The notes beneath the pieces are model-generated. The model was not told the origin of the DNA. It was given only the letters and a program-made list of their open reading frames with translations, and did not search any database. This document shows positions 1 through 64,000 of a stretch of 64,000 nt of DNA, piece after piece. Positions within the stretch are counted from its first letter, which is position 1; each line of letters opens with the position of its first letter. Location of the stretch: positions 806,001 to 870,000 of the forward strand of contig NZ_CP018787.1 in NCBI RefSeq assembly GCF_002127965.1. The letters run 5' to 3'. The stretch is from Oxalobacter formigenes (GTDB lineage Bacteria > Pseudomonadota > Gammaproteobacteria > Burkholderiales > Burkholderiaceae_D). The position numbers and the translations under genes were made by a program.

Positions 1-192
1 CCGAATACGAAAGAGGATTCGGTGCGTGACCTGACGCCTGCCGCCGTCTCCGGTAGTCTGACGATTCCGGTCGGACGCTTGCGCAAGCTGGAAATGGGTA
101 ATGATTACCTCTCCGCATTTACTGTCGGCGACCAGTTGCTTTGGGGGGCTGCCGAACCGTTGCGTCGCATGCTGCGAATCATCCTGGAATGA
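1..192 (+). CDS. asd: Aspartate-semialdehyde dehydrogenase, C-terminal 63 residues (5' end outside window)
   Basis: The first reading frame is open from base 1 and stops at 190-192. The residues match the C-terminus of proteobacterial Asd, including segments [37 protein letters not shown] and RRMLR, which are close to the E. coli enzyme tail. Asd reduces aspartyl-4-phosphate to aspartate semialdehyde in the lysine, threonine, methionine and diaminopimelate pathway. In Burkholderiales asd normally sits after leuCDB and before fimV and truA; here fimV is absent and a minus-strand zinc operon follows. Only the tail is present, so active-site residues cannot be checked, but the match of the tail is clear. 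Confidence 0.9.
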
Positions 193-327
193 CGGGATGG
201 TTTGTTTTCGGAATGATTGCCTGATTTGAACGTTCCAGGCAGGAAAGGCTTTTCACCATTCTTTAACTGTAAGTGCAGGGCCGCCATTATTGCCTTGACA
301 TGAATGGAGCAGGCTATAGAGAGTTTA

Positions 328-363
328 AAAAGGGTAAATCGCGCCATGCAGATTTACCCTTTT
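328..363. terminator. Bidirectional rho-independent terminator
   Basis: A perfect 13-bp inverted repeat (328-340 and 351-363) encloses a 10-base loop. The outer stem is A-rich on the left and T-rich on the right, so the same hairpin can end the asd transcript from the left and the zinc operon from the right. The stop codon of the minus-strand lipoprotein is 4 bases away. Confidence 0.8.
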
Positions 364-366
364 GTT

Positions 367-930
367 TTATTGCGTTACCAGTTCCTTGCCATGTTGCGTT
401 TTCCTTTCGATGGAAATGACATTCAGAACGAGATTGGTGTAGCCTTCAGGTGTTCGTGTCAGTTCAGGTGTTCCGGTTACACGAATCCAGTCTTTTTCCT
501 GTGGGAGTTGTCCTGCATATTTCAGCAGAAAACCGCCCCAGCCATCGTTGTCGCAGCAACCCGGGCCGTAACGATAAATAACCGGAACCTTCAGGCTGCC
601 GTCACGGGTCGTGAACGAGGCGTACATCCCTTCCACAATAATGGTTTTGTCTTTGTATTCATCAAAATTGTAATAAATGTCGTTGATTTGCGTCAGGAAC
701 ATTTTTTCACTGATTTCAAGAATATCCGAATCAGGATTCGGATTATATGGCTCGGGTACTTCTTCTTCATCAGAAACTTCTTCCCTGGAAGTGTCTGCCA
801 GGGAATCCGAATAAATTGTTGGGGTGTCGTCCATTTTCGGCGGTTTTGCATCGAATCCCATTCGGCCAGCCGGATTGCTGCAGCCTGAAACAAGAAGACA
901 TAGCGCCACTGTAATGCAGAATTTCTTCAT
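367..930 (-). CDS. Lipoprotein of unknown function coupled to znuB
   Basis: A 187-residue protein with a lipoprotein signal peptide: a lysine start, hydrophobic core and lipobox LVSGC with the modified Cys at 17. Residues about 35-70 are acidic and probably unstructured. The rest looks like a small beta-rich domain with a Cys-Cys pair (residues 125-126) in the motif YGPGCCDNDGWGG. The order of elements (a pattern around IIVEG, then Cys-Cys, then VTG) resembles the C-terminal OB-like domain of the zinc-associated YcgQ/DUF1980 (TIGR03943) family; that is a resemblance by eye and not a confirmed match. Its start overlaps the znuB stop by 4 bases (ATGA), so it is the last gene of the zinc operon and probably works with zinc at the cell envelope. 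It ends at a hairpin terminator. No function is assigned. Confidence 0.85.
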   Translation of the reverse strand: MKKFCITVALCLLVSGCSNPAGRMGFDAKPPKMDDTPTIYSDSLADTSREEVSDEEEVPEPYNPNPDSDILEISEKMFLTQINDIYYNFDEYKDKTIIVEGMYASFTTRDGSLKVPVIYRYGPGCCDNDGWGGFLLKYAGQLPQEKDWIRVTGTPELTRTPEGYTNLVLNVISIERKTQHGKELVTQ

Positions 931-1766
931 ATTATTTGCTCATGGAAAAATGTTTTTTTGATTGTCTGGATCAGCCAATAAAGCAGAAAAGCCGCAATAT
1001 TGCATATCACGATACTGGCACCGGTTGGAGTCGCATACTCATAAGAAATCACGATGCCGATCCACAGGCATATGACGGATATAACAGCCGAGTTGATGAT
1101 CACAGTCCTGAATTTTCTGCAAAGACGCATTGACGTCAGGGCAGGAAAGACGATCAGGCTGGAGATCAGCAAGGCTCCCATCATCCGCATTCCGAGAACG
1201 ATAATCAGGGCGGACATCAGCGCAATCAGCATGTTATAAAATCCGGAACGGTTTCCAGTTGCACTGGCAAACGATTCGTCGAAAGTGATGGCAAAGATCC
1301 GGTTGTAAAACAGGATGAACATCAGCAGAATGGCAATGGAAAGGGCGAGGCTCAGGTAAACGTCATTACGGGACATGCCGAGAATGCTGCCGAAAAGATA
1401 ATTGCAAACATCGGTATTCATCCCCGTGGTCATTGAAAGAATCATGACGCCCGTTGCCAGCGCTCCGGTTGAAATGAGTGCAATAGCCGCGTCGCCCTTG
1501 ATTTTGCTGTTTTCGCTGATTCTGAGCAACACGAAGGAGGCAGCCACGACAACGGGAATCGCAACGGAAAGCGGAGCGGCGTTCAGTGCAGTTGCCAGTG
1601 CCAGAGCGCCGAACCCGACATGTGAAAGACCATCTCCGATCATGGAATAACGTTTCAATACCAGGCTGACACCCAGCAATGACGAACACAATGCGACAAA
1701 AGTACCGACCAGAATGGCCCGTACCATGAAAGGATAGGAAAATATTTCAAGCATCAGGCTGAACAT
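927..1766 (-). CDS. znuB: Zinc/manganese ABC transporter permease, ZnuB type
   Basis: A 279-residue, strongly hydrophobic protein of the ABC-3 metal permease family (ZnuB/TroC), with about eight membrane segments and the conserved segments RYSMIGDGLSHVGFGALA near residues 40-57 and LGMRMMGALLISSLIVFPA in the C-terminal half. It would form the inner-membrane channel for zinc delivered by ZnuA and driven by ZnuC. The start at 1766 is chosen because AAAGGAG precedes it at good spacing; an upstream in-frame start at 1871 lies inside znuC and lacks this. The gene overlaps the end of znuC by 20 bases and the lipoprotein start by 4, showing one operon. Zinc rather than manganese is inferred from the neighbours. 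Confidence 0.9.
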   Translation of the reverse strand: MFSLMLEIFSYPFMVRAILVGTFVALCSSLLGVSLVLKRYSMIGDGLSHVGFGALALATALNAAPLSVAIPVVVAASFVLLRISENSKIKGDAAIALISTGALATGVMILSMTTGMNTDVCNYLFGSILGMSRNDVYLSLALSIAILLMFILFYNRIFAITFDESFASATGNRSGFYNMLIALMSALIIVLGMRMMGALLISSLIVFPALTSMRLCRKFRTVIINSAVISVICLWIGIVISYEYATPTGASIVICNIAAFLLYWLIQTIKKTFFHEQII

Positions 1767-2466
1767 ATGTCTCCTTTCCAATGAATCTCCGGCCAATATC
1801 GCTGTTCTGGTATTCCCCGGCAGTCCCGAAAAAAAGCTGGGTATGGTGAAGATGCAAAATGTGTTTCGCATATTTCATGGTAGATGGAATGTCGTGCGAG
1901 ACCATAATGACCGTAATGCCTTGTCCGTTTATTGTTTGAATCAGCTCGTACATTTCCTGTGAAACGACGGGGTCCAGCCCCGCCACCGGTTCATCCAGCA
2001 ATATCGCTTTTTTTGTCGCGCACAAGGCGCGGGCAAGCAGGACCCGTTGCTGCTGTCCACCAGACAGTTCACGGTAACATTTGTTTTTCAAATGACCGAT
2101 TCCCAACCGTTCCATATTGTGCTCGGCGACATTTTTTTCATTTTTTGAATAAAATGGCCTGAAACCCAGTCTGTTCAGGCATCCTGATAAAACGACTTCA
2201 TAAACACTGGCAGGAAAATCTTTCTGGATACTTGTCTGTTGGGGTAAATAGCCGATTTCGGCGGGTGCAAGCCGGTTATGCATTTCAATAATGCCGGCGA
2301 ATGGCTTTTTCAGGTGAAGAAGTCCTTTGAGCAGGGTGCTTTTTCCCGAGCCGTTTTTTCCGACAATACAAAAATAATCGCCATCCACTATGCTGAAATT
2401 GAGATCTTTAACGGTAACGACATTGTCGTAAGCGAAAGAAACGTTTTTGCAGGAAATCATGTTCAT
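1747..2466 (-). CDS. znuC: Zinc ABC transporter ATP-binding protein, ZnuC type
   Basis: A 239-residue ABC ATPase. Walker A GKNGSGKST is at residues 36-44, the Q-loop near PQQ at 75-77, the signature LSGGQQQR at 134-141, Walker B ending in LLDEP at 156-160, and the switch His in VSHD. Length and motifs fit the metal-importer ATPases (ZnuC/AdcC/ZurA). It would energise uptake through ZnuB on the inner face of the cytoplasmic membrane. It lies between znuA and znuB in the usual A-C-B order. Many binding proteins of this operon look Firmicutes-like; the ATPase alone is too conserved to tell by eye. Confidence 0.92.
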   Translation of the reverse strand: MNMISCKNVSFAYDNVVTVKDLNFSIVDGDYFCIVGKNGSGKSTLLKGLLHLKKPFAGIIEMHNRLAPAEIGYLPQQTSIQKDFPASVYEVVLSGCLNRLGFRPFYSKNEKNVAEHNMERLGIGHLKNKCYRELSGGQQQRVLLARALCATKKAILLDEPVAGLDPVVSQEMYELIQTINGQGITVIMVSHDIPSTMKYAKHILHLHHTQLFFGTAGEYQNSDIGRRFIGKETYVQPDA

Positions 2467-2507
2467 TAGCTGACCGATCTTTTTATTAAAATATTCCCGT
2501 CACGTCA

Positions 2508-2533
2508 GGGCGGTGATCTGAAAATTACCGCCC
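2508..2533 (-). other. Intergenic hairpin between znuA and znuC
   Basis: GGGCGGT (2508-2514) and ACCGCCC (2527-2533) form a 7-bp GC-rich stem with a 12-base loop. No T-run follows directly in the direction of transcription, so it is more likely an mRNA-stabilising or partial-stop element that raises znuA over znuCB than a full terminator. Confidence 0.45.
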
Positions 2534-2542
2534 CGGGTATCG

Positions 2543-3487
2543 TCAATTCAACGCAGCCTTCAGGCTTTCGACGTTTTTATTCATCATGGAAAGAAAGTTT
2601 TCGCCGGCTTCCAACTGGTCACGAGTGATGTTGTGATTGGAAAACAGGGTCATTTTCCGTGCACCGGTGGCGTCACTGATAGCGTCCGCAATTTTGCCGT
2701 TTGAAAATTCAATGGTGAAAACGACGGGAAGATGTTCCCGTTTTACCCGATCGATCAGGAATGCCATCGTTGCGGCGCTGGCCTCGGTTTCGGTGGAGCA
2801 ACCTGAAAAGGCCGCATAGTATTTCAGTCCATATTCATCGGCAAAATAACGGAATGGAAAACGGTCGCCGAAAAGTATCGTTTTGCGTTTGGCGTTCTTT
2901 ACAACGTTTCGGAAAGCGTCATCCAGCGATTTCAGTTGAAGAATATAGTTTTCGCGGTTTGTTTCATAAGCTTTTGCGTTTTCCGGATCTTTTTCACTCA
3001 TCTTCGCGGCGATGCTGTTTACAATCGCCATGGCGTTTTTGGGGGAAGTCCAGACATGCTCGTCCAGTTCATCTTCGCCGTCGTCATGATCGTGTTCCAT
3101 TCCCTTGACGACTTCTTCCTTGACGGTCGGAACAATATCGAGCAATTTCAGGGTTGCCGGTTTTTTGTCACCCATTGAACTCAGGATTTCTTCAATCCAG
3201 ACGTCGTTTTCGCCTCCTGTATAAATGAACAGGTCGGAATTCCGGATCAGCTTGATATCCTGCGGAGTGGGTTCATAAGTATGGCTTTCCATGCCCGGTT
3301 TGAGCAACATGGTAACTTCTGCCTTGTCACCGGCCAGCTGCCGTGCGAAATCGTACTGCGGAAAAATCGTGGTAACAACTTTCAGTTTGTGCGGGTTGGG
3401 CTTGTCTTCCTGAGTACGCGACTGGCAGGCAACCAGAAAGCAAAGAGACAATACCGCCATGATCAGAATAGAAAAAAAACGTTTCAT
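2543..3487 (-). CDS. znuA: Zinc-binding lipoprotein of ABC transporter, ZnuA type
   Basis: A 314-residue cluster A-I solute-binding protein. The start at 3487 gives a lipoprotein signal with lipobox LVAC (Cys21); an earlier in-frame start at 3571 would bury it. Metal ligands expected in the family are visible as His69 (ESHTYEP) and His144 (HVW). An acidic/His loop at residues 130-144 (EHDHDDGEDELDEH) is typical of zinc rather than manganese binders. In place of the usual third ligand His there is Asp208 in FGDRFPFRYF, followed by YYAAFSGCSTETEAS. This variant is one I associate with Clostridia-type ZnuA proteins, and it suggests transfer. The protein would capture zinc in the periplasm while anchored to a membrane and pass it to ZnuB. 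Confidence 0.9.
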   Translation of the reverse strand: MKRFFSILIMAVLSLCFLVACQSRTQEDKPNPHKLKVVTTIFPQYDFARQLAGDKAEVTMLLKPGMESHTYEPTPQDIKLIRNSDLFIYTGGENDVWIEEILSSMGDKKPATLKLLDIVPTVKEEVVKGMEHDHDDGEDELDEHVWTSPKNAMAIVNSIAAKMSEKDPENAKAYETNRENYILQLKSLDDAFRNVVKNAKRKTILFGDRFPFRYFADEYGLKYYAAFSGCSTETEASAATMAFLIDRVKREHLPVVFTIEFSNGKIADAISDATGARKMTLFSNHNITRDQLEAGENFLSMMNKNVESLKAALN

Positions 3488-3583
3488 TTGTTTAAAACCT
3501 TCCAGGACAGTCAAACACAGGCAAAAACAGGCAGATGCCTGAGTTGGCCAGTAAAAAATGTGTTGTAACACCAGAGGAAAGTC

Positions 3584-3889
3584 TCAATTATTCATTCTGG
3601 TTTTCTGGCTGATTGGCGTGGCATGGGATAAAAGGAGAATTCGGCCAGCGCACAGAGGTATTAACAGGAAGAGTGCCCCCGAAATCAAACTGAACGAAAG
3701 GATTTCCATGAATCCGGCCGGTTCAATGGGGTGGTCAGCAAGTTTGAGAGATGTGCAGACAGGGCAGGGAACACCAAAACCTTCATCGCCGGTGTCGTGA
3801 TGAAAGTGGCATGTTGAGAAAATGGCAAGATAAACCAGTGCGATACATAAAAAGATCGCCAGGGTTCTATTTTGTCGAAAAATTCTCAT
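3584..3889 (-). CDS. Small membrane protein with His/Cys motifs, zinc operon member
   Basis: A 101-residue protein with two membrane segments (about 10-26 and 62-88) joined by a short loop that carries Cys27, His28, His30, His31 and then CPVC (Cys42, Cys45). The spacing suggests a metal site facing the periplasm. Short membrane proteins with a His cluster and a CPxC motif occur beside znu/zur genes in Firmicutes, which I recall but cannot verify here. It lies 31 bases after the regulator gene and 96 bases before znuA, on the same strand, so it is very likely co-regulated. Function unknown; a zinc sensor, chaperone or transporter accessory are possible. Confidence 0.75.
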   Translation of the reverse strand: MRIFRQNRTLAIFLCIALVYLAIFSTCHFHHDTGDEGFGVPCPVCTSLKLADHPIEPAGFMEILSFSLISGALFLLIPLCAGRILLLSHATPISQKTRMNN

Positions 3890-3920
3890 GAAATGCCTTG
3901 AATCTGGATAATCTGCACGC

Positions 3921-4349
3921 TCAACGATGAGACGAATTCATGCACTGGGTGCAACTTCCATACAAAACCGTGCGCAGGGAATTGATATCGAGCCCATGCT
4001 TTTTCAAAAGATGATCTTGTATCAGTCCCAGTTCATCACAATGCAAATGAATCAGTTTTCCGCATGACTCGCATTTGAAATGGAAGCATGAGGTCTTTTC
4101 ATCTTCCTGATGGGAACCCACATACTCAAAACAGGCAGCGTCGGTCTTGTCCAGAAGGTATTGATTGACAAGGCCTTCATCGATCATTCTTTCCAGATGC
4201 CGGTATATGGTGGACATACCGATGGATATGCCCAGTTGCTGGAAATGGTGATGAATATCGCTTGCCGTCACGTGTTTTCCCGATAACGATTCCAGATACG
4301 AAAACAGCGTTTTCCGGTGTCTGGTCTGATATTGCGATGACCTGTTCAA
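3921..4349 (-). CDS. zur: Fur-family transcriptional regulator, probable zinc regulator Zur
   Basis: A 142-residue Fur-family protein. The N-terminal winged helix includes the recognition stretch SIGMSTIYRHLERMIDEG (residues 42-59). The C-terminal part has the structural zinc pairs CESC (93-96) and CTQC (133-136) and the His-rich sensing region around residues 89-103. The start is TTG at 4349, supported by AAGGA upstream; no ATG lies nearby. It is the first gene of the zinc operon and its own promoter carries a near-perfect palindrome, so it probably represses the operon when zinc is plentiful. The protein looks closer to Firmicutes Fur/Zur proteins than to betaproteobacterial Zur. Iron sensing is possible because the operator resembles a Fur box, but the neighbours point to zinc. 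Confidence 0.85.
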   Translation of the reverse strand: MNRSSQYQTRHRKTLFSYLESLSGKHVTASDIHHHFQQLGISIGMSTIYRHLERMIDEGLVNQYLLDKTDAACFEYVGSHQEDEKTSCFHFKCESCGKLIHLHCDELGLIQDHLLKKHGLDINSLRTVLYGSCTQCMNSSHR

Positions 4350-4387
4350 AAGAGATCCTTTTTTCTGAATTTGAAAATCGTTCTCAT

Positions 4388-4416
4388 ATTGTAGTCTTGT
4401 TGTTCCGGTATATCAA
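4388..4416 (-). promoter_or_regulatory. Sigma-70 promoter of the zinc operon
   Basis: On the minus strand TTGATA (4416-4411) and TACAAT (4393-4388) are separated by 17 bases, each one mismatch from consensus. Transcription would start about 30 bases upstream of the regulator's TTG codon. Confidence 0.75.
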
Positions 4417-4446
4417 TGTGAGAATGAGAATCATTTTCACATTGAT
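4412..4446. promoter_or_regulatory. zur: 35-bp palindromic operator, Fur/Zur-box like
   Basis: Fifteen of 17 base pairs of this palindrome are complementary about its centre at 4429. Its core at 4420-4438 matches 16 of 19 positions of the classical Fur box. It covers the -35 hexamer of the zinc promoter. A weaker related half-site, AAAATCGTTCTCA, lies at 4374-4386, just downstream of the -10 hexamer. The protein that binds is inferred to be the Fur-family product of the adjacent gene. Confidence 0.75.
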
Positions 4447-4648
4447 GATATTTCTTTTGACAGACTGCCGTTTGCAAGGGCGAAGCCTTTTAATGCGAAT
4501 CTTTTCGATGACGCCGGTTACCATTGATCCATTTTTAAAAAATCAATATTATGAAAATCATATTTTTGTTTGATAAGTCGTTTCCGGAGGTGATGAATAT
4601 AATTTGCGCAGGTAAAATAGGGGACAGGTGAAACAATAAAACCGACAA

Positions 4649-5434
4649 ATGAAACGCATCGCACTGGGCATCGAATATGACGGAACAAACTGGCGGGGGT
4701 GGCAAACCCAGCCGGATGGCATGACCGTTCAGGACCAGTTGCAGGAAGCGATTTTCCGGTTTACCCGGACCCGCATTTCAACCATGTGTGCCGGACGTAC
4801 CGATGCGGGCGTCCATGCAAGCGAACAGGTCGTCCATCTGGATACGGAACTCGACCGCTTGCCCGTTTCATGGGTGAGGGGAGTCAATGCCTATCTGCCT
4901 TCATCCATTGCTGTACGCTGGGCATGTGAAGTGCCGGGAGGAAAGGATGGTTTTCATGCGCGTTCGAGTGCAATGGCGCGACGGTACCGCTACCTGATCT
5001 ATAACAGCCCGGTACGTTCGCCTTTATGGAAAAACCGTGCCGGATGGGTTTTCAAGCCACTGGATATCGGACTGATGCAAAAAGGGGCCGGTTTGTTGTT
5101 GGGTGAGCACGATTTTTCAGCGTTCCGTGCCGCAGAATGCCAGTCGATTACGCCGGTCAAAACCGTCAAACGCATCGACATTGAAAAACAGGGCAATCTG
5201 ATCGTGTTCACGTTCGAGGCTAATGCATTTTTGCATCATATGGTGCGCAATATCGTCGGTTCGCTGGTGTACATTGGAAAGGGCAATCATCCGCCTGAAT
5301 GGATGAAGCAATTGCTCGATGCGAAAGACCGTTCCCTGGCGGCTCCGACTTTCATGCCGGACGGCCTGTATCTGTCGCGCGTGCATTACGAGGCGAAATG
5401 GGGCTTGCCGCAACGGGAAGATGTTTTTCCTTGA
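4649..5434 (+). CDS. truA: tRNA pseudouridine(38-40) synthase TruA
   Basis: A 261-residue protein with the TruA catalytic motif AGRTDAGVHA around Asp52, the nucleophile for isomerising uridines 38-40 in the anticodon arm. The N-terminal MKRIALGIEYDGTNWRGWQ and C-terminal FTFEANAFLHHMVRNIVG blocks are also family hallmarks. Length is normal. In related bacteria truA follows fimV and precedes trpF; the trpF side is kept here. The region just upstream holds the divergent zinc operon promoter, and I could not identify a convincing separate promoter for truA. The start at 4649 has no strong ribosome-binding site but begins exactly at the conserved N-terminus. Confidence 0.95.
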   Translation: MKRIALGIEYDGTNWRGWQTQPDGMTVQDQLQEAIFRFTRTRISTMCAGRTDAGVHASEQVVHLDTELDRLPVSWVRGVNAYLPSSIAVRWACEVPGGKDGFHARSSAMARRYRYLIYNSPVRSPLWKNRAGWVFKPLDIGLMQKGAGLLLGEHDFSAFRAAECQSITPVKTVKRIDIEKQGNLIVFTFEANAFLHHMVRNIVGSLVYIGKGNHPPEWMKQLLDAKDRSLAAPTFMPDGLYLSRVHYEAKWGLPQREDVFP

Positions 5435-5484
5435 AATATGAAGAGATCAGGCGGTTTACAATCCGGTTTTAAAATGACGAAATC

Positions 5485-6147
5485 ATGAATCGAACCCGAG
5501 TAAAAATTTGCGGGCTGACCCGCAGGGAAGATGTACAAACGGCAGTTGACGCTGGCGCTGACGCACTGGGCTTCGTTTTTTATCCGGCCAGCCCGCGTTA
5601 TGTGTCTGCTCACAAAGCGTCGGAACTGATGGCCGAAATGCCTCCTTTCGTGACATCGGTCGGCCTTTTCGTCAATGCCGATATCGACGACATTGCCGCT
5701 GTTGTCGAAACGACACATTTATCTCTTTTGCAGTTTCATGGCGACGAGTCGCCAGAGTGGTGTGCCGAAGCGGCCGCTGCGACGAACAGGCCGTTTATCC
5801 GCGTTTTTCGCGTCAAACCGGATACAACAGCCGATGATTTGCTACAATATGAACGGATTTATCGCAATGCCAGTCCGTATTTCAAGGGTTTGCTTCTGGA
5901 TACCTGGACGGACGCTTACGGCGGAGCAGGAAAGGTTTTCAATTGGTCTCTCGTATCAAAAGAAATAGGGCCTCGGGTCGTTTTGAGTGGTGGCTTGAGT
6001 GCGCAAAATGTCGCTGGTGCAGTTTCTGAACTGCGCCCGTTTGCCGTTGACGTCAGCAGTGGCGTGGAGGCGGCAAAGGGCATCAAGGATGCCGAGAAAA
6101 TCCGGGCTTTCATAAGAGCTGTCCGTCAGGCGGGCGAGCCTATCTGA
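5485..6147 (+). CDS. trpF: Phosphoribosylanthranilate isomerase
   Basis: A 220-residue TIM-barrel enzyme for the Amadori rearrangement of phosphoribosylanthranilate in tryptophan synthesis. KICGL at residues 7-11 carries the catalytic Cys9; LLLDTW carries the catalytic Asp; LSGGL and DVSSGVE near the end form the phosphate-binding site. It is 50 bases after truA and 67 bases before trpB in the same direction. It is a separate gene here and not fused to trpC, as usual in Burkholderiales. No attenuator or Trp-codon leader was seen upstream. Confidence 0.95.
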   Translation: MNRTRVKICGLTRREDVQTAVDAGADALGFVFYPASPRYVSAHKASELMAEMPPFVTSVGLFVNADIDDIAAVVETTHLSLLQFHGDESPEWCAEAAAATNRPFIRVFRVKPDTTADDLLQYERIYRNASPYFKGLLLDTWTDAYGGAGKVFNWSLVSKEIGPRVVLSGGLSAQNVAGAVSELRPFAVDVSSGVEAAKGIKDAEKIRAFIRAVRQAGEPI

Positions 6148-6214
6148 ACCGGATTTCGGGCCTGTTCCGTTTTCATTGAGTTGAAAACGCAATTGCACAA
6201 TCGAGAGAATTTCC

Positions 6215-7462
6215 ATGAAAGACAAAGACTGTTGTTGCAGCGCTTCCAATGCGCTGTTCGAAACATCCGACTATCATTTGCCGGATGCCAAAGGCCATTT
6301 CGGCATTTACGGTGGCCGTTTCGTTTCCGAAACCCTTATTCACGCACTGGATGAACTGAACGAGGCTTATGCGCGTTACAAGGACGATCCGGATTTTCTG
6401 GCCGAGTTCCGCCATGAACTGAAACATTACGTCGGTCGCCCTTCTCCCGTTTATCACGCTTCCCGCTGGTCCGACATATTGGGTGGCGCGCAGATTTACC
6501 TGAAACGCGAAGACCTGAACCATACGGGCGCTCACAAGGTCAATAACGTGATCGGGCAGGCTCTGTTGGCAAGACGCATGGGCAAGAAGCGTATCATCGC
6601 GGAAACCGGTGCAGGCCAGCACGGTGTGGCGACAGCCACGATCTGTGCCCGTTTCGGTCTCGAATGCCATGTTTACATGGGCAGTGAAGACGTTGAACGT
6701 CAGGCACAGAACGTTTACCGGATGAAGCTTTTGGGTGCTAACGTGATTCCGGTCGAATCCGGTTCCAAAACCCTGAAAGACGCACTGAACGAAGCCATGC
6801 GCGACTGGGTCGCCAACGTCGAAACGACTTTTTATATTATCGGTACCGTAGCGGGACCTCACCCTTATCCGATGATGGTACGGGATTTCCAGTCTGTCAT
6901 CGGTGAGGAATGTCTGGTGCAGATGCCGGAACTGACTGGACGCCAGCCAGACGTTGTCGTCGCCTGTGTCGGCGGCGGTTCCAATGCCATGGGCATTTTC
7001 TATCCGTATATCGACCACAAGGACGTGAGACTGGTCGGTGCGGAAGCGGCCGGTGACGGGATGGAAACCGGACGACACGCCGCCTCCCTGAGCGGGGGCA
7101 TACCGGGCGTTCTGCACGGCAACCGTACCTATCTTTTGCAGGATGGCGATGGCCAGATAATCGATACCCATTCCGTCTCGGCAGGTCTGGATTATCCGGG
7201 GGTCGGCCCAGAACATGCATGGCTGAAAGATATCGGGCGTGCCGAGTATGTGGGCATCAATGATGAAGAAGCGCTGGCCGCTTTCCACGACTGCTGCCGG
7301 ATCGAGGGCATCATTCCCGCTCTGGAATCGAGCCATGCATTGGCTTATGCCGCGAAACTCGCGCCAACGCTGCCCAAAGACAAATTAATTCTGGTCAATC
7401 TGTCCGGCCGGGGTGACAAGGATATGCATACTGTCGCCCGGAGAGCCGGCATTCAATGGTGA
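6215..7462 (+). CDS. trpB: Tryptophan synthase beta chain
   Basis: A 415-residue PLP enzyme that joins indole to serine. HTGAHKVNN places the PLP lysine at residue 108; [10 protein letters not shown] is the loop near the active site; GGGSNAMG binds the cofactor phosphate. It pairs with TrpA, encoded 59 bases downstream, to form the alpha2-beta2 complex with an indole tunnel. The N-terminus has an uncommon run of three cysteines (residues 6-8, DCCCS) before the conserved region; this is outside the active site and its meaning is unknown. The ATG at 6215 is preceded by a GA-rich stretch. Confidence 0.97.
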
Positions 7463-7521
7463 GGTCGTTTAATACGACGAACGCATGAACCGTTAACCGA
7501 ATTTAAGGAACAGGATTGATT

Positions 7522-8319
7522 ATGTCTCGCATACAACAAACATTGAATCGTCTGCAAAAGCAGAACAGAAAGGGGCTTGTCCCATTCGTCACGACCGGTT
7601 TTCCTTCTCCGGAACTGACTGTACCCGTCATGCATGCCATGGTTGAAGGCGGTGCCGATATTATCGAGCTCGGCGTTCCGTTTTCCGATCCGATGGCAGA
7701 CGGCCCGGTTATCCAGCACGCTTCCGAAGTCGCCTTGCAAAAAGGCATGACGCTGGAAAAGGTACTGGATACCGTTGAGGAATTCCGGATCAGGGATGAG
7801 AACACGCCAGTCGTTCTGATGGGATACGCCAACCCGATCGAGCGCATGGGCGTGGATGTTTTCATTAAAAAAGCGGCTGAAAAAGGGGTTGATGGCGTTC
7901 TCGTCGTCGATTATCCCCCGGAAGAAAGTGAAGAATTCGCCGCAAAGCTGAAGGCGAACGACATCGATATGATTTTTCTGCTGGCGCCGACGTCGACCGA
8001 TGAACGCATCAGGGAAATCGGCCGGATTGCCAGTGGCTATATTTACTATGTTTCACTGAAAGGTGTCACAGGTTCAGGAAATTTGAACGTAAATGAGGTA
8101 ACATCCCGGATTGAAAAAATCAAAAAACACGTTACCATTCCGGTAGGTGTCGGTTTTGGAATCCGTGATGCGGCTACTGCCAGGGCGCTTGGCGCCTCTG
8201 CCGATGCCGTCGTTATCGGCAGCCGGATTATCCAGGAACTGGAGAGTGCAAAACCGGATGAAGCGGCATCTGCCGTGAAATCTTTTTTGAAAGAGATACG
8301 CAAAGCACTGGACGAATGA
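7522..8319 (+). CDS. trpA: Tryptophan synthase alpha chain
   Basis: A 265-residue TIM-barrel protein that splits indole-3-glycerol phosphate to indole for TrpB. The catalytic residues are Glu49 in ELGVPFSDP and Asp60 in MADGP. GSRI near the C-terminus belongs to the phosphate-binding part. The ATG at 7522 is preferred over a TTG six bases earlier because AGGA motifs at 7505-7514 are better spaced for it and the family begins with MSRI. It is the last trp gene here; trpE, trpG, trpC and trpD are not in the window. Confidence 0.96.
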
Positions 8320-8396
8320 TTTTATACAGGTTATAAAAGCGTCCTGTGATCCGGTGTTTGCCGGAATGAATTTTTTAATACAATAAAAAGTGCAGA

Positions 8397-8430
8397 AAAC
8401 AGGCCATCGGATCAGTCCGATGGCCTGTTT
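8397..8430 (+). promoter_or_regulatory. Long hairpin directly before the accD ribosome-binding site
   Basis: A perfect 15-bp stem (8397-8411 with 8416-8430) closed by the four-base loop TCAG. It ends only 14 bases before the accD start, with the AGGAGA ribosome-binding site in between. Only three T residues follow, so it is a poor terminator for trpA by itself; it may be an attenuator or an mRNA element controlling accD. Confidence 0.6.
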
Positions 8431-8444
8431 GATCAGGAGATTTT

Positions 8445-9314
8445 ATGAGTTGGCTTGACAAGTTGCTTCCACCGCGAATCCAGCATCAGACGGCACCACG
8501 CCGGGTGGTGCCTGAAGGCTTGTGGGTGAAATGTCCGTCCTGTGAAGCGGTGTTATACCGGACCGATCTGGAATCGAATTCCCACGTTTGTCCGCAATGC
8601 AGCCATCACATGCGCATCCGTGCCCGCGACAGACTGGATGCCTTGCTGGATGCGGAAGGTCGTTATCAGGTTGCCGAGTCCGTGACACCATTCGATTCCC
8701 TGAAATTCAAGGACAGCAAGAAATATCCCGATCGTCTTAAGACTGCTGTTGAAGGCACCGGTGAAACCGATGCATTGATTGTTGTCGGCGGGTCAATCAA
8801 ATCCGTTCCTGTGGTCGTTGCCTGTTTCGAATTCGAATTCATGGGCGGCTCGATGGGTTCCGTCGTCGGCGAACGTTTCGTTCGCGGCGTGAATGAAGCG
8901 ATCGAGCGGAAAGTGCCGTTCATCTGCATTACGGCCAGTGGCGGTGCACGTATGCAAGAAGGCCTGCTTTCCCTGATGCAGATGGCGAAAACCAATATGA
9001 TTCTGACCCGTCTGGCAGATAAAGGCCTGCCTTACATTTCCGTTCTGACCGATCCGACAATGGGCGGTGTTTCCGCTTCGTTCGCTTTCATGGGCGACGT
9101 TGTTCTGGCTGAACCGAAAGCGCTGGTCGGCTTTGCCGGTCCGCGCGTGATCGAACAGACCGTGCGTGAAAAGCTGCCGGAAGGATTCCAGCGTTCCGAA
9201 TTCCTGATGAAAAAGGGCGCTGTCGACCGGATTGTCGATCGTCGTGAATTGCGCGATGAATTGTCCCATTTGCTGGCGATGTTGCAAAACAGGCCGATTG
9301 AAACTATTTCATAA
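8445..9314 (+). CDS. accD: Acetyl-CoA carboxylase carboxyltransferase subunit beta
   Basis: A 289-residue subunit that, with AccA, moves the carboxyl group from biotin to acetyl-CoA to give malonyl-CoA for fatty acid synthesis. The N-terminal zinc ribbon uses Cys30, Cys33, Cys49 and Cys52. The crotonase-fold core shows SGGARMQEG and [11 protein letters not shown], which form the acyl-CoA oxyanion pocket. AGGAGA precedes the ATG at 8445. A 15-bp hairpin lies just upstream of this site. In E. coli the AccAD complex binds its own mRNA, so the hairpin is of interest, but that link is only an inference. A terminator follows the gene. Confidence 0.97.
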
Positions 9315-9336
9315 GCCATTTATGTTTTTAATAGTT

Positions 9337-9375
9337 CAAACGCCTGTTCCAAAAGAATAAGGCGTTTGCGTTTTT
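9337..9375 (+). terminator. Rho-independent terminator after accD
   Basis: CAAACGCC (9337-9344) pairs with GGCGTTTG (9361-9368) and is followed by CG and a run of five T residues. It separates accD from folC. Confidence 0.7.
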
Positions 9376-9400
9376 AATGATTTGAATACAATCTTTTTTC

Positions 9401-10735
9401 ATGAAGATGTCCAGGCAATCAGCCGTGAATAAACCGGAGCGAAACCATCGTTCCCTTTCTGAATGGGTTCAGATTGTGGAAGGCTTGCACCCCAGGAATA
9501 TCGAAATGGGGCTGGAGAGGATTCGTGTCGTGAAAGAACGGCTGGGCATCCGGTTCGATTGTCCTGTCATCACGGTGGGCGGGACGAACGGCAAAGGGTC
9601 GACCTCTGCCATGCTCCAGACGATTTACGGCGAAGCGGGTTACAAGACCGGTTTGTATTCCTCTCCCCATATCCATTTTTTCAACGAGCGTATGAAAATC
9701 GACGGCAAGATGGTCGACGATGAAACGCTCGTACATTACTTTGAAGTGATCGAGGAAGTCAGGGGCGATGTTCCGCTGACCTTTTTCGAATTCACGACGC
9801 TGGTTGCCTTCAAACTCTTTGCCGATTCGCATCTGGACGTTCTTGTTCTTGAAGTCGGCCTCGGAGGGCGGCTCGATGCAGTGAATCTGATCGATGCGGA
9901 CATTGCAATCGTCACGAATGTCGCTATCGACCATGTCGAATATCTGGGCGATACCCGTGAAAAGATCGGATTTGAAAAGGCGGGCATTTATCGTCAGGGC
10001 AAAACGGCTTTTTATGGTGACATCGATCCGCCGGAGTCTCTTTTGGCTCATGCCGCTTCGGTTGGCGCCAGGCTCAAGGTTTTCGGCACGGATTACCGTT
10101 TTGAAACCGATGGCGACCACTGGGATTATCTGGGTGAAAAATCGTCTTATGCCAGTCTCGTCCCTCCTTCCCTGAAGGGAGATACGCAGATTCACAATGC
10201 TACGACGGTTGTGGCTGCTGTGGAAGCATTGCAACAGCGTTTGCCTGTGGATGCAGCCGCTATCGAACGCGGGATCATGAAGACCGAACTGCCGGGCCGT
10301 TTCCAGATTCTTCAGAATGAACCGTCGGTCATTCTCGACGTTGCCCACAATCCCCATGCCGCTGCCGTACTGGCGAAAAACCTGAAAGACATGGGACCAT
10401 TCCATGCCACACATGCCGTGTTTGGTGCCATGTCCGACAAGGATATCGACGGTGTTATCGAGCTGATGAAGGGGTGCGTGGATCGCTGGTATGTGACTGA
10501 CTTGCCCTTGCCAAGAGCGGCCACGGCAGAAGCACTGAAAGACAAACTCATTTCCGCAGGCGTTACGCGCGGAAAAACCAACCAGTGCATATCCGTATAC
10601 CACAATGCTGTCGATGCCATGACAAGCGCCAAGAACAATGCACAGAAAAATGATAGAATAGTCGCATTCGGATCATTTTGGGTCGTTACAGGGGTCACTG
10701 AAGAAGGTGACCTGAAACCAACCAACCATCGTTGA
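9401..10735 (+). CDS. folC: Dihydrofolate synthase / folylpolyglutamate synthase
   Basis: A 444-residue Mur-ligase-fold enzyme that adds glutamate to dihydropteroate and to folates, using ATP. The P-loop GGTNGKGSTSA is at residues 60-70. VGLGGRLDAVN and TNVAIDHVEYLG are typical FolC segments, as is DVAHNPHA in the C-terminal domain. It begins with ATG at 9401, with another ATG six bases later that is equally possible. A terminator lies between it and accD, so it may have its own promoter; TACAAT at about 9386-9391 is too close to be certain. The next gene starts 4 bases after its stop. Confidence 0.95.
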   Translation: MKMSRQSAVNKPERNHRSLSEWVQIVEGLHPRNIEMGLERIRVVKERLGIRFDCPVITVGGTNGKGSTSAMLQTIYGEAGYKTGLYSSPHIHFFNERMKIDGKMVDDETLVHYFEVIEEVRGDVPLTFFEFTTLVAFKLFADSHLDVLVLEVGLGGRLDAVNLIDADIAIVTNVAIDHVEYLGDTREKIGFEKAGIYRQGKTAFYGDIDPPESLLAHAASVGARLKVFGTDYRFETDGDHWDYLGEKSSYASLVPPSLKGDTQIHNATTVVAAVEALQQRLPVDAAAIERGIMKTELPGRFQILQNEPSVILDVAHNPHAAAVLAKNLKDMGPFHATHAVFGAMSDKDIDGVIELMKGCVDRWYVTDLPLPRAATAEALKDKLISAGVTRGKTNQCISVYHNAVDAMTSAKNNAQKNDRIVAFGSFWVVTGVTEEGDLKPTNHR

Positions 10736-10739
10736 TTGC

Positions 10740-11696
10740 ATGAGCCGTTTTTCTCTTTTTCGCTGGGGCAAATCGAAATCTGATTCAGAAGGAACGTCGC
10801 GCACCGGTAGTGCGGACAGATTTGTCGCGGACGATATCGATCGCAAAAAAAGTTCCAACCGGAAAAACAGCGCGGACGATCCGCAATTGCCACAAAAGAA
10901 ACGGGCTCGCCGACGCCTTGTCGGTTCCATTACACTGGTCGTGGCAGCCATCATTGTCTTGCCGATGATTTTCGAATCGGAACCCAGGCCGGTTTCACCC
11001 AATTTATTGATCGACATCCCTTCCAAAGACAACAAACCGGTTCAGGTGGCTGCAGCCGAACAGACTCCGCCATCTGCCCCGACGACTGAAACGGCGGTTA
11101 CCCCGCCAGCCGATCAGGCACAACAAGCCCAACAGGCACAGCTTGCTACCGCTCCGACAGAGGGCGTGGCACCGGCCGCACAGCCTTCCACTCCACCGGT
11201 TCAACAGGCGGCTCCGGTACAGAGCGCTACCGAACAGCATCTGGCCGCGCCAAAAACGGCAACGACAAGTGATGCCGACACACAGAAAAAACAGACCGAG
11301 GCACAACAAAAAGTCGAGAAGGCCAGACTGGAAAAACTGAAAGCGGAAAAGGCCAAACAGGAGAAGGCCAAGGCGGACAAGCTCAAAGCCGAAAAAGCGA
11401 AAGCGGCTGCCGGTTCCGATCCGATCGGTCAAATGATCGCCGATAAAAATACCAAAACATCGACATCCGGCAAACAGGTCATTCAGGTCGCTGCGCTGAC
11501 GTCGCAGCAAAAGGTCAGTGAATTGCAGGCGAAACTTTCCAAGGCGGGAATCCGTTCCCATACCCAGAAAGTGAAAGCCAAAAACGGAGAAGAACGGATT
11601 CGTGTCCGTGTCGGGCCCCTCTCCAAGGCCGATGCGGACAAGACGTGTTCAAAACTCAAAAGCATGGGATTGTCCTGTACCCTGTTGCCGAACTGA
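10740..11696 (+). CDS. SPOR-domain membrane protein, DedD-like
   Basis: A 318-residue protein with a cytoplasmic basic N-terminus, one membrane segment at about 61-78, a long Ala/Pro/Gln- and then Lys/Ala/Glu-rich linker (about 100-220), and a C-terminal SPOR domain (about 243-318, from VIQVAALTS to LSCTLL). SPOR domains bind denuded glycan strands at the septum, so this is likely a division-site protein. Position between folC and cvpA matches the dedD gene of other proteobacteria. The lysine-rich repeats (KAEKAKQEKAKADKLKAEKA) probably form a charged helix through the periplasm. Spacing of 4 bases from folC indicates one transcript. Confidence 0.88.
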   Translation: MSRFSLFRWGKSKSDSEGTSRTGSADRFVADDIDRKKSSNRKNSADDPQLPQKKRARRRLVGSITLVVAAIIVLPMIFESEPRPVSPNLLIDIPSKDNKPVQVAAAEQTPPSAPTTETAVTPPADQAQQAQQAQLATAPTEGVAPAAQPSTPPVQQAAPVQSATEQHLAAPKTATTSDADTQKKQTEAQQKVEKARLEKLKAEKAKQEKAKADKLKAEKAKAAAGSDPIGQMIADKNTKTSTSGKQVIQVAALTSQQKVSELQAKLSKAGIRSHTQKVKAKNGEERIRVRVGPLSKADADKTCSKLKSMGLSCTLLPN

Positions 11697-11716
11697 TGTG
11701 ACGACTGGATCGCATT

Positions 11717-12205
11717 TTGACTGCTTTCGATTACGTATTGCTGTTTCTGCTGGTCGGTTTCATGCTGATCAGCATGACGAAAGGTCTGGTGCGCGAAGTC
11801 ATTTCGCTCGTTAGCTGGGTAGTCGCCTTTTATGTGGCGACCCATTACGGGGATATCCTGATACCCTGGCTGCCCAGTGCGGTATCCGGGGATGTCATGA
11901 GGATGATCGTGGCGTTCATTGTGCTGTTTATCGGCACCCGGATTGTCATGGCAATACTGGCAAGACTGGTCAATGTCGTATTGCATGCAACGGGGTTGAC
12001 GTTACTGGACCGTTTTCTGGGCGCGTTGTTCGGGCTTGCAAAAGGGGCGCTGGTCGCTCTGGCACTCGTTCTGGTTTGCGGGATGACAAAAATACCCGAG
12101 CAGCCGTTCTGGAAGAATGCGATGTTCAGCCCGATGGCAGTGCAGGCAGCGAAAATGACCATGCCGTATTTGCCGGATTATTTTGTGGAATACATACATT
12201 TCTGA
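11717..12205 (+). CDS. cvpA: CvpA family inner-membrane protein
   Basis: A 162-residue protein with four hydrophobic segments matching CvpA, a family required for colicin V production in E. coli and linked to envelope stress tolerance. The conserved pattern DYVLLFLLVGFMLISMTKG at the N-terminus, GLVREVISLVSWV after it and DRFLGALFGLAKGAL in the middle support the call. The start codon is TTG at 11717, since the family begins at this exact point (TAFDY) and no ATG is nearby. It is followed after 72 bases by purF, the usual order dedD-cvpA-purF. Confidence 0.9.
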   Translation: MTAFDYVLLFLLVGFMLISMTKGLVREVISLVSWVVAFYVATHYGDILIPWLPSAVSGDVMRMIVAFIVLFIGTRIVMAILARLVNVVLHATGLTLLDRFLGALFGLAKGALVALALVLVCGMTKIPEQPFWKNAMFSPMAVQAAKMTMPYLPDYFVEYIHF

Positions 12206-12277
12206 TTCAGGGTATCCTATCGGTTTCGATGTATTCCTGTGGTTTTGTTTTCTTAATTTTTGATTGAGGAGTCCACC

Positions 12278-13798
12278 ATGTGTGGCATCGTTGGTATTGT
12301 TTCCCAGACACCTGTCAACCAGCTGATCTATGATGCATTGCAGCTTTTGCAGCATCGCGGTCAGGACGCTGCCGGTATTGCCACCAGCAGTAACGGCAAG
12401 TTCGCGATGTTCAAGGCAAACGGTCTGGTCAGAGACGTTTTCCGTACCCGGAATATGCGCGCGTTGCCCGGAAACTGCGGTATCGGCCATGTCCGTTACC
12501 CGACAGCCGGTTCTGCCAAGAATGAAGAAGAAGCACAGCCATTCTATGTGAATGCACCTTTCGGCATCACGTTTGCCCACAACGGCAATCTGACCAATTG
12601 TGAACAGTTGAAAGGCGAAATGTTCAAAAACGATCGCCGTCACATCAATACGAACTCGGATTCCGAAGTGCTGTTAAACGTGCTGGCACATGAAATCCAG
12701 GAAGCGACCAGCGGTTATTCGCTGGACCCGGCAGCACTCTTCAAGGCCGTTTCCATATTGCATAAACGGGTTCGCGGCGCTTACGCTGCCGTTGCCCATA
12801 TCACCGATGCCGGTATTCTCGCTTTCCGCGATCCGTACGGTATCCGGCCCCTCTGTATCGGTTTTGCCGAAACGGACAAGGGCACGGAATACATGGTTGC
12901 GAGTGAATCCGTTGCACTCGAAGGTCTGGGTTTTCGCTTCCTGCGCGACGTCATGCCGGGTGAAGCGATTTTCATCGATATCGAAGGCAATCTGTACAAC
13001 CAGCAATGCGCTGAAAATCCGAGCCTGAACCCTTGTATTTTCGAATACGTCTATCTGGCCCGTCCCGATTCACTGATCGATGGCGCGTCGGTGTATGCCA
13101 CACGCCTGAAAATGGGTGAACATCTGGCAGACAAGATCAAACGCCAGGTTTCGACAGGTGATATCGACGTTGTCATGCCGATTCCGGATTCATCCCGTCC
13201 TGCCGCCATCCAGCTTGCCCTGAAACTGGGCATCGAATATCGTGAAGGCCTGATCAAGAACCGCTATATCGGCCGTACCTTTATCATGCCGGGACAGGCG
13301 GTCCGCAAGCGTTCCGTCCGCCAGAAACTGAACACCATCGGTTCTGAATTCAAGGGCAAGAATGTGTTGCTGGTCGATGATTCCATCGTCCGCGGCACGA
13401 CCTGCAAGGAAATCGTCCAGATGGTGCGTGAAGCCGGTGCCAATAAAGTGATTTTCGCCTCCGCTGCACCTCCGGTGATTTACCCTAACGTATACGGTAT
13501 CGACATGCCGACCCGTGACGAACTGATCGCTTATGGTCGTACCGACGAGGAAGTCCGTCGTGAAATGACAGCCGATGCGCTGGTCTATCAGGATCTGTCG
13601 GCATTGAAACAGTCTATAACCGACGTCAATCCGGCTTTGAGAAGCTTTGAGGCTTCCTGTTTTGACGGCTTGTACATTACCGGTGACGTTTCTGCCGATT
13701 ATCTGAACCGTCTGGAATACGAACGCAAACATCTGGCCCCGACTCCGGAAGATCCGGTAAGAAACCAGCTGAATCTTTCTCTGGCAACGGCTGAGTAA
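12278..13798 (+). CDS. purF: Amidophosphoribosyltransferase
   Basis: A 506-residue enzyme for the first step of purine synthesis, making phosphoribosylamine from PRPP and glutamine. The chosen ATG at 12278 places Cys at residue 2 (MCGIVGIV), which becomes the N-terminal nucleophile after Met removal, and it has GAGGAG upstream; an in-frame TTG at 12260 would bury it. The PRPP-binding motif VLLVDDSIVRGTT is in the C-terminal half. The glutaminase part carries the conserved HRGQDAAGI and GHVRYPTAG segments. A terminator follows. Confidence 0.97.
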   Translation: MCGIVGIVSQTPVNQLIYDALQLLQHRGQDAAGIATSSNGKFAMFKANGLVRDVFRTRNMRALPGNCGIGHVRYPTAGSAKNEEEAQPFYVNAPFGITFAHNGNLTNCEQLKGEMFKNDRRHINTNSDSEVLLNVLAHEIQEATSGYSLDPAALFKAVSILHKRVRGAYAAVAHITDAGILAFRDPYGIRPLCIGFAETDKGTEYMVASESVALEGLGFRFLRDVMPGEAIFIDIEGNLYNQQCAENPSLNPCIFEYVYLARPDSLIDGASVYATRLKMGEHLADKIKRQVSTGDIDVVMPIPDSSRPAAIQLALKLGIEYREGLIKNRYIGRTFIMPGQAVRKRSVRQKLNTIGSEFKGKNVLLVDDSIVRGTTCKEIVQMVREAGANKVIFASAAPPVIYPNVYGIDMPTRDELIAYGRTDEEVRREMTADALVYQDLSALKQSITDVNPALRSFEASCFDGLYITGDVSADYLNRLEYERKHLAPTPEDPVRNQLNLSLATAE

Positions 13799-13815
13799 GA
13801 CAAGACGCTCGAAAG

Positions 13816-13851
13816 GGTCTGATGCCGTGAAAGCGGCTTCAGGCCTTTTTG
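13816..13851 (+). terminator. Rho-independent terminator after purF
   Basis: GTCTGATGCCG and CGGCTTCAGGC form an imperfect stem around a short GAAA-type loop, followed by a run of five T residues. Confidence 0.7.
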
Positions 13852-13946
13852 TTCGATCAGAGGGTGCAATGCCGGTCAGCGTTTGACCATTTTCATAGTG
13901 CTTGATTGTCCTGAAAACTTTATTATTCGATTGAGTCAAAAACATT

Positions 13947-14501
13947 ATGAATAAAGCTTTTACAAAAGAATCGGATAACGACGACGAACTGGAACCGAAT
14001 GTTCCCGTGCTTCCGGCCGGCTTCAAAAATTACATCACTCCTGCCGGCTTAAAGAGCCTGAAAGACGAGTTGTTGTCTCTCATCGACAAGGAACGGCCAC
14101 AGGTTGTCCAGATCGTGTCATGGGCGGCGTCCAATGGCGACCGCTCGGAAAACGGCGATTACATTTACGGCAAACGTCGCCTTCGTGAAATCGACCGGCG
14201 TATCCGTTTTCTGATCAAACGAATCGAGGCGGCAGAAGAATTCGATCCCAGCATTCACTACGGCAATGACCAGATCTTCTTCGGCGCGACAGTGACCTAC
14301 GAACGCGAGGACGGTGAGGAAAACACCATCACGATTGTCGGTATCGACGAATTCGATCCGCTGGAAGGCCGAATCAGCTGGATATCGCCAATGGCGAAAA
14401 CACTGATCAAGGCACGTGAAGGCGATACGGTTACCCTGCATACACCGGCAGGTATCGAGGAACTGGTCATTCTGGAAGTAAATTACCCGAAACCCGAATA
14501 A
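13947..14501 (+). CDS. greB: Transcription elongation factor GreB
   Basis: A 184-residue GreA/GreB family factor that enters the RNA polymerase secondary channel and stimulates cleavage of backtracked RNA. It has an acidic N-terminal extension, the coiled-coil with SWAASNGDRSENGDY (the acidic tip that supports cleavage) and the C-terminal FKBP-like domain with FFGATVTYERE. NGDYIYGKRRLREIDRRIRFL is characteristic of GreB rather than GreA. It is a single-gene unit: a terminator precedes it after purF and another follows at 14530-14561. Confidence 0.93.
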   Translation: MNKAFTKESDNDDELEPNVPVLPAGFKNYITPAGLKSLKDELLSLIDKERPQVVQIVSWAASNGDRSENGDYIYGKRRLREIDRRIRFLIKRIEAAEEFDPSIHYGNDQIFFGATVTYEREDGEENTITIVGIDEFDPLEGRISWISPMAKTLIKAREGDTVTLHTPAGIEELVILEVNYPKPE

Positions 14502-14529
14502 AGGGTTTGATCTTTTTTCGATAGGATGG

Positions 14530-14561
14530 TTTCGCCAGAATGTTTTTCCGGCGAAATTTTT
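14530..14561 (+). terminator. Rho-independent terminator after greB
   Basis: TTTCGCC (14530-14536) pairs with GGCGAAA (14550-14556), followed by a T-run. A smaller AAACCC/GGGTTT hairpin at about 14488-14508 precedes it. Its position also argues against the longest frame for the next gene. Confidence 0.75.
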
Positions 14562-14621
14562 GTATTCAGGCAGTTCCCACTTATACTGGCTGAAATTTTT
14601 ACTCTTTTCTTCAAACCCGAT

Positions 14622-16856
14622 ATGACGGTCGTCCCGAAAAACATATTTTCCTACGTTTCCCGCAAAGTGAAACGGGCAGGCGCAGCCCCTTTTTTGCCAA
14701 TGTCGAAAAAGGAAATGGATGCGCTTGGCTGGGATGCCTGCGACATTATTCTGGTTTCCGGAGACGCTTATATCGACCATCCCAGCTTCGGGGTAGCCCT
14801 GATCGGCCGTGTGCTCGAAGCACAGGGGTTCAGGGTCGGGATCATCGCCCAGCCGGACTGGAAATCGGCACAGCCTTTCCGTGCGCTGGGAAAACCGAAA
14901 CTGTATTTCGGCGTGACATCCGGCAATATGGATTCGATGGTCAACCGCTATACGGCAGAACGGAAAATCCGTTCGGACGACGCCTATACACCCGGAGGAA
15001 AAGCCGGAAAACGTCCCGATCGTGCGCTGGTCGTTTACGCGCAGCGGGCAAAGGAAGCTTATCCCGGCATTCCGGTCGTCATCGGTTCGATTGAAGCGAG
15101 TCTTCGTCGAGTCGCGCATTACGATTACTGGTCGGACAAGGTCAGGCGTTCCGTGCTTCCCGATTCCAAGGCCGACATCCTTGTGTACGGCAATGCAGAG
15201 CGGGCGATTGTCGACTTGTCTCATCGTCTTGCTGCGGGAGAGAAAATCGAATCGATCCGCGATTTGCGCGGTACGGCATACATGGTGCCAAAAGGCTGGA
15301 AACCGGCGGAAGACTGGGTGGAAGTCGATTCGTCGAGTCTCGACAAGCCGGGGCCGGTCAAAAAACATGCCAATCCCTATTTTCCCGAGCAGGAAGTGTG
15401 TGGTGCGAAAGCACAGCAGGACAAAGCTGCCGGGGAATCGATCAGGGAAAGCAAAATCAGTCTGCGCCTGAAAGCGAACAGCCAGTCTGTCGTTCGTCTG
15501 CCATCGTATGAACAGGTCGTGGACGATCCCGTTTTGTATGCGCATGCATCTCGCGTCATGCATCTGGAATCCAATCCAGGCAATGCCCGTGCACTCGTTC
15601 AGGCGCATGGCGAGCGCGATGTCTGGCTGAATCCACCACCCTTGCCGCTGGCGATGGAAGAGATGGATGGCGTATTCGGATTGCCTTATGCCAGAGGCCC
15701 GCACCCCGCTTACAAGGGGGAGGCCATTCCGGCATGGGAAATGATCCGCTTTTCCGTCAATATCATGCGTGGCTGTTTCGGGGGATGTTCGTTCTGTTCG
15801 ATTACCGAACATGAAGGCCGTATCATCCAGAGCCGGTCAGAACCGTCTGTCCTCCGCGAGATCGAGGAAATCCGCGATAACGTGGACGGGTTCACCGGAG
15901 TCATTTCCGATCTGGGCGGCCCGACGGCGAACATGTACCGTCTTGGATGCCGCGACGAAAAAATCCAGAGCGTCTGCCGCCGGTTGTCGTGCGTTTATCC
16001 TCAGATCTGCAAGAACCTGAATACCGACCACAGCAAACTCATTTCCCTGTACCGGAAAGCACGGGCATTGCCGGGAGTGAAGAAAATCCTGATCGGTTCG
16101 GGTGTCCGTTACGATATCGCCGTCAAATCGCCAGAATACATCCGCGAACTGGTTACGCATCATGTCGGCGGTTTGTTGAAGATTGCACCGGAACATACGG
16201 AACAGAACGTCCTGTCCAAAATGATGAAGCCGGGTATCGGGACGTATGACGAATTCAAGCGCCTGTTCGACCGTTATTCGAAGGAAGCGGGCAAGGAACA
16301 GTATCTTGTCCCGTATTTCATCGCCGCGCATCCGGGTGCAACCGATGAAGACATGTTGAATCTGGCCTTGTGGCTGAAGCGGAACCGTTTCCGGCCGGAT
16401 CAGGTGCAGACTTTCATGCCGACGCCACTGGCGCTGGCAACGACAATGTATCACTCCGAACGAAACCCGCTGGAACCGGTTTCTTACGATTCTGAAAAAG
16501 TCGAAACGGCCCGAAAAGGGCAGGTCCGCCGTTTGCACAAGGCTTTTTTGCGTTATCACGATCCCGAAAACTGGCAGCTATTACGCGAGTGGCTCCGCAG
16601 GCATGGTCGTGACGACCTGATCGGAAACGGGCCGAACCAGCTCGTTCCGGCATGGAAATCCGCACCTGCAGGCGCACAGAATCGTTTCGCCACTCCGGCG
16701 AAAAAGGGCAATGCCGTCAAATCCGGTTTGCAGGGACAGCCGAAAAACAGAACAGCAAACAAAACAGAACGCCCCAAACAGGGTGACAGCCGTAAAGGAC
16801 AATTTGCAGCAGCCAGCCGCCATCGCAAAGGCGTTCCGACACGGTCAGGGCGCTAG
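14622..16856 (+). CDS. YgiQ family radical SAM protein
   Basis: A 744-residue member of the YgiQ/UPF0313 radical SAM family. The Fe-S cluster motif CFGGCSFC places cysteines at 385, 389 and 392 (from the chosen start). An N-terminal cobalamin-binding-like region (about 25-110, with [11 protein letters not shown]) precedes the barrel. Later segments [14 protein letters not shown] and [14 protein letters not shown] are family hallmarks. The C-terminal 80 residues are basic and low complexity. The ATG at 14622 begins the conserved region; the open frame extends to 14526, through the greB terminator, which is unlikely to be translated. The reaction of this family is not established. It appears to be a single gene. 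Confidence 0.85.
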
Positions 16857-17038
16857 AATATCCGGCGTGGAACCTGTATTCATGCCGATTTAAACAACAA
16901 ATCGGAAGATATGACCCATCGTCTGGATTTAATCGACGCCAGGGCCATGTTTTTCGGGCGAAATCCAGTAAAATGTCGCCATTATCCAGTTTATGACTGG
17001 GTGTTATCCGAACAAGTTATTATTTCTGTGCACGACGA

Positions 17039-18832
17039 ATGAAGAACATCCGTAATTTTTCCATTATTGCTCATATTGACCACGGCAAATCCACGCTGGC
17101 TGACCGGATTATCCAGCTTTGCGGCGGATTGTCAGATCGGGAAATGGAAGCTCAGGTGCTCGACTCCATGGATCTCGAACGGGAACGTGGCATTACGATC
17201 AAGGCACAGACCGCTGCACTGAATTACAAGGCACGGGACGGACAGGTATATAACCTGAACCTGATCGATACCCCGGGACACGTGGATTTCAGCTATGAAG
17301 TCAGCCGTTCGCTTTCCGCATGTGAAGGCGCATTGCTGGTGGTGGATGCATCGCAGGGGGTCGAAGCACAGACCGTCGCTAACTGCTATACGGCGCTCGA
17401 CCTGAACGTCGAAGTCGTTCCGGTGCTGAACAAGATCGATTTGCCATCGGCCGACCCGGACAATGCCAAATCCGAAATCGAGGACGTGATCGGTATCGAT
17501 TCGTCTGACGCCGTTCTGGCATCCGCCAAAACGGGACTCGGTGTCGAGGATATTCTTGAATCGATCATTGCCAAAATCCCGCCTCCGGAAGGCGATCCGG
17601 CAGCCCCTTTGCAGGCACTGATCATCGATTCATGGTTCGACAATTACGTCGGCGTCGTCATGCTGGTGCGTATCAAGAACGGTACCCTGAAACCGAAAGA
17701 CAGGATTCGCCTGATGGCGACCGGTTCGGAATATCTGGCTGAAAGCATCGGTGTCTTTTCACCGCGCTCGGTTTCCAAAGATTCCCTCTCGGCGGGGCAG
17801 GTCGGTTTCATTATCGCCGGCATCAAGGAACTGACAGCGGCCAAGGTCGGCGATACGATTACGTTGGCCTCGCGTCCCGCTTCCGAACCTCTGCCGGGTT
17901 TCAAGGAAGTGCAGCCGCAGGTATTTGCGGGTCTATTCCCGGTTGAAGCCAACCAGTACGACGCCTTGCGCGATTCGCTGGAAAAACTGAAGCTGAACGA
18001 TGCGTCCCTGCAATACGAACCAGAAGTGTCGCAGGCGCTGGGCTTCGGTTTCCGGTGCGGTTTCCTTGGTCTTTTGCATATGGAAATCGTTCAGGAACGA
18101 CTGGAGCGCGAATTCGGCATGGACCTGATCACAACGGCTCCGACGGTCGTGTATGAAGTGATCCTGAAAAACGGCGACATGCTGATGGTGGACAATCCGT
18201 CCAAGATGCCCGACCCTGCCCGAATCGAGGAAGTCCGCGAACCGATCGTGACGGTAAACCTTTACATGCCTCAGGAATACGTCGGCCCGATCATGACGCT
18301 GTGCAATCAGAAGCGTGGTATCCAGATGGATATGCATTACCACGGCAAGCAGGTTCGTCTGGTCTATGAATTGCCGATGGCGGAAATCGTGCTCGATTTT
18401 TTCGACAAGATGAAATCCATCTCGCGCGGATATGCATCGATGGAATATGAATTCAAGGAATATCGTTCTTCCGACGTCGTGAAGGTCGATATGCTGATCA
18501 ACGGCGACAAGGTCGATGCGCTGGCGATTATCGTGCATCGCGCCAATAGCCAGTACCGTGGCCGTGCCGTCGCGGCGAAAATGCGTGAACTGATCCCGCG
18601 CCAGATGTTCGACGTCGCCATTCAGGCCGCGATCGGATCGACGATCATTTCACGTGAAAACGTGAAGGCCTTGCGTAAAAACGTATTGGCAAAATGCTAT
18701 GGCGGTGACATTACCCGCAAGCGCAAATTGCTTGAAAAACAAAAAGCAGGTAAAAAACGGATGAAACAGGTTGGATCGGTGGAAGTTCCACAGGAAGCTT
18801 TCCTGGCAATCTTACAAGTGGATGAAAAATGA
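17039..18832 (+). CDS. lepA: Elongation factor 4 (LepA), back-translocating ribosomal GTPase
   Basis: A 597-residue translational GTPase. G1 is AHIDHGKST at residues 11-19; G3 DTPGH and G4 NKID are present; the C-terminal domain shows [18 protein letters not shown], unique to LepA. It acts on ribosomes with misplaced tRNAs and influences initiation. It is the first gene of lepA-lepB-rnc-era-recO-pdxJ-acpS, and its stop overlaps the lepB start. The 182 bases upstream contain no other gene and lack the rseA/mucD genes often found before lepA in related bacteria. Confidence 0.97.
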
Positions 18833-19746
18833 ACGTGCAGTCTTTGCTGGGTAACTTCGCCCTGATCCTTTTCATATTGATGGTGATCTCGGGTGTCGTC
18901 TGGTTCTACGACAAGCTGGTACTGGTCAAAAAACGGAAAGCCGCCGCTGAAATCGCACTAGCTGCCTATGATGAGCGCAACGCCAGAATGAAGGCGGAAG
19001 GTATCAAGGTCGATGATTCCGGCAGGGAAACCCTGAAAGAAAAACTGATGAAGCGGCCGATGTGGGTGGAATATTCAGGCAGCTTTTTCCCTGTGATCGC
19101 GGCAGTATTCGTCATCCGTTCCTTTCTCTGGGAACCGTTCAGGATTCCATCGAGCTCGATGGTCCCCACGCTGGAAGTCGGCGACATGATTCTGGTCAGC
19201 AAGTACAGTTACGGTATCCGCCTGCCGGTCATCAACAAGAAAGTGATCGGACTCGGTGATCCTGAAAAGGGCGACGTCGTCGTTTTCAAATTCCCGAAAG
19301 ACACCTCACTCGACTATATCAAACGGGTGGTCGGTGTCGGTGGCGACAAGATCGAATACAGGAACAAGAAACTGACCGTCAATGGTGTCGAGGCGAAATA
19401 CCAGCCGATGTCCGACTATCTCGATACGGAAAGTTTGACTTATTCCAAACAGTTCGAGGAAGATTTGTCCGGCGCAGGTGTCAAACACCGTATCCTGAAC
19501 GACGATCGTGCACCGACGTATGTGCCGCATCCTGACCGTTTCAAAAACCGCCAGATGTGCACCTACAACGTGGAAGGATTTTCATGTACGGTGCCAGAGG
19601 GGTATTATTTCATGATGGGCGACAACCGGGACAACAGTCTGGATAGCCGTTACTGGGGTTTCGTTCCCGATGAATACATCGTCGGCAGGGCGTTTCTCGT
19701 ATGGATGAACTTGAATGACATGACGCGTATAGGCGGCATCCATTAA
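18829..19746 (+). CDS. lepB: Signal peptidase I
   Basis: A 305-residue membrane protease that removes signal peptides from exported proteins. Two membrane segments are at about 8-27 and 86-100. The nucleophile is Ser110 in PSSSMVP and the general base Lys165 in [28 protein letters not shown] near residue 265 is the conserved box E. Its ATG overlaps the lepA stop by 4 bases, so the two are translationally coupled. An insert at about 190-250 with two cysteines ([10 protein letters not shown]) is typical of proteobacterial LepB. Confidence 0.97.
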
Positions 19747-19801
19747 TCGCCAAATGGCACAAACTTGATTTTTGATTGAACAGGGAAACTCTCAAATTGC
19801 G

Positions 19802-20605
19802 ATGATGAACGTGAATGTGTTGCAGGAAAGGATCGGATATTCTTTCCGACAAATCGACTTGCTCCAGACGGCACTGACTCATCGGAGCTTTTCCAGTCAT
19901 CATAATGAACGACTGGAGTTTCTGGGCGATTCACTGTTGAATTGCGTCACGGCCATCAATCTGTACGAGCGGTATGTCGAACTGAATGAAGGCAATCTGT
20001 CGCGACTGAGGTCTTCTCTTGTCAGACAGCAGGCACTGTACGAAATTGCGCAGAAACTGGATATGTCCAGTTTTTTGCGTCTGGGTGAAGGAGAACTGAA
20101 AGCCGGTGGCTTCAAGCGTCCCTCAATTCTTGCCGATGCAATGGAAGCGTTGTTCGGTGCCATATTCCTTGACTCCGATTTCGAGACGGTCAGAAGGGTC
20201 ATTACGCAACTGTTCACTGACATGATGAAAGGGCTCGACCCGGAAACGTTCGGGAAAGACGCGAAAACGCAATTGCAGGAATATTTGCAGGGACACAAGC
20301 TGGCTTTGCCGGAATACCAGGTCGTTGCCACACACGGTGCCGCGCACAATCAGGAATTCGAAATCGAATGTACGATCGGCAAATTCGGCATTCACGTGTT
20401 CGGAACGGGTTCCAGCCGACGGGCCGGAGAACAGGAAGCGGCACAGAAAGCGCTGGTTGCTGTGGAAGAAGCCATGAAAAACAAAAAGCAGGTTTCATCC
20501 GGAAAAAAAGGCCGTAAGGAAGCACAGATGAAATTGATCGGTATCGCTACACCACAAAGAGAACTGCCTGTCGAAGACGAGGCGGTGCCACCTACCAGAA
20601 AATGA
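19802..20605 (+). CDS. rnc: Ribonuclease III
   Basis: A 267-residue double-strand RNA endonuclease that processes rRNA and other structured RNAs. The signature [10 protein letters not shown] begins at residue 36, with further acidic residues in [15 protein letters not shown]-terminal double-stranded RNA-binding domain spans about 155-230 (from [11 protein letters not shown] to QEAAQKAL). A basic tail follows. The start is uncertain: ATG at 19802 or 19805 fits the family, while the frame opens at a TTG at 19772. It overlaps era by 4 bases. Confidence 0.95.
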
Positions 20606-21519
20606 GTGAGGTTGACATCATGACAGATCAGGAAAACAGCCATTTCCGAAGCGGTTATATCGCGATTGTCGGACGTCCGAACGTCGGCAAATCGACCCTG
20701 ATGAACGAATTGATCGGTGCCAAGGTCAGTATTACGTCGCGCAAGGCGCAGACGACGCGCCACCGGATCATGGGCATCCAGACAGATGAGGACACCCAGT
20801 TCATTTATATCGATACGCCGGGATTCCAGACGCGCTACAACAATGCGTTGAACAAGACCTTAAACAAGACGGTGACGAATACGCTGACTTCGGCTGACGT
20901 CATCCTTTTCGTCGTCGATGCGGATGTATTCGGACAGGCCGACCAGCAGGTTCTCGATCTGATCCCGAAAAAGGTTCCGACGATTCTGGTCATCAACAAG
21001 ACCGACAAGGTCAAGGATAAAAAGGACCTGATGCCTTTTGCGGAAAAGGTTTCGGCATTGCGCGATTTTGCCGCCATCGTGCCCGTTTCGGCAAGGCAGC
21101 GTTTCCAGCTGGACCGGCTTGAAAATGAAATCCGCCATTTCCTGCCGGAAAATCCGCCGATGTTCGATCCCGAAGATGTGACCGACCGGAGTGAACGGTT
21201 CATGGCGGCGGAAATCATCCGTGAAAAAATCTTCCGTTACACCGGCGATGAATTGCCTTATACCAGTACCGTCGTGATCGAACAGTTTGAACGCAAGGAA
21301 AAAATCTGCCGCGTGTTCGCCGCCGTTCTGGTCGAGCGCGATGCACACAAGGCCATGATCATTGGTCATAAAGGCGAGAAACTGAAAGAGATTTCCACCG
21401 AAGCACGACTGGATATGGAAAAAATGTTCGGCGTGCCGGTTTATCTGGAAATCTGGGTCAAGGTTAAATCCGGCTGGGCCGACAATGAAGCCGGTCTGCG
21501 CGCATACGGATACGATTAA
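20602..21519 (+). CDS. era: GTPase Era
   Basis: A 305-residue ribosome-assembly GTPase that binds the 3' end of 16S rRNA. G1 GRPNVGKST is at residues 24-32, G3 DTPGF, G4 NKTD. The C-terminal KH domain contains [17 protein letters not shown]. The ATG overlaps the rnc stop; an alternative ATG six codons later (MTDQ) is possible. Position between rnc and recO is the standard order. The family is essential in most bacteria. Confidence 0.97.
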
Positions 21520-21572
21520 GGCTGTCAGGCTTGTCAAAGGGGGTAAATGTCTGTGAGTGTGGACAGGAGAAA

Positions 21573-22370
21573 ATGCAGGTGAATACCGAAACGGAAAAAA
21601 CGGCAAAAACCGGTTCCGTGAAAACTCCTGAACGCTCATCGTCCGGCAAAAGTGGTTCCGAACACAGAATTGTGGAACAGCCCGGTTTTGTCCTGCACAG
21701 CTATGTTTACAAGGAAAGCAGCCTTGTCGTCGACGTGTTCACGCGCGATTACGGCCGGGTCGCTCTTGTCGCAAAGGGCGCAAAAAGGCCTACATCACGT
21801 CTGAGAGGCGTCTTGCAGACTTTTCAGCCGCTGTCCATCGGATGGACGGGGAAATCCGAACTCCGGACTCTCACGACGGCGGAATGGATTGGCGGCATGA
21901 TCCCGCTGGAAAATTCAGCCCTGCTTTACGGGTTTTACCTGAATGAATTGCTGTTGAAACTGACGGCACGGGAAGACCCGCATCATCTTTTGTTCGACCA
22001 TTACGTCAAGGCCCTGAACCGGCTGGCGACGTCCGAATCCGCCCAGACGGTCTTGCGCATTTTCGAGCTGGCTCTCCTGAAAGAAACGGGTGTGGCAGCC
22101 GATCTGTCGATCGATACGACGACCCGGCAAAAAGTCGATCCGGAAGAAGTGTATGTTGTCGATCCGGAAAACGGGCCGCGACCGGCACGCATGGGCGATG
22201 AAGCGCCGAGAATGGCCGGAAAGACACTACTGGATATGGTTTGCGAGGATTATTCCGACCAGCAGACACAGCTGCAAAGCAAATTGTTGATGCGTTATTT
22301 GCTGGCGCATCATTTGAATGGTGTACCTCTCCAGACACGAAAGATATTATTAGACCTGCGCCAGTTGTAA
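21573..22370 (+). CDS. recO: DNA repair protein RecO
   Basis: A 265-residue RecO family protein that helps RecR load RecA on SSB-coated DNA. The N-terminal OB fold includes [37 protein letters not shown] at about 35-70, which matches the family. A helical C-terminal part follows. The first 30 residues are a polar extension not seen in most homologues. The start is uncertain: GGAG lies only 3 bases before the ATG at 21573, and a GTG at 21582 would have better spacing; the frame itself opens at a TTG at 21531. Confidence 0.9.
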
Positions 22371-22417
22371 CATCAGGGTAAACTACCCCTATTATCGATC
22401 CTTTTTTTCTGCGAGCC

Positions 22418-23182
22418 ATGAGTTTTCTAAATCCAGGTGGCCCGGTCATCGAACTGGGCGTCAATATCGATCATATCGCCACCCTTCGAAATGCGCGGGG
22501 AACGACGTATCCCGATCCTGTGAAAGCCGCTGTCATGGCAGAGCAGGCTGGAGCCGATGCGATTACCCTTCATCTGCGCGAAGACCGGCGTCATATCAAG
22601 GATGCCGATGTCCGGGCAATCAGGCCATTGCTTGTAACACGTATGAATCTGGAATCGGCGATTACGCCTGAAATGATCGATTTTGCCTGCGATATCAAAC
22701 CGCATGACGTTTGCCTCGTACCGGAACGGCGCGAGGAGCTGACGACGGAAGGTGGTCTGGATGTCGTGCGTTCTTTCGATATCGTCGCCTCGGCAGTCGA
22801 ACGCCTGACCGACGCGGGCATTCGTGTCAGTCTGTTCATCGACCCAGAAGAAGAACAGATTATCGCTGCACACGAAACGGGGGCGCCGGTAATCGAACTG
22901 CATACAGGGCGTTATGCAAATGCCTTTGATGAATCTTCCCTTCGCCATGAACTGGAACGGGTGAAGGCTGGCGTTGAAGAAGGCATCAAGAACGGATTGA
23001 AAGTGAATGCCGGACACGGTTTACACTATGCCAATGTATTGCCGATTGCCGCGATTGACGGTATTGCCGAGCTGAATATCGGCCATGCGATTGTTGCGCA
23101 AGCGGTATTCGATGGCTGGGAAAAGGCCATTCGGGACATGAAAGCGCTTCTGGTGCAGGCTCGTATACCAGAAACAAACTAA
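22418..23182 (+). CDS. pdxJ: Pyridoxine 5'-phosphate synthase
   Basis: A 254-residue TIM-barrel enzyme that makes pyridoxine 5'-phosphate from deoxyxylulose phosphate and 3-amino-2-oxopropyl phosphate. [18 protein letters not shown] at residues 12-29, HLREDRRHI, and ELHTGRYA are family signatures; the final glycine-rich GHGLHYAN and ELNIGHAI segments bind phosphate. It sits 47 bases after recO and 21 bases before acpS, the order common to proteobacteria. Confidence 0.96.
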
Positions 23183-23203
23183 AGACGGAACAGAGTTGAA
23201 AAT

Positions 23204-23623
23204 ATGATTTACGGTATCGGAACCGATATGATACTGATCACGCGTCTGAAAGCTGCACTTGAAAGACATGGTGACCGGTTTGCGGAAAAAATATTGGGAC
23301 CTGACGAAATGAAGCGTTATCTTCATCGCAAGTCCAAAGTCGAGTTGAGAGGCTTGCGCTATCTGGCGACCCGTTTTGCCGCGAAGGAAGCGTTTTCTAA
23401 AGCGCTTGGACTCGGCATGCGAATGCCGATGACATGGCGGTCCATGCAATTGTTGAACGCAGCCAGTGGCAAACCGGAAGCCTTTTGCAGCGGCAAACTG
23501 AAAGCGCATATGGAAGAACTGGGCTTAAAAGCCCAGGTATCGGTAACGGATGAAGCGGAATATGCCCTGGCTTTCGTCGTTATCGAACAGATGGAAGAAG
23601 CGACGGAAACCATAACAGACTGA
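23204..23623 (+). CDS. acpS: Holo-[acyl-carrier-protein] synthase
   Basis: A 139-residue phosphopantetheinyl transferase that activates acyl carrier protein. The magnesium-binding residues are Asp8 in GIGTDM and the Glu in [13 protein letters not shown], both conserved. The second residue block reads MILITRLK where many homologues have IVEIxRI, a mild difference. Length is normal. The gene is 21 bases after pdxJ and 10 bases before nagZ, so all three are likely cotranscribed. Confidence 0.94.
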
Positions 23624-23633
23624 CAGGTGAACC

Positions 23634-24701
23634 ATGAAAAAAACAAGCTCGTTGTTAAGCGGTAAAAGAAACAGTTACGGCCCTGTCATGCTGGATGTGA
23701 TCGGTTTGCGCCTTCTGGATGAAGATATCAGAAGAATCCGCCATCCCGCCACAGGCGGCGTCATTCTTTTTGCACGCAACTACCAGAACAGGGAACAATT
23801 GACGGCTTTGACGGCTGCCATTCGCAAGGAACGTGCGGATATCCTGATTGCCGTCGATCATGAAGGGGGACGTGTCCAGCGTTTCCGTTTCGACGGTTTC
23901 ACCCGTTTGCCACCCATGCGCTCGCTGGGGAAAATGTGGGAAAACGATCAGGTCGCTGCCAGTCGTGCGGCAACGGCGGTCGGTTATGTGCTGGCTTCCG
24001 AATTGCGCTCATGTGGCATCGACTTTTCATTTACCCCGGTTCTGGATCTTGACTATGGCGTTTCAACCGTTATCGGTAACCGTTCATTTTCCCGCAATCC
24101 GAACATCGTCACTTTTCTGGCAAAAAGCCTGAATTACGGACTGGCACTCGCCGGAATGGCCAATTGTGGAAAACATTTCCCTGGCCATGGCTATGCCACA
24201 GGCGATTCCCATACGGAAATTCCGGTTGACGACCGGTCGCTGGAAGCGATTTTGCTGGAAGATGCCGCACCTTACAAAAATCTGGGCATGAGTCTGGCCA
24301 GTGTGATGCCAGCCCATGTCATTTATCCGAAAGTCGATTCCCTGCCTGCCGGTTTTTCAGTCAAATGGCTGTCGATCCTGAAAAACGAACTCGGGTTCGA
24401 CGGTGTCGTTTTCAGCGACGACCTGAGCATGGAAGGTGCCAGCGTGGCCGGCAGTATCGTCGAGCGGGCGAATGCGGCTTTGGGTGCCGGTTGCGACATG
24501 GTGCTGGTCTGCAATACGCCGGACAAGGCAGATGAATTGCTGGCGGGATTGCCTGCACGGTCTGAAGAGGAAATGCGTGATTGCACTGCGAAAATCGGCA
24601 GCCTGATGCCAGCTGTTCCGGCGCTCGACTGGGATAGCCTGCAGCAGGAAAAACGGTATCAGCGTGCCCGTGCTATCGTGGAGCAGATCCCTCAGGAATA
24701 A
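23634..24701 (+). CDS. nagZ: Beta-N-acetylhexosaminidase NagZ
   Basis: A 355-residue family 3 glycoside hydrolase that removes N-acetylglucosamine from anhydro-muropeptides during cytoplasmic cell-wall recycling. The substrate loop with the catalytic His-Asp pair is [16 protein letters not shown], and the nucleophile Asp is in [21 protein letters not shown] binds the sugar. An N-terminal basic segment of about 15 residues precedes the fold and is not a signal peptide. ACAGGTG lies near the ATG at 23634. The gene is in the usual position after acpS and before uvrC. Confidence 0.95.
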
Positions 24702-24709
24702 AGAAAGGT

Positions 24710-26608
24710 ATGTCGGAAAAAGAAAGAGACGTTTCAACGGGCGAAAACGGGCAAAACCCGGAAGACAATTCTGCCGAAAAACGGAAAGAACTGCTGAAAG
24801 CGGTCAAACAGCTGCCTCATTTGCCGGGGGTTTATCGTTACTTCGACAAGAACGACAAGCTCCTTTATGTGGGGAAAGCGCGCGATCTGATCAAGCGGGT
24901 CAGCACCTATTTCCAGAAAGCCTCACCGTCGCCACGGATCGCCATGATGGTCGAGCGCATTGCCCGCATGGAAACCACGGTCACGCGTAGCGAGGTTGAA
25001 GCTCTGATTCTTGAAAGCAACCTGATCAAGACGCTTCACCCTCATTACAATATCATTTTCCGCGACGACAAGTCGTATCCCTATCTGAAAATCACCGGAC
25101 AGAAGTATCCGCGCATGGTCTATTACCGCGGAAACGTCGATCGTCACAACCAGTTTTTCGGTCCCTTTCCGAACTCATGGGCTGTCCGGGAGACGATCCA
25201 GATCCTTCAGCGGGTATTCCGTTTGAGAACCTGTGAAGACAGCGTTTTCAAAAACCGGACGCGTCCCTGCCTGCTTTACCAGATCAACCGTTGCAGTGGC
25301 CCATGTGTGGATTTGATTAGCGAAGAGGGCTATCGAAAGGATACGGAAAACGCCGTGCGTTTCCTTCGTGGCGAACAAACGGTCATTCTGGGCGAGTTGC
25401 AGGAAAAAATGGAGCGGCATGCCGAACGGCTGGAATTCGAGGAAGCCGCTTTTGTCCGGAATCAGATCGCGTCGCTGTCACAAGTGCTTCAGCAACAGAG
25501 TATGGAATCGGACAAGGTTGCCGATGTCGATATCATCGCCGTTGTCGTCCGGGAGGGACGTGCGTGTGTCAATCTGGCGATGGTTCGCGGCGGACGGCAT
25601 CTCGGGGACAGGGCGGTTTTTCCCGGCAATCTTGGGAGTGGCGTGGATGAAAATGAAAAACTGGAAATACAGGTATTGAAAGCGTTTCTGGCGCAGCATT
25701 ATATCGACGGACAGATTCCGGGAACGATTGTCGTCAATATGGATTTCGATGAGCCTGCATTGCTCGTGGCCCTGTCGGAACAATGCGGTCACCGGATTCA
25801 CATCGTCACACAGCCGCAGGGGCAGAGACGGCTCTGGCTTGAAATGGCGCAAAAAAATGCCGAAATCGCACTGGCACGAGTCCTGTTGCAGTCCGATACA
25901 CAACTCTCACGTGTCAAGTCGCTGATTGAATTGATGAATCTGGATATCGAAGATCCGAACGATTTGCGGATAGAGGCATTCGATATCAGCCATACGCAGG
26001 GTGAAGCCGTTCAGGCTTCATGTGTAATATTTCATCATTGCGCAATGCAAAATAGTGAGTATCGGCGTTACAATATCGCCGGAATTACACCCGGCGACGA
26101 TTATGCCGCCATGAAACAGGTTTTGACGCGCCGATATGAAAAACTGGTCGGGCATGAAGACCTGATGCCGGATATCGTTCTGGTCGATGGCGGAAAAGGC
26201 CAGGTTTCGATGGCGACACAGGTCTTTGCCGAACTGGGGCACGACCTGTCCTTAATCGTCGGGGTTGCCAAGGGGGAAGGGCGGAAAGTCGGTCTGGAAA
26301 CGCTGGTGTATGCAGATGGCCGCCTGCCGCAGGAACTGGGGAAAGATTCAAAAGTCCTGATGCTGATAGCCCAGATCAGGGACGAAGCGCATCGTTTTGC
26401 CATTACCGGCATGCGTGCGAAAAGAGACAAGAAAAGACAGGCCTCCCGTTTGGAGGAAATTGAAGGAGTCGGTGCAAAAAGAAGACAGAAATTGCTGGCC
26501 CGTTTCGGGAGCGTTCGCCAGATAGCGGATGCCTCGGTTGACGATCTGGCGACAGTGGAAGGTATTTCGCGTCGTCTGGCACAGCAAATTTATGACCAGT
26601 TGCACTAG
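24710..26608 (+). CDS. uvrC: UvrABC system protein C
   Basis: A 632-residue excision nuclease subunit that cuts on both sides of a DNA lesion. Domains in order: GIY-YIG nuclease (about 38-120, [18 protein letters not shown]), a cysteine cluster [21 protein letters not shown], a UVR motif that binds UvrB (about 220-255), an RNase H-like second nuclease with [12 protein letters not shown] and DGGKGQV, and a C-terminal helix-hairpin-helix pair (about 575-632). The first 25 residues are a polar extension. AAGAAAGG precedes the ATG. Confidence 0.97.
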
Positions 26609-26682
26609 AATAACGCCTTGTATTTTTATTTTCAGAAAAATAAAAAATGCAGTCAATCAGTGAAAGTTGCAAGAATCAGTCT

Positions 26683-27246
26683 ATGCCGTTTAATTTACCT
26701 ATTTTCCTGACCTGGGTAAGGGTGGCACTCGTGCCCTTGCTGGTCGGTATTTTTTACCTGCCCCAAAGCTGGATGTCCCTGTATGCACAGAGTCTGACGG
26801 CAGGCATTATATTTATCGTGGCTGCCATTACTGACTGGATCGACGGTTATCTGGCCAGAAAATGGAACCAGACGTCGGCCTTTGGCGCTTTTCTGGACCC
26901 GGTAGCGGATAAACTGATCGTGGCAGGTTCCCTGATCGTTCTGGTCCAGCTGGGACGCGTCAGTGCGATACTGGCATTCATTATCATCGGCCGCGAAATC
27001 GCCATTTCCGCACTGCGTGAATGGATGGCGAAAATCGGTGCGTCCAATTCGGTAGCCGTCAATTCACTGGGTAAAGTCAAAACGATTGCCCAGATGATCG
27101 CCATACCGATGCTTTTGTATTACGATAATCTTTTTTACGTCATCGACACGCGCTTCATAGGAACCTATCTTCTGATCATAGCGGCGTTTTTGACGGTTGT
27201 ATCCATGCTGTATTATTTACGCAAAGCATTGCCGCTGATTAAGTAA
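26683..27246 (+). CDS. pgsA: CDP-diacylglycerol-glycerol-3-phosphate 3-phosphatidyltransferase
   Basis: A 187-residue integral membrane enzyme that makes phosphatidylglycerol phosphate. The CDP-alcohol transferase motif runs from DWIDGYLAR to GAFLDPVADK with the four metal-binding Asp residues in the standard spacing. About six membrane segments are present. The ATG at 26683 starts at the conserved MPFNLPIFLTW; an earlier ATG at 26647 would add 12 polar residues. It follows uvrC, as in many proteobacteria, and precedes the tRNA cluster. Confidence 0.94.
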   Translation: MPFNLPIFLTWVRVALVPLLVGIFYLPQSWMSLYAQSLTAGIIFIVAAITDWIDGYLARKWNQTSAFGAFLDPVADKLIVAGSLIVLVQLGRVSAILAFIIIGREIAISALREWMAKIGASNSVAVNSLGKVKTIAQMIAIPMLLYYDNLFYVIDTRFIGTYLLIIAAFLTVVSMLYYLRKALPLIK

Positions 27247-27261
27247 ATTGTCGTTGGGGTA

Positions 27262-27289
27262 TTGACAATACAGAGGCAAATGCTACAAT
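27262..27289 (+). promoter_or_regulatory. Sigma-70 promoter of the tRNA cluster
   Basis: A perfect TTGACA (27262-27267) and TACAAT (27284-27289) are separated by 16 bases and lie just before the first tRNA gene. Confidence 0.75.
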
Positions 27290-27303
27290 GCTCATCTTTC
27301 AAA

Positions 27304-27379
27304 GCGGGAGTAGCTCAGTTGGTAGAGCGCAACCTTGCCAAGGTTGAGGTCGAGAGTTCGAGACTCTTCTCCCGCTCCA
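27304..27379 (+). tRNA. tRNA-Gly (GCC), first copy
   Basis: A 76-base cloverleaf with 7-bp acceptor stem (GCGGGAG/CTCCCGC), anticodon loop TTGCCAA giving anticodon GCC, T-arm GAGAGTTCGAGACTCTT and an encoded CCA end. Confidence 0.97.
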
Positions 27380-27465
27380 GTTCTTCATGGCATTCTGAAG
27401 AAATGGAACCGGCGGTATCTGGTGAAAGCAGTCAGTTCACCGGAATTTGTAGCGATGAATACGAT

Positions 27466-27541
27466 GCGGGAGTAGCTCAGTTGGTAGAGCGCAACCTTGC
27501 CAAGGTTGAGGTCGAGAGTTCGAGACTCTTCTCCCGCTCCA
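27466..27541 (+). tRNA. tRNA-Gly (GCC), second copy
   Basis: Identical in sequence to the copy at 27304-27379, separated from it by 86 bases of unrelated spacer. CCA is encoded. Two identical glycine tRNAs before tRNA-Cys are common in Burkholderiales. Confidence 0.97.
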
Positions 27542-27599
27542 TCTTTTCATTATCTTCCCGGGTTCATGCTTTTTCAGGCTGGTTTGGCCATCTCTCGAT

Positions 27600-27673
27600 G
27601 GCAGGATAGCAAAGTGGTTATGCAGCGGCCTGCAAAGCCGTAGACGTCGGTTCGATTCCGTCTCCTGCCTCCA
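27600..27673 (+). tRNA. tRNA-Cys (GCA)
   Basis: A 74-base cloverleaf with acceptor GGCAGGA/TCCTGCC, anticodon loop CTGCAAA (anticodon GCA) and encoded CCA at 27671-27673. It closes the Gly-Gly-Cys cluster. Confidence 0.96.
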
Positions 27674-27838
27674 ACAAGTCGTTTTTCATCACAAGATTTT
27701 TCTCCTCGCTGTTTTTCAATTGACGGCATTTGTTTTCGTTCGTTTACATCCCCTCAGGCGGCTGGTACATTTGCCGATATCTTCGTGTTTCAAAAAGCCT
27801 GTCTGAAAACAGGGTTTCGCTTCGGGAGGAACAGTGTG

Positions 27839-28405
27839 ATGATTCGTTTTGCCAGACCTGACGACAGCGTGGCAATACTGGAAATTTATGGCGCTTACAT
27901 AGAAACGCCGATTACGTTTGAATGTGAGCTTCCGACTGAATCGGAGTTCTCGAAGAGAATGGCTGACATATCGGCGTTTTACCCGTGTCTGGTATGCGAG
28001 GAAGAAGGTAAGGTAATCGGATTCGCCTACGCGCACCGGCACATGGAACGACAGGCGTATCAATGGAATGCTGAATTGTCGGTTTATCTCGACCCTTCGT
28101 TTACCTCGAAAGGCCTCGGTAAAAAACTGTATGCCATTCTGATAGAAATGCTGAAATTGCAGGGAGTCAGGACAGTATATGGAGGCGTGACTGTTCCCAA
28201 TGAAAAAAGCGAATCCCTTCACAAGGCAATGGGCTTTTCTGTAGCAGGTACTTACCATCATGCCGGTTTTAAAGACGGAAAATGGCGTGATGTGACCTGG
28301 TTTGAAAAGGCCATTGCACCGTATGATTCTTATCCGGAACCTGTCGTTTCCATCGGCAGTATTCCCAAACAGGAACTGCTTGAAATCATCTCTTCATTCC
28401 GGTAA
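27839..28405 (+). CDS. GNAT N-acetyltransferase, phosphinothricin/methionine-sulfone acetyltransferase type
   Basis: A 188-residue GNAT protein of the Pat/MnaT (YncA) group, which acetylate the amino group of amino-acid analogues such as phosphinothricin and methionine sulfoximine or sulfone. Matching segments are IRFARPDDSVAILEIYGAYI, TPITFECELPT and the acetyl-CoA loop SKGLGKKLYA. The final 25 residues extend beyond the usual length. GGGAGGA lies 8 bases before the ATG at 27839; a GTG at 27836 is also possible. It stands alone between a tRNA cluster and an RNA methyltransferase gene, so the natural substrate is unknown. Confidence 0.88.
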   Translation: MIRFARPDDSVAILEIYGAYIETPITFECELPTESEFSKRMADISAFYPCLVCEEEGKVIGFAYAHRHMERQAYQWNAELSVYLDPSFTSKGLGKKLYAILIEMLKLQGVRTVYGGVTVPNEKSESLHKAMGFSVAGTYHHAGFKDGKWRDVTWFEKAIAPYDSYPEPVVSIGSIPKQELLEIISSFR

Positions 28406-28577
28406 GCAGCTTGGGCTATTTCTGGCAGAAATCATTTGACCATGCCCTTTACGGCGGACCGGGTTGAACCAGCGATATTGACAATCCACTTTCAATCCCC
28501 GAGACTTCATATTCCCGGCAAACATATAAAACTTCTTGCTGACATCAGTCACTTCAATCTCACTCGATAAAGCATTC

Positions 28578-29360
28578 ATGAAATCACTGACATCCAAAGA
28601 CAACCCGCAATACCGTGAGTTGAAGCAACTGGCTTCCAGTTCGGCCGCAAGGCGCAAAAGCGGGCAATCGGTCCTGGATGGCATTCATCTTTGCCAGTCG
28701 TATCTGGAGCATATCGATGTACCACTTTTGTGTGTTGTGAGCGAGGCATCGCAGCATCATCCGGAAGTGGCTGCCATTATGGGTGAATGCGAGAGAAGAG
28801 GCGGAGAATGCCTGTTGTTGACGGACAGTCTTTTTCATCCGTTAAGTCAGGTGGAAAACGGTATCGACATTCTTTTTCTGATCGTCACACCGGTTCATGA
28901 GGACTGTCCTGAACTGACACAAACAGGCGTTTTGCTGGACAGGATTCAGGACCCCGGCAATCTGGGTTCGATCCTCCGGAGTGCCGCAGCCGCCGGAATC
29001 CGGCAGGTATTTTGCAGTCCGGGAACGGCGGCAGTATGGTCCCCCCGTGTTTTACGTGCAGGAATGGGCGCGCATTTTCTCCTTGAAGTATTTGAAGACG
29101 TTTCCCTCGAAAAACTGATTGAAACCGCCAAAATCCCCGTGATCGCCACGACGCCCTACACGAAAAAAACAATATACGATTTCGATCTGAACCGCCCTGT
29201 CGCATGGTTACTGGGACATGAAGGAAGGGGAGTGGATGAAAGGCTGATGGTCATGGCCAGCGACAAACTGGTTATTCCCCATATGGGAGCGATGGAATCT
29301 TTGAATGTGGCGGCCTGTGCAGCCGTCTGTTTCTTTGAGCAGGTCAGACAATGCCGGTAG
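28578..29360 (+). CDS. SpoU/TrmH family RNA 2'-O-methyltransferase
   Basis: A 260-residue SPOUT enzyme. The three SpoU motifs are visible: DRIQDPGNLGSILRSAAAAG (motif 1), WLLGHEGRGVDE (motif 2) and IPHMGAMESLNVAACAAVC (motif 3), which make the knotted SAM-binding site. An N-terminal substrate-binding domain includes the TSKDNPQYRELKQL segment typical of RlmB-like rRNA methyltransferases. The target nucleotide cannot be told from sequence. The ATG at 28578 begins the conserved region. A terminator follows. Confidence 0.9.
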   Translation: MKSLTSKDNPQYRELKQLASSSAARRKSGQSVLDGIHLCQSYLEHIDVPLLCVVSEASQHHPEVAAIMGECERRGGECLLLTDSLFHPLSQVENGIDILFLIVTPVHEDCPELTQTGVLLDRIQDPGNLGSILRSAAAAGIRQVFCSPGTAAVWSPRVLRAGMGAHFLLEVFEDVSLEKLIETAKIPVIATTPYTKKTIYDFDLNRPVAWLLGHEGRGVDERLMVMASDKLVIPHMGAMESLNVAACAAVCFFEQVRQCR

Positions 29361-29395
29361 TTTCAGAACCGGTTTCTGTCGGGATGATGCAAATA

Positions 29396-29433
29396 AAAAG
29401 CCTGTTATGGAAATGACAGGCTTTATTGTTTTT
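29396..29433 (+). terminator. Rho-independent terminator after the SpoU methyltransferase gene
   Basis: AAAGCCTGT (29397-29405) pairs with ACAGGCTTT (29416-29424), followed by ATTGTTTTT. Confidence 0.78.
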
Positions 29434-29545
29434 GGAGAAAAAATTTTTCATTCTGTGATTTTTCCCTGAAGTTTCCAAAATCCCCGGGGTAGAATAAAAG
29501 AAAGGTCTGCTCTTTTCTTTCGCACATATTTTAGACAGGTGATTT

Positions 29546-30574
29546 ATGAAAAAGACAATGAAGGCAGCAGTAGTACATGAATTCGGCAAGCCGCTGGTGA
29601 TCGAGGAAGTTCCGATCCCCGTTCCGGGCGATGGCCAGATACTGGTCAAGGTCGAGGCGTGTGGAGTTTGCCATACCGATTTGCACGCCGCCAATGGCGA
29701 CTGGCCTGTCAAGCCCAATCCTCCATTCATTCCCGGACACGAAGGCGTCGGATATGTCGTCAAAGTGGGCCCCAATGTCAAACATATCAAGGAAGGCGAC
29801 CGGGTTGGCGTACCCTGGCTGTATTCGGCTTGTGGACATTGTGAATATTGTCTGGACGCATGGGAAACACTGTGTCTGAAACAGGAAAATACGGGGTATT
29901 CCGTTAACGGCAGTTTTGCCGAATATGTCGTTGCCGATGCGGATTACGTTGGCATTTTGCCTGACAATGTCGGATTCGTTGAAATCGCGCCGGTTCTCTG
30001 TGCCGGGGTGACGGTTTATAAAGGCCTCAAGATGACGGATACCAAACCGGGTGACTGGGTCGTGATTTCCGGAATCGGGGGACTGGGGCATATGGCAGTG
30101 CAATATGCCAAGGCGATGGGATTGAATGTGGCGGCCGTCGACATTGATGACGCCAAACTCGATCTGGCGAAACGACTGGGTGCTTCCGTTACCGTCAATG
30201 CAGCGAAAACCGATCCGGCAGCGGCATTGCAGAAAGAAATCGGAGGGGCTCATGGTGTGCTGGTGACAGCCGTTTCTCCAAAAGCATTCGAGCAGGCTTT
30301 GGGAATGGTTCGCAGAAAAGGTACCGTTTCACTGGTGGGACTGCCACCGGGCGATTTCCCTTTGCCGATCTTCAATCAGGTATTGAATGGTATTACCGTT
30401 CGCGGGTCAATCGTTGGAACACGTCTGGATTTGCAGGAATCGCTCCAGTTTGCCAAAGAAGGCAAGGTTCATGCCACCGTTGCCACGGACAAGCTTGAAA
30501 ACATCAACGATATTTTCACACGCATGAAAAACAATGAAATCGAGGGACGTATCGTTCTGGATTTCAGCAAATGA
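29546..30574 (+). CDS. adhP: Zinc-dependent alcohol dehydrogenase, AdhP type
   Basis: A 342-residue medium-chain dehydrogenase that oxidises primary alcohols or reduces aldehydes with NAD. Catalytic zinc ligands are in CGVCHTDLH and GHEGVG; the structural zinc site is [15 protein letters not shown]; the nucleotide-binding loop is [14 protein letters not shown]. The sequence is closest by eye to the propanol-preferring AdhP group. It is a single gene with terminators on both sides. TAGAAT at 29490-29495 could be the -10 element, but the matching -35 is poor. Confidence 0.9.
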
Positions 30575-30635
30575 AAAACAGACGCTTCAGATGGTGAAGT
30601 CGCCTGATAGTTGACTGTACCTCTATGTTTCATAT

Positions 30636-30675
30636 ACAGCCATGACACAAAACTGATGTCATGGCTGTTGTTTTT
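30636..30675 (+). terminator. Rho-independent terminator after adhP
   Basis: ACAGCCATGACA (30636-30647) pairs with TGTCATGGCTGT, followed by TGTTTTT: a 12-bp perfect stem with a clear T-run. Confidence 0.85.
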
Positions 30676-30810
30676 GGCAAAACAAAAAAGTTCTTTTCAG
30701 GTATTTGTTCAGGCCTGTTTCGATTGAATTTTTGCGATCGTTAAAATGTGACAAATAAATACATAAATTGATTAATTACAATATTTATGTGACTCAGAGT
30801 AAAAAAATAG

Positions 30811-30839
30811 TTGACATGAGTAATGCGATTTGTTTTAAT
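30811..30839 (+). promoter_or_regulatory. Strong sigma-70 promoter before the 29-residue peptide gene
   Basis: TTGACA (30811-30816) and TTTAAT (30834-30839) are 17 bases apart. A transcript would start near 30846 and carry a leader of about 155 bases. Confidence 0.7.
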
Positions 30840-30891
30840 GTTTCCAAGGGCGGGAATAGCCGGAACTAAAAAGCAGAAAATTCCTTTCCTG

Positions 30892-30925
30892 AGCTGATGA
30901 AGCTGATTAGCTGATGAAGCTGATA
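30892..30925 (+). repeat. Two tandem 17-bp repeats in a leader
   Basis: AGCTGATGAAGCTGATT at 30892-30908 is followed at once by the same unit with a final A (30909-30925). They lie in the predicted leader of the 29-residue peptide gene. Confidence 0.9.
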
Positions 30926-30934
30926 CCAAGATGT

Positions 30935-30988
30935 ACCAACTTTACCAACTTAACCAACTTTACCAACTTAACCAACTTTACCGACGTA
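30935..30988 (+). repeat. Six tandem 9-bp repeats in a leader
   Basis: Five units of ACCAACTT followed alternately by T or A (30935-30979) and one degenerate unit ACCGACGTA (30980-30988). The array ends 11 bases before the ATG and directly abuts the ribosome-binding site. In the frame of the units it encodes alternating Thr-Asn-Phe and Thr-Asn-Leu. Confidence 0.92.
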
Positions 30989-30999
30989 AGGAGAGAGAC

Positions 31000-31089
31000 A
31001 TGGAAACCGCAGGAGTTATGTTCTGTTTTGCACTGATGGCTTTGGGCGTAATTGGCGCAGTTATGCAGAAAGCAAAAGGCAACTGGTAA
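31000..31089 (+). CDS. Orphan 29-residue single-pass membrane peptide
   Basis: A short frame with an excellent ribosome-binding site (AAGGAGAGAG, ending 4 bases before the ATG). It encodes METAGVMF, a hydrophobic stretch of about 20 residues rich in Met, Ala, Gly and Leu, then a basic tail QKAKGNW: a single membrane helix with the C-terminus probably inside. It has its own promoter (30811-30839), a leader with two kinds of tandem repeat, and a strong terminator (31111-31145), so it is a complete one-gene unit. I do not recognise it. Size and shape resemble small accessory subunits of membrane complexes such as CydX or KdpF, but no partner gene is adjacent. Confidence 0.75.
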   Translation: METAGVMFCFALMALGVIGAVMQKAKGNW

Positions 31090-31110
31090 GATTTAGCCGA
31101 TACTGATTGC

Positions 31111-31145
31111 AAAATGCCAGATCATCAGATCTGGCATTTTTTATT
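31111..31145 (+). terminator. Rho-independent terminator after the 29-residue peptide gene
   Basis: AAAATGCCAGATC pairs with GATCTGGCATTTT around the loop ATCA, followed by a T-run: a very strong intrinsic terminator 22 bases after the stop codon. Confidence 0.88.
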
Positions 31146-31241
31146 GTGCGGGACAGGAAGCGGATTAACGAGAAATGTTTTCGTCAAAATCGGGATTCTT
31201 TGCGGAGATATGATGTCTGGTGACTGAACGAAGACGTTGCT

Positions 31242-31541
31242 TCAATTGTTTTGTTCGTTTGCCGGAGCGCTGAGCAAAACGAGCGTGCTTTTGGCCAGTT
31301 CCGCTTCCAGTTCCTTGCTCATTTCGCCGAATTCGTCATGAGAAGTTCCAAGGAATAACAGAATACCGATAGGCACGTGCAAGGCGTGACAAATTTTCTG
31401 CAAAGTCGAGAGGGTGATATCACGCTGGTTGTGTTCAATTAACGAGAGATAGGAAACCGAGCATTCTGCCAGTTCGGCGAGCTTCGTCTGAGAATATCCT
31501 CTTCTTATACGGCATGTCTTGATTGCATTGCCTATATCCAT
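31242..31541 (-). CDS. XRE-family helix-turn-helix regulator
   Basis: A 99-residue protein. Residues about 7-60 form a Cro/CI-type helix-turn-helix (CRIRRGYSQTKLAELAECSVSYLSLIEHNQRDITLSTLQKI). The remaining 35 residues are a helical tail, perhaps for dimerisation. AAGGAGATC precedes the ATG at 31541. It is convergent with the 29-residue peptide gene and has no partner gene on its own strand, so a toxin-antitoxin pair is not evident. It could act on its own promoter or on the neighbouring peptide units; no operator was recognised. Confidence 0.85.
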   Translation of the reverse strand: MDIGNAIKTCRIRRGYSQTKLAELAECSVSYLSLIEHNQRDITLSTLQKICHALHVPIGILLFLGTSHDEFGEMSKELEAELAKSTLVLLSAPANEQNN

Positions 31542-31926
31542 TTGATCTCCTTGTTAAACATACTATCCCGACTCGATGGAGGGCCTTGTGCGCCTGGATA
31601 AGCATTGACGCAAACCTGATGTTTGCCTGTTTTTTATACGCGTCGTAGGTCAAGTCCGCGAAAAAATGACTATTTTAATTCAAAATATGAGCTGATATCA
31701 AATCCTGAGGCCTGGTGCCAGCCAGCGGTTACGGAAAACAGGTGTTTTCCAATGTCAAAAGACAGTTCATGGTTTGTGCAGGTATTCAAATAAAAAAGGA
31801 TTCTTTTTGAAACATCCATTTGGTTTGTTGAGCTTGCACAGAATCCATTTCTCCTGTTCCTGAAAAATGAAAAATGACAGAAAAGACCCATTTTTCACGG
31901 ATTTGACGGACAGGGGACATTATACG
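31542..31926. other. Intergenic region, 385 bases, no gene recognised
   Basis: Holds the upstream region of the XRE gene. A small hairpin GCAAAC/GTTTGC at 31610-31626 followed by CTGTTTTTTAT looks like a plus-strand terminator, but no gene or RNA that it would end was recognised. Reading frames here lack ribosome-binding sites. Confidence 0.5.
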
Positions 31927-32043
31927 ATGAAAAGCAAATGGACATTGATGCTCGGCGCCCTCTGTCTGGTTTCAGCCAGCGTATTGGCGCAGGAAACAGG
32001 TGCATCGATAGATACGCCGAAAAAGCACGATATCAAGCGCTGA
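31927..32043 (+). CDS. 38-residue secreted peptide, unknown function
   Basis: A short frame with a clear signal peptide: basic start MKSKW, hydrophobic core LMLGALCLVSASV and a cleavage site LA-QE at about 22/23. The mature part would be only about 16 residues and ends in KKHDIKR. AGGGGA lies about 10 bases upstream. Short exported peptides of this kind recur in this window (42583, 43053, 43513), though this one shares only the general layout with them. Function unknown; a gene remnant is the main alternative. Confidence 0.5.
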   Translation: MKSKWTLMLGALCLVSASVLAQETGASIDTPKKHDIKR

Positions 32044-32376
32044 AATATTTTCGTTCTCAAATGGGTATTTCCATATGAACATTGCCTTCACGATACCGGG
32101 GAGTGCGATTAAAGATGCGTTGCCGGAGGCGAAAAACTGGTTGTCGGCAATGGCATTTGTGCGGTACTCCATGTAAGCCTTCCGACATTTTTGCTTATCA
32201 AAAATCGTTTGATGCACGTCAGGTTTTTTTTCGGACAATTCCTTATGCTTGAAGATGACGCAAGAAATGGCAGAGTTTGCTGAAAACGGAAAAATGAACG
32301 TACTCAGCAACAATTTCAACTTGCCCTTATAATTAATTTTCCTGATTCTCAAATTGCCCCCTAGAAAGGAATTGTC
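32044..32376. other. Intergenic region, 333 bases, upstream of sodB
   Basis: No convincing gene. A perfect TATAAT at 32328-32333 is the likely -10 element of sodB, though its -35 is poor. A long minus-strand frame crosses this region but starts inside sodB with a GTG and has no ribosome-binding site. Confidence 0.5.
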
Positions 32377-32955
32377 ATGGAACACAAATTACCGCCTTTG
32401 CCTTATCCGATGGATGCATTGCAACCGTACATTTCACAGGAAACGCTGGAATACCATTACGGCAAGCACCATCAGACTTATGTAAACAATCTGAACAATC
32501 AGATCAAGAATACCGAATTTGAGAATATGCCTCTTGAAGAAATCGTCAAAAAATCGTCTGGCGGTATTTTCAACAATGCAGCTCAGGACTGGAACCATAC
32601 TTTCTACTGGAATTGCATGAAGCCGAATGGCGGCGGCAAACCGGCTGGCAAATTGCTGGACGCGATCGTGGCCAAATGGGGTACTTTCGAGGATTTCCAG
32701 AAAGCTTACGGTCAGGCTTGCGCTTCCAATTTCGGTTCAGGATGGACATGGCTGGTCAAAAAACCGGATGGTTCGGTCGATATCGTCAACACATCCAATG
32801 CCGCTACACCATTGACCGGCGCGGACAAGCCTCTTTTAACCTGTGATGTCTGGGAACACGCCTATTACATCGATTACCGCAATGCCCGCGTCAAATACGT
32901 TGATGAATTCTGGAATGTGGTGAACTGGGATTTTGTCGTTTCCAATTACGCCTGA
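32377..32955 (+). CDS. sodB: Superoxide dismutase, iron type
   Basis: A 192-residue Fe/Mn superoxide dismutase. The metal ligands are His27, His74, Asp157 and His161 (the last two in [11 protein letters not shown]). Gln70 in [13 protein letters not shown] is the position that marks iron enzymes. It removes superoxide in the cytoplasm, useful to an anaerobe or microaerophile meeting oxygen. AGAAAGGAATTGTC precedes the ATG. It is a single gene with a likely -10 at 32328 and a terminator just after the stop. Confidence 0.96.
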
Positions 32956-32971
32956 TTCCATCAGGAATCTG

Positions 32972-33003
32972 AAAACGCCGATATGAAAATCGGCGTTTTT
33001 TTT
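32972..33003 (+). terminator. Rho-independent terminator after sodB
   Basis: AAAACGCCGAT pairs with ATCGGCGTTTT around ATGAAA, with eight T residues in the 3' part. Confidence 0.88.
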
Positions 33004-33123
33004 GGCCGGTACGGTGTAAACGTGTGTGTTACAAGTGTTTGAATGGCATGCGATGTTTTATAATAGACATTCCATTTCGCCCTGTTTTTTTGTTTTCGGA
33101 AAACGCCCTCATCTGGAGATGTC

Positions 33124-34059
33124 ATGAATAATACCGTTATTCTTTCTTCCGACGCCTGCCTCGGCCACAATCCCGGACCTCATCACCCTGAAAGTCCCGA
33201 GCGTCTTCTGGCGGTCAGGGAAGCGCTTTCCACGCCGGAATTCGAATCGGTTCCTTGGATACATGCTCCGCTGGGAACGAAAGAACAATTGCTTCTCGTC
33301 CATACACCCGAGTATGTCAATCGTATCGCAACGATCAGGCCGAAAGCCGGATATGTGCCGTTGGACGGAGGCGATACGGTCATGTCACCCGGAACGTGGG
33401 ATTGTGTCATGACGTGTGTCGGCGCAGCCTGTATGGGCGTCGATCTCGTTATGAAAGGCGAAGCCGACAACGTTTATTGTGCAACCCGTCCATGCGGTCA
33501 TCATGCCGAACCGGACAGGGCAATGGGATTTTGCGTTTTCAATCATGCCGCTGTGGCGACAGCGTATGCATACGATAAATACAAACTCGACCGTGTGGCC
33601 CTTGTCGATTTCGATGTCCATCACGGCAATGGCTCTCAGGACGCTTTTTATCACCGGCCTGAAATTTTCTACGCTTCCTGTCATCAATCGCCTTTTTATC
33701 CGGGAAGTGGAGCGCGTTATGAAACGGGTATCGATCACAATATCGTCAACGTGCCGCTTTCTCGCGGTGCGGGGTCGGATAAATTCCGCAATTGCATGAC
33801 GTTTGAAATTCTTCCTGCCCTTAAAAAATTCAATCCGTCATTTCTGATCATTTCAGCCGGTTTCGATGCGCATAAAAAAGATCCTCTCGGTGGCCTGGCT
33901 TTCACGGATGACGATTATTACTGGGTGACCAAAGAGCTGATGAAGGTTGCCGACGAATGTTGCGACGGCAGGATCGTTTCCATTCTGGAGGGCGGCTACA
34001 GTCTTGAGGGGCTGGCAAGTGGTTCTGCCGCTCATGTCAGGGCATTGATGGGAAAATGA
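33124..34059 (+). CDS. Histone-deacetylase-family hydrolase
   Basis: A 311-residue member of the arginase/deacetylase fold family that includes AcuC, acetylpolyamine amidohydrolases and HDACs. The catalytic His pair is 126-127 in RPCGHHAEP. Zinc ligands are Asp164 and His166 in DFDVHHGNG and Asp248 in GFDAHKKD. The N-terminal HNPGPHHPESPERL is the substrate-rim motif seen in bacterial class II HDAC-like proteins. It probably removes acetyl groups from small amides or protein lysines; the substrate is unknown. TGGAGATGTC precedes the ATG. It stands alone between sodB and rpsU. Confidence 0.9.
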   Translation: MNNTVILSSDACLGHNPGPHHPESPERLLAVREALSTPEFESVPWIHAPLGTKEQLLLVHTPEYVNRIATIRPKAGYVPLDGGDTVMSPGTWDCVMTCVGAACMGVDLVMKGEADNVYCATRPCGHHAEPDRAMGFCVFNHAAVATAYAYDKYKLDRVALVDFDVHHGNGSQDAFYHRPEIFYASCHQSPFYPGSGARYETGIDHNIVNVPLSRGAGSDKFRNCMTFEILPALKKFNPSFLIISAGFDAHKKDPLGGLAFTDDDYYWVTKELMKVADECCDGRIVSILEGGYSLEGLASGSAAHVRALMGK

Positions 34060-34200
34060 CGTGTTTTCAGGGAAAGATGGAGCTCCGTTGTATATTTGCA
34101 CAACATTGGAAGAAGAAATGAAACGGCGCTACTTCCCTCCATTTAAATAAGCTGTTAAAATCTCAATCTTTCCATATTGGCTTTAACACTGTAATTATTC

Positions 34201-34413
34201 ATGACCACTATTCGCCTTAAAGAAAACGAACCATTCGAAGTCGCAATGCGACGTTTCAAACGCACCATTGAAAAAACCGGTCTGCTGACCGAACTGCGTG
34301 CGCGCGAGTTCTATGAAAAACCAACTGCTGAACGCAAGAGAAAACTGGCTGCAGCCGTTAAACGTCACTACAAACGTATTCGTAGTCAGCAGTTGCCGAA
34401 AAAAATGTATTGA
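34201..34413 (+). CDS. rpsU: 30S ribosomal protein S21
   Basis: A 70-residue basic protein matching bS21 ([20 protein letters not shown] at the start and [11 protein letters not shown] near the end). S21 helps the small subunit pair with mRNA leaders at initiation. It begins the rpsU-yqeY-dnaG-rpoD macromolecular synthesis block, an arrangement kept across proteobacteria. A hairpin terminator at 34457-34485 separates it from the next gene and may hold S21 at higher levels than dnaG. Confidence 0.97.
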
Positions 34414-34456
34414 TTTGATCTGCCGGTTCCGGCAGATTTCGGATAGCTGATAGAGG

Positions 34457-34485
34457 CCCGCTCCGGTTGAACCGCGGCGGGTTTT
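34457..34485 (+). terminator. Terminator/attenuator between rpsU and yqeY
   Basis: CCCGC pairs with GCGGG with an inner CGGTT/AACCG stem, followed by TTTT. Located 44 bases after rpsU. Confidence 0.6.
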
Positions 34486-34519
34486 GGTGTTTCAAATAAC
34501 AAAAATACTGGAGTTCGAC

Positions 34520-34969
34520 GTGAGTCTGAAAGAACAAATTGTCAGTGACATGAAAGATGCCATGCGAGCCAAGGATGCAAAACGTCTGGGGACGATCCGC
34601 ATGCTGACCGCTGCCATGAAGCAGAAAGAAGTCGATGAACGCATCGAATTGAACGATCAGCAAGTGCAGTCGATCATCGAAAAAATGATCAAGCAGCGCA
34701 AGGATTCCATTACGCAATTTGAAGCGGGCGGCCGTCCCGATCTGGCTGACAATGAAAAGGCGGAAGTCGAAGTGCTAAGTGCATACATGCCTGCAGCCCT
34801 GTCGATGGAGGAAATCGAAAAAGAAGTGGCCGACGCCGTTGCCGGTGCAGGGGCTTCTGGCCCGCAAGATATGGGCAAGGTCATGGGAGTCCTGAAAGGA
34901 CGTCTTGCAGGCCGTGCAGATATGTCAGCTGTATCGGCTTTGGTCAAAAAAGCGCTGACCAAAGCCTGA
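34520..34969 (+). CDS. GatB/YqeY domain protein
   Basis: A 149-residue YqeY family protein, related to the tRNA-binding tail domain of GatB. Segments LGTIRMLTAAMKQKEVDERI and DMGKVMGVLKGRLAGRADMS are family hallmarks. Its role is not established; the domain suggests tRNA contact or amidation-related chemistry. The start is GTG at 34520, with GGAG 6-7 bases before it and the family N-terminus (SLKEQI) directly after; the frame is open further upstream without a better start. It is the second gene of the rpsU-dnaG-rpoD block. Confidence 0.9.
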   Translation: MSLKEQIVSDMKDAMRAKDAKRLGTIRMLTAAMKQKEVDERIELNDQQVQSIIEKMIKQRKDSITQFEAGGRPDLADNEKAEVEVLSAYMPAALSMEEIEKEVADAVAGAGASGPQDMGKVMGVLKGRLAGRADMSAVSALVKKALTKA

Positions 34970-35025
34970 GCTGTTCGTTGTCAATACGCGAAAAGTTTCG
35001 CGAATGAAACAGGTTTTTTGAATTC

Positions 35026-36825
35026 GTGATCCCACAATCATTCATACAGGATTTGCTGAACCGGGTTGATATCGTCGAGGTGGTCGGCAATCACGTTCAG
35101 CTGAAAAAGGCGGGTGCAAACCTTCTCGGTTTGTGCCCGTTTCATACTGAAAAATCGCCCAGTTTCACCGTCAGTCCCGTAAAACAGTTTTATCACTGTT
35201 TCGGTTGCGGGCGAAATGGTTCCGCCATCACTTTCCTGATGGAACATTCCGGTCTTTCCTTTGTCGAAGCAGTGGAAGAACTGGCAGGCAGTGTCGGCAT
35301 GACGGTTCCTGAGGATGAAACGCGCATTCCTCCCGGAGAGCGGGCGAAAAAACAGGCCAAAACGCTGGCATTGACGGAAGTGATGACGCAGGCAAGCCGT
35401 TTTTACCGGCAACAGTTGAAAAAAGCGCCAGAGGCTATCGATTATCTGAAAAAGAGGGGAGTTACCGGGGAAATCGCCTTGCGTTTCGGCCTCGGTTATG
35501 CGCCCGAGGCAAGGGATAGCCTTAAAAACGGTTTTGAGGATTATCGGGCGAGTGAGCTTGAAGAAGCAGGTCTCGTCATCGAAAAGCAGGGTGATGAGGC
35601 GTTTCATACTTCGTCGAAACGATATGACCGTTTTCGGGACAGAATCATGTTCCCGATCAGAAACACGAGGGGGCAGGTAATCGGGTTCGGTGGCAGGATT
35701 CTTGAGAAAGGCGAGCCCAAGTACTTGAATTCACCGGAAACACCCTTATTTCAAAAGGGAAATGAATTATACGGTTTGTTCGAGGCACGGCAGGCGATCC
35801 GGGAATCGGGTTACGTTCTGGTTGTTGAAGGGTATATGGATGTCGTTGCACTGGCGCAGCTTGGATTCCCTCAGGCCGTCGCGACCCTGGGAACGGCCTG
35901 TACGCCGGTTCAGGTGCAAAAACTGATGCGGCAGACGGATAGTGTCATTTTTTCTTTTGATGGGGATGCGGCAGGACGGGGTGCAGCGCGCAGGGCGCTT
36001 GAAGCCAGTTTGCCGCTGGTGTCGGATACGAAGGGGGTCGGTTTTCTGTTTTTGCCACCGGAACACGATCCGGACAGTTATGTCAGGGAATTCGGGCCTG
36101 AAGCCTTTGATGCACTCGTAAAAAAAGCGATGCCTTTATCGGAATTTTTGCTGGAAGAAATCGTTGGCGACAACAACCTGAATACGCTGGAAGGAAGGGC
36201 GCGGGCGCAACATACGGCAAAATCCCTGTGCGCTTCCCTGACGCCTTCGGCATTGCGTTTGCAGATATTGAGACGGCTGGCACAGATTACGCAAACGCCG
36301 GATGGTGAACTGGAAACGTTTCTGGGATTTTCCAAACCGGTTGTTCAGACAAGACGCATTCAGGCGCGTGCGCCGCGTCCTCCGGTAGTGGGGCTTGAAC
36401 GACAGGTTTTGAGGCTATTGATGATGTTTCCACGCTTTGGTGAGGAATTGAGTCCCGATGATATCGATACCATAAAGGGATTTTCGCCAGATCAGGGCGA
36501 ATTGTTGATGGCGATTTTGAATGCTTATGGTGTTATGGGTGAGCAGGCCAATCTGGCAGCGCTGGTCGAGCATTTGCGACTCGATGGAGTGGATTGCGAA
36601 CAGCTGGTACAGGAAACGGTCGGACAGGAATTTGAGGCAGAGCCAGCCTTGCTGGAGTTGAAGGGGGCGGTGCGTCAGATAAAACTGCGCGTTTTGTCGT
36701 CTGAACTGGAAAAACTGTTTTCGTCCAGTTTGACGACGGAAGAAAAAAACCGCCGTTATTACGAACTGAAGCAGCAGCAGGAGACTTTGCAGAAAGAAAT
36801 GAATGCTGAAAATTTGCGGCAGTAA
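35026..36825 (+). CDS. dnaG: DNA primase
   Basis: A 599-residue primase that lays RNA primers for replication. The zinc ribbon has Cys37, His40, Cys58 and Cys61 (CPFH and CFGC). The TOPRIM core shows VVEGYMDV and FSFDGDAAG. A C-terminal helicase-binding domain follows from about 440. The start is GTG at 35026 (IPQSFIQDLL), matching the family N-terminus. It is encoded between yqeY and rpoD as usual. Confidence 0.97.
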   Translation: MIPQSFIQDLLNRVDIVEVVGNHVQLKKAGANLLGLCPFHTEKSPSFTVSPVKQFYHCFGCGRNGSAITFLMEHSGLSFVEAVEELAGSVGMTVPEDETRIPPGERAKKQAKTLALTEVMTQASRFYRQQLKKAPEAIDYLKKRGVTGEIALRFGLGYAPEARDSLKNGFEDYRASELEEAGLVIEKQGDEAFHTSSKRYDRFRDRIMFPIRNTRGQVIGFGGRILEKGEPKYLNSPETPLFQKGNELYGLFEARQAIRESGYVLVVEGYMDVVALAQLGFPQAVATLGTACTPVQVQKLMRQTDSVIFSFDGDAAGRGAARRALEASLPLVSDTKGVGFLFLPPEHDPDSYVREFGPEAFDALVKKAMPLSEFLLEEIVGDNNLNTLEGRARAQHTAKSLCASLTPSALRLQILRRLAQITQTPDGELETFLGFSKPVVQTRRIQARAPRPPVVGLERQVLRLLMMFPRFGEELSPDDIDTIKGFSPDQGELLMAILNAYGVMGEQANLAALVEHLRLDGVDCEQLVQETVGQEFEAEPALLELKGAVRQIKLRVLSSELEKLFSSSLTTEEKNRRYYELKQQQETLQKEMNAENLRQ

Positions 36826-36871
36826 ATCTTTTTGAGCGGAAATTAAGCAAAAAAAGAAATGTAAAAAGTGT

Positions 36872-36877
36872 TATAAT
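36872..36877 (+). promoter_or_regulatory. Probable -10 element before rpoD
   Basis: A perfect TATAAT in the 173-base gap between dnaG and rpoD. No good -35 hexamer is visible at 16-18 bases, so use by another sigma factor or an activator is possible. Confidence 0.45.
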
Positions 36878-36998
36878 ATAAGACTTTACATACGAGATGG
36901 GTGTGCGCATTATTGGTTCAAGACGCACTCACGGTATCGTCTGACAATACGCCGGTTTTTGCCGGCATGAATGGATTCTCGAGCGGACAACGGACGAC

Positions 36999-39458
36999 AT
37001 GAATAAATCAGATAAATCCCTACCAGTAACTGATGAAACCAACAATACGACTGTCGTGGTAAAAAAACGCGGTCGCAAGAAGCTGGATGAAAGTGCTGTG
37101 GCGGCGCAGGAATTGCCGGTTACGCCTGAAAATGCTGTTTCTGCCAAACGGGGCAGAAAAAAAGCGATGCCTGAGGAAAACCTGGCATCTGAAGTTTCAT
37201 CCGATATCCCTGAAGTCAAAGTCAAAAGTACACGCGGAAGAAAACCGAAAAATGCGGTTTTGGCCGAGCCTGAAGTCGTGCTTTCCGAAAATAGTAACGT
37301 ATCCAGCACAGTCGTAACGACGGATGCCGCCAAACTGGCAGCAATCGATACGTCCGGTTACGTGCTGCCCAGCGTCAAGGTTCCGGGAAGAAGAGGCCGC
37401 AAGCCCAAGGATTTTCAGCCGGAAAATGAGGAAGTTGCCGCACTGAATGCGGTTGAACGTGCTGAAATGAAGGCCGTTGACAAGGCGCGCGCCAAGGATC
37501 GCAAGGCCAAGGAAAAGGCATTGTTGAAAGATGCCCTCTCGGGTGATTCCGAAGCGTCGATGGAAGAACTGGAACGCCGTCGTGAACGCCTGATGATCCT
37601 GATCAAGCTGGGCAAGGAACGTTCTTTCCTGACTTACGCCGAAATCAACGATCATCTGCCGGATAACGTCATTGATCCGGATGCGATTGAAGGTATTATC
37701 AGTACCTTTAACGACATGGGCATTTCGGTCTACGAACAGGCTCCCGACGCGGAAGAACTGTTGTTGACCGACAATGTCGTGACAGTCACCAGCGATGAAG
37801 AAGCTGAAGCGGCTGCCGAGGCTGCCCTGTCGACTGTGGATTCCGACTTCGGCCGGACGACCGACCCTGTCCGCATGTATATGCGTGAAATGGGTTCTGT
37901 TGAACTGTTGACCCGTGAAGGCGAAATCGAAATTGCAAAACGGATTGAAGAAGGCCTGAGAGATATGATCTCGGCGATCTCTTCCTGTCCGACAACTATT
38001 CTGGAAATCATCGATCAGGCGGAAAAAATCCGTGCCGATGAAGTGAAAATCGATGAAGTGGTCGATGGGCTGGCTGATGATGAAGAAGGCTCGGAAAACG
38101 CGGCCCTGAATGCTTCTGCCAGTGATTCTGATGAAGATTCCGATGAGGAAGATTCCGATGAAGAGGATTCCGACGACGAAGAAGATGACGAAGAGTCCGG
38201 TTCTGCCGGTGGTGCCGCTGCCGGTTTCTCCGCCGAACAGCTCGAAAAACTGAAAGATGAGGCATTGGGCAAGTTTGCCGTCATTGGTGCGCACTTCAAG
38301 GAAATGCAGCAATCCTTTGAAAAAGACGGTTACAATTCGCCGGCTTATCTTCAGGCACACGAAAGCATTTCCGCAGAGCTTTTGACCATGCGCTTTACCG
38401 CACGTTTCATTGAAAAGCTGTGCGATACCTTGCGTGCGCAGATGGACGAAGTTCGCCAGATCGAACGTGAAATACTGAATGTCGTCGTCAATAAATGCGG
38501 GGTGCCGCGTGCCCACTTCATCAAGACATTCCCTGGCAATGAAACGGATCTGACCTGGATCGACGAGGAAGTCGAAGCCGACCATCCCTATAGTGCCATC
38601 CTCGAACGTAACGTTCCGATGGTCAAGGAATTGCAGCAGAAACTGGTCGATATCCAGAACCGTATCGGTATGCCTCTGGCTGACCTGCGTGAAATCAACC
38701 GCAAGATGGTTGCCGGTGAAATGCGTGCCCGCAAGGCCAAAAAAGAAATGACGGAAGCCAATTTGCGTCTGGTCATTTCGATTGCCAAGAAATACACCAA
38801 CCGTGGTTTGCAGTTCCTGGATCTGATTCAGGAAGGCAATATCGGCTTGATGAAGGCCGTCGACAAATTCGAATATCGCCGTGGTTACAAATTCTCGACC
38901 TATGCGACATGGTGGATTCGTCAGGCGATTACGCGTTCGATTGCCGATCAGGCCAGAACCATCCGTATTCCGGTTCACATGATCGAAACGATCAACAAGA
39001 TGAACCGTATTTCGCGCCAGATCCTGCAGGAAACCGGTGCTGAACCGGATCCGGCGACACTGGCCGTCAAGATGGAAATGCCTGAAGACAAGATCCGCAA
39101 GATCATGAAAATCGCAAAAGAACCGATTTCAATGGAAACGCCGATCGGGGATGATGACGATTCGCATCTGGGCGATTTTATCGAAGACAACAATACGCTG
39201 GCTCCGTCTGATGCCGCCTTGCACGCATCGATGCGCAATGTCGTCAAGGACGTTCTGGATTCCCTGACGCCACGGGAAGCCAAGGTCTTGAGAATGCGTT
39301 TCGGTGTTGAAATGTCAACTGACCACACTCTGGAAGAAGTCGGCAAGCAGTTTGATGTGACACGTGAACGTATTCGCCAGATTGAAGCGAAGGCCTTGAG
39401 AAAATTGCGTCATCCGTCGCGTTCGGATAAACTTAAGAGTTTCCTGGAAAGCAATTGA
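36999..39458 (+). CDS. rpoD: RNA polymerase primary sigma factor (sigma-70)
   Basis: An 819-residue sigma-70, longer than the E. coli protein (613). The core is standard: region 1.2 with [16 protein letters not shown], region 2 with the -10 recognition part [15 protein letters not shown], region 3, and region 4 with the -35 helix [17 protein letters not shown]. The extra length is an N-terminal extension with four AT-hook-like RGRK motifs (residues 24, 51, 79 and 132) and a very acidic insert in the non-conserved region (about 365-405, repeats of EEDSD). Burkholderiales sigma factors often carry basic N-terminal extensions; this spacing of AT hooks is notable. It directs transcription of housekeeping genes. 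Confidence 0.97.
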
Positions 39459-39476
39459 TAATTGCCATTTTCAGAA

Positions 39477-39553
39477 GGGCCTATAGCTCAGTTGGTTAGA
39501 GCAGAGGACTCATAATCCTTTGGTCCCAGGTTCAAGTCCTGGTGGGCCCACCA
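39477..39553 (+). tRNA. tRNA with CAU anticodon, probably tRNA-Ile2
   Basis: A 77-base cloverleaf: acceptor GGGCCTA/TGGGCCC, anticodon loop ACTCATAA (CAU), T-arm CCAGGTTCAAGTCCTGG and encoded CCA. The body resembles E. coli tRNA-Ile2 (modified to lysidine by TilS) more than elongator tRNA-Met, but elongator Met cannot be excluded by eye. It follows rpoD by 18 bases. Confidence 0.93.
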
Positions 39554-39561
39554 ATAAAATC

Positions 39562-39594
39562 AAAGAGTTACGTGAAAACGTAACTCTTTTTTTG
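39562..39594 (+). terminator. Rho-independent terminator after the CAU tRNA
   Basis: AAAGAGTTACG pairs with CGTAACTCTTT around TGAAAA, followed by more T residues. It probably ends both the rpoD and tRNA transcripts. Confidence 0.88.
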
Positions 39595-40109
39595 TCTGAT
39601 TTTTCAGATTATATTAAACAGTGTCTAATATTGCTTAATCTTCAGGCGGTCTTGAAATTGCAATTTTATGCGGTTTAAATGTTCTTTCATATTAGGTGGC
39701 CTGTCGTGTCGATTCTTTGAAGGTGGATGGAAACTGAAGTATTTCATGTGATATTTTATTAAATTGTCACTACGTTAGTTCCTTGATGAACATTCATGAA
39801 AGTTTAAGGATTCGATGGAAAATCCAGTTGTTTCAATAATATTTTTCATCCGGGTGGGGGCAATCAAAAAGACCAGCTTTCAATTTCTTGTTATAAAAAC
39901 TTTTTATGGGCTTATGTATGTTTTGCGCGTTTTCTCAAGATGGATTTTTTATTCTTTTCTATAGTTAAAAAAGGAAAATAGTCTGAAAAATAAATCAAAT
40001 GTGTCATATGCAGAAAAGTAACAAAATGTCAAAACTTCAAAAGATGACGAATTTTGGTTATATTCTCTCTAAAGACATATATTGATGAGCATGGAAGAGG
40101 AGCAGGCCT
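39595..40109. other. AT-rich intergenic region, 515 bases, no gene recognised
   Basis: Clearly more AT-rich than the flanking genes, with long T and A tracts and no frame with a ribosome-binding site. TTATATTC at about 40056-40063 could belong to the promoter of the membrane protein gene at 40110. No repeat or tRNA-derived attachment site was recognised beside the tRNA. Confidence 0.5.
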
Positions 40110-40436
40110 ATGACTACGATTGTTATTTTCGTTATTGCGGGACTTATTTTTGCATGGGGCTGGTATCGTATTTACCGGCACAATATCCAGAAAGGAACGC
40201 GCCCCCTGATCGCTCATATGCTGGGTTTTTTACTGGGAATTTTCCCGGCCCAGTTTTTCATTTATGCCAGTTTCGCCAGTTACCCTCCGCCTGAACTTGA
40301 ACCGCCATCCACAATGACGGTGTGGTCCTTGTGGATCATTTTCATTGTGACCGTGCTTGCGCTGATTTATATAACGACGCGCCCGATTGTCCTCGGTCCG
40401 CGGGAAGAATTGCCGATCAAGGGAAAGAAAAGCTGA
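40110..40436 (+). CDS. Small membrane protein of unknown function
   Basis: A 108-residue protein with three hydrophobic segments (about 2-20, 33-54 and 70-90). Between the second and third is the proline-rich loop YPPPELEPPST. It ends in a basic tail. GAGGAG lies about 9 bases before the ATG at 40110. I do not recognise the family. It is followed closely by a convergent hydrolase gene and has no operon partner. A membrane location is certain from composition; nothing else can be said. Confidence 0.75.
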   Translation: MTTIVIFVIAGLIFAWGWYRIYRHNIQKGTRPLIAHMLGFLLGIFPAQFFIYASFASYPPPELEPPSTMTVWSLWIIFIVTVLALIYITTRPIVLGPREELPIKGKKS

Positions 40437-40456
40437 TTTGTTCATACAGGGGTGGT

Positions 40457-40966
40457 TCAGCAACTCCTGTTTTCCATTCTGTCCAGAAATGATTTCAGAT
40501 AATCCCCGACCTGATCCAGACGGTTTTTCAGGCGGTGTTCGTCATCGAGCAAGTGAAGTGTGCATTTATGCTCGCGACTGAACCGGATGACGTTTTCAAC
40601 AGGAATCAGGCTGTCTTTCCAGCCGTGAACGATTTCAATGGCATTACCAATGCATCCCAGACGATGTGGAGGGTAATCCGGCATATCGATGGCCGGAGCC
40701 AGCAGAAACAATCCCCTGACGGGAATGGCGGCGCTGGCGGTCATGGCGACCCATCCACCCATGCTGGAGCCGACAAAATAACTGGCCGGCCGTTTTTTGC
40801 AGGAGTCTGTCAACATCCTGACGCGCACAGCCGGATCGAACGTCGCTGAATAGTCGAGGCTTTCCACGTCAAAACCCATTTGTCTGGCGATATCGGCCAG
40901 ATACCTGATTTTGGTACCCCAGGGGCCGCTTTCCTTGCCGTGTACGAAGTGGATAAGTGGTTTCAT
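40457..40966 (-). CDS. Alpha/beta hydrolase, small serine esterase type
   Basis: A 169-residue alpha/beta-fold hydrolase. The oxyanion region is FVHGKESGPWG (residues 7-17), the nucleophile Ser68 lies in GSSMGG (66-71), the acid is probably Asp118 in HGWKDSLIP, and the catalytic His is His144 in DDEHRL. The compact size and order of motifs fit the YqiA/RBBP9-like small esterases. Substrate unknown. It is convergent with the membrane protein gene at 40110, with 20 bases between the stops. Confidence 0.82.
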   Translation of the reverse strand: MKPLIHFVHGKESGPWGTKIRYLADIARQMGFDVESLDYSATFDPAVRVRMLTDSCKKRPASYFVGSSMGGWVAMTASAAIPVRGLFLLAPAIDMPDYPPHRLGCIGNAIEIVHGWKDSLIPVENVIRFSREHKCTLHLLDDEHRLKNRLDQVGDYLKSFLDRMENRSC

Positions 40967-40993
40967 ATAGTCTAAAAAGATAAATTGGCCTGT

Positions 40994-41179
40994 TTACCCG
41001 GATTTTACTTTATAAAAGGAGTCAGGTTGATATTGAATATGTATAGGTCTGCTTCCTGAAGTCGATCCGGTTTTGATCGGGCGCGGGTGATCTTTTGTAT
41101 GACAATTTGCCGTTTTTTTCTTGCCAGAATAAAGAAAAACAAACAGACCCATTAAAATCATCAATATAAATACCGTCAA
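40994..41179 (-). CDS. Possible small membrane protein (weak)
   Basis: A 61-residue frame starting with TTG, with a hydrophobic first 20 residues (FILMILMGLFVFLYS) followed by a basic, polar tail. It has no ribosome-binding site before the TTG or the internal ATG codons. The membrane-like profile is the only support; it may be chance in AT-rich DNA upstream of the hydrolase gene. Confidence 0.3.
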   Translation of the reverse strand: MTVFILMILMGLFVFLYSGKKKTANCHTKDHPRPIKTGSTSGSRPIHIQYQPDSFYKVKSG

Positions 41180-41306
41180 TTTGATCGAAAATAAAGTGTG
41201 AAATTGTCCTGATCCATTTGAATCAGTGAAGGCGAACAGGAATGGAAAATGGGCCGATCAATTTTAAAAAGGAATATTCACTCTGAAGGTCTGAAAGGAG
41301 AATTCG

Positions 41307-42404
41307 ATGGATCTGAAATTACTGACGCCACTGAAAGTGGGTGAAACAAAACTGGCGAACCGGGTCGTAATGGCTCCTTTGACGCGCTGCCGGACAGCCG
41401 AACCGGATAATGTTCCGACTGAATTGAACGCAGAATATTATGCACAGCGTGCCACGGCAGGCCTGATCATTTCAGAAGCAACCCAGATATCACGGTCGGG
41501 TCAGGGTTACGCGGGTTCAGCAGGGATTTATACCGATGCGCAAGAGGCCGGATGGAAAAAAGTTGTGGATGCCGTGCATGCGAAAGGAGGAAAAATGTCG
41601 GCACAGTTATGGCATGTGGGGCGCATGTCCCACTCCTATTTCCAGCCCGACGGCAAAGCGCCTGTCGCTCCATCGGCAATCGCTGCCGAAGGCGCCAAGT
41701 GCAACATCATTGTAGATGGTCAGCACAAGTTTGTGCCTTGTGATACTCCCAGGGAACTGAGTGTCGGGGAAATAGGCCAGATTGTCGACCAGTACAGAAA
41801 TTCGGCGGCCAGAGCTGTCAGGGCAGGATTCGATTTTGTCGAAGAACATGCCGCAAACGGCTATTTGCTACAGCAGTTTCAGGCGACCAATACCAACAAG
41901 CGTACCGACAGGTACGGTGGCTCGCTCGTCAATCGTGCACGGTTGACTCTGGAGGTCCTGGACGCGATGCTGGAAGTCGTTGACAGGGAAAAACTGGGTG
42001 TCCGGATTTCACCGTATTTCAATATCAATGGCATTGCCGATGCCGAGCCTGAACAAATGGCATTGTATCTAGCCGACGAGTTCCACAAGCGGGGAATTGC
42101 CTATCTCAGTATTGCCGAGCCGAGCTGGGTGGGGGGGATTGAATTGACTGACACATTCAAACGAAAAATAAGGGAAACTTTTTCCGGAACGCTAATTTAT
42201 GCAGGTGAATATACTCCCGAGAAGGCGGAAGCAGCCATACAGAGTGGTTTGGCAGACGCAATTGCGTTCGGGCGACTTTTTATTGCAAATCCTGATCTTG
42301 TCGAAAGGATTCGGCAGAATGGCCCATATAACGTGCCGGACAGGGCCACTTTTTATACTGAGGGATCAAGGGGTTACACGGATTATCCTTTTTTGAATGT
42401 CTAA
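41307..42404 (+). CDS. nemA: Old yellow enzyme family FMN oxidoreductase, NemA type
   Basis: A 365-residue flavoprotein that reduces activated C=C bonds with NADPH (N-ethylmaleimide, maleimides, nitrate esters in NemA). The N-terminal LKVGETKLANRVVMAPLTR, the FMN-binding AQLWHVGRMSH, the HAANGYLLQQF segment and RYGGSLVNRAR match the family. AAAGGAGAATTCG precedes the ATG. In E. coli nemA is controlled by NemR and lies in an electrophile response operon; no NemR or glyoxalase gene is here, so regulation is unknown. The gene stands alone. Confidence 0.9.
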   Translation: MDLKLLTPLKVGETKLANRVVMAPLTRCRTAEPDNVPTELNAEYYAQRATAGLIISEATQISRSGQGYAGSAGIYTDAQEAGWKKVVDAVHAKGGKMSAQLWHVGRMSHSYFQPDGKAPVAPSAIAAEGAKCNIIVDGQHKFVPCDTPRELSVGEIGQIVDQYRNSAARAVRAGFDFVEEHAANGYLLQQFQATNTNKRTDRYGGSLVNRARLTLEVLDAMLEVVDREKLGVRISPYFNINGIADAEPEQMALYLADEFHKRGIAYLSIAEPSWVGGIELTDTFKRKIRETFSGTLIYAGEYTPEKAEAAIQSGLADAIAFGRLFIANPDLVERIRQNGPYNVPDRATFYTEGSRGYTDYPFLNV

Positions 42405-42461
42405 ATCAGGATAGCGACAGAAGAACGCTTTTAAGCGAAAATGAATGTGTAATAAAAGACG

Positions 42462-42479
42462 ATTGTTACAATTGTTACA
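42462..42479 (+). promoter_or_regulatory. Tandem 9-bp direct repeats before peptide gene 1
   Basis: TTGTTACAA (42462-42470) is followed by TTGTTACAT (42471-42479). Tandem GTTAC repeats are the kind of site bound by OmpR/PhoB-family regulators. The same element stands at 42934-42951 before peptide gene 2, each preceded by AATAAAAGA. Confidence 0.55.
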
Positions 42480-42530
42480 TCTTTCATCGTAAAAAAAGTC
42501 AACCGGATGGCTAATGGGTTCGTTAAAAGA

Positions 42531-42548
42531 CGTGATCCAGTCGGATTG
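42531..42548 (+). promoter_or_regulatory. Leader hairpin, copy 1
   Basis: GTGATCC (42531-42537) pairs with GGATTGC (42542-42548) around AGTC, using two G-U pairs. Homologous hairpins stand before the other two secreted peptide genes, with changes that keep pairing. Confidence 0.6.
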
Positions 42549-42582
42549 CATTTTTTTTAATAAGAAATAAAGGAACTTAAAT

Positions 42583-42678
42583 ATGAAGAAAGTCATTGCT
42601 ATTCTGATCTCCGGTTTGTTCGCTTCTGCCGCTTTCGCAGCTGCTCCTGCTGCTGAAAAAGCACCAGCCAGGAAATAA
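42583..42678 (+). CDS. 31-residue secreted Ala/Pro/Lys peptide (peptide 1)
   Basis: A short frame with a ribosome-binding site (AAAGGAAC) and a signal peptide: MKKVIAILISGLFASAAFA, cut after AFA. The mature part is about 12 residues, AAPAAEKAPARK. The signal peptide is nearly the same as that of peptide 3 (43513), which has a much longer Lys/Ala/Pro tail, so this may be a truncated paralogue. It has a conserved leader and its own strong terminator, so it is a complete transcription unit. Function unknown. Confidence 0.65.
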   Translation: MKKVIAILISGLFASAAFAAAPAAEKAPARK

Positions 42679-42692
42679 TTTTTTGGCATGAC

Positions 42693-42724
42693 AAAAAAGC
42701 GGGACGAAAGTCCCGCTTTTTTTA
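42693..42724 (+). terminator. Rho-independent terminator after peptide 1
   Basis: AAAAAAGCGGGAC pairs with GTCCCGCTTTTTT around the loop GAAA. Confidence 0.88.
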
Positions 42725-42933
42725 TTAAAAATCCGGTCTGGAACAGGAAAAGGTAGATGAAATTTTCAAGGAGAAAATTTTCACAATTGCTGGAAGAAAT
42801 ATTTTGATCCTGATTTCAAAAGACTTTTTTGCCGATTGCTGTCCTCGGATTACAAAGGGCTGAATTCAGGAGGAAGTCGGGATAAATGAAGAAAAGGGAT
42901 TTTAAAAGAAGTTAAAAGTTGAATAAAAGAAAT

Positions 42934-42951
42934 TTGTTACAAATGTTACTT
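42934..42951 (+). promoter_or_regulatory. Tandem 9-bp direct repeats before peptide gene 2
   Basis: TTGTTACAA (42934-42942) is followed by ATGTTACTT (42943-42951), matching the element at 42462-42479 in sequence and in distance to the leader hairpin. Confidence 0.5.
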
Positions 42952-43003
42952 TTTTTTCGGGAAAACCGGTCATCTGATGAAGCGCTTGACCCGTTAAAGG
43001 GCG

Positions 43004-43019
43004 TGATCCGTTCGGATCA
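43004..43019 (+). promoter_or_regulatory. Leader hairpin, copy 2
   Basis: TGATCC (43004-43009) pairs with GGATCA (43014-43019) around GTTC. Compared with copy 3 the second and third pairs change from T-A/A-T to T-A/G-C with both sides altered. Confidence 0.6.
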
Positions 43020-43052
43020 TATTTTATTTAACAATAAAACAGGAATTAATAT

Positions 43053-43259
43053 ATGAAAAAAATCATCGCTTTTCTGATTTCCGCCTTGTTCGTCTCTGCC
43101 GCATTTGCCGATGTTCCCGTTGTAGAAAAATCGATTGCGACAGGATCTGAAAGCCTCGTCAATGCACAAGGCTTAAACAATAATGCAGATGAGGAAACGC
43201 CAGCTGCCGAGGCACCAGATGCAGCAGATGCTTCAGGAGCACAAGATGCCGACGATTGA
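43053..43259 (+). CDS. 68-residue secreted acidic peptide (peptide 2)
   Basis: A frame with signal peptide MKKIIAFLISALFVSAAFA (cut after AFA) followed by about 49 residues rich in Asp, Glu, Ala and Pro (for example DEETPAAEAPDAADAS), without Lys in the second half. It shares signal peptide, leader and terminator style with peptides 1 and 3 but has opposite charge to peptide 3. It is probably an unstructured periplasmic protein. AGGAATT precedes the ATG. Function unknown. Confidence 0.75.
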   Translation: MKKIIAFLISALFVSAAFADVPVVEKSIATGSESLVNAQGLNNNADEETPAAEAPDAADASGAQDADD

Positions 43260-43275
43260 ATTTTTCAACGTACGC

Positions 43276-43306
43276 GAAAAAGCGGGACATCTGTCCCGCT
43301 TTTTTA
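43276..43306 (+). terminator. Rho-independent terminator after peptide 2
   Basis: AAAAAGCGGGACA pairs with TGTCCCGCTTTTT with a minimal loop; the stem core is the same as in the terminator of peptide 1. Confidence 0.88.
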
Positions 43307-43456
43307 TTTCGGGCAGTTTCAACGCAGGACTAAACATTTTGTGAGTCATCTTTATTGAAGTGGAAATGAAATAAGCCTTTTTCGATGGATGAAAAATATT
43401 TTAAAAAATTTTTGAAAAAAGTGTCAACCGACCTGAAAACTGGCGCGTTAATGATC

Positions 43457-43476
43457 GTAATCCTTCATGGGATTAC
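43457..43476 (+). promoter_or_regulatory. Leader hairpin, copy 3
   Basis: GTAATCC (43457-43463) pairs with GGATTAC (43470-43476) around TTCATG, seven Watson-Crick pairs. Confidence 0.6.
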
Positions 43477-43512
43477 AAAGTTTTTTTCTTAAATATTTGA
43501 GGAATTTTTAAA

Positions 43513-43755
43513 ATGAAAAAATTAGTTGCTATCCTGGTTTCCGGCCTGTTTGCTTCTGCAGCTTTCGCTGCTGCTCCTGCTGCTCCTGCAAAAGCAGCTC
43601 CAGCTCCTGTAGCTGAAAAAGCAGCTCCAGCTCCAGCCGCTGAAAAAGCAGCTCCAGCTAAAAAAGCTAAAAAAGCAAAAAAAGCAACCAAAGCAAAAAA
43701 AGCTGACAAAAAAGCAGAAAAAAAAGCTGACGCTAAAGCACCAGCTGCTAAATAA
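43513..43755 (+). CDS. 80-residue secreted Lys/Ala/Pro-rich protein (peptide 3), Asr-like
   Basis: Signal peptide MKKLVAILVSGLFASAAFA, then a tail made of AAPA and EKAAPAPA units (about 20-48) and a very basic KKAKKAKKATKAKKADKK part (about 50-75). There is no aromatic residue after the signal. The composition resembles the enterobacterial acid-shock protein Asr, a disordered periplasmic protein, and also histone-H1-like tails, but the signal peptide argues for export. Ala and Lys codons are nearly all GCT/GCA and AAA, consistent with high expression. It has a conserved leader hairpin and a strong terminator. GAGGAAT precedes the ATG. Confidence 0.8.
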   Translation: MKKLVAILVSGLFASAAFAAAPAAPAKAAPAPVAEKAAPAPAAEKAAPAKKAKKAKKATKAKKADKKAEKKADAKAPAAK

Positions 43756-43769
43756 TTAGCCTTCAAGCT

Positions 43770-43801
43770 AAAAAAAGACGGGTTTATCCCCGTCTTTTTT
43801 T
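43770..43801 (+). terminator. Rho-independent terminator after peptide 3
   Basis: AAAAAAAGACGGG pairs with CCCGTCTTTTTTT around a short loop. Confidence 0.88.
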
Positions 43802-43850
43802 ATGCGCGTTTCATGTAACATATGCTTTTTAACAATGAGAAGAGGAAAAA

Positions 43851-44294
43851 ATGCTCAAGCTGAAGAAAATAATACTGGTGTTCTTATGCCTGTTGCCTTT
43901 TACAGCTCCGGCTATGGCCGAATCTACAGGCATGAATTTTCCCGTCACTACGTTGAAAGCAGGCAAACATCTTATCCGTGCAGAAGTCGCTTCTACTGAG
44001 GCACAACGCGAACAGGGACTGATGTTCAGGAGAGAACTGCCGAAAAACAATGGCATGCTTTTCGTTTTTGACCGGCCTGCTCGTTCGTGCATGTGGATGA
44101 AAAATACTGCTTTGCCTCTTTCGGTCGCATTTATCGATGCGAACGGGACTATCCTGAACATTGAAAAAATGGAACCGTTTACACTGGATTCACATTGCAG
44201 CAAGGGATGGATCCGCTATGCGCTGGAAATGAACAAAAACTGGTTTGCAAAAAACGGTATCAAGGCCGGCAGCAAAATAAGCGGTTTACCTTGA
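43851..44294 (+). CDS. DUF192 family exported protein
   Basis: A 147-residue protein with a signal peptide (MLKLKKIILVFLCLLPFTAPAMA, cut after AMA) and a DUF192 domain: EVASTEAQREQGLMFRRELP, then GMLFVFD and CMWMKNTALPLSVAFID. The family is a small beta-barrel fold with no established function, widespread in bacteria and archaea. GAAGAGGAAAA precedes the ATG. No terminator is clear behind it. Confidence 0.88.
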   Translation: MLKLKKIILVFLCLLPFTAPAMAESTGMNFPVTTLKAGKHLIRAEVASTEAQREQGLMFRRELPKNNGMLFVFDRPARSCMWMKNTALPLSVAFIDANGTILNIEKMEPFTLDSHCSKGWIRYALEMNKNWFAKNGIKAGSKISGLP

Positions 44295-44703
44295 TAGCTG
44301 GCTGCGTTTTATTAAACTTTTTTTCATAAAATCATTTATTTCCTCTTTTGAAGAGATCGCTTTTGTTTTTCAAAAATAAAAGCATTCTTTTGGCTTTTTC
44401 TGCCCGTTTCAACTTTTCTTCGCGGTCCTGATCTGAAGAGACCGCTTATTCCTGTTTCCCGTTTGGTTTCCTTGAGCGCGCTCAAAAATGATTTGGCGCG
44501 CCCATGAATAATGAAGTGTTATCAAAGAATGTGATATTGTTGCCTTTTGGAAATATTTTATTGGTAAATGTTTTTTCAAATGAGGCTTGTTGATCAGGGT
44601 TTATCGCCCGTTTTTTGTTTTTTCATTTTTTGGGGAAATCCGGAGTGCTGTTCGAATTGGAAATTATTGGATTCCGGCTGGCCGTGGTGCAGAAATAGTC
44701 AAG
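44295..44703. other. Intergenic region, 409 bases, upstream of the c-di-GMP gene
   Basis: AT-rich. It holds a perfect 14-bp palindrome TTGAGCGCGCTCAA (44472-44485), a likely protein-binding site, and two related 13-base stretches GAAGAGATCGCTT (near 44350) and GAAGAGACCGCTT (near 44435). A frame open from 44587 has no ribosome-binding site. No gene was recognised. Confidence 0.5.
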
Positions 44704-47700
44704 ATGAAATCATTATTGAAATACCTTGTTCGCAAACCGAGTGAAAATTTTCATCCCGTCTTGCGGATCATTCTGATTTTCCTTCCCGTCGCTTTGTTGA
44801 TTTGCAGCGGCGCATATTTCTATTATCTGTCCCAACTGCGCTTCATCCATGAACAGAATCAGAAACTCGAACACGAAACCGTTCTTGTCGGTGTGGTATC
44901 GATCAATCGCAGTCTCGAATATGTCATGCAGGATGTCCATATTCTGTATCTGGATACTGATTTCAGAAGGATGATCAACGATCCGGATGAAAAAAATATC
45001 GATGAAGTTGCCGGTGACTGGCTTGCCTTTGCGGAAGCGAAAAAGGTGTACAACAAGATTCGCTGGATTGACGAAAAAGGAATGGAACGCCTGCGGGTCA
45101 ATTATTCTGATGGAAAGGGTGTTGTCGTTCGGAAAAGAAACTCCAGAACCGGAGTGAACGTTATTTTTTCGACGATACGAATGTATTGAAAGAAGGGGAA
45201 GTCTATGTTTCACCTCTTGACCTGAATATTGAAGATGACCATATCCAGGAGCCTTATGTCCCGACGATCCGTTTCGGGATGCCTCTCTTCAACAAAAAAG
45301 GGGAGAAAAAGGGCATTCTTCTGTTGAACTACTATGCCACTTCAATGATCGGCCGGTTCCAGCAGTTGACGAGCATGCGTGGCAATTCTGCCTGGCTCGT
45401 CAATCAGAACGGATTCTGGCTGAAAGGACCGGTTTCCAACGATGAATTCGGATTCATGTTCAATAAAAATGACTTGAGTATGGCTCATCGATATCCTGCT
45501 GCCTGGGAGCGGATGAAAAATCAGGAAGAAGGCCAGTTCATTACCCGGGAAGGCCTATGGACGTTCAAAACGCTTTCACCTCTCTCGGCCGATACCAAAA
45601 CCAGTAAAGGCAGTAGCGAAATTTTTTCCGGAGGACAGGGTCCCCGTGATGTCAGTGCCTATAAATGGAAAGTCATCACGCTTTTGCCGCTGGGCGCATA
45701 TAATGCAGACCTTTTTTATTGGGGCACCAAAGTCATCGGGATTTCAATCGCCCTCATGGCGCTGTTCTTTTTGGCCATTCTATTTATGGTCCGCTTGCAG
45801 GAAATCCGGAACCAGTTGCTTGTCAATCTGGAGAAACTGGTTGAGATCAGAACGGACGATCTGAACAAGGTCAATGTCGTTCTGACCCAAAGCGAGGCGC
45901 GACTGAAAAGCGTTTTTGAAAATATTCCCGATCTGGTATGGATGAAAAATTCTGCGGGCGTTTATCTGGCCTGTAATCAGGCTTACAAGGATTATGTCGG
46001 GCTTTCTGACGAGCATATTATCGGTAAAACCGATTTCGATATATTCAGCCATGACGAAGCCGAGCTTTTTGAAGAACAGGACAAACGTATTCTGAAGGAA
46101 GGCAAACCACTGGTGATCAAGCAGTGGGGCACTTATGCATTGTCTGGCAACAGGGTGTTTTTCGATGTGATCAAGGCACCTGTCAGAACGCCGGACGGCG
46201 AACTGGTGGGTGTTCTGGGAATCGGACGGGATATTACGCGAAGAAAGGAAGACGAGGAAAAACTGGAACTGGCAGCACTGGTGTACCGTAACTCCAGTGA
46301 AGCGATTTTGATCAGTAATGCCGACAATCATATTCTTGCAGTCAATCCGGCCTTTGAAAAAATTACAGGCTATACCGCTGCCGAAGTGATCGGCAGGGAT
46401 CCGAAACTGTTGAGTTCGGGACGCCAGGACAAGGCATTTTACAAGGCGATGTGGGATGCATTGGATGAGAAAGGGTACTGGCGTGGGGAACTCTGGAACC
46501 GGCGCAAGAATGGCGAATCGTATGCATCATGGCTGACAATCAATGTGGTTTACAACGAAGACAGATCCGTTCGTTATTACGTTGAACTCTCCAATGATTT
46601 CACGGAGAAAAAAGAAGCGGAAGACATGATATGGCGTCAGGCGAATTTCGATTTCCTGACGAATTTGCCGAATCGTCGCATGCTGATGGACAGGATGAAA
46701 CAGGAACTAGTCAAGGTCAACCAGTCCGGAAAAAAACTGGCGCTGCTGTTTCTCGATCTGGATAATTTCAAGGATATCAACGATACCCTTGGGCACGATG
46801 CGGGCGATCACCTGTTACTGGACGTCGCGAAACGTCTGAAGGATTGCGTCCGTGAATTCGATACCGTGTCACGTCTGGGTGGCGATGAGTTTGCCATTAT
46901 TCTGACAGAGTTGTCCGATTTGCCGACAATGGAAAAAATTGCGCACAGCATCCTGCGTTCCCTGGCCCAGCCTTACCAGTTGGGTAGCGAAATTGCGTAT
47001 GTGACAGGAAGTATCGGCATTACGGTTTATCCGGATGACGGCACGGATATCGATACACTCATGAGAAATGCCGATCAGGCCTTGTATGCCGCCAAACTGG
47101 CCGGACGTAACCGGATGAGTTACTTTACGGCATCCATGCAGGCGGCTGCGCAAAACCGGATAAGGCTGGCCAATGACATGCGTATAGCTATAAATGAACA
47201 TCAATTTGAAATGCTGTATCAGCCGATTGTCGAGATTGAGACTGGCCGCATCCAGAAAGCCGAAGCACTGATCCGCTGGCACCATCCGGTTCGTGGCATT
47301 ATCAGTCCCACAGAATTCATTTTCATTGCGGAAGAAACCGGTCAGATTTTGACGATCTCGGACTGGGCTTTCGGGGAGGTTGCCAGGGAGCTCAGCCGAT
47401 GGAGAGAACATCTCTTCCCTGACTTGCAAATCAGTTTCAATATCTCGCCTATCGTGTTCCAGAACAAGAATGATTACAGCGACTGGTTCGAAGTGCTAGA
47501 AAAACTGAATGTACCTGGCAGCAGCATCGTGATGGAAATAACAGAAGGTGTTTTGATTGTTTCGAATACCCAGGTGCTTGATCGGCTGGCGGAATTTCAT
47601 CAATATGGAATGGAAGTGGCACTGGACGATTTCGGGACGGGATATTCTTCATTGTCTTATCTGAAAAAATTTCCGATCGACTATCTGAAAATCGATCAGG

Positions 47701-47933
47701 CTTTCGTTCGCCATATCGAAAATGAACCCAAGGATATGGCCTTGTGTGAGGCGATTATCGTTATGGCGCACAAACTGGACATGAAAGTGATTGCCGAAGG
47801 TGTCCAGGACGATGGACAGAGATTGTTGTTGGCCGGTGCCGGATGCAATTATGGTCAGGGATATCTTTTCTCTGAACCCCTGACAGCGGCGGAATTTGAA
47901 AAACTGCTTGAATCGAACCGGCTTGAACGATAA
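44704..47933 (+). pseudogene. dCache-PAS-PAS-GGDEF-EAL c-di-GMP enzyme, broken by a one-base frameshift
   Basis: Two frames together make one membrane-bound c-di-GMP protein of about 1,075 residues. The first (from ATG 44704) has a membrane segment and the front half of a periplasmic sensor domain and ends at 45189. The second continues the sensor domain from about 45130, then a second membrane segment (about 45720-45790), two PAS domains (about 45930 and 46290), GGDEF at 46878-46892 and an EAL domain (EALIRW at 47262), both with intact motifs. The join is at 45129-45130: adding one C there restores the expected reading VVVPEKKLQNRSERYFFDD. The catalytic half has no good start of its own, so the gene is probably inactive unless the shift is a sequencing error, is phase variable or is bypassed. 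Confidence 0.85.
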
Positions 47934-47952
47934 ATATAGAAGGGAATCTGAC

Positions 47953-47982
47953 AAAAAAAGCCTGCAATGCAGGCTTTTTTTA
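47953..47982. terminator. Bidirectional terminator between the c-di-GMP gene and gatB
   Basis: AAAAAAAGCCTG pairs with CAGGCTTTTTTT around CAATG. A-run and T-run flank the stem, so it can serve the convergent gatB transcript as well. Confidence 0.85.
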
Positions 47983-47996
47983 TTTGCTTTGCGATA

Positions 47997-49457
47997 TCAG
48001 CCAGCCAGTTTCTTTTTCAGCATGTCACTGACCTGTCCAGGATTGGCCTTTCCTTTGGTCGCTTTCATGACTTGTCCCACCAGTGCATTGAATGCCTTGT
48101 CTTTGCCTGAGCGGAATTCCTCAACCGATTTGGCATTGTTGGCGAGAACTTCGTCTATGATTTTTTCAATTGCTCCCGTATCGGAAATCTGTTTGAGCCC
48201 TTTGGCGTCAATAATCTTGTCAACAGCATTGTCGTCAGAGGCACGGGCATCCCAGAGAATGCCGAAAATGTCTCTGGCAATCTTGTTGGATATGGTGTTG
48301 TCGGCAATACGTTGCATCAATTGGGCCAGTTGCCGGACAGTAACTGGCAGATCACCGATTTCCAGGTTTTCACGATTCAAGGCTGATGCGATATCGACCA
48401 TCAGCCAGTTGGCATTTTGCTTTGCCAGCTGCTTTCCTGTGAGGGAAATCAGTTTTTCGTAATACTCTGCCATCGCCTTGGATTGGGTCAGGACGGTAGC
48501 ATCGTATTCTGGCAGTCCATACTCATTGATGAAACGCTTACGCAAAGCCTCCGGCAATTCCGGAAGTTCTTTTTTGACCCGCTCAATCCATTCGGCAGAG
48601 ATAACCAGCGGGGGCAGATCGGGGTCAGGGAAATAACGGTAATCGTCGGAATCTTCCTTGGTACGCATTTCGCGGGTTTCCCGTTTGTCCGGATCGTAAA
48701 GGCGCGTTGCCTGAACGACTTTTCCGCCGCTTTCGATCAGTTCGATCTGGCGTTCGACTTCATAATTGATTGCATCTTCCAGATTGCGGAAGGAGTTCAG
48801 GTTCTTGACTTCGCAACGGGTTCCGAGTGCAGTCGTGCCGGCGGGACGAACCGACACGTTGGCGTCGCAACGGAAAGAACCTTCCTGCATGTTACCATCC
48901 GAAATACCGAGCCAGGTTACGAGTGAATGAAGAGATTTGGCATAAGCGACTGCTTCGGCAGCGCTGCGCATATCCGGTTCCGTCACGATTTCCAGAAGCG
49001 GGGTTCCTGCGCGGTTAAGATCGATACCCGTCATGTCGGCGAATTCTTCATGCAGGGATTTGCCAGCGTCTTCTTCCAGATGGGCGCGCGTCAGGTTGAC
49101 GGTTTTGATGTAGCTTTTGCCTTTTTGTTCGACGATACAATTCAGTTTGCCGCCGATGACAACCGGTTTTTCGAACTGGCTGATCTGGTAGCCTTTCGGC
49201 AGATCGGGATAAAAGTAATTTTTGCGGGCGAAAACCGAAACAGGAGCGACTTCTGCGCCGATAGCCAGACCGAACTGGATGGCTTTTTCAACTGCGCCAC
49301 GGTTCATGACCGGCAATACACCCGGAAGAGCCAGATCGACAGGGCAAGCCTGCGTGTTGGGTTCGGCACCGAAGCTGGTCGAGGCTCCGCTGAAAATTTT
49401 TGAAACGGTTGAAAGTTGTGCATGTGTTTCAAGACCGATGACTACTTCCCACTGCAT
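47997..49457 (-). CDS. gatB: Asp-tRNA(Asn)/Glu-tRNA(Gln) amidotransferase subunit B
   Basis: A 486-residue subunit that binds misacylated tRNA and carries the kinase site for transamidation. Markers are the N-terminal [35 protein letters not shown], and the C-terminal YqeY-like tail domain. AAAGGAAAC precedes the ATG at 49457. It is the last gene of gatC-gatA-gatB. Presence of the set means this organism makes Asn-tRNA and/or Gln-tRNA by the indirect route. Confidence 0.97.
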
Positions 49458-49541
49458 AATGTTTCCTTTGGTTTTATAGGCGGCAAAGCCGCCGGAAATA
49501 TTCTTTAATCCGGTTTCATTCCGGCAAATCCGGAATGGTTC

Positions 49542-50993
49542 TCAGGCTGGCGAACGCAGATGCCAGTCCGTTACCTTCTGATATTGATGTGCGATGTTCA
49601 AAAGACGGGCTTCGTCAAAATAATTGCCGGTCAACTGCAGGCCGACCGGACGCTTGGCATGTTCGCCCTGTCCGAACCCGCATGGGATCGACATGCCGGG
49701 CAGTCCCGCCAGATTGGTCGACAGGGTGAAAATATCGCCCAGATAGTTGGCGACCGGATTGTCCGCCTTGTCACCCAGATTCCATGCAACAGTCGGTGAA
49801 ACCGGTCCCATGATAACGTCACATTCCTTGAACGCGTTTTTGTAATCTTCGGCGATCAGGCGGCGGATACGCTGTGCCTGAATATAGTAGGCGTCGTAAT
49901 AACCGTGGCTCAATACATAGGTACCGACCAGAATGCGGCGCTGGACTTCTTCGCCGAAACCTTCGGAACGGGTTTTGCGATACATATCCTGAAGATCGGT
50001 ATAGTTTTCTGCCCTGAATCCATAACGGACGCCGTCGAAACGACTGAGGTTGGAAGACGCTTCTGCAGGAGCGATAACGTAATAGACCGGAATACACAAA
50101 GCTGTGTTTTTCAGGGAAATATCGACCAGCTTCGCACCCAGTTTTTCATATTCGGAGAGGGCGTTTCTGACAGCCTGTTCCACTTCGGAAGAAAGGCCTT
50201 CACTGAAGTATTCACGGGGAACACCGATACGCAAACCGTCAAGCGGCTTGTTCAGATCACGCGTGTAATCCTCGTTTTTCCGTTCGACACTGGTTGAATC
50301 CCTGGGATCGAAGCCGGTCATTTCATTCAAAAGCAATGCGCAATCTTCCGCGGTTTTGGCAATCGGGCCACCCTGATCCAGAGAAGAGGCGTATGCGATC
50401 ATGCCGAAACGCGAAACACGACCATAAGTCGGTTTGATACCGGAGACACCACAGAATGCGGAAGGCTGCCGGATGGAACCGCCGGTATCGGTCGCCGTGG
50501 CTGCAGGCGTCAGTCGCGCTGCTACGGCAGCGGCTGAACCACCGGAAGAGCCGCCAGGAATCGCTTTGGTATCCCAGGGATTCATGACCGGACCAAAATA
50601 TGAATTCTCATTGGATGAGCCCATGGCGAATTCATCACAATTCAGTTTGCCGAGCATGACCATTCCGGCATCCTGGAATTTCTGTACGACAGTAGCGTTG
50701 AACGGACTGGTGTAATTCGCCAGAATTTTCGAGCCTGCCGTCGAACGCCAGTCTTTCGTCACGAAAATGTCTTTATGGGCGATAGGCACCCCGGTTAATG
50801 GCGTCGCTTCGTTTCTCGCCAGTCTTTCATCTGCCAGTTCGGCCTGTTTCAGGGTCAACGATTCGTCAACGTGCAAAAAAGCATTTAATTGGCTATCGCC
50901 GATCCGCTTCAAAAACAGTTTGGCCAGTTCGGTTGCGGAGATTTGTTTTGCCTGCAAAAGAGCGGACAGCTCCGATAATGTTTTGGTATGCAT
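49542..50993 (-). CDS. gatA: Asp-tRNA(Asn)/Glu-tRNA(Gln) amidotransferase subunit A
   Basis: A 483-residue amidase-signature protein that releases ammonia from glutamine for GatB. The Ser-cisSer-Lys triad is seen as the Lys in PIAHKDIF (about residue 73), the glycine/serine-rich [15 protein letters not shown] and the nucleophile Ser in [10 protein letters not shown]. Length is normal. It follows gatC by 64 bases. Confidence 0.97.
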
Positions 50994-51057
50994 AAGTGTG
51001 TTCTCGACAAAAAATCCGGGTCTTTTTCGACGGGGCGTTTTTTATCTTCGTTTGTTT

Positions 51058-51360
51058 TTATTCGATGACTTTGGGAACCAGATACAGGCCGTTTTCAACG
51101 GCAGGGGCACATGCCTGATATTCGGAACGATGGTTTTCTTCGGTAACCGCGTCTTCCCTGAGCCTTAGGGCCAGATCGTCCTCGAATGCGGAAATGGGAT
51201 GAGCCAGCGGTTCGACACCAGTCGTATCGACTTGTCGCAGTTGTTCGACCAGTGCGAGAATATCGTTTAACTGTGTAGCGGTTTTTTGTTTCTGGCTGTC
51301 GGAAACTTCCAGCTGGGCCAGTTGTGCGATGCGATCGACATCGGAAAGATCGAGAGACAT
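51058..51360 (-). CDS. gatC: Asp-tRNA(Asn)/Glu-tRNA(Gln) amidotransferase subunit C
   Basis: A 100-residue helical subunit that wraps GatA and stabilises the complex. [19 protein letters not shown] at the start and VEPLAHP in the middle are family hallmarks. It opens the minus-strand gatCAB operon. Its upstream region (51361-51550) is shared with the divergent mreB gene and should hold both promoters. Confidence 0.95.
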
Positions 51361-51493
51361 AATAATAAGTGGATTGTTACAAAAAAATTTTCAAAATGAA
51401 GTGCAATTGGATGCTCTGCATCATAAATAACCCTTGAATTATAAGGTAGAATGTTGGGCTATTGCATATTTGCCTGTCAAGTTTACAATTTGA

Positions 51494-52594
<1,101 letters not shown>

Positions 52595-52605
52595 ACAGGA
52601 AATAC

Positions 52606-52633
52606 AACAGGCACATCCAATGTGCCTGTTTTT
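52606..52633 (+). terminator. Terminator/attenuator between mreB and mreC
   Basis: AACAGGCACA (52606-52615) pairs with TGTGCCTGTT (52621-52630), followed by more T residues to give TTTTT. It would let most transcripts stop after mreB. Confidence 0.75.
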
Positions 52634-52681
52634 CAGGCTGCCGCGAGGCAGTTTCAGTTACTTTGTCTTGCCAGTTATTTT

Positions 52682-53599
52682 ATGCAATACGGTCCACCGC
52701 CTCTATTCAAACAAGGAACACCCGCGAGAGTAAAGGTCATCATTTTTGTGCTGGCCGCTATTGCATTGCTTTTTGTCGATTCCCATCTTCAGGTTTTGGG
52801 CCATGTCCGTAAAGTGGTCGGGATGGCTTTGTATCCATTCCAGAAAGTGGCGATGGTTCCGCGTGATATTTATGATGCGGCAGACGAGTATCTGACATCC
52901 GTTGCCACTTTGCATGAGGAAGTGTCCGGCTTGCGTGAAAAATCCATGCAGGATGCCACCCGGCTTCAGCGTGCACAATTGCTTGAAAGTGAAAATGCCC
53001 AGTTACGGGAATTACTCGGGATGAGCAAACGGGTCAGTGTCAAATCGCTTCCGGCAGAAATCCTCTATGACGCCCGTAATACTTTTGTTCGCAAGGTCAT
53101 TTTGAACAAGGGTTCGCAGGATGGCGTTTTGCCGGGACAGCCGGTTATTGACGACAAGGGAGTGATCGGTCAAGTCACCGATGTTTATCTCAAAACGTGT
53201 GAAGTGACGCTTCTGACCGACAAGGATCAGGCGATTCCCGTACTGAATGTCCGCAGCGGTGAACGCAGCGTTGCTTATGGTCGTGGACAATCGGGATATC
53301 TGGAATTGCGTTTCATGATGGCCAATGCCGATATCCAGCCGGATGATTTATTGGTGACGTCTGGCATAGATGGCGTTTATCCGGCCGGACTGGCGGTAGG
53401 AAAAGTGGCCAGAATACGTGACAATTCCACCGGGTCGTTCGATCACGTGATCTGTGAACCGGTTGCCGGTATCAACCGGAACAAACAGGTTCTGGTTCTC
53501 TTGTCAGATACGGCTGTTCTTCCGCGTCCGACGGCGGCTGACAGAACAGTCAACATCCGGCAAAGGGTCAATCCCAAAGCCGAAGAACCGAAGAAATAG
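52682..53599 (+). CDS. mreC: Rod shape-determining protein MreC
   Basis: A 305-residue bitopic protein. A membrane segment at about 20-38, a coiled coil at about 75-115 and a beta-rich periplasmic domain follow in order. It links MreB to PBP2 and RodA. The ATG at 52682 begins at the conserved PPPLFKQG; the frame is open from 52622, but that part overlaps the terminator. A Glu- and Pro-containing tail ends the protein. Confidence 0.94.
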   Translation: MQYGPPPLFKQGTPARVKVIIFVLAAIALLFVDSHLQVLGHVRKVVGMALYPFQKVAMVPRDIYDAADEYLTSVATLHEEVSGLREKSMQDATRLQRAQLLESENAQLRELLGMSKRVSVKSLPAEILYDARNTFVRKVILNKGSQDGVLPGQPVIDDKGVIGQVTDVYLKTCEVTLLTDKDQAIPVLNVRSGERSVAYGRGQSGYLELRFMMANADIQPDDLLVTSGIDGVYPAGLAVGKVARIRDNSTGSFDHVICEPVAGINRNKQVLVLLSDTAVLPRPTAADRTVNIRQRVNPKAEEPKK

Positions 53600-53611
53600 G
53601 GCAGAGCGAGA

Positions 53612-54127
53612 ATGAAACCGATTCCAGAACATATCTTGCTGCCGGTGAGCCCCGTTTTTATCGCCATTACGCTTGCAGTTGCTTTCCTCCTTAATATCCA
53701 GCCCTGGGGACACTGGGTAGGCGTTCCCGATTTCGTCGCACTGGTACTGGTTTTCTGGGGTATCCATCAGCCGCGACGGGTCGGCATGGGAATTGCCTTT
53801 TGCATGGGTCTCTTGATGGATGTGAACGATGCCACCTTGCTGGGTGAAAATGCATTGGCCTATGTCCTGTTGAGTTATTTTGCGATTACACTTCACCGTC
53901 GCGTTTTATGGTTTCCGCTTAAAAAACAGGTCTGGTATATCCTCATATTGCTTCTGTCGTCACAACTGGTTCAAATGTTCATCCAGTTTATCGTCAGTCA
54001 TCGTACTTCGAGCTGGCTATACCTGATCGACAGTGGCGTCGGTGCTTTATTGTGGCCGCTGGTAACTATGGTCCTGCTGGCGCCACAGCGCCGTTCTGTC
54101 GATACGGATCTGGACCGGCCATTATGA
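53612..54127 (+). CDS. mreD: Rod shape-determining protein MreD
   Basis: A 171-residue integral membrane protein with about five hydrophobic segments, matching MreD (PDFVALVLVFWGIHQPRRVGMGIAFCMGLLMD is the conserved central stretch, seen at residues 39-70). It is part of the elongasome with MreC, PBP2 and RodA. The gene is 12 bases after mreC. Confidence 0.92.
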   Translation: MKPIPEHILLPVSPVFIAITLAVAFLLNIQPWGHWVGVPDFVALVLVFWGIHQPRRVGMGIAFCMGLLMDVNDATLLGENALAYVLLSYFAITLHRRVLWFPLKKQVWYILILLLSSQLVQMFIQFIVSHRTSSWLYLIDSGVGALLWPLVTMVLLAPQRRSVDTDLDRPL

Positions 54128-54209
54128 CGACTGTTTTTGAAATGACCGGTATCTGCAAATATGAAATGGTTTCGCCTGCCGGTAACGGCTGTCCGGACGG
54201 TTCACTGCC

Positions 54210-56168
54210 ATGTCGAGCTTAAACGATAGCGAACGCGAACTCCACCAATTCCGCAACCGGATTGCGGCATTGGTCATTTTCATTCTTGTCTGTTTCTTCT
54301 TTCTGTTGCTTCGCTTCATCTGGGTGCAGATTGTCCGGCACAGCAACTACGTTGCACAGGCTGAGGAAAACCGCATTTCCATCGTTCCGACCATGCCAAG
54401 CCGGGGCATTATCATGGATCGAAACGGTGTCATCCTTGCCAATAATTACTCGGCTTATACCCTTGAAATCACACCTGCCAAAATTGGCGCCAAACTCGAA
54501 GACGTGATCGAGGAACTGTCACAGATTATTGAAATCACCCCACGGGACAGGAAACGGTTCAAAAAACGGATGGAGGAAACCAAACGTTTCGAAAGCATCG
54601 TTTTGAAAGCGAAACTGACCGATGAAGAAGTAGCCCGTTTCTCAGTCCAGCGTTATCGTTTTCCGGGCGTGGAAGTCCAGGCTCGCATGTTCAGGCAATA
54701 TCCGCTTGGTGATGTGGCATCGCATGTTATCGGTTACATCGGCCGTATGAGTCAGAAAGATCTCGACAATCTGCCGGAAGAGGAAGAAACGAACTATCAG
54801 GGAACGACCCATTACGGCAAGGAAGGGCTTGAAAAGAGTTACGAGCGTGTCTTGCACGGTTCGACCGGTTACGAGGAAATGGAAGTGGCAGCCAGTGGGC
54901 GTGCGGTCAGAACGCTTTCCACTCATCCGACCGTTCCGGGGAACAATCTGGTCCTTTCAATCGATATTGAATTGCAAAAGGTCGTTGAAAACGCTTTCGG
55001 CAATCGTCGTGGCGCCCTGATCGCCATGGATCCGTCCACAGGGGAAGTACTGGCTTACGTGTCGAAGCCCACATTCGATCCGAACCTGTTTGTTGATGGC
55101 ATTGACCAGCAAAATTGGGATGAGTTGAACAATTCGATCAACAAGCCGCTGATCAATCGTCCAATACGGGGTGCGTATCCTCCGGGATCGACCTATAAAC
55201 CGTTCATGGCGCTGGCGGCCCTTGAACTCGGTTACCGGAAACCAACTGACGCGATCAGCGATCCGGGCTATTTCGATTACGGTAACCATCGTTTTCGCGA
55301 CGACAAGAAAGGCGGTCACGGTATCGTGGACATGTACAAGTCCATCGTCCAGTCGTGCGATACGTATTACTACGTTCTTGCCGCCCAGATGGGCGTCGAT
55401 ACGATGCATGATTTCATGAAACAGTTCGGTTTCGGCGAATTGACCGGTATCGATCTGGCTCACGAACGTAAAGGCATTCTTCCATCGACAGAATGGAAAC
55501 GGAATGCCTATAAAAATCCGAACCAGAAAAAATGGTATGCCGGTGAAACGATTTCGCTGGGTATCGGACAGGGGTATAACACCTTTACACCGCTTCAACT
55601 GGCTTATGCTACCGCTTTGTTGGCCAACAACGGTTCAGCCGCCCGTCCTCATCTGGTCAAGGATATCGAGGATGGCATGAGTCACGAACGCCGTCCTGTG
55701 ACAACAGAAACAGTCAAGCTCAATCTGAAGCAGGAAAATATCGACGTTATCAAGCGGGCGATGGTTGGCGTAATGAAAGAAGGGACAGGCGCCCGGGTTT
55801 TTGCCGGAACTGGCTATACGGCAGGCGGCAAGACGGGTACTGCGCAGGTGATCACAATCGGCAAGAATGAGAAATACAATGCGGCAGCGCTGGCAGAACA
55901 CAAGCGGGATCATGCGCTTTTTACGGCTTTTGCACCGGTGGACAATCCAAAAATTGTGATAGCCCTGATCGTCGAGAATGGCGGTTTCGGTGCCTCGGCT
56001 GCCGCTCCGATCGCCCGCAAGGCAATGGATTATTTCTTTTACGGCAAGAAATCGGCTCCTGAAGCTGTTCAGTCCGGTAACGATGACGCGTATCCTGAAG
56101 ATCCGGATGATTCACAACCGGTATTGTTGCCACCTGACTCCGATGAAGACAGTAACGACGAGGGCTGA
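54210..56168 (+). CDS. mrdA: Penicillin-binding protein 2 (elongation transpeptidase)
   Basis: A 652-residue class B PBP that crosslinks side-wall peptidoglycan. A membrane segment is at about 18-38. The catalytic Ser327 and Lys330 are in STYK, the second motif is SCD in VQSCDTYYY, and the third is KTG in AGGKTGTAQV. The N-terminal pedestal domain includes SRGIIMDRNG. A poly-acidic C-terminal tail of about 30 residues extends past the fold. It follows mreD by 82 bases. Confidence 0.96.
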   Translation: MSSLNDSERELHQFRNRIAALVIFILVCFFFLLLRFIWVQIVRHSNYVAQAEENRISIVPTMPSRGIIMDRNGVILANNYSAYTLEITPAKIGAKLEDVIEELSQIIEITPRDRKRFKKRMEETKRFESIVLKAKLTDEEVARFSVQRYRFPGVEVQARMFRQYPLGDVASHVIGYIGRMSQKDLDNLPEEEETNYQGTTHYGKEGLEKSYERVLHGSTGYEEMEVAASGRAVRTLSTHPTVPGNNLVLSIDIELQKVVENAFGNRRGALIAMDPSTGEVLAYVSKPTFDPNLFVDGIDQQNWDELNNSINKPLINRPIRGAYPPGSTYKPFMALAALELGYRKPTDAISDPGYFDYGNHRFRDDKKGGHGIVDMYKSIVQSCDTYYYVLAAQMGVDTMHDFMKQFGFGELTGIDLAHERKGILPSTEWKRNAYKNPNQKKWYAGETISLGIGQGYNTFTPLQLAYATALLANNGSAARPHLVKDIEDGMSHERRPVTTETVKLNLKQENIDVIKRAMVGVMKEGTGARVFAGTGYTAGGKTGTAQVITIGKNEKYNAAALAEHKRDHALFTAFAPVDNPKIVIALIVENGGFGASAAAPIARKAMDYFFYGKKSAPEAVQSGNDDAYPEDPDDSQPVLLPPDSDEDSNDEG

Positions 56169-56176
56169 GGTTAAAC

Positions 56177-57289
56177 ATGGATATCCCTGATAAAAACACT
56201 CTTCTGACGCGACTGAAACATTATCTCAGCGTATTCGACGGACCTCTCGCGCTGATCATTTTCCTGATCATGTCGGTAGGGATCATCACGCTGTATTCAG
56301 CCGGTATCGATTTTCCGGGACGTGTTGAGGATCAGCTCAGAAATATCATTTTCGGTTTCATCATCATGTGGATTGCGGCCAGTGTCCCGCCACAGACACT
56401 GATGCGTTTTGCCGTTCCGGTATATACCTTCGGAATTGCGCTATTGCTCGCAGTAGCGGCGTTCGGGCTTGTCAAAAAAGGCGCGCGACGCTGGCTGAAT
56501 ATCGGTATTGTCATCCAGCCGTCTGAAATCATGAAAATCGCCGTTCCTCTCATGCTGGCCTGGTTTTTCCAGAAACGGGAAGGCCATCTTGGCTGGCGTG
56601 AATATGGAATTGCTTTTGTTTTATTGGCTATCCCTGCCGGATTGATCATGAAGCAGCCAGATCTGGGAACTGCCTTGCTGGTAGCAGCAACGGGTTTTTA
56701 CGTCATTTTTCTGGCCGGGCTGGCATGGAAAGTCATTATTTCCCTGTTTGCAGCCGGGCTGGCCTGTTTGCCGATTGTCTGGACACTGTTGCATGATTAC
56801 CAGCGCCATCGGGTTATGATGCTGATTGATCCGACATCCGATCCGTTGGGCAAGGGCTTTCACATCATCCAGTCTGTCATTGCGATCGGTTCAGGAGGCA
56901 TTACCGGCAAAGGCTGGTTACACGGTACCCAGGCTTATCTGCATTTCATCCCTGAACGGACGACAGACTTCATTTTTGCCGTTTTTGCCGAGGAGTTCGG
57001 CCTGATCGGCAACCTGATTCTGATGGTGCTTTATCTCTGCCTGATCGCACGCGGACTGATGATTGCAATGAATGCCTCTTCCCTGTTTTCCCGTTTGGTG
57101 GCAGGTGCCATTACGATGATGTTTTTCATGTATGCCTTCGTCAATATGGGAATGGTCAGCGGAATTTTGCCGGTTGTCGGCGTGCCTTTGCCATTCATGA
57201 GTTATGGCGGTACCGCCATGGTGACACTGGGGCTGGGAGCGGGTATTCTCATGAGTATCCAGCGCCATCGCAAGCTCGTTCAGACCTGA
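56177..57289 (+). CDS. rodA: Peptidoglycan glycosyltransferase RodA
   Basis: A 370-residue SEDS protein with about ten membrane segments that polymerises lipid II for side-wall growth with PBP2. Family markers are ARRWLNIGIVIQPSEIMKI, KQPDLGTALLV and PLPFMSYGGTAM. The gene starts 8 bases after mrdA. It closes the core elongasome operon, and rlpA follows after 195 bases. Confidence 0.96.
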   Translation: MDIPDKNTLLTRLKHYLSVFDGPLALIIFLIMSVGIITLYSAGIDFPGRVEDQLRNIIFGFIIMWIAASVPPQTLMRFAVPVYTFGIALLLAVAAFGLVKKGARRWLNIGIVIQPSEIMKIAVPLMLAWFFQKREGHLGWREYGIAFVLLAIPAGLIMKQPDLGTALLVAATGFYVIFLAGLAWKVIISLFAAGLACLPIVWTLLHDYQRHRVMMLIDPTSDPLGKGFHIIQSVIAIGSGGITGKGWLHGTQAYLHFIPERTTDFIFAVFAEEFGLIGNLILMVLYLCLIARGLMIAMNASSLFSRLVAGAITMMFFMYAFVNMGMVSGILPVVGVPLPFMSYGGTAMVTLGLGAGILMSIQRHRKLVQT

Positions 57290-57484
57290 TTTTTCTGTTT
57301 TCGTTGCGTTTTTTCACCATAATCCTGATGTTTGACAGTCGCGATAGATGAAAAAATGCGACAAGTTGGGTTATACTTTGAGCAAATACTTAGCTTTACA
57401 CGCTAATTCTTTCATTTTTCACTGTTTTTAGAGAACGATCCATTTGTTTTTTCCGGGCTTCGTTTTTCATAAGGCGGAATCAAG

Positions 57485-58474
57485 ATGTTATCTCTGAAAA
57501 ATCATAGATGTCTGGTAATGGCTGCCATGCTGGCGTCAGCTTGTGCGCTGATCCTGTCGGGCTGTGGTACGACGCCGACAACTTCCGGCAAGCTTGCCTC
57601 GAAAAAAGCCGGAAAAATCAAATCCCAGAAGGGTGGCGGTTATTATCTCGACGATGGTCCGATGGATGAAATTCCGGATAATCTGATGGAAGTGCCGGAT
57701 GCTGTTCCAAAAGTCGAGTCCATTCGCACAGCAACAGCCAGGCCTTATGTCGTTTTCGGCCAGACCTATACGCCGATGACGGAACTGCAGCCTTACAAGA
57801 AATCAGGTGTCGGAAGCTGGTACGGAAAAAAGTTCCACGGCCAGAAAACATCCTCCGGAGAAGCCTACGATATGTTTGCGATGACCGCGGCTCATCCGAC
57901 CCTTCCGATTCCAAGCTATGCGCGTGTAACGAGTCTTGAAACCGGCAGGCAGGTTATCGTCAAGGTCAACGATCGCGGCCCGTTTCTTTCCAACCGTATC
58001 ATCGATCTTTCCTATACGGCAGCTTTCAAGCTTGGTTATCTGAACAAGGGTAGCGGACAGGTTCAGGTGGAACTCCTGTTGCCGGATGAAATCGAGCGTA
58101 TCAATCTGGCCAGAAACAATGCCTATTCACCTATCGACAAACCGGTAGCCGTCGCAAAAGCTCCTGTCCAGCAGACAAGAACGGTTGTAGAGGCCAATGC
58201 GGTAAAACCGGCTTCAAAACCGGTCAGCAAGGTTTCTACCGCGGGACCGGGATATTATTTACAGCTCGGGGCTTATCAGGAAGCCAGCAACGCGCAATCC
58301 TATCAGATGAAATTTGCCTCGAATATGTCCCATAAGCTGCCTTCGCTGGAAATTGTCCAGATGGGTAATTTCTATAAATTACTGGCTGGCCCTTATCCAA
58401 GTCTGGCAGATGCGACGCAAGCTGTGGAAGAAATGAAAAGCATGGGAACGAAATCCTTTGTCGTTCGTCGCTAG
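57485..58474 (+). CDS. rlpA: Septal ring lytic transglycosylase RlpA
   Basis: A 329-residue outer-membrane lipoprotein. Lipobox LSGC gives the modified Cys27. The double-psi beta-barrel domain (about 103-200) contains GSWYGKKFHGQKTSSGE, MTAAHPTLP and VNDRGPF, with the His and Asp used by lytic RlpA enzymes. A linker follows and then a C-terminal SPOR domain (about 255-329, GPGYYLQLGAYQ) that targets glycan strands without peptides. It probably trims such glycans at the septum. A terminator follows the stop. Confidence 0.94.
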   Translation: MLSLKNHRCLVMAAMLASACALILSGCGTTPTTSGKLASKKAGKIKSQKGGGYYLDDGPMDEIPDNLMEVPDAVPKVESIRTATARPYVVFGQTYTPMTELQPYKKSGVGSWYGKKFHGQKTSSGEAYDMFAMTAAHPTLPIPSYARVTSLETGRQVIVKVNDRGPFLSNRIIDLSYTAAFKLGYLNKGSGQVQVELLLPDEIERINLARNNAYSPIDKPVAVAKAPVQQTRTVVEANAVKPASKPVSKVSTAGPGYYLQLGAYQEASNAQSYQMKFASNMSHKLPSLEIVQMGNFYKLLAGPYPSLADATQAVEEMKSMGTKSFVVRR

Positions 58475-58492
58475 CCTTGTCTGAAATCCAAT

Positions 58493-58524
58493 AAAAAAGG
58501 CAGGACTGATTCCTGCCTTTTTTA
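58493..58524. terminator. Bidirectional terminator between rlpA and dksA
   Basis: AAAAAAGGCAGGA pairs with TCCTGCCTTTTTT around CTGAT; the A- and T-runs on either side suit both convergent genes. Confidence 0.88.
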
Positions 58525-58541
58525 TTGATGTCCGGTTTACC

Positions 58542-58985
58542 TCAGTCGCCGTACAGTTTCTGTTTCAGCTCGCGGCGTTGTTGTGCCTCAAGAGACAAGG
58601 TCGCTGTCGGACGGGCCATCAATCTGGCGACTCCGATAGGTTCGCCGGTTTCAACGCACCATCCATAGTCTCCCGTATCGATACTCGCAATCGATTGCTG
58701 TACTTTTTTCAGCAGTTTCCGTTCACGGTCACGAGTTCTGAGTTCAAGAGCGTGCTCTTCTTCAATGGTCGCACGATCGGCCGGATCAGGAACCAGTGTT
58801 GTTTCACGCAGGTTTTCAGTTGTCTGACCGGCGTTCTTGATCAGGTCCTGTTCCAGTTTTTGGAGACGATCCTTGAAAAAGGCCAATTGAGCCGGATTCA
58901 TATAGTCGTCTTCACTCATTTTCAGAACTTCTTCCTCGGTGAGTAAAGGAGTCGTCGGTGTCGGTTTTTTCGTTTTGGTATTCAC
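58542..58985 (-). CDS. dksA: RNA polymerase-binding transcription factor DksA
   Basis: A 147-residue DksA, which works with ppGpp in the polymerase secondary channel. The coiled-coil tip DPADRATIEEEHALELRTRDRERKL is conserved. In the zinc-finger region three of the four cysteines are missing: WCVETGEP and TLSLEAQ keep only the first Cys. This is the normal form in betaproteobacteria, as in zinc-free DksA2. The start is GTG at 58985 with AAGGA upstream and MSEDDYM further in; the frame reaches 59033 at a TTG without support. Confidence 0.94.
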   Translation of the reverse strand: MNTKTKKPTPTTPLLTEEEVLKMSEDDYMNPAQLAFFKDRLQKLEQDLIKNAGQTTENLRETTLVPDPADRATIEEEHALELRTRDRERKLLKKVQQSIASIDTGDYGWCVETGEPIGVARLMARPTATLSLEAQQRRELKQKLYGD

Positions 58986-59153
58986 GTTACTTTTTTCCTT
59001 TGCCTCAATAGATAAATTTTCAATAACCGGCAACTTATTGCGGCATGTATTGCACTATGGATTGAAATACCCTGCAATTAAATTTAATCGACTAAATGAC
59101 ATCTGTCAAAAGCCGCTGTTAATTTTTTAGAAAAAAGCGGCTCAAAGATCAAT

Positions 59154-60179
59154 TCAGTCTGCAAGGCTATCATGGAGCCCTTCCATAAAAATTGTCTTAG
59201 GTAGGTTTTTTCCAATAAAAACCAATTTACTTTCCGGAGGGTGGTTTTCATCCCACTTTTCGACGATATCTGTTCCCATCAATTGCTGAACTCCCTGGAA
59301 AACAACTTTTCTGTCGGCATCTTTCATATACAGAACACCTTTATATCTCAGCATCTGTGTACCGTAGAGTGTGATCATCCTGTCGAAAAAATCGTTCAGG
59401 CGATTGGGATCGAACGGTTTTTTGCTATGGAAAACGAATGAATTGATATCGTCGAGATGATGATGGGAACAAGCGCAATCGTGTCCACACTCATGATGGT
59501 GGTCATGGGAATGATCGTGATGAGCATGTCCGCCTTCATCGATATCAAGCTTTGAACTCAGGTTGAATCCGTGCACATCCAGCACTTCTGCCACGTCGAC
59601 TCTGCCGAAGTCAACGGTATGGATCGGTGCATGCGGGTTAATGTGTCGAATCCGGTGACACAGGATTTCAACATCTTCGTCGCTCACCAGATCGGTTTTT
59701 GAAATCAGGAGTCTGTCTGCATAGCCAACCTGTTGACGTGCCTGTTCGTATTCGTCGAGTTGTTGCATGGCAAAGACCGCATCCATCAGCGTCACAATGC
59801 CATCGATCATGTATTCACTTGCAACGGAGTCTTCGATAAAAAAGGTCTGCGCAACCGGTCCGGGGTCGGCAAGCCCGGTCGTTTCGATAACAACCCGGTC
59901 AAAATTCAGTTCCCCGCTTTTTCGCTTGTTTGCAAGAGTACCCAGAGCCGTTACAAGATCGGAACGGATCGTGCAGCAAATACAGCCGTTACTCATCTCG
60001 ACAATCTGTTCGGCATCGTCCTGAACAAGAAGATTGCTGTCGATATTTTCTTCACCGAATTCATTTTCGATGACGGCAATACGCTGCTTGTGATTGTTAT
60101 CTTTGAGGATACGGTTTAAGAGCGTGGTCTTTCCGGCCCCCAGGAATCCGGTGATGATGGTAACAGGTATGAGTGACAT
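59154..60179 (-). CDS. COG0523/CobW family zinc metallochaperone GTPase
   Basis: A 341-residue G3E GTPase. Walker A is GFLGAGKTT (11-19); the metal motif CxCC is GCICC (Cys66, 68, 69); G4 is SKTD (160-163). Between the GTPase and C-terminal CobW domains lies a metal-binding segment, residues 218-241, with twelve His and three Cys. Such proteins (ZNG1/YeiR/ZigA types) insert zinc into target proteins when zinc is scarce. It is encoded beside dksA, a common neighbour in this order. No Zur-like palindrome was recognised upstream. Confidence 0.9.
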   Translation of the reverse strand: MSLIPVTIITGFLGAGKTTLLNRILKDNNHKQRIAVIENEFGEENIDSNLLVQDDAEQIVEMSNGCICCTIRSDLVTALGTLANKRKSGELNFDRVVIETTGLADPGPVAQTFFIEDSVASEYMIDGIVTLMDAVFAMQQLDEYEQARQQVGYADRLLISKTDLVSDEDVEILCHRIRHINPHAPIHTVDFGRVDVAEVLDVHGFNLSSKLDIDEGGHAHHDHSHDHHHECGHDCACSHHHLDDINSFVFHSKKPFDPNRLNDFFDRMITLYGTQMLRYKGVLYMKDADRKVVFQGVQQLMGTDIVEKWDENHPPESKLVFIGKNLPKTIFMEGLHDSLAD

Positions 60180-60479
60180 GCTGGCATGGCCCGGTTTATC
60201 AGTTTAATGGGTCAGAACTGGCCAATGAGCCAAGAACAGACCCGGCTTCAGGTTGAAGAGTATGCACTGTTTTTTGCGCCAAAAGCAAGTATTCCGGATC
60301 TTCTGTTTTTATTTGTTCCCGAAAAAGACAGGGCAGCGGCAGATATGGACCCTGTGAGAATACCGGCGACTGCATAAACAGGGTGGAAGTATCAGTAACG
60401 GTCAGTCTGAAAAAGTGTTGTAAAAATGCCTCTCTTTTTGTGATAAAAGAATCACAAGACCTTTCAAAAGGAGAACGGT
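60180..60479 (+). promoter_or_regulatory. Upstream region of porin 1, with inverted repeat
   Basis: A 300-base region between the divergent GTPase gene and the porin leader frame. Inverted repeat TTGTGAT/ATCACAA with a 6-base centre at 60438-60457 resembles a CRP/FNR-family site but with the wrong spacing for CRP. A weak promoter TTGTAA (60418) and TGATAA (60441) with 17-base spacing overlaps it. A 63-codon frame here has no ribosome-binding site and is not called. Confidence 0.45.
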
Positions 60480-60554
60480 ATGTTTCTCGTCAAATGGCAA
60501 AAAAGAGTTTTGCAAATAATGAACATGACTTTTGTCTTCATTCACTTTATATAG
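60480..60554 (+). CDS. 24-residue upstream frame (possible leader peptide) of porin 1
   Basis: Starts with ATG six bases after a perfect AAGGAG and stops with TAG at 60552-60554, only 8 bases before the porin ATG. It encodes a basic then hydrophobic peptide (MFLVKWQKRV, ending TFVFIHFI). The porin's own ribosome-binding site (AGGTAAAACA) is weaker, so ribosomes ending here could re-start on the porin. Porin 2 has the same short site but no such frame. It may be a regulatory leader or chance. Confidence 0.5.
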   Translation: MFLVKWQKRVLQIMNMTFVFIHFI

Positions 60555-60562
60555 GTAAAACA

Positions 60563-61687
60563 ATGAAAAAAACTCTTATTGCATTAGCTATCATGGGTGC
60601 GTCGGCGAGTGCTGCATACGCTCAATCCCATGTGACCATTTATGGTGTCGTCGATACCGGTCTGGTCAAGGAAACCGGTACCGACCTTCGTATGGGCAGC
60701 AACGTTGACAGCCGTCTTGGATTCCGGGGTGTTGAAGATCTGGGATCCAACATGAAAGCGACTTTCGAACTGGAACGTCGTTTTAACCTGAATGACGGAA
60801 CACAGAGTAATCCTCCAGAGTTTGATATCAACAATCCAATCACTAACGTTGCTGACCTGGAAAATGTTGACAGAACTAACTGGAATTACAATGATTTCAT
60901 CAGTGGAAAGAGAGTTGACTGGGTTGGGGCTGCCAATGTCGGTCTGAAGGGTGACGCATGGGGTCAGGTTCGTCTGGGCCGCGTGAACAACCTGTCGGTT
61001 GAAACCTTCCGTATGCTGGATCCGTTCAACCAGTATGGTGTCGGCGCCTCTTTGGCCAAAGCCAATCTGCTGCGCTCCGAACAACTCAGCAACACCATCC
61101 GTTACGACAGCCCATCCTGGAGCGGTTTCGGTCTTGGCGCGACCTATACCCTGGGTCAGAACAGCAAAGGCAGTACTCCTTCTGCTCTCTTCTACGATCA
61201 GATTGGCAATGACGGCTGGGCAGTCAACCTGAAATACGATAATGGCCCGATCCTGTTGTTGGCCAACTATGACAGAGCGGCTGATTCCAACGATTCCTAT
61301 ACCTGGAACGTAGGGGGTGCCTATAATTATGCCGGTTTCAAGGTTTCTTTGGGCTATCAGGATTCCAGATTGAAACTGTTCGAAGCAGCGGGTACCGGTG
61401 CCTTTAAAGAAAAAGACTGGATCGTCGGTCTGCAATACAAGACGGGACCTCACACCATCGGTGCATCGTATAACCGCGGTAAGGTCGAAGTTGCTGGTAC
61501 GAACTTTGACGGCAGCACTAACAAATACGCTCTTGGGTATACCTATAACATGTCCAAACGTACTTCTGTTTATGCTAACGTAGCCTATACCGATAACGAC
61601 GAAGAAATCGCTGGCTGGTACAACCTGAATGGCTCGAACAGGGATTCCGTTACCGGTGTACAGCTTGGTATCACTCACAAATTCTAA
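60563..61687 (+). CDS. Gram-negative trimeric porin, copy 1
   Basis: A 374-residue outer-membrane porin (Porin_4/OmpC-like of Burkholderiales). Signal peptide MKKTLIALAIMGASASAAYA is cut before QSHVTIYG. The mature protein has alternating beta-strand pattern, the start VTIYGVVDTGLVKETG, and ends in KF with Phe as last residue, the usual mark for outer-membrane insertion. It would pass small hydrophilic solutes. It is a paralogue of the next gene, with a 110-base identical block. Loops about residues 75-100 differ most. It is between dksA-GTPase and xerC, where other Burkholderiales have no porins. Confidence 0.93.
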   Translation: MKKTLIALAIMGASASAAYAQSHVTIYGVVDTGLVKETGTDLRMGSNVDSRLGFRGVEDLGSNMKATFELERRFNLNDGTQSNPPEFDINNPITNVADLENVDRTNWNYNDFISGKRVDWVGAANVGLKGDAWGQVRLGRVNNLSVETFRMLDPFNQYGVGASLAKANLLRSEQLSNTIRYDSPSWSGFGLGATYTLGQNSKGSTPSALFYDQIGNDGWAVNLKYDNGPILLLANYDRAADSNDSYTWNVGGAYNYAGFKVSLGYQDSRLKLFEAAGTGAFKEKDWIVGLQYKTGPHTIGASYNRGKVEVAGTNFDGSTNKYALGYTYNMSKRTSVYANVAYTDNDEEIAGWYNLNGSNRDSVTGVQLGITHKF

Positions 61688-61710
61688 GAAAACCGATTCT
61701 TCAAAAAGCG

Positions 61711-61738
61711 AAAAGGCAGCTTCGGCTGCCTTTTTTTA
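61711..61738 (+). terminator. Rho-independent terminator after porin 1
   Basis: AAAAGGCAGC pairs with GCTGCCTTTT around TTCG, followed by T residues. Confidence 0.88.
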
Positions 61739-62086
61739 TTGTTGATTCAAAATCAATTCGATTTTAAACAATTTGTTTTGAATGCTGGAAAATGTTTATT
61801 AATTGTGAAGGATAAGTAACAGAATTAAAAACCGGCAAGCGAGTGTTAAAAAGATGCTGCATTTTTTGTATAAGAAATAATTTTCTGATGGCCTGAAAAA
61901 TTGAGGGCAACGAGAGGGAAATTTGTTGTAAGGAAACAGCGGAAAAAGGGGATTTTTTGTAACGAAAAGATTAAAGACAGGGTTCTTTATTTACAATGGT
62001 AACTGGCAAGAGATGATAACTTGTCTTCAATCAGAATAATTGAAAAGTTTTTTTATCTTCCTTTTTAAAATAATCAGGTAAAAACA
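61739..62086. other. Intergenic region between the porins, 348 bases
   Basis: AT-rich, no gene. It holds an inverted repeat ATTCAAAA/TTTTGAAT (arms about 61744 and 61774) and a TACAAT at about 61994 that may be a -10 of porin 2. The ribosome-binding region before porin 2 (CAGGTAAAAACA) is nearly the same as in porin 1. Confidence 0.45.
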
Positions 62087-63202
62087 ATGAAAAAAACTCT
62101 TATTGCATTGGCTGTGATGGGTGCTGCTGCTGGTGTAGCGCATGCACAATCCAACGTCACCATTTATGGTGTCGTTGATACCGGTCTGGTCAAGGAAACT
62201 GGTTCCGACGTTCGCATGGGCGGCAATGTCGACAGCCGTATCGGCTTCCGTGGTGTCGAGGATCTGGGCTCCGGCATGAAAGCGACCTTTGAACTGGAAC
62301 GCCGTTTCAATCTGAATGATGGTACACAGACAAATTCTGGCGTAATCGATACACAGGATCCAGAAAGCACAAATCTGGAAACTCTGGACAGAGCAAACTG
62401 GAATTACAATGACTTCATCAGTGGAAAGAAAGCTGACTGGATTGGTGCTTCCAATGTCGGTCTGAAGGGTGACGCATGGGGTCAGGTTCGTCTGGGCCGT
62501 GTGAACAACCTGTCGGTTGAAACCTTCCGTATGCTGGATCCGTTCAACCAGTATGGTGTCGGCGCCTCTTTGGCCAAAGCCAATCTGCTGCGCTCCGAAC
62601 AACTCAGCAATACCGTCCGTTATGACAGCCCATTATGGAGCGGTTTCGGTTTTGGTGCGACCTATACCCTGGGTCAGAACACCAAAGGTGGTACTTTAAT
62701 GTCAAATTACTATGATCAGCTTGGTAATGACGGCTGGGCAGTCAACCTGAAATACGACAACGGTCCAATCCTGTTGCTGGCCAACTATGACAGAGCGGCC
62801 GATTCCAACGATTCCTATACCTGGAACGTGGGTGGTGCATACAGCTATGCCGGTTTCAAGGTTTCTTTGGGCTATCAGGATTCCAGATTGAAACTGTTCG
62901 AAGCAGTTGACGGCACCCTGAAAGAAAAAGACTGGATCGTCGGTCTGCAGTACAAGACCGGTGCTCACACCATTGGCGCATCGTATAACCGCGGTAAGGT
63001 CGAAGTTGCTGGTACGAACTTTGACGGCAGCACCAACAAATATGCTTTGGGATATACCTATGATATGTCCAAACGCACATCTGTTTACGCTAACGTAGCC
63101 TATACCGATAACGACGAAGAAATCGCTGGCTGGTACAACCTGAACGGCTCTAACAGAGATTCCGTTACCGGTGTACAGGTCGGTATTACTCACAAATTCT
63201 AA
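62087..63202 (+). CDS. Gram-negative trimeric porin, copy 2
   Basis: A 371-residue porin closely related to copy 1. Signal peptide MKKTLIALAVMGAAAGVAHA is cut before QSNVTIYG; the last residue is Phe. Most of the barrel is near-identical to copy 1, and the difference is mainly in an external loop (about residues 72-100) and a loop near 200. This suggests duplication with divergence of surface loops. It has its own upstream region and terminator, so the two copies can be regulated separately. Substrate preference is unknown. Confidence 0.93.
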   Translation: MKKTLIALAVMGAAAGVAHAQSNVTIYGVVDTGLVKETGSDVRMGGNVDSRIGFRGVEDLGSGMKATFELERRFNLNDGTQTNSGVIDTQDPESTNLETLDRANWNYNDFISGKKADWIGASNVGLKGDAWGQVRLGRVNNLSVETFRMLDPFNQYGVGASLAKANLLRSEQLSNTVRYDSPLWSGFGFGATYTLGQNTKGGTLMSNYYDQLGNDGWAVNLKYDNGPILLLANYDRAADSNDSYTWNVGGAYSYAGFKVSLGYQDSRLKLFEAVDGTLKEKDWIVGLQYKTGAHTIGASYNRGKVEVAGTNFDGSTNKYALGYTYDMSKRTSVYANVAYTDNDEEIAGWYNLNGSNRDSVTGVQVGITHKF

Positions 63203-63225
63203 GAATTCCGGTTCTTTGAATGGTT

Positions 63226-63254
63226 AAAAGGACAGCTTCGGCTGTCCTTTTTTG
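63226..63254 (+). terminator. Rho-independent terminator after porin 2
   Basis: AAAAGGACAGC pairs with GCTGTCCTTTT around TTCG, followed by T residues. Confidence 0.88.
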
Positions 63255-63369
63255 TGTATATTGACCCCCGGAGCAACTTTTTTATGGCGGGGATATGCAG
63301 AGCCGATCTTTTTTGTCTGTCCAGCAAAAAGTCAGGCGGTTTCCTATCCTTCGCTAATCAGATAATGGG

Positions 63370-63394
63370 TCAGGCAAAAAGCTGCCTGATTTTT
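63370..63394 (+). terminator. Weak hairpin between porin 2 and xerC
   Basis: TCAGGCA (63370-63376) pairs with TGCCTGA (63383-63389), followed by TTTTTA on the plus strand. The T-run is on the porin side; on the xerC side only the stem is available. Confidence 0.4.
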
Positions 63395-63408
63395 ATTTCC
63401 TACTGAAT

Positions 63409-64000
63409 TTACTTGTTCTTTTCGTTTTTTGTTTTGGCGCGGGGATGCGCTGCATCGTAAACCTGAGCCAATCGCTGGAAATCCAGTGCGGTGTAAATTT
63501 GAGTTGATGCAATGGAAGAATGACCAAGCATTTCCTGTACGGCGCGCAAATCGCCGGAAGACTGGAGAATGTGGGAAGCAAAGGAATGGCGCAGGACATG
63601 AGGATGGACGCTAACCGGTAATCCCAACGCATTTGCATGTGATTTCAGCCTCAACTGGACTGTTCTGGGCGATATACGCCGTCCTCTCGAGTTGATGAAA
63701 AGGGCATTTGTATGTTCCTGCTGTAAGGACGGGTCAATCAATGTTTCGCGGGTGAGTAACCAGTTTCTGATGGCATGAACGGCCGCATCTCCAATCGGGA
63801 CAATCCGGGTTTTATTGCCCTTGCCTGTGACAGTGACTTCTTTTTCTTCCAGATTGATCCAGCTGGCCGAACGATATCCGGTGTCTTTGATGGCATGGAT
63901 ATCAAGACTGGTCAATTCGGATACGCGCAAACCACTGGAATAAAGCAGCTCGAACATGGCGTGATTGCATAACAGGGTTGCCCTATCCTGTTCGACTGCT
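63409..64000 (-). CDS. xerC: Tyrosine recombinase XerC, 5' end outside window
   Basis: At least 197 residues of the catalytic domain; the frame stays open to the window edge (preceding the internal Met at 63957 are residues such as DRATLLCNHA), so the N-terminal DNA-binding domain lies outside. Catalytic residues are visible: Arg in SSGLRVSEL, Lys in TGKGNKTR, His and Arg in HVLRHSFASH, His in GHSSI and the nucleophile Tyr in TQIYTAL. With XerD it resolves chromosome dimers at dif. XerC rather than XerD is inferred from the position near dksA and the GTPase gene, as in related genomes. Confidence 0.9.
   Translation of the reverse strand, partial: AVEQDRATLLCNHAMFELLYSSGLRVSELTSLDIHAIKDTGYRSASWINLEEKEVTVTGKGNKTRIVPIGDAAVHAIRNWLLTRETLIDPSLQQEHTNALFINSRGRRISPRTVQLRLKSHANALGLPVSVHPHVLRHSFASHILQSSGDLRAVQEMLGHSSIASTQIYTALDFQRLAQVYDAAHPRAKTKNEKNK

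Follow-up and report, generated by a model that had tools for sequence, protein, structure and literature searches.

A recurrent ECF-type promoter motif and leader hairpin upstream of small exported-looking peptides in Oxalobacter formigenes and other Burkholderiaceae

Organization of the locus

The window analysed here is a stretch of 64,000 nucleotides, positions 806001-870000 of an Oxalobacter formigenes genome totalling 2,468,871 bases. Between a gene resembling N-ethylmaleimide reductase (41307-42404, NF007899) and a DUF192 gene (43851-44294), the forward strand carries three small monocistronic-looking units; in each, a leader precedes a small ORF, which is followed by a GC-rich stem and a run of T. 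The ORFs encode 31 aa in unit 1 (42583..42678), 68 aa in unit 2 (43053..43259) and 80 aa in unit 3 (43513..43755). Read by eye, their starts are much alike, MKK(V/I/L)(I/V)A...LF.SAAFA, and signal-peptide-like. The mature parts are unlike: about 12 aa in unit 1, 49 residues of acidic character in unit 2 (K+R-D-E = -11), and 61 residues rich in Lys, Ala and Pro in the Asr-like unit 3 (K+R-D-E = +13). Terminator-like stems with T runs end every unit, at 42693..42724 (GCGGGAC-GAAA-GTCCCGC), 43276..43306 and 43770..43802 (GACGGG/CCCGTC), all on the forward strand; these three were found by eye and are absent from the stem-scan listing. An earlier note on this DNA had described a signal peptide, leader layout and terminator type common to the three units, and our reading of the sequence, by eye for the signal peptides and terminators, agrees with it.

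None of the three peptides matched a Pfam or NCBIfam model above its cut-off, and the unit 1 peptide had no match in either collection at E<=1. Unit 3 resembles the acid resistance repetitive basic protein Asr (NF033636) in having a start like a signal peptide and, after it, a region rich in Ala, Pro and Lys. Membership of unit 3 in the Asr family was nevertheless rejected at 17.7 bits against a required 50; units 1 and 2 do not match the model at all and, whereas Asr is basic, the unit 2 peptide is acidic.

Each leader contains a hairpin of 7-8 bp whose 3' end lies 32-36 nt before the ATG. The hairpins, all on the forward strand, read GTGATCC-AGTC-GGATTGC with two G-T pairs in unit 1 (42532..42549), GTGATCC-GTTC-GGATCAT with one G-T pair in unit 2 (43003..43020), and GTAATCCT-TCAT-GGGATTAC in unit 3 (43457..43476). 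Stretches of 30 nt containing them fold at -7.7, -8.9 and -10.1 kcal/mol in units 1, 2 and 3, with shuffle p-values of 0.015, 0.015 and 0.005. On its own each leader of the window is modest, because folds of the whole leaders reach z-scores of only -1.4, -1.9 and -3.1. The evidence for the hairpin comes chiefly from the leaders of relatives.

Promoter-like boxes upstream of the hairpins

The earlier note had pointed out similar bases before the hairpin (CGTTAA...). This similarity is confirmed and reaches further upstream, to a GTCAAC box; what the note had missed is that the bases have the form of an ECF-type promoter. They belong to a two-box element, GTCAAC-N17-CGTT, and in aligned Oxalobacter leaders the boxes are strictly spaced with variable sequence between them. 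All on the forward strand, the -35 boxes lie at 42498..42503 (unit 1, GTCAAC), 42969..42974 (unit 2, GTCATC, one base off) and 43423..43428 (unit 3, GTCAAC), and the -10 boxes, CGTT(AA), at 42521..42526, 42992..42997 and 43446..43451. For all three units of the window, the first base of the stem is 8 nt downstream of CGTT.

The same boxes are known from SigAb, an ECF sigma factor of Acinetobacter baumannii, whose promoter was defined by mutagenesis as -35 GTCAAC and -10 CGTT with a spacer of 17 bp; a spacer of 16 was tolerated and one of 18 was about threefold worse (PMC12153292). Units 1 and 3 match the SigAb boxes as given there exactly, unit 2 is one base off, and the spacer is 17 in all three. 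The SigAb promoter was silent in Escherichia coli without sigAb (PMC12153292), so that RpoE seemingly does not read it. Since the conserved bases form an ECF-type promoter, control of the units is most likely exerted at transcription, and the hairpin would lie at the 5' end of the mRNA.

The pattern GTCAACCN{15,18}CGTTA has three sites in the genome, including those of units 1 and 3. The third exact motif site (L014; 14.7 bits, E 0.08) has no peptide gene downstream and was taken as a chance occurrence. Sigma-70 promoters were also considered and rejected: three were predicted against 2.4 expected, two of them on the forward strand inside ORFs and the third on the reverse strand over the -35 box of unit 3. 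Two units with the same leader occur in Oxalobacter paraformigenes.

Recurrence in the Burkholderiaceae

We searched for relatives with a peptide profile that is itself blind to the leader, although it was built from 12 peptides whose leaders were already known to us. At E<=1e-5 it matched 63 of 79 Burkholderiaceae genomes and 37 of 44 genera; in the wider class the only match among 370 genomes was the window's own. Among the first loci outside the genus, GTCAAC-N16/17-CGTT was present in 25 of 26, that is in all 25 that could be parsed (L118 was not), 54-103 nt before the start chosen by script. A further 40 profile matches, mostly next in rank, had GTCAAC-N16-18-CGTT within 250 nt in 37 cases; three loci (L155, L160, L162) carried no such motif, and in L156 it lay 218 nt away. 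By our arithmetic, chance occurrences of the motif over all these loci would number well under one. Outside the genus the exact form GTCAACCG-N15-CGTTAA was counted at 20 places and control sites numbered 31 (hand count), so that the number is uninformative in itself; position alone is special, with such a peptide gene following 9 of the 20.

Seventy-three units were then compared: three from the window, nine from the genus and 61 from the family, the last picked with a pattern that allows a spacer of 16-18. The four loci with no motif or with one too far from the ATG (L155, L156, L160, L162) and the unparsed L118 are not part of this set, and one leader (L117) extends only 28 nt past CGTT. 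Of these units, 35 have a spacer of 16 and 38 one of 17. Relative to dinucleotide shuffles, the 30 nt beginning 4 nt after CGTT have a mean z of -1.77, with 64 of the 73 below zero and 31 at p<=0.05, p-values that overstate the significance because the units are related. The following 30 nt, with a mean z of +0.16, show no excess folding. Shuffles predict a stem score of at least 5 in 17.5 leaders, and 60 of 73 reached it; in the control stretches of the next 30 nt, 7 of 65 did, with 10.7 expected. By this criterion 13 leaders have no stem. The stem starts at a median of 9 nt after CGTT. Counted by genus, the first unit has a stem in 25 of 30, and at least one stem is present in 27 of 30. The claim that a shared hairpin stands upstream of each ATG thus holds for all three units of the window and for most of their relatives, and our data support the reality of a leader element that the units have in common, that relatives conserve and that lies upstream of an exported-looking peptide family.

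The earlier note had proposed that the leader is a thermosensor or pH sensor, and a sensory RNA acting on translation would fit with the leaders being structured and with two further hairpins in the leader folds, an AU-rich one over the ribosome-binding site (SD) of unit 3 and a weaker one touching that of unit 1. The conserved hairpin, however, does not contain the SD, and the second hairpin of unit 3 was not found in leader folds of its O. paraformigenes ortholog, so pairing of the SD is not conserved. In the 65 units for which the 30 nt after the hairpin were scored there is no excess structure, and stem sequences and loops vary widely. An Rfam search of 41500-44500 gave 25 matches at E<=5, none at gathering score; those to isrG and Afu_254 fall on the low-complexity coding part or the leader of unit 3. 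We regard a sensory leader as very unlikely.

All three hairpins of the window were scored as terminator-like owing to the T run after them, and one might read them as attenuators or early pauses that limit the escape of RNA polymerase. Their stems hold only three G-C pairs, termination as soon as about +20 would be out of the ordinary, and by eye the T run is missing from most leaders in the two sets of profile matches, which together make this reading highly improbable.

Stem diversity and covariation

The 60 stems have 35 distinct 5' arms and loops of 3-8 nt, four in 42 of them, with no conservation of loop sequence. To the eye there are two prominent kinds, a CCTCAGG type and GATTC-N4-GAATC, the latter taking the form GATCC/GGATC in some of the Oxalobacter leaders, and at least five genomes (G064, G086, G039, G071, G065) have two units with different stems under the same promoter. 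Outside the GATTC class the stem is kept in 28 of 40 leaders, whereas chimeras made by swapping 5' and 3' halves between units gave a mean of 11.5 and a maximum of 19 in 300 trials. Within the GATTC-N4-GAATC class, flanking pairs showed no covariation beyond column composition (28/32 against 26.6 and 17/32 against 18.9). Covariation is therefore weak in this main class, whose GATTC core may owe its conservation to sequence.

A core of this kind raises the question of whether the inverted repeat acts as DNA, as an operator at the start of transcription bound by a dimeric regulator, and is not used as RNA. The nearly constant palindrome of the main class, its usual four-base loop and its lack of extra covariation would fit an operator. 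The many distinct 5' arms, the different stems under one promoter in the same genome, the variable loop length and the persistence of pairing in sequence-diverse stems speak against one, and we consider an operator unlikely. The conserved GATTC/GAATC core, common to units of many genera, could also serve a trans-acting sRNA as target or seed, or be bound by an RNA-binding protein, either of which would coordinate the peptide set; against this stands the unconserved loop sequence, and we give the idea scant credence.

The earlier note had also inferred covariation within one genome. Pairing is indeed kept despite differing stems, but among the three hairpins of the window only one two-sided change occurs (G-C to A-T). 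The covariation analysis was extended to an alignment of 14 leaders, 12 from Oxalobacter and two from elsewhere, in which one row with a longer stem (G144) is misaligned and counted as partly unpaired. Two-sided changes were found in 10 cells against 5.8 in shuffles (15 of 500 as high), and the covariation score was 0.319 against 0.242 (22 of 500). True partners were paired in 82.7% of cases, partners shifted by 1-3 columns in 28-48%. The percentage paired did not exceed shuffles (68 of 500), nor did the number of pair types (499 of 500). A covariance model built from the 14 leaders recovers the units of the window at E-values of 2e-13 to 3e-11, these units being training rows. A search of relatives with such a model had been suggested; among the 66 family loci outside the training set, 28 match at E<=0.1.

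Candidate sigma factor

A Sigma70_r2 search of the genome, which could miss a sigma factor with a strongly diverged region 2, gave four matches. They include an 837-codon frame (at about 38754 of the window) and a 309-codon frame, which from their lengths we take as RpoD-like and RpoH-like. The other two are of ECF type: an RpoE equivalog (TIGR02939, 303 bits) and a member of NF006550/PRK09047 at 2432023-2432586 of the genome, reverse strand, which scores 276.6 bits where the cut-off is 173. The NCBIfam entry for NF006550 ("RNA polymerase sigma factor") gives no function. The gene is grouped with DUF3619 and DUF3106 genes, and by our reading an acetolactate-synthase-like frame adjoins. We infer that DUF3619 is a membrane anti-sigma factor. 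DUF3619 was found in 58 of 60 family genomes; neither it nor DUF3106 was mentioned in the open-licence PMC literature searched. Joint absence of DUF3619 and the peptides in one genus (g5, both of two genomes) was set aside as weak, 14 other genomes being without a peptide match, of which those examined have DUF3619.

The strongest tie between this sigma factor and the motif comes from outside the Burkholderiaceae: in 26 of 47 NF006550 loci there, the 350 nt preceding the profile match contain GTCAAC-N16/17-CGTT (21 of 40 fetched and 5 of 7 others; reversed-pattern control 0 of 40). Because of this shared promoter, the sigma factor is most likely autoregulated there. Among the parsed Burkholderiaceae genes the promoter is upstream of only 1 of 29, and it was not found upstream of the NF006550 gene of Oxalobacter itself, so the autoregulatory site appears to be mostly gone in this family and the link between sigma factor and motif in Oxalobacter rests on orthology. 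The peptides were not found by profile in genomes outside the family that have an NF006550 sigma factor, which implies that the regulon differs there.

Proposed model and comparison with known systems

Our preferred explanation, which we hold to be somewhat more probable than its alternatives taken together, is an ECF regulon of secreted-looking Ala/Pro/Lys-rich peptides, with each unit read from its own promoter, likely by the NF006550 sigma factor, and a 5' stem-loop that would most likely stabilize the mRNA. Each gene would be its own transcription unit, read from the ECF-type promoter with its -35 GTCAAC, 17-bp spacer and -10 CGTT. The reader would most probably be the PRK09047/NF006550 sigma factor, whose gene lies at another place in the genome, together with those for DUF3619 and DUF3106. 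Transcription is expected to start about 6-9 nt after CGTT and, since the stem begins 8 nt after CGTT, the hairpin would sit at the 5' end of the mRNA or a few bases from it. A 5'-terminal stem-loop could hinder 5'-end-dependent decay by RppH and RNase E, and the resulting long-lived messages may supply small exported peptides in large amounts as part of a response to envelope stress. Units 1 and 2 would be subject to an additional upstream response-regulator box. The suggestion in the earlier note of a functional RNA element controlling a family of envelope peptides survives in part: a conserved element does precede exported-looking peptides, and an ECF regulon takes the place of the sensory reading.

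Stabilization of this kind has precedent in the 5'-terminal stem-loops of ompA, papA and bla with an added hairpin; on bla mRNA a 5' hairpin stabilizes the message and impedes RppH (PMC3997798). As in those cases, the stem-loop of the Oxalobacter units is small and probably lies at or near the mRNA 5' end, although its median distance of 9 nt is measured from CGTT and the start of the mRNA is itself a predicted one. For the promoter, the closest comparison is with SigAb, which shares the -35 and -10 boxes and a spacer of 16-17 bp, and whose operon (sigma factor, membrane anti-sigma factor and periplasmic protein) resembles sigma-DUF3619-DUF3106 in layout, promoter and layout being the grounds of the comparison (PMC12153292). 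The direct targets given there, sigAb, relA and an sRNA, are unlike the secreted peptides of the Oxalobacter units. SigAb is described there as Acinetobacter-specific, on the basis of a search among gamma-proteobacteria (PMC12153292).

If the model is right, the PRK09047 family, to which NCBIfam assigns no function, gains a promoter and a target set and is linked to SigAb, the only GTCAAC/CGTT sigma factor of this kind that we found in the literature. The coupling of an ECF promoter to a 5'-end hairpin would become testable, as would the role of the many small exported-looking Ala/Pro/Lys peptides in Burkholderiaceae envelopes. The Burkholderiaceae considered here include a gut commensal, the oxalate-eating Oxalobacter, which is of interest for kidney-stone prevention. 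The regulon may be undescribed: we found no description of it in the open-licence PMC literature, a weak indication given that no settled name exists for the peptides.

Upstream repeats and a possible family-wide regulon

A more tentative extension, which may well not hold in full, is an envelope regulon common to the Burkholderiaceae. In it a PRK09047-type ECF sigma factor would read GTCAAC-N16/17-CGTT promoters coupled to a transcript-initial hairpin, the choice of sigma factor and the protection of the mRNA 5' end thereby being inherited as one cassette. Response-regulator boxes placed in constant register with the -35 box would tune the cassette in two sub-classes, and the output would be a rapidly evolving set of very small exported peptides, for the most part disordered and of either charge.

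The putative boxes are direct repeats. TGTTACA-N2-TGTTAC, which is response-regulator-like, occurs on the forward strand upstream of unit 1 (42464..42478) and unit 2 (42935..42949). In 13 Oxalobacter genomes it has five exact sites, all five upstream of such peptide units, and a control pattern has none. In four of these sites the distance from the start of the second GTTAC to the -35 box is 24 nt; in the fifth it is, by eye, 14 nt, one helical turn closer. A second kind, TGTAA-N5-TGTAA, is present in 12 of 61 family units and absent when the pattern is reversed; it starts 19-21 nt before the -35 box in 11 of them and 29 nt before it in one. Both kinds of repeat may be sites for response regulators of the OmpR/RstA type, which they resemble.

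Putative promoter motif beyond the peptide genes

In other genera, the exact GTCAACCG-N15-CGTTAA element is also found upstream of small conserved genes of different kinds, those for a short cytosolic-looking protein (loci L069, L070, and L072) and for a small cytochrome-c-like protein (L079 and L080), which suggests that the regulon is wider than the peptide genes. The third exact copy in the Oxalobacter formigenes genome that holds the window (L014, 1345481-1345508, minus strand) has no peptide gene downstream. Among 29 parsed Burkholderiaceae genes for NF006550 (PRK09047), the ECF sigma factor proposed to read GTCAAC/CGTT promoters, one (L120) is preceded by GTCAAC-N17-CGTT, possibly a remnant of autoregulation.

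Direct repeats upstream of the -35 box

Across 13 Oxalobacter genomes, TGTTACA-N2-TGTTAC was found at five exact places (42464-42478 and 42935-42949 in the window, and loci L086, L087, and L089), all five preceding peptide units of the kind seen in the window, and its second GTTAC lies 24 or 14 nt from the -35 box. Direct repeats with a 10-bp period, TGTAA-N5-TGTAA, were found upstream of the -35 box in 12 of the 61 Burkholderiaceae peptide units outside the genus (L109, L114, L157, L169, L172, L173, L181, L183, L184, L185, L187, and L188). At L157, several of these repeats occur in a run.

Features of the individual units

In unit 3, the ribosome-binding site region is paired with a U-rich stretch over 8 bp (43485-43504); the ortholog in O. 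paraformigenes does not show this pairing. The -35 box of the unit is overlapped by a minus-strand sigma-70-like site (43427-43398; TTGACA, 18-bp spacer, TAAAAT; 11 of 12 letters matching), which may reflect either antisense transcription or chance. Unit 1 (42583-42678) may be a shortened copy, as it encodes 31 aa whereas its O. paraformigenes counterpart (L002, from 8333) encodes 61 aa. The adjoining paralogs in units 2 and 3 (43053-43259 and 43513-43755) have similar putative signal peptides, but the net charge of the mature part is opposite, -11 in the former and +13 in the latter.
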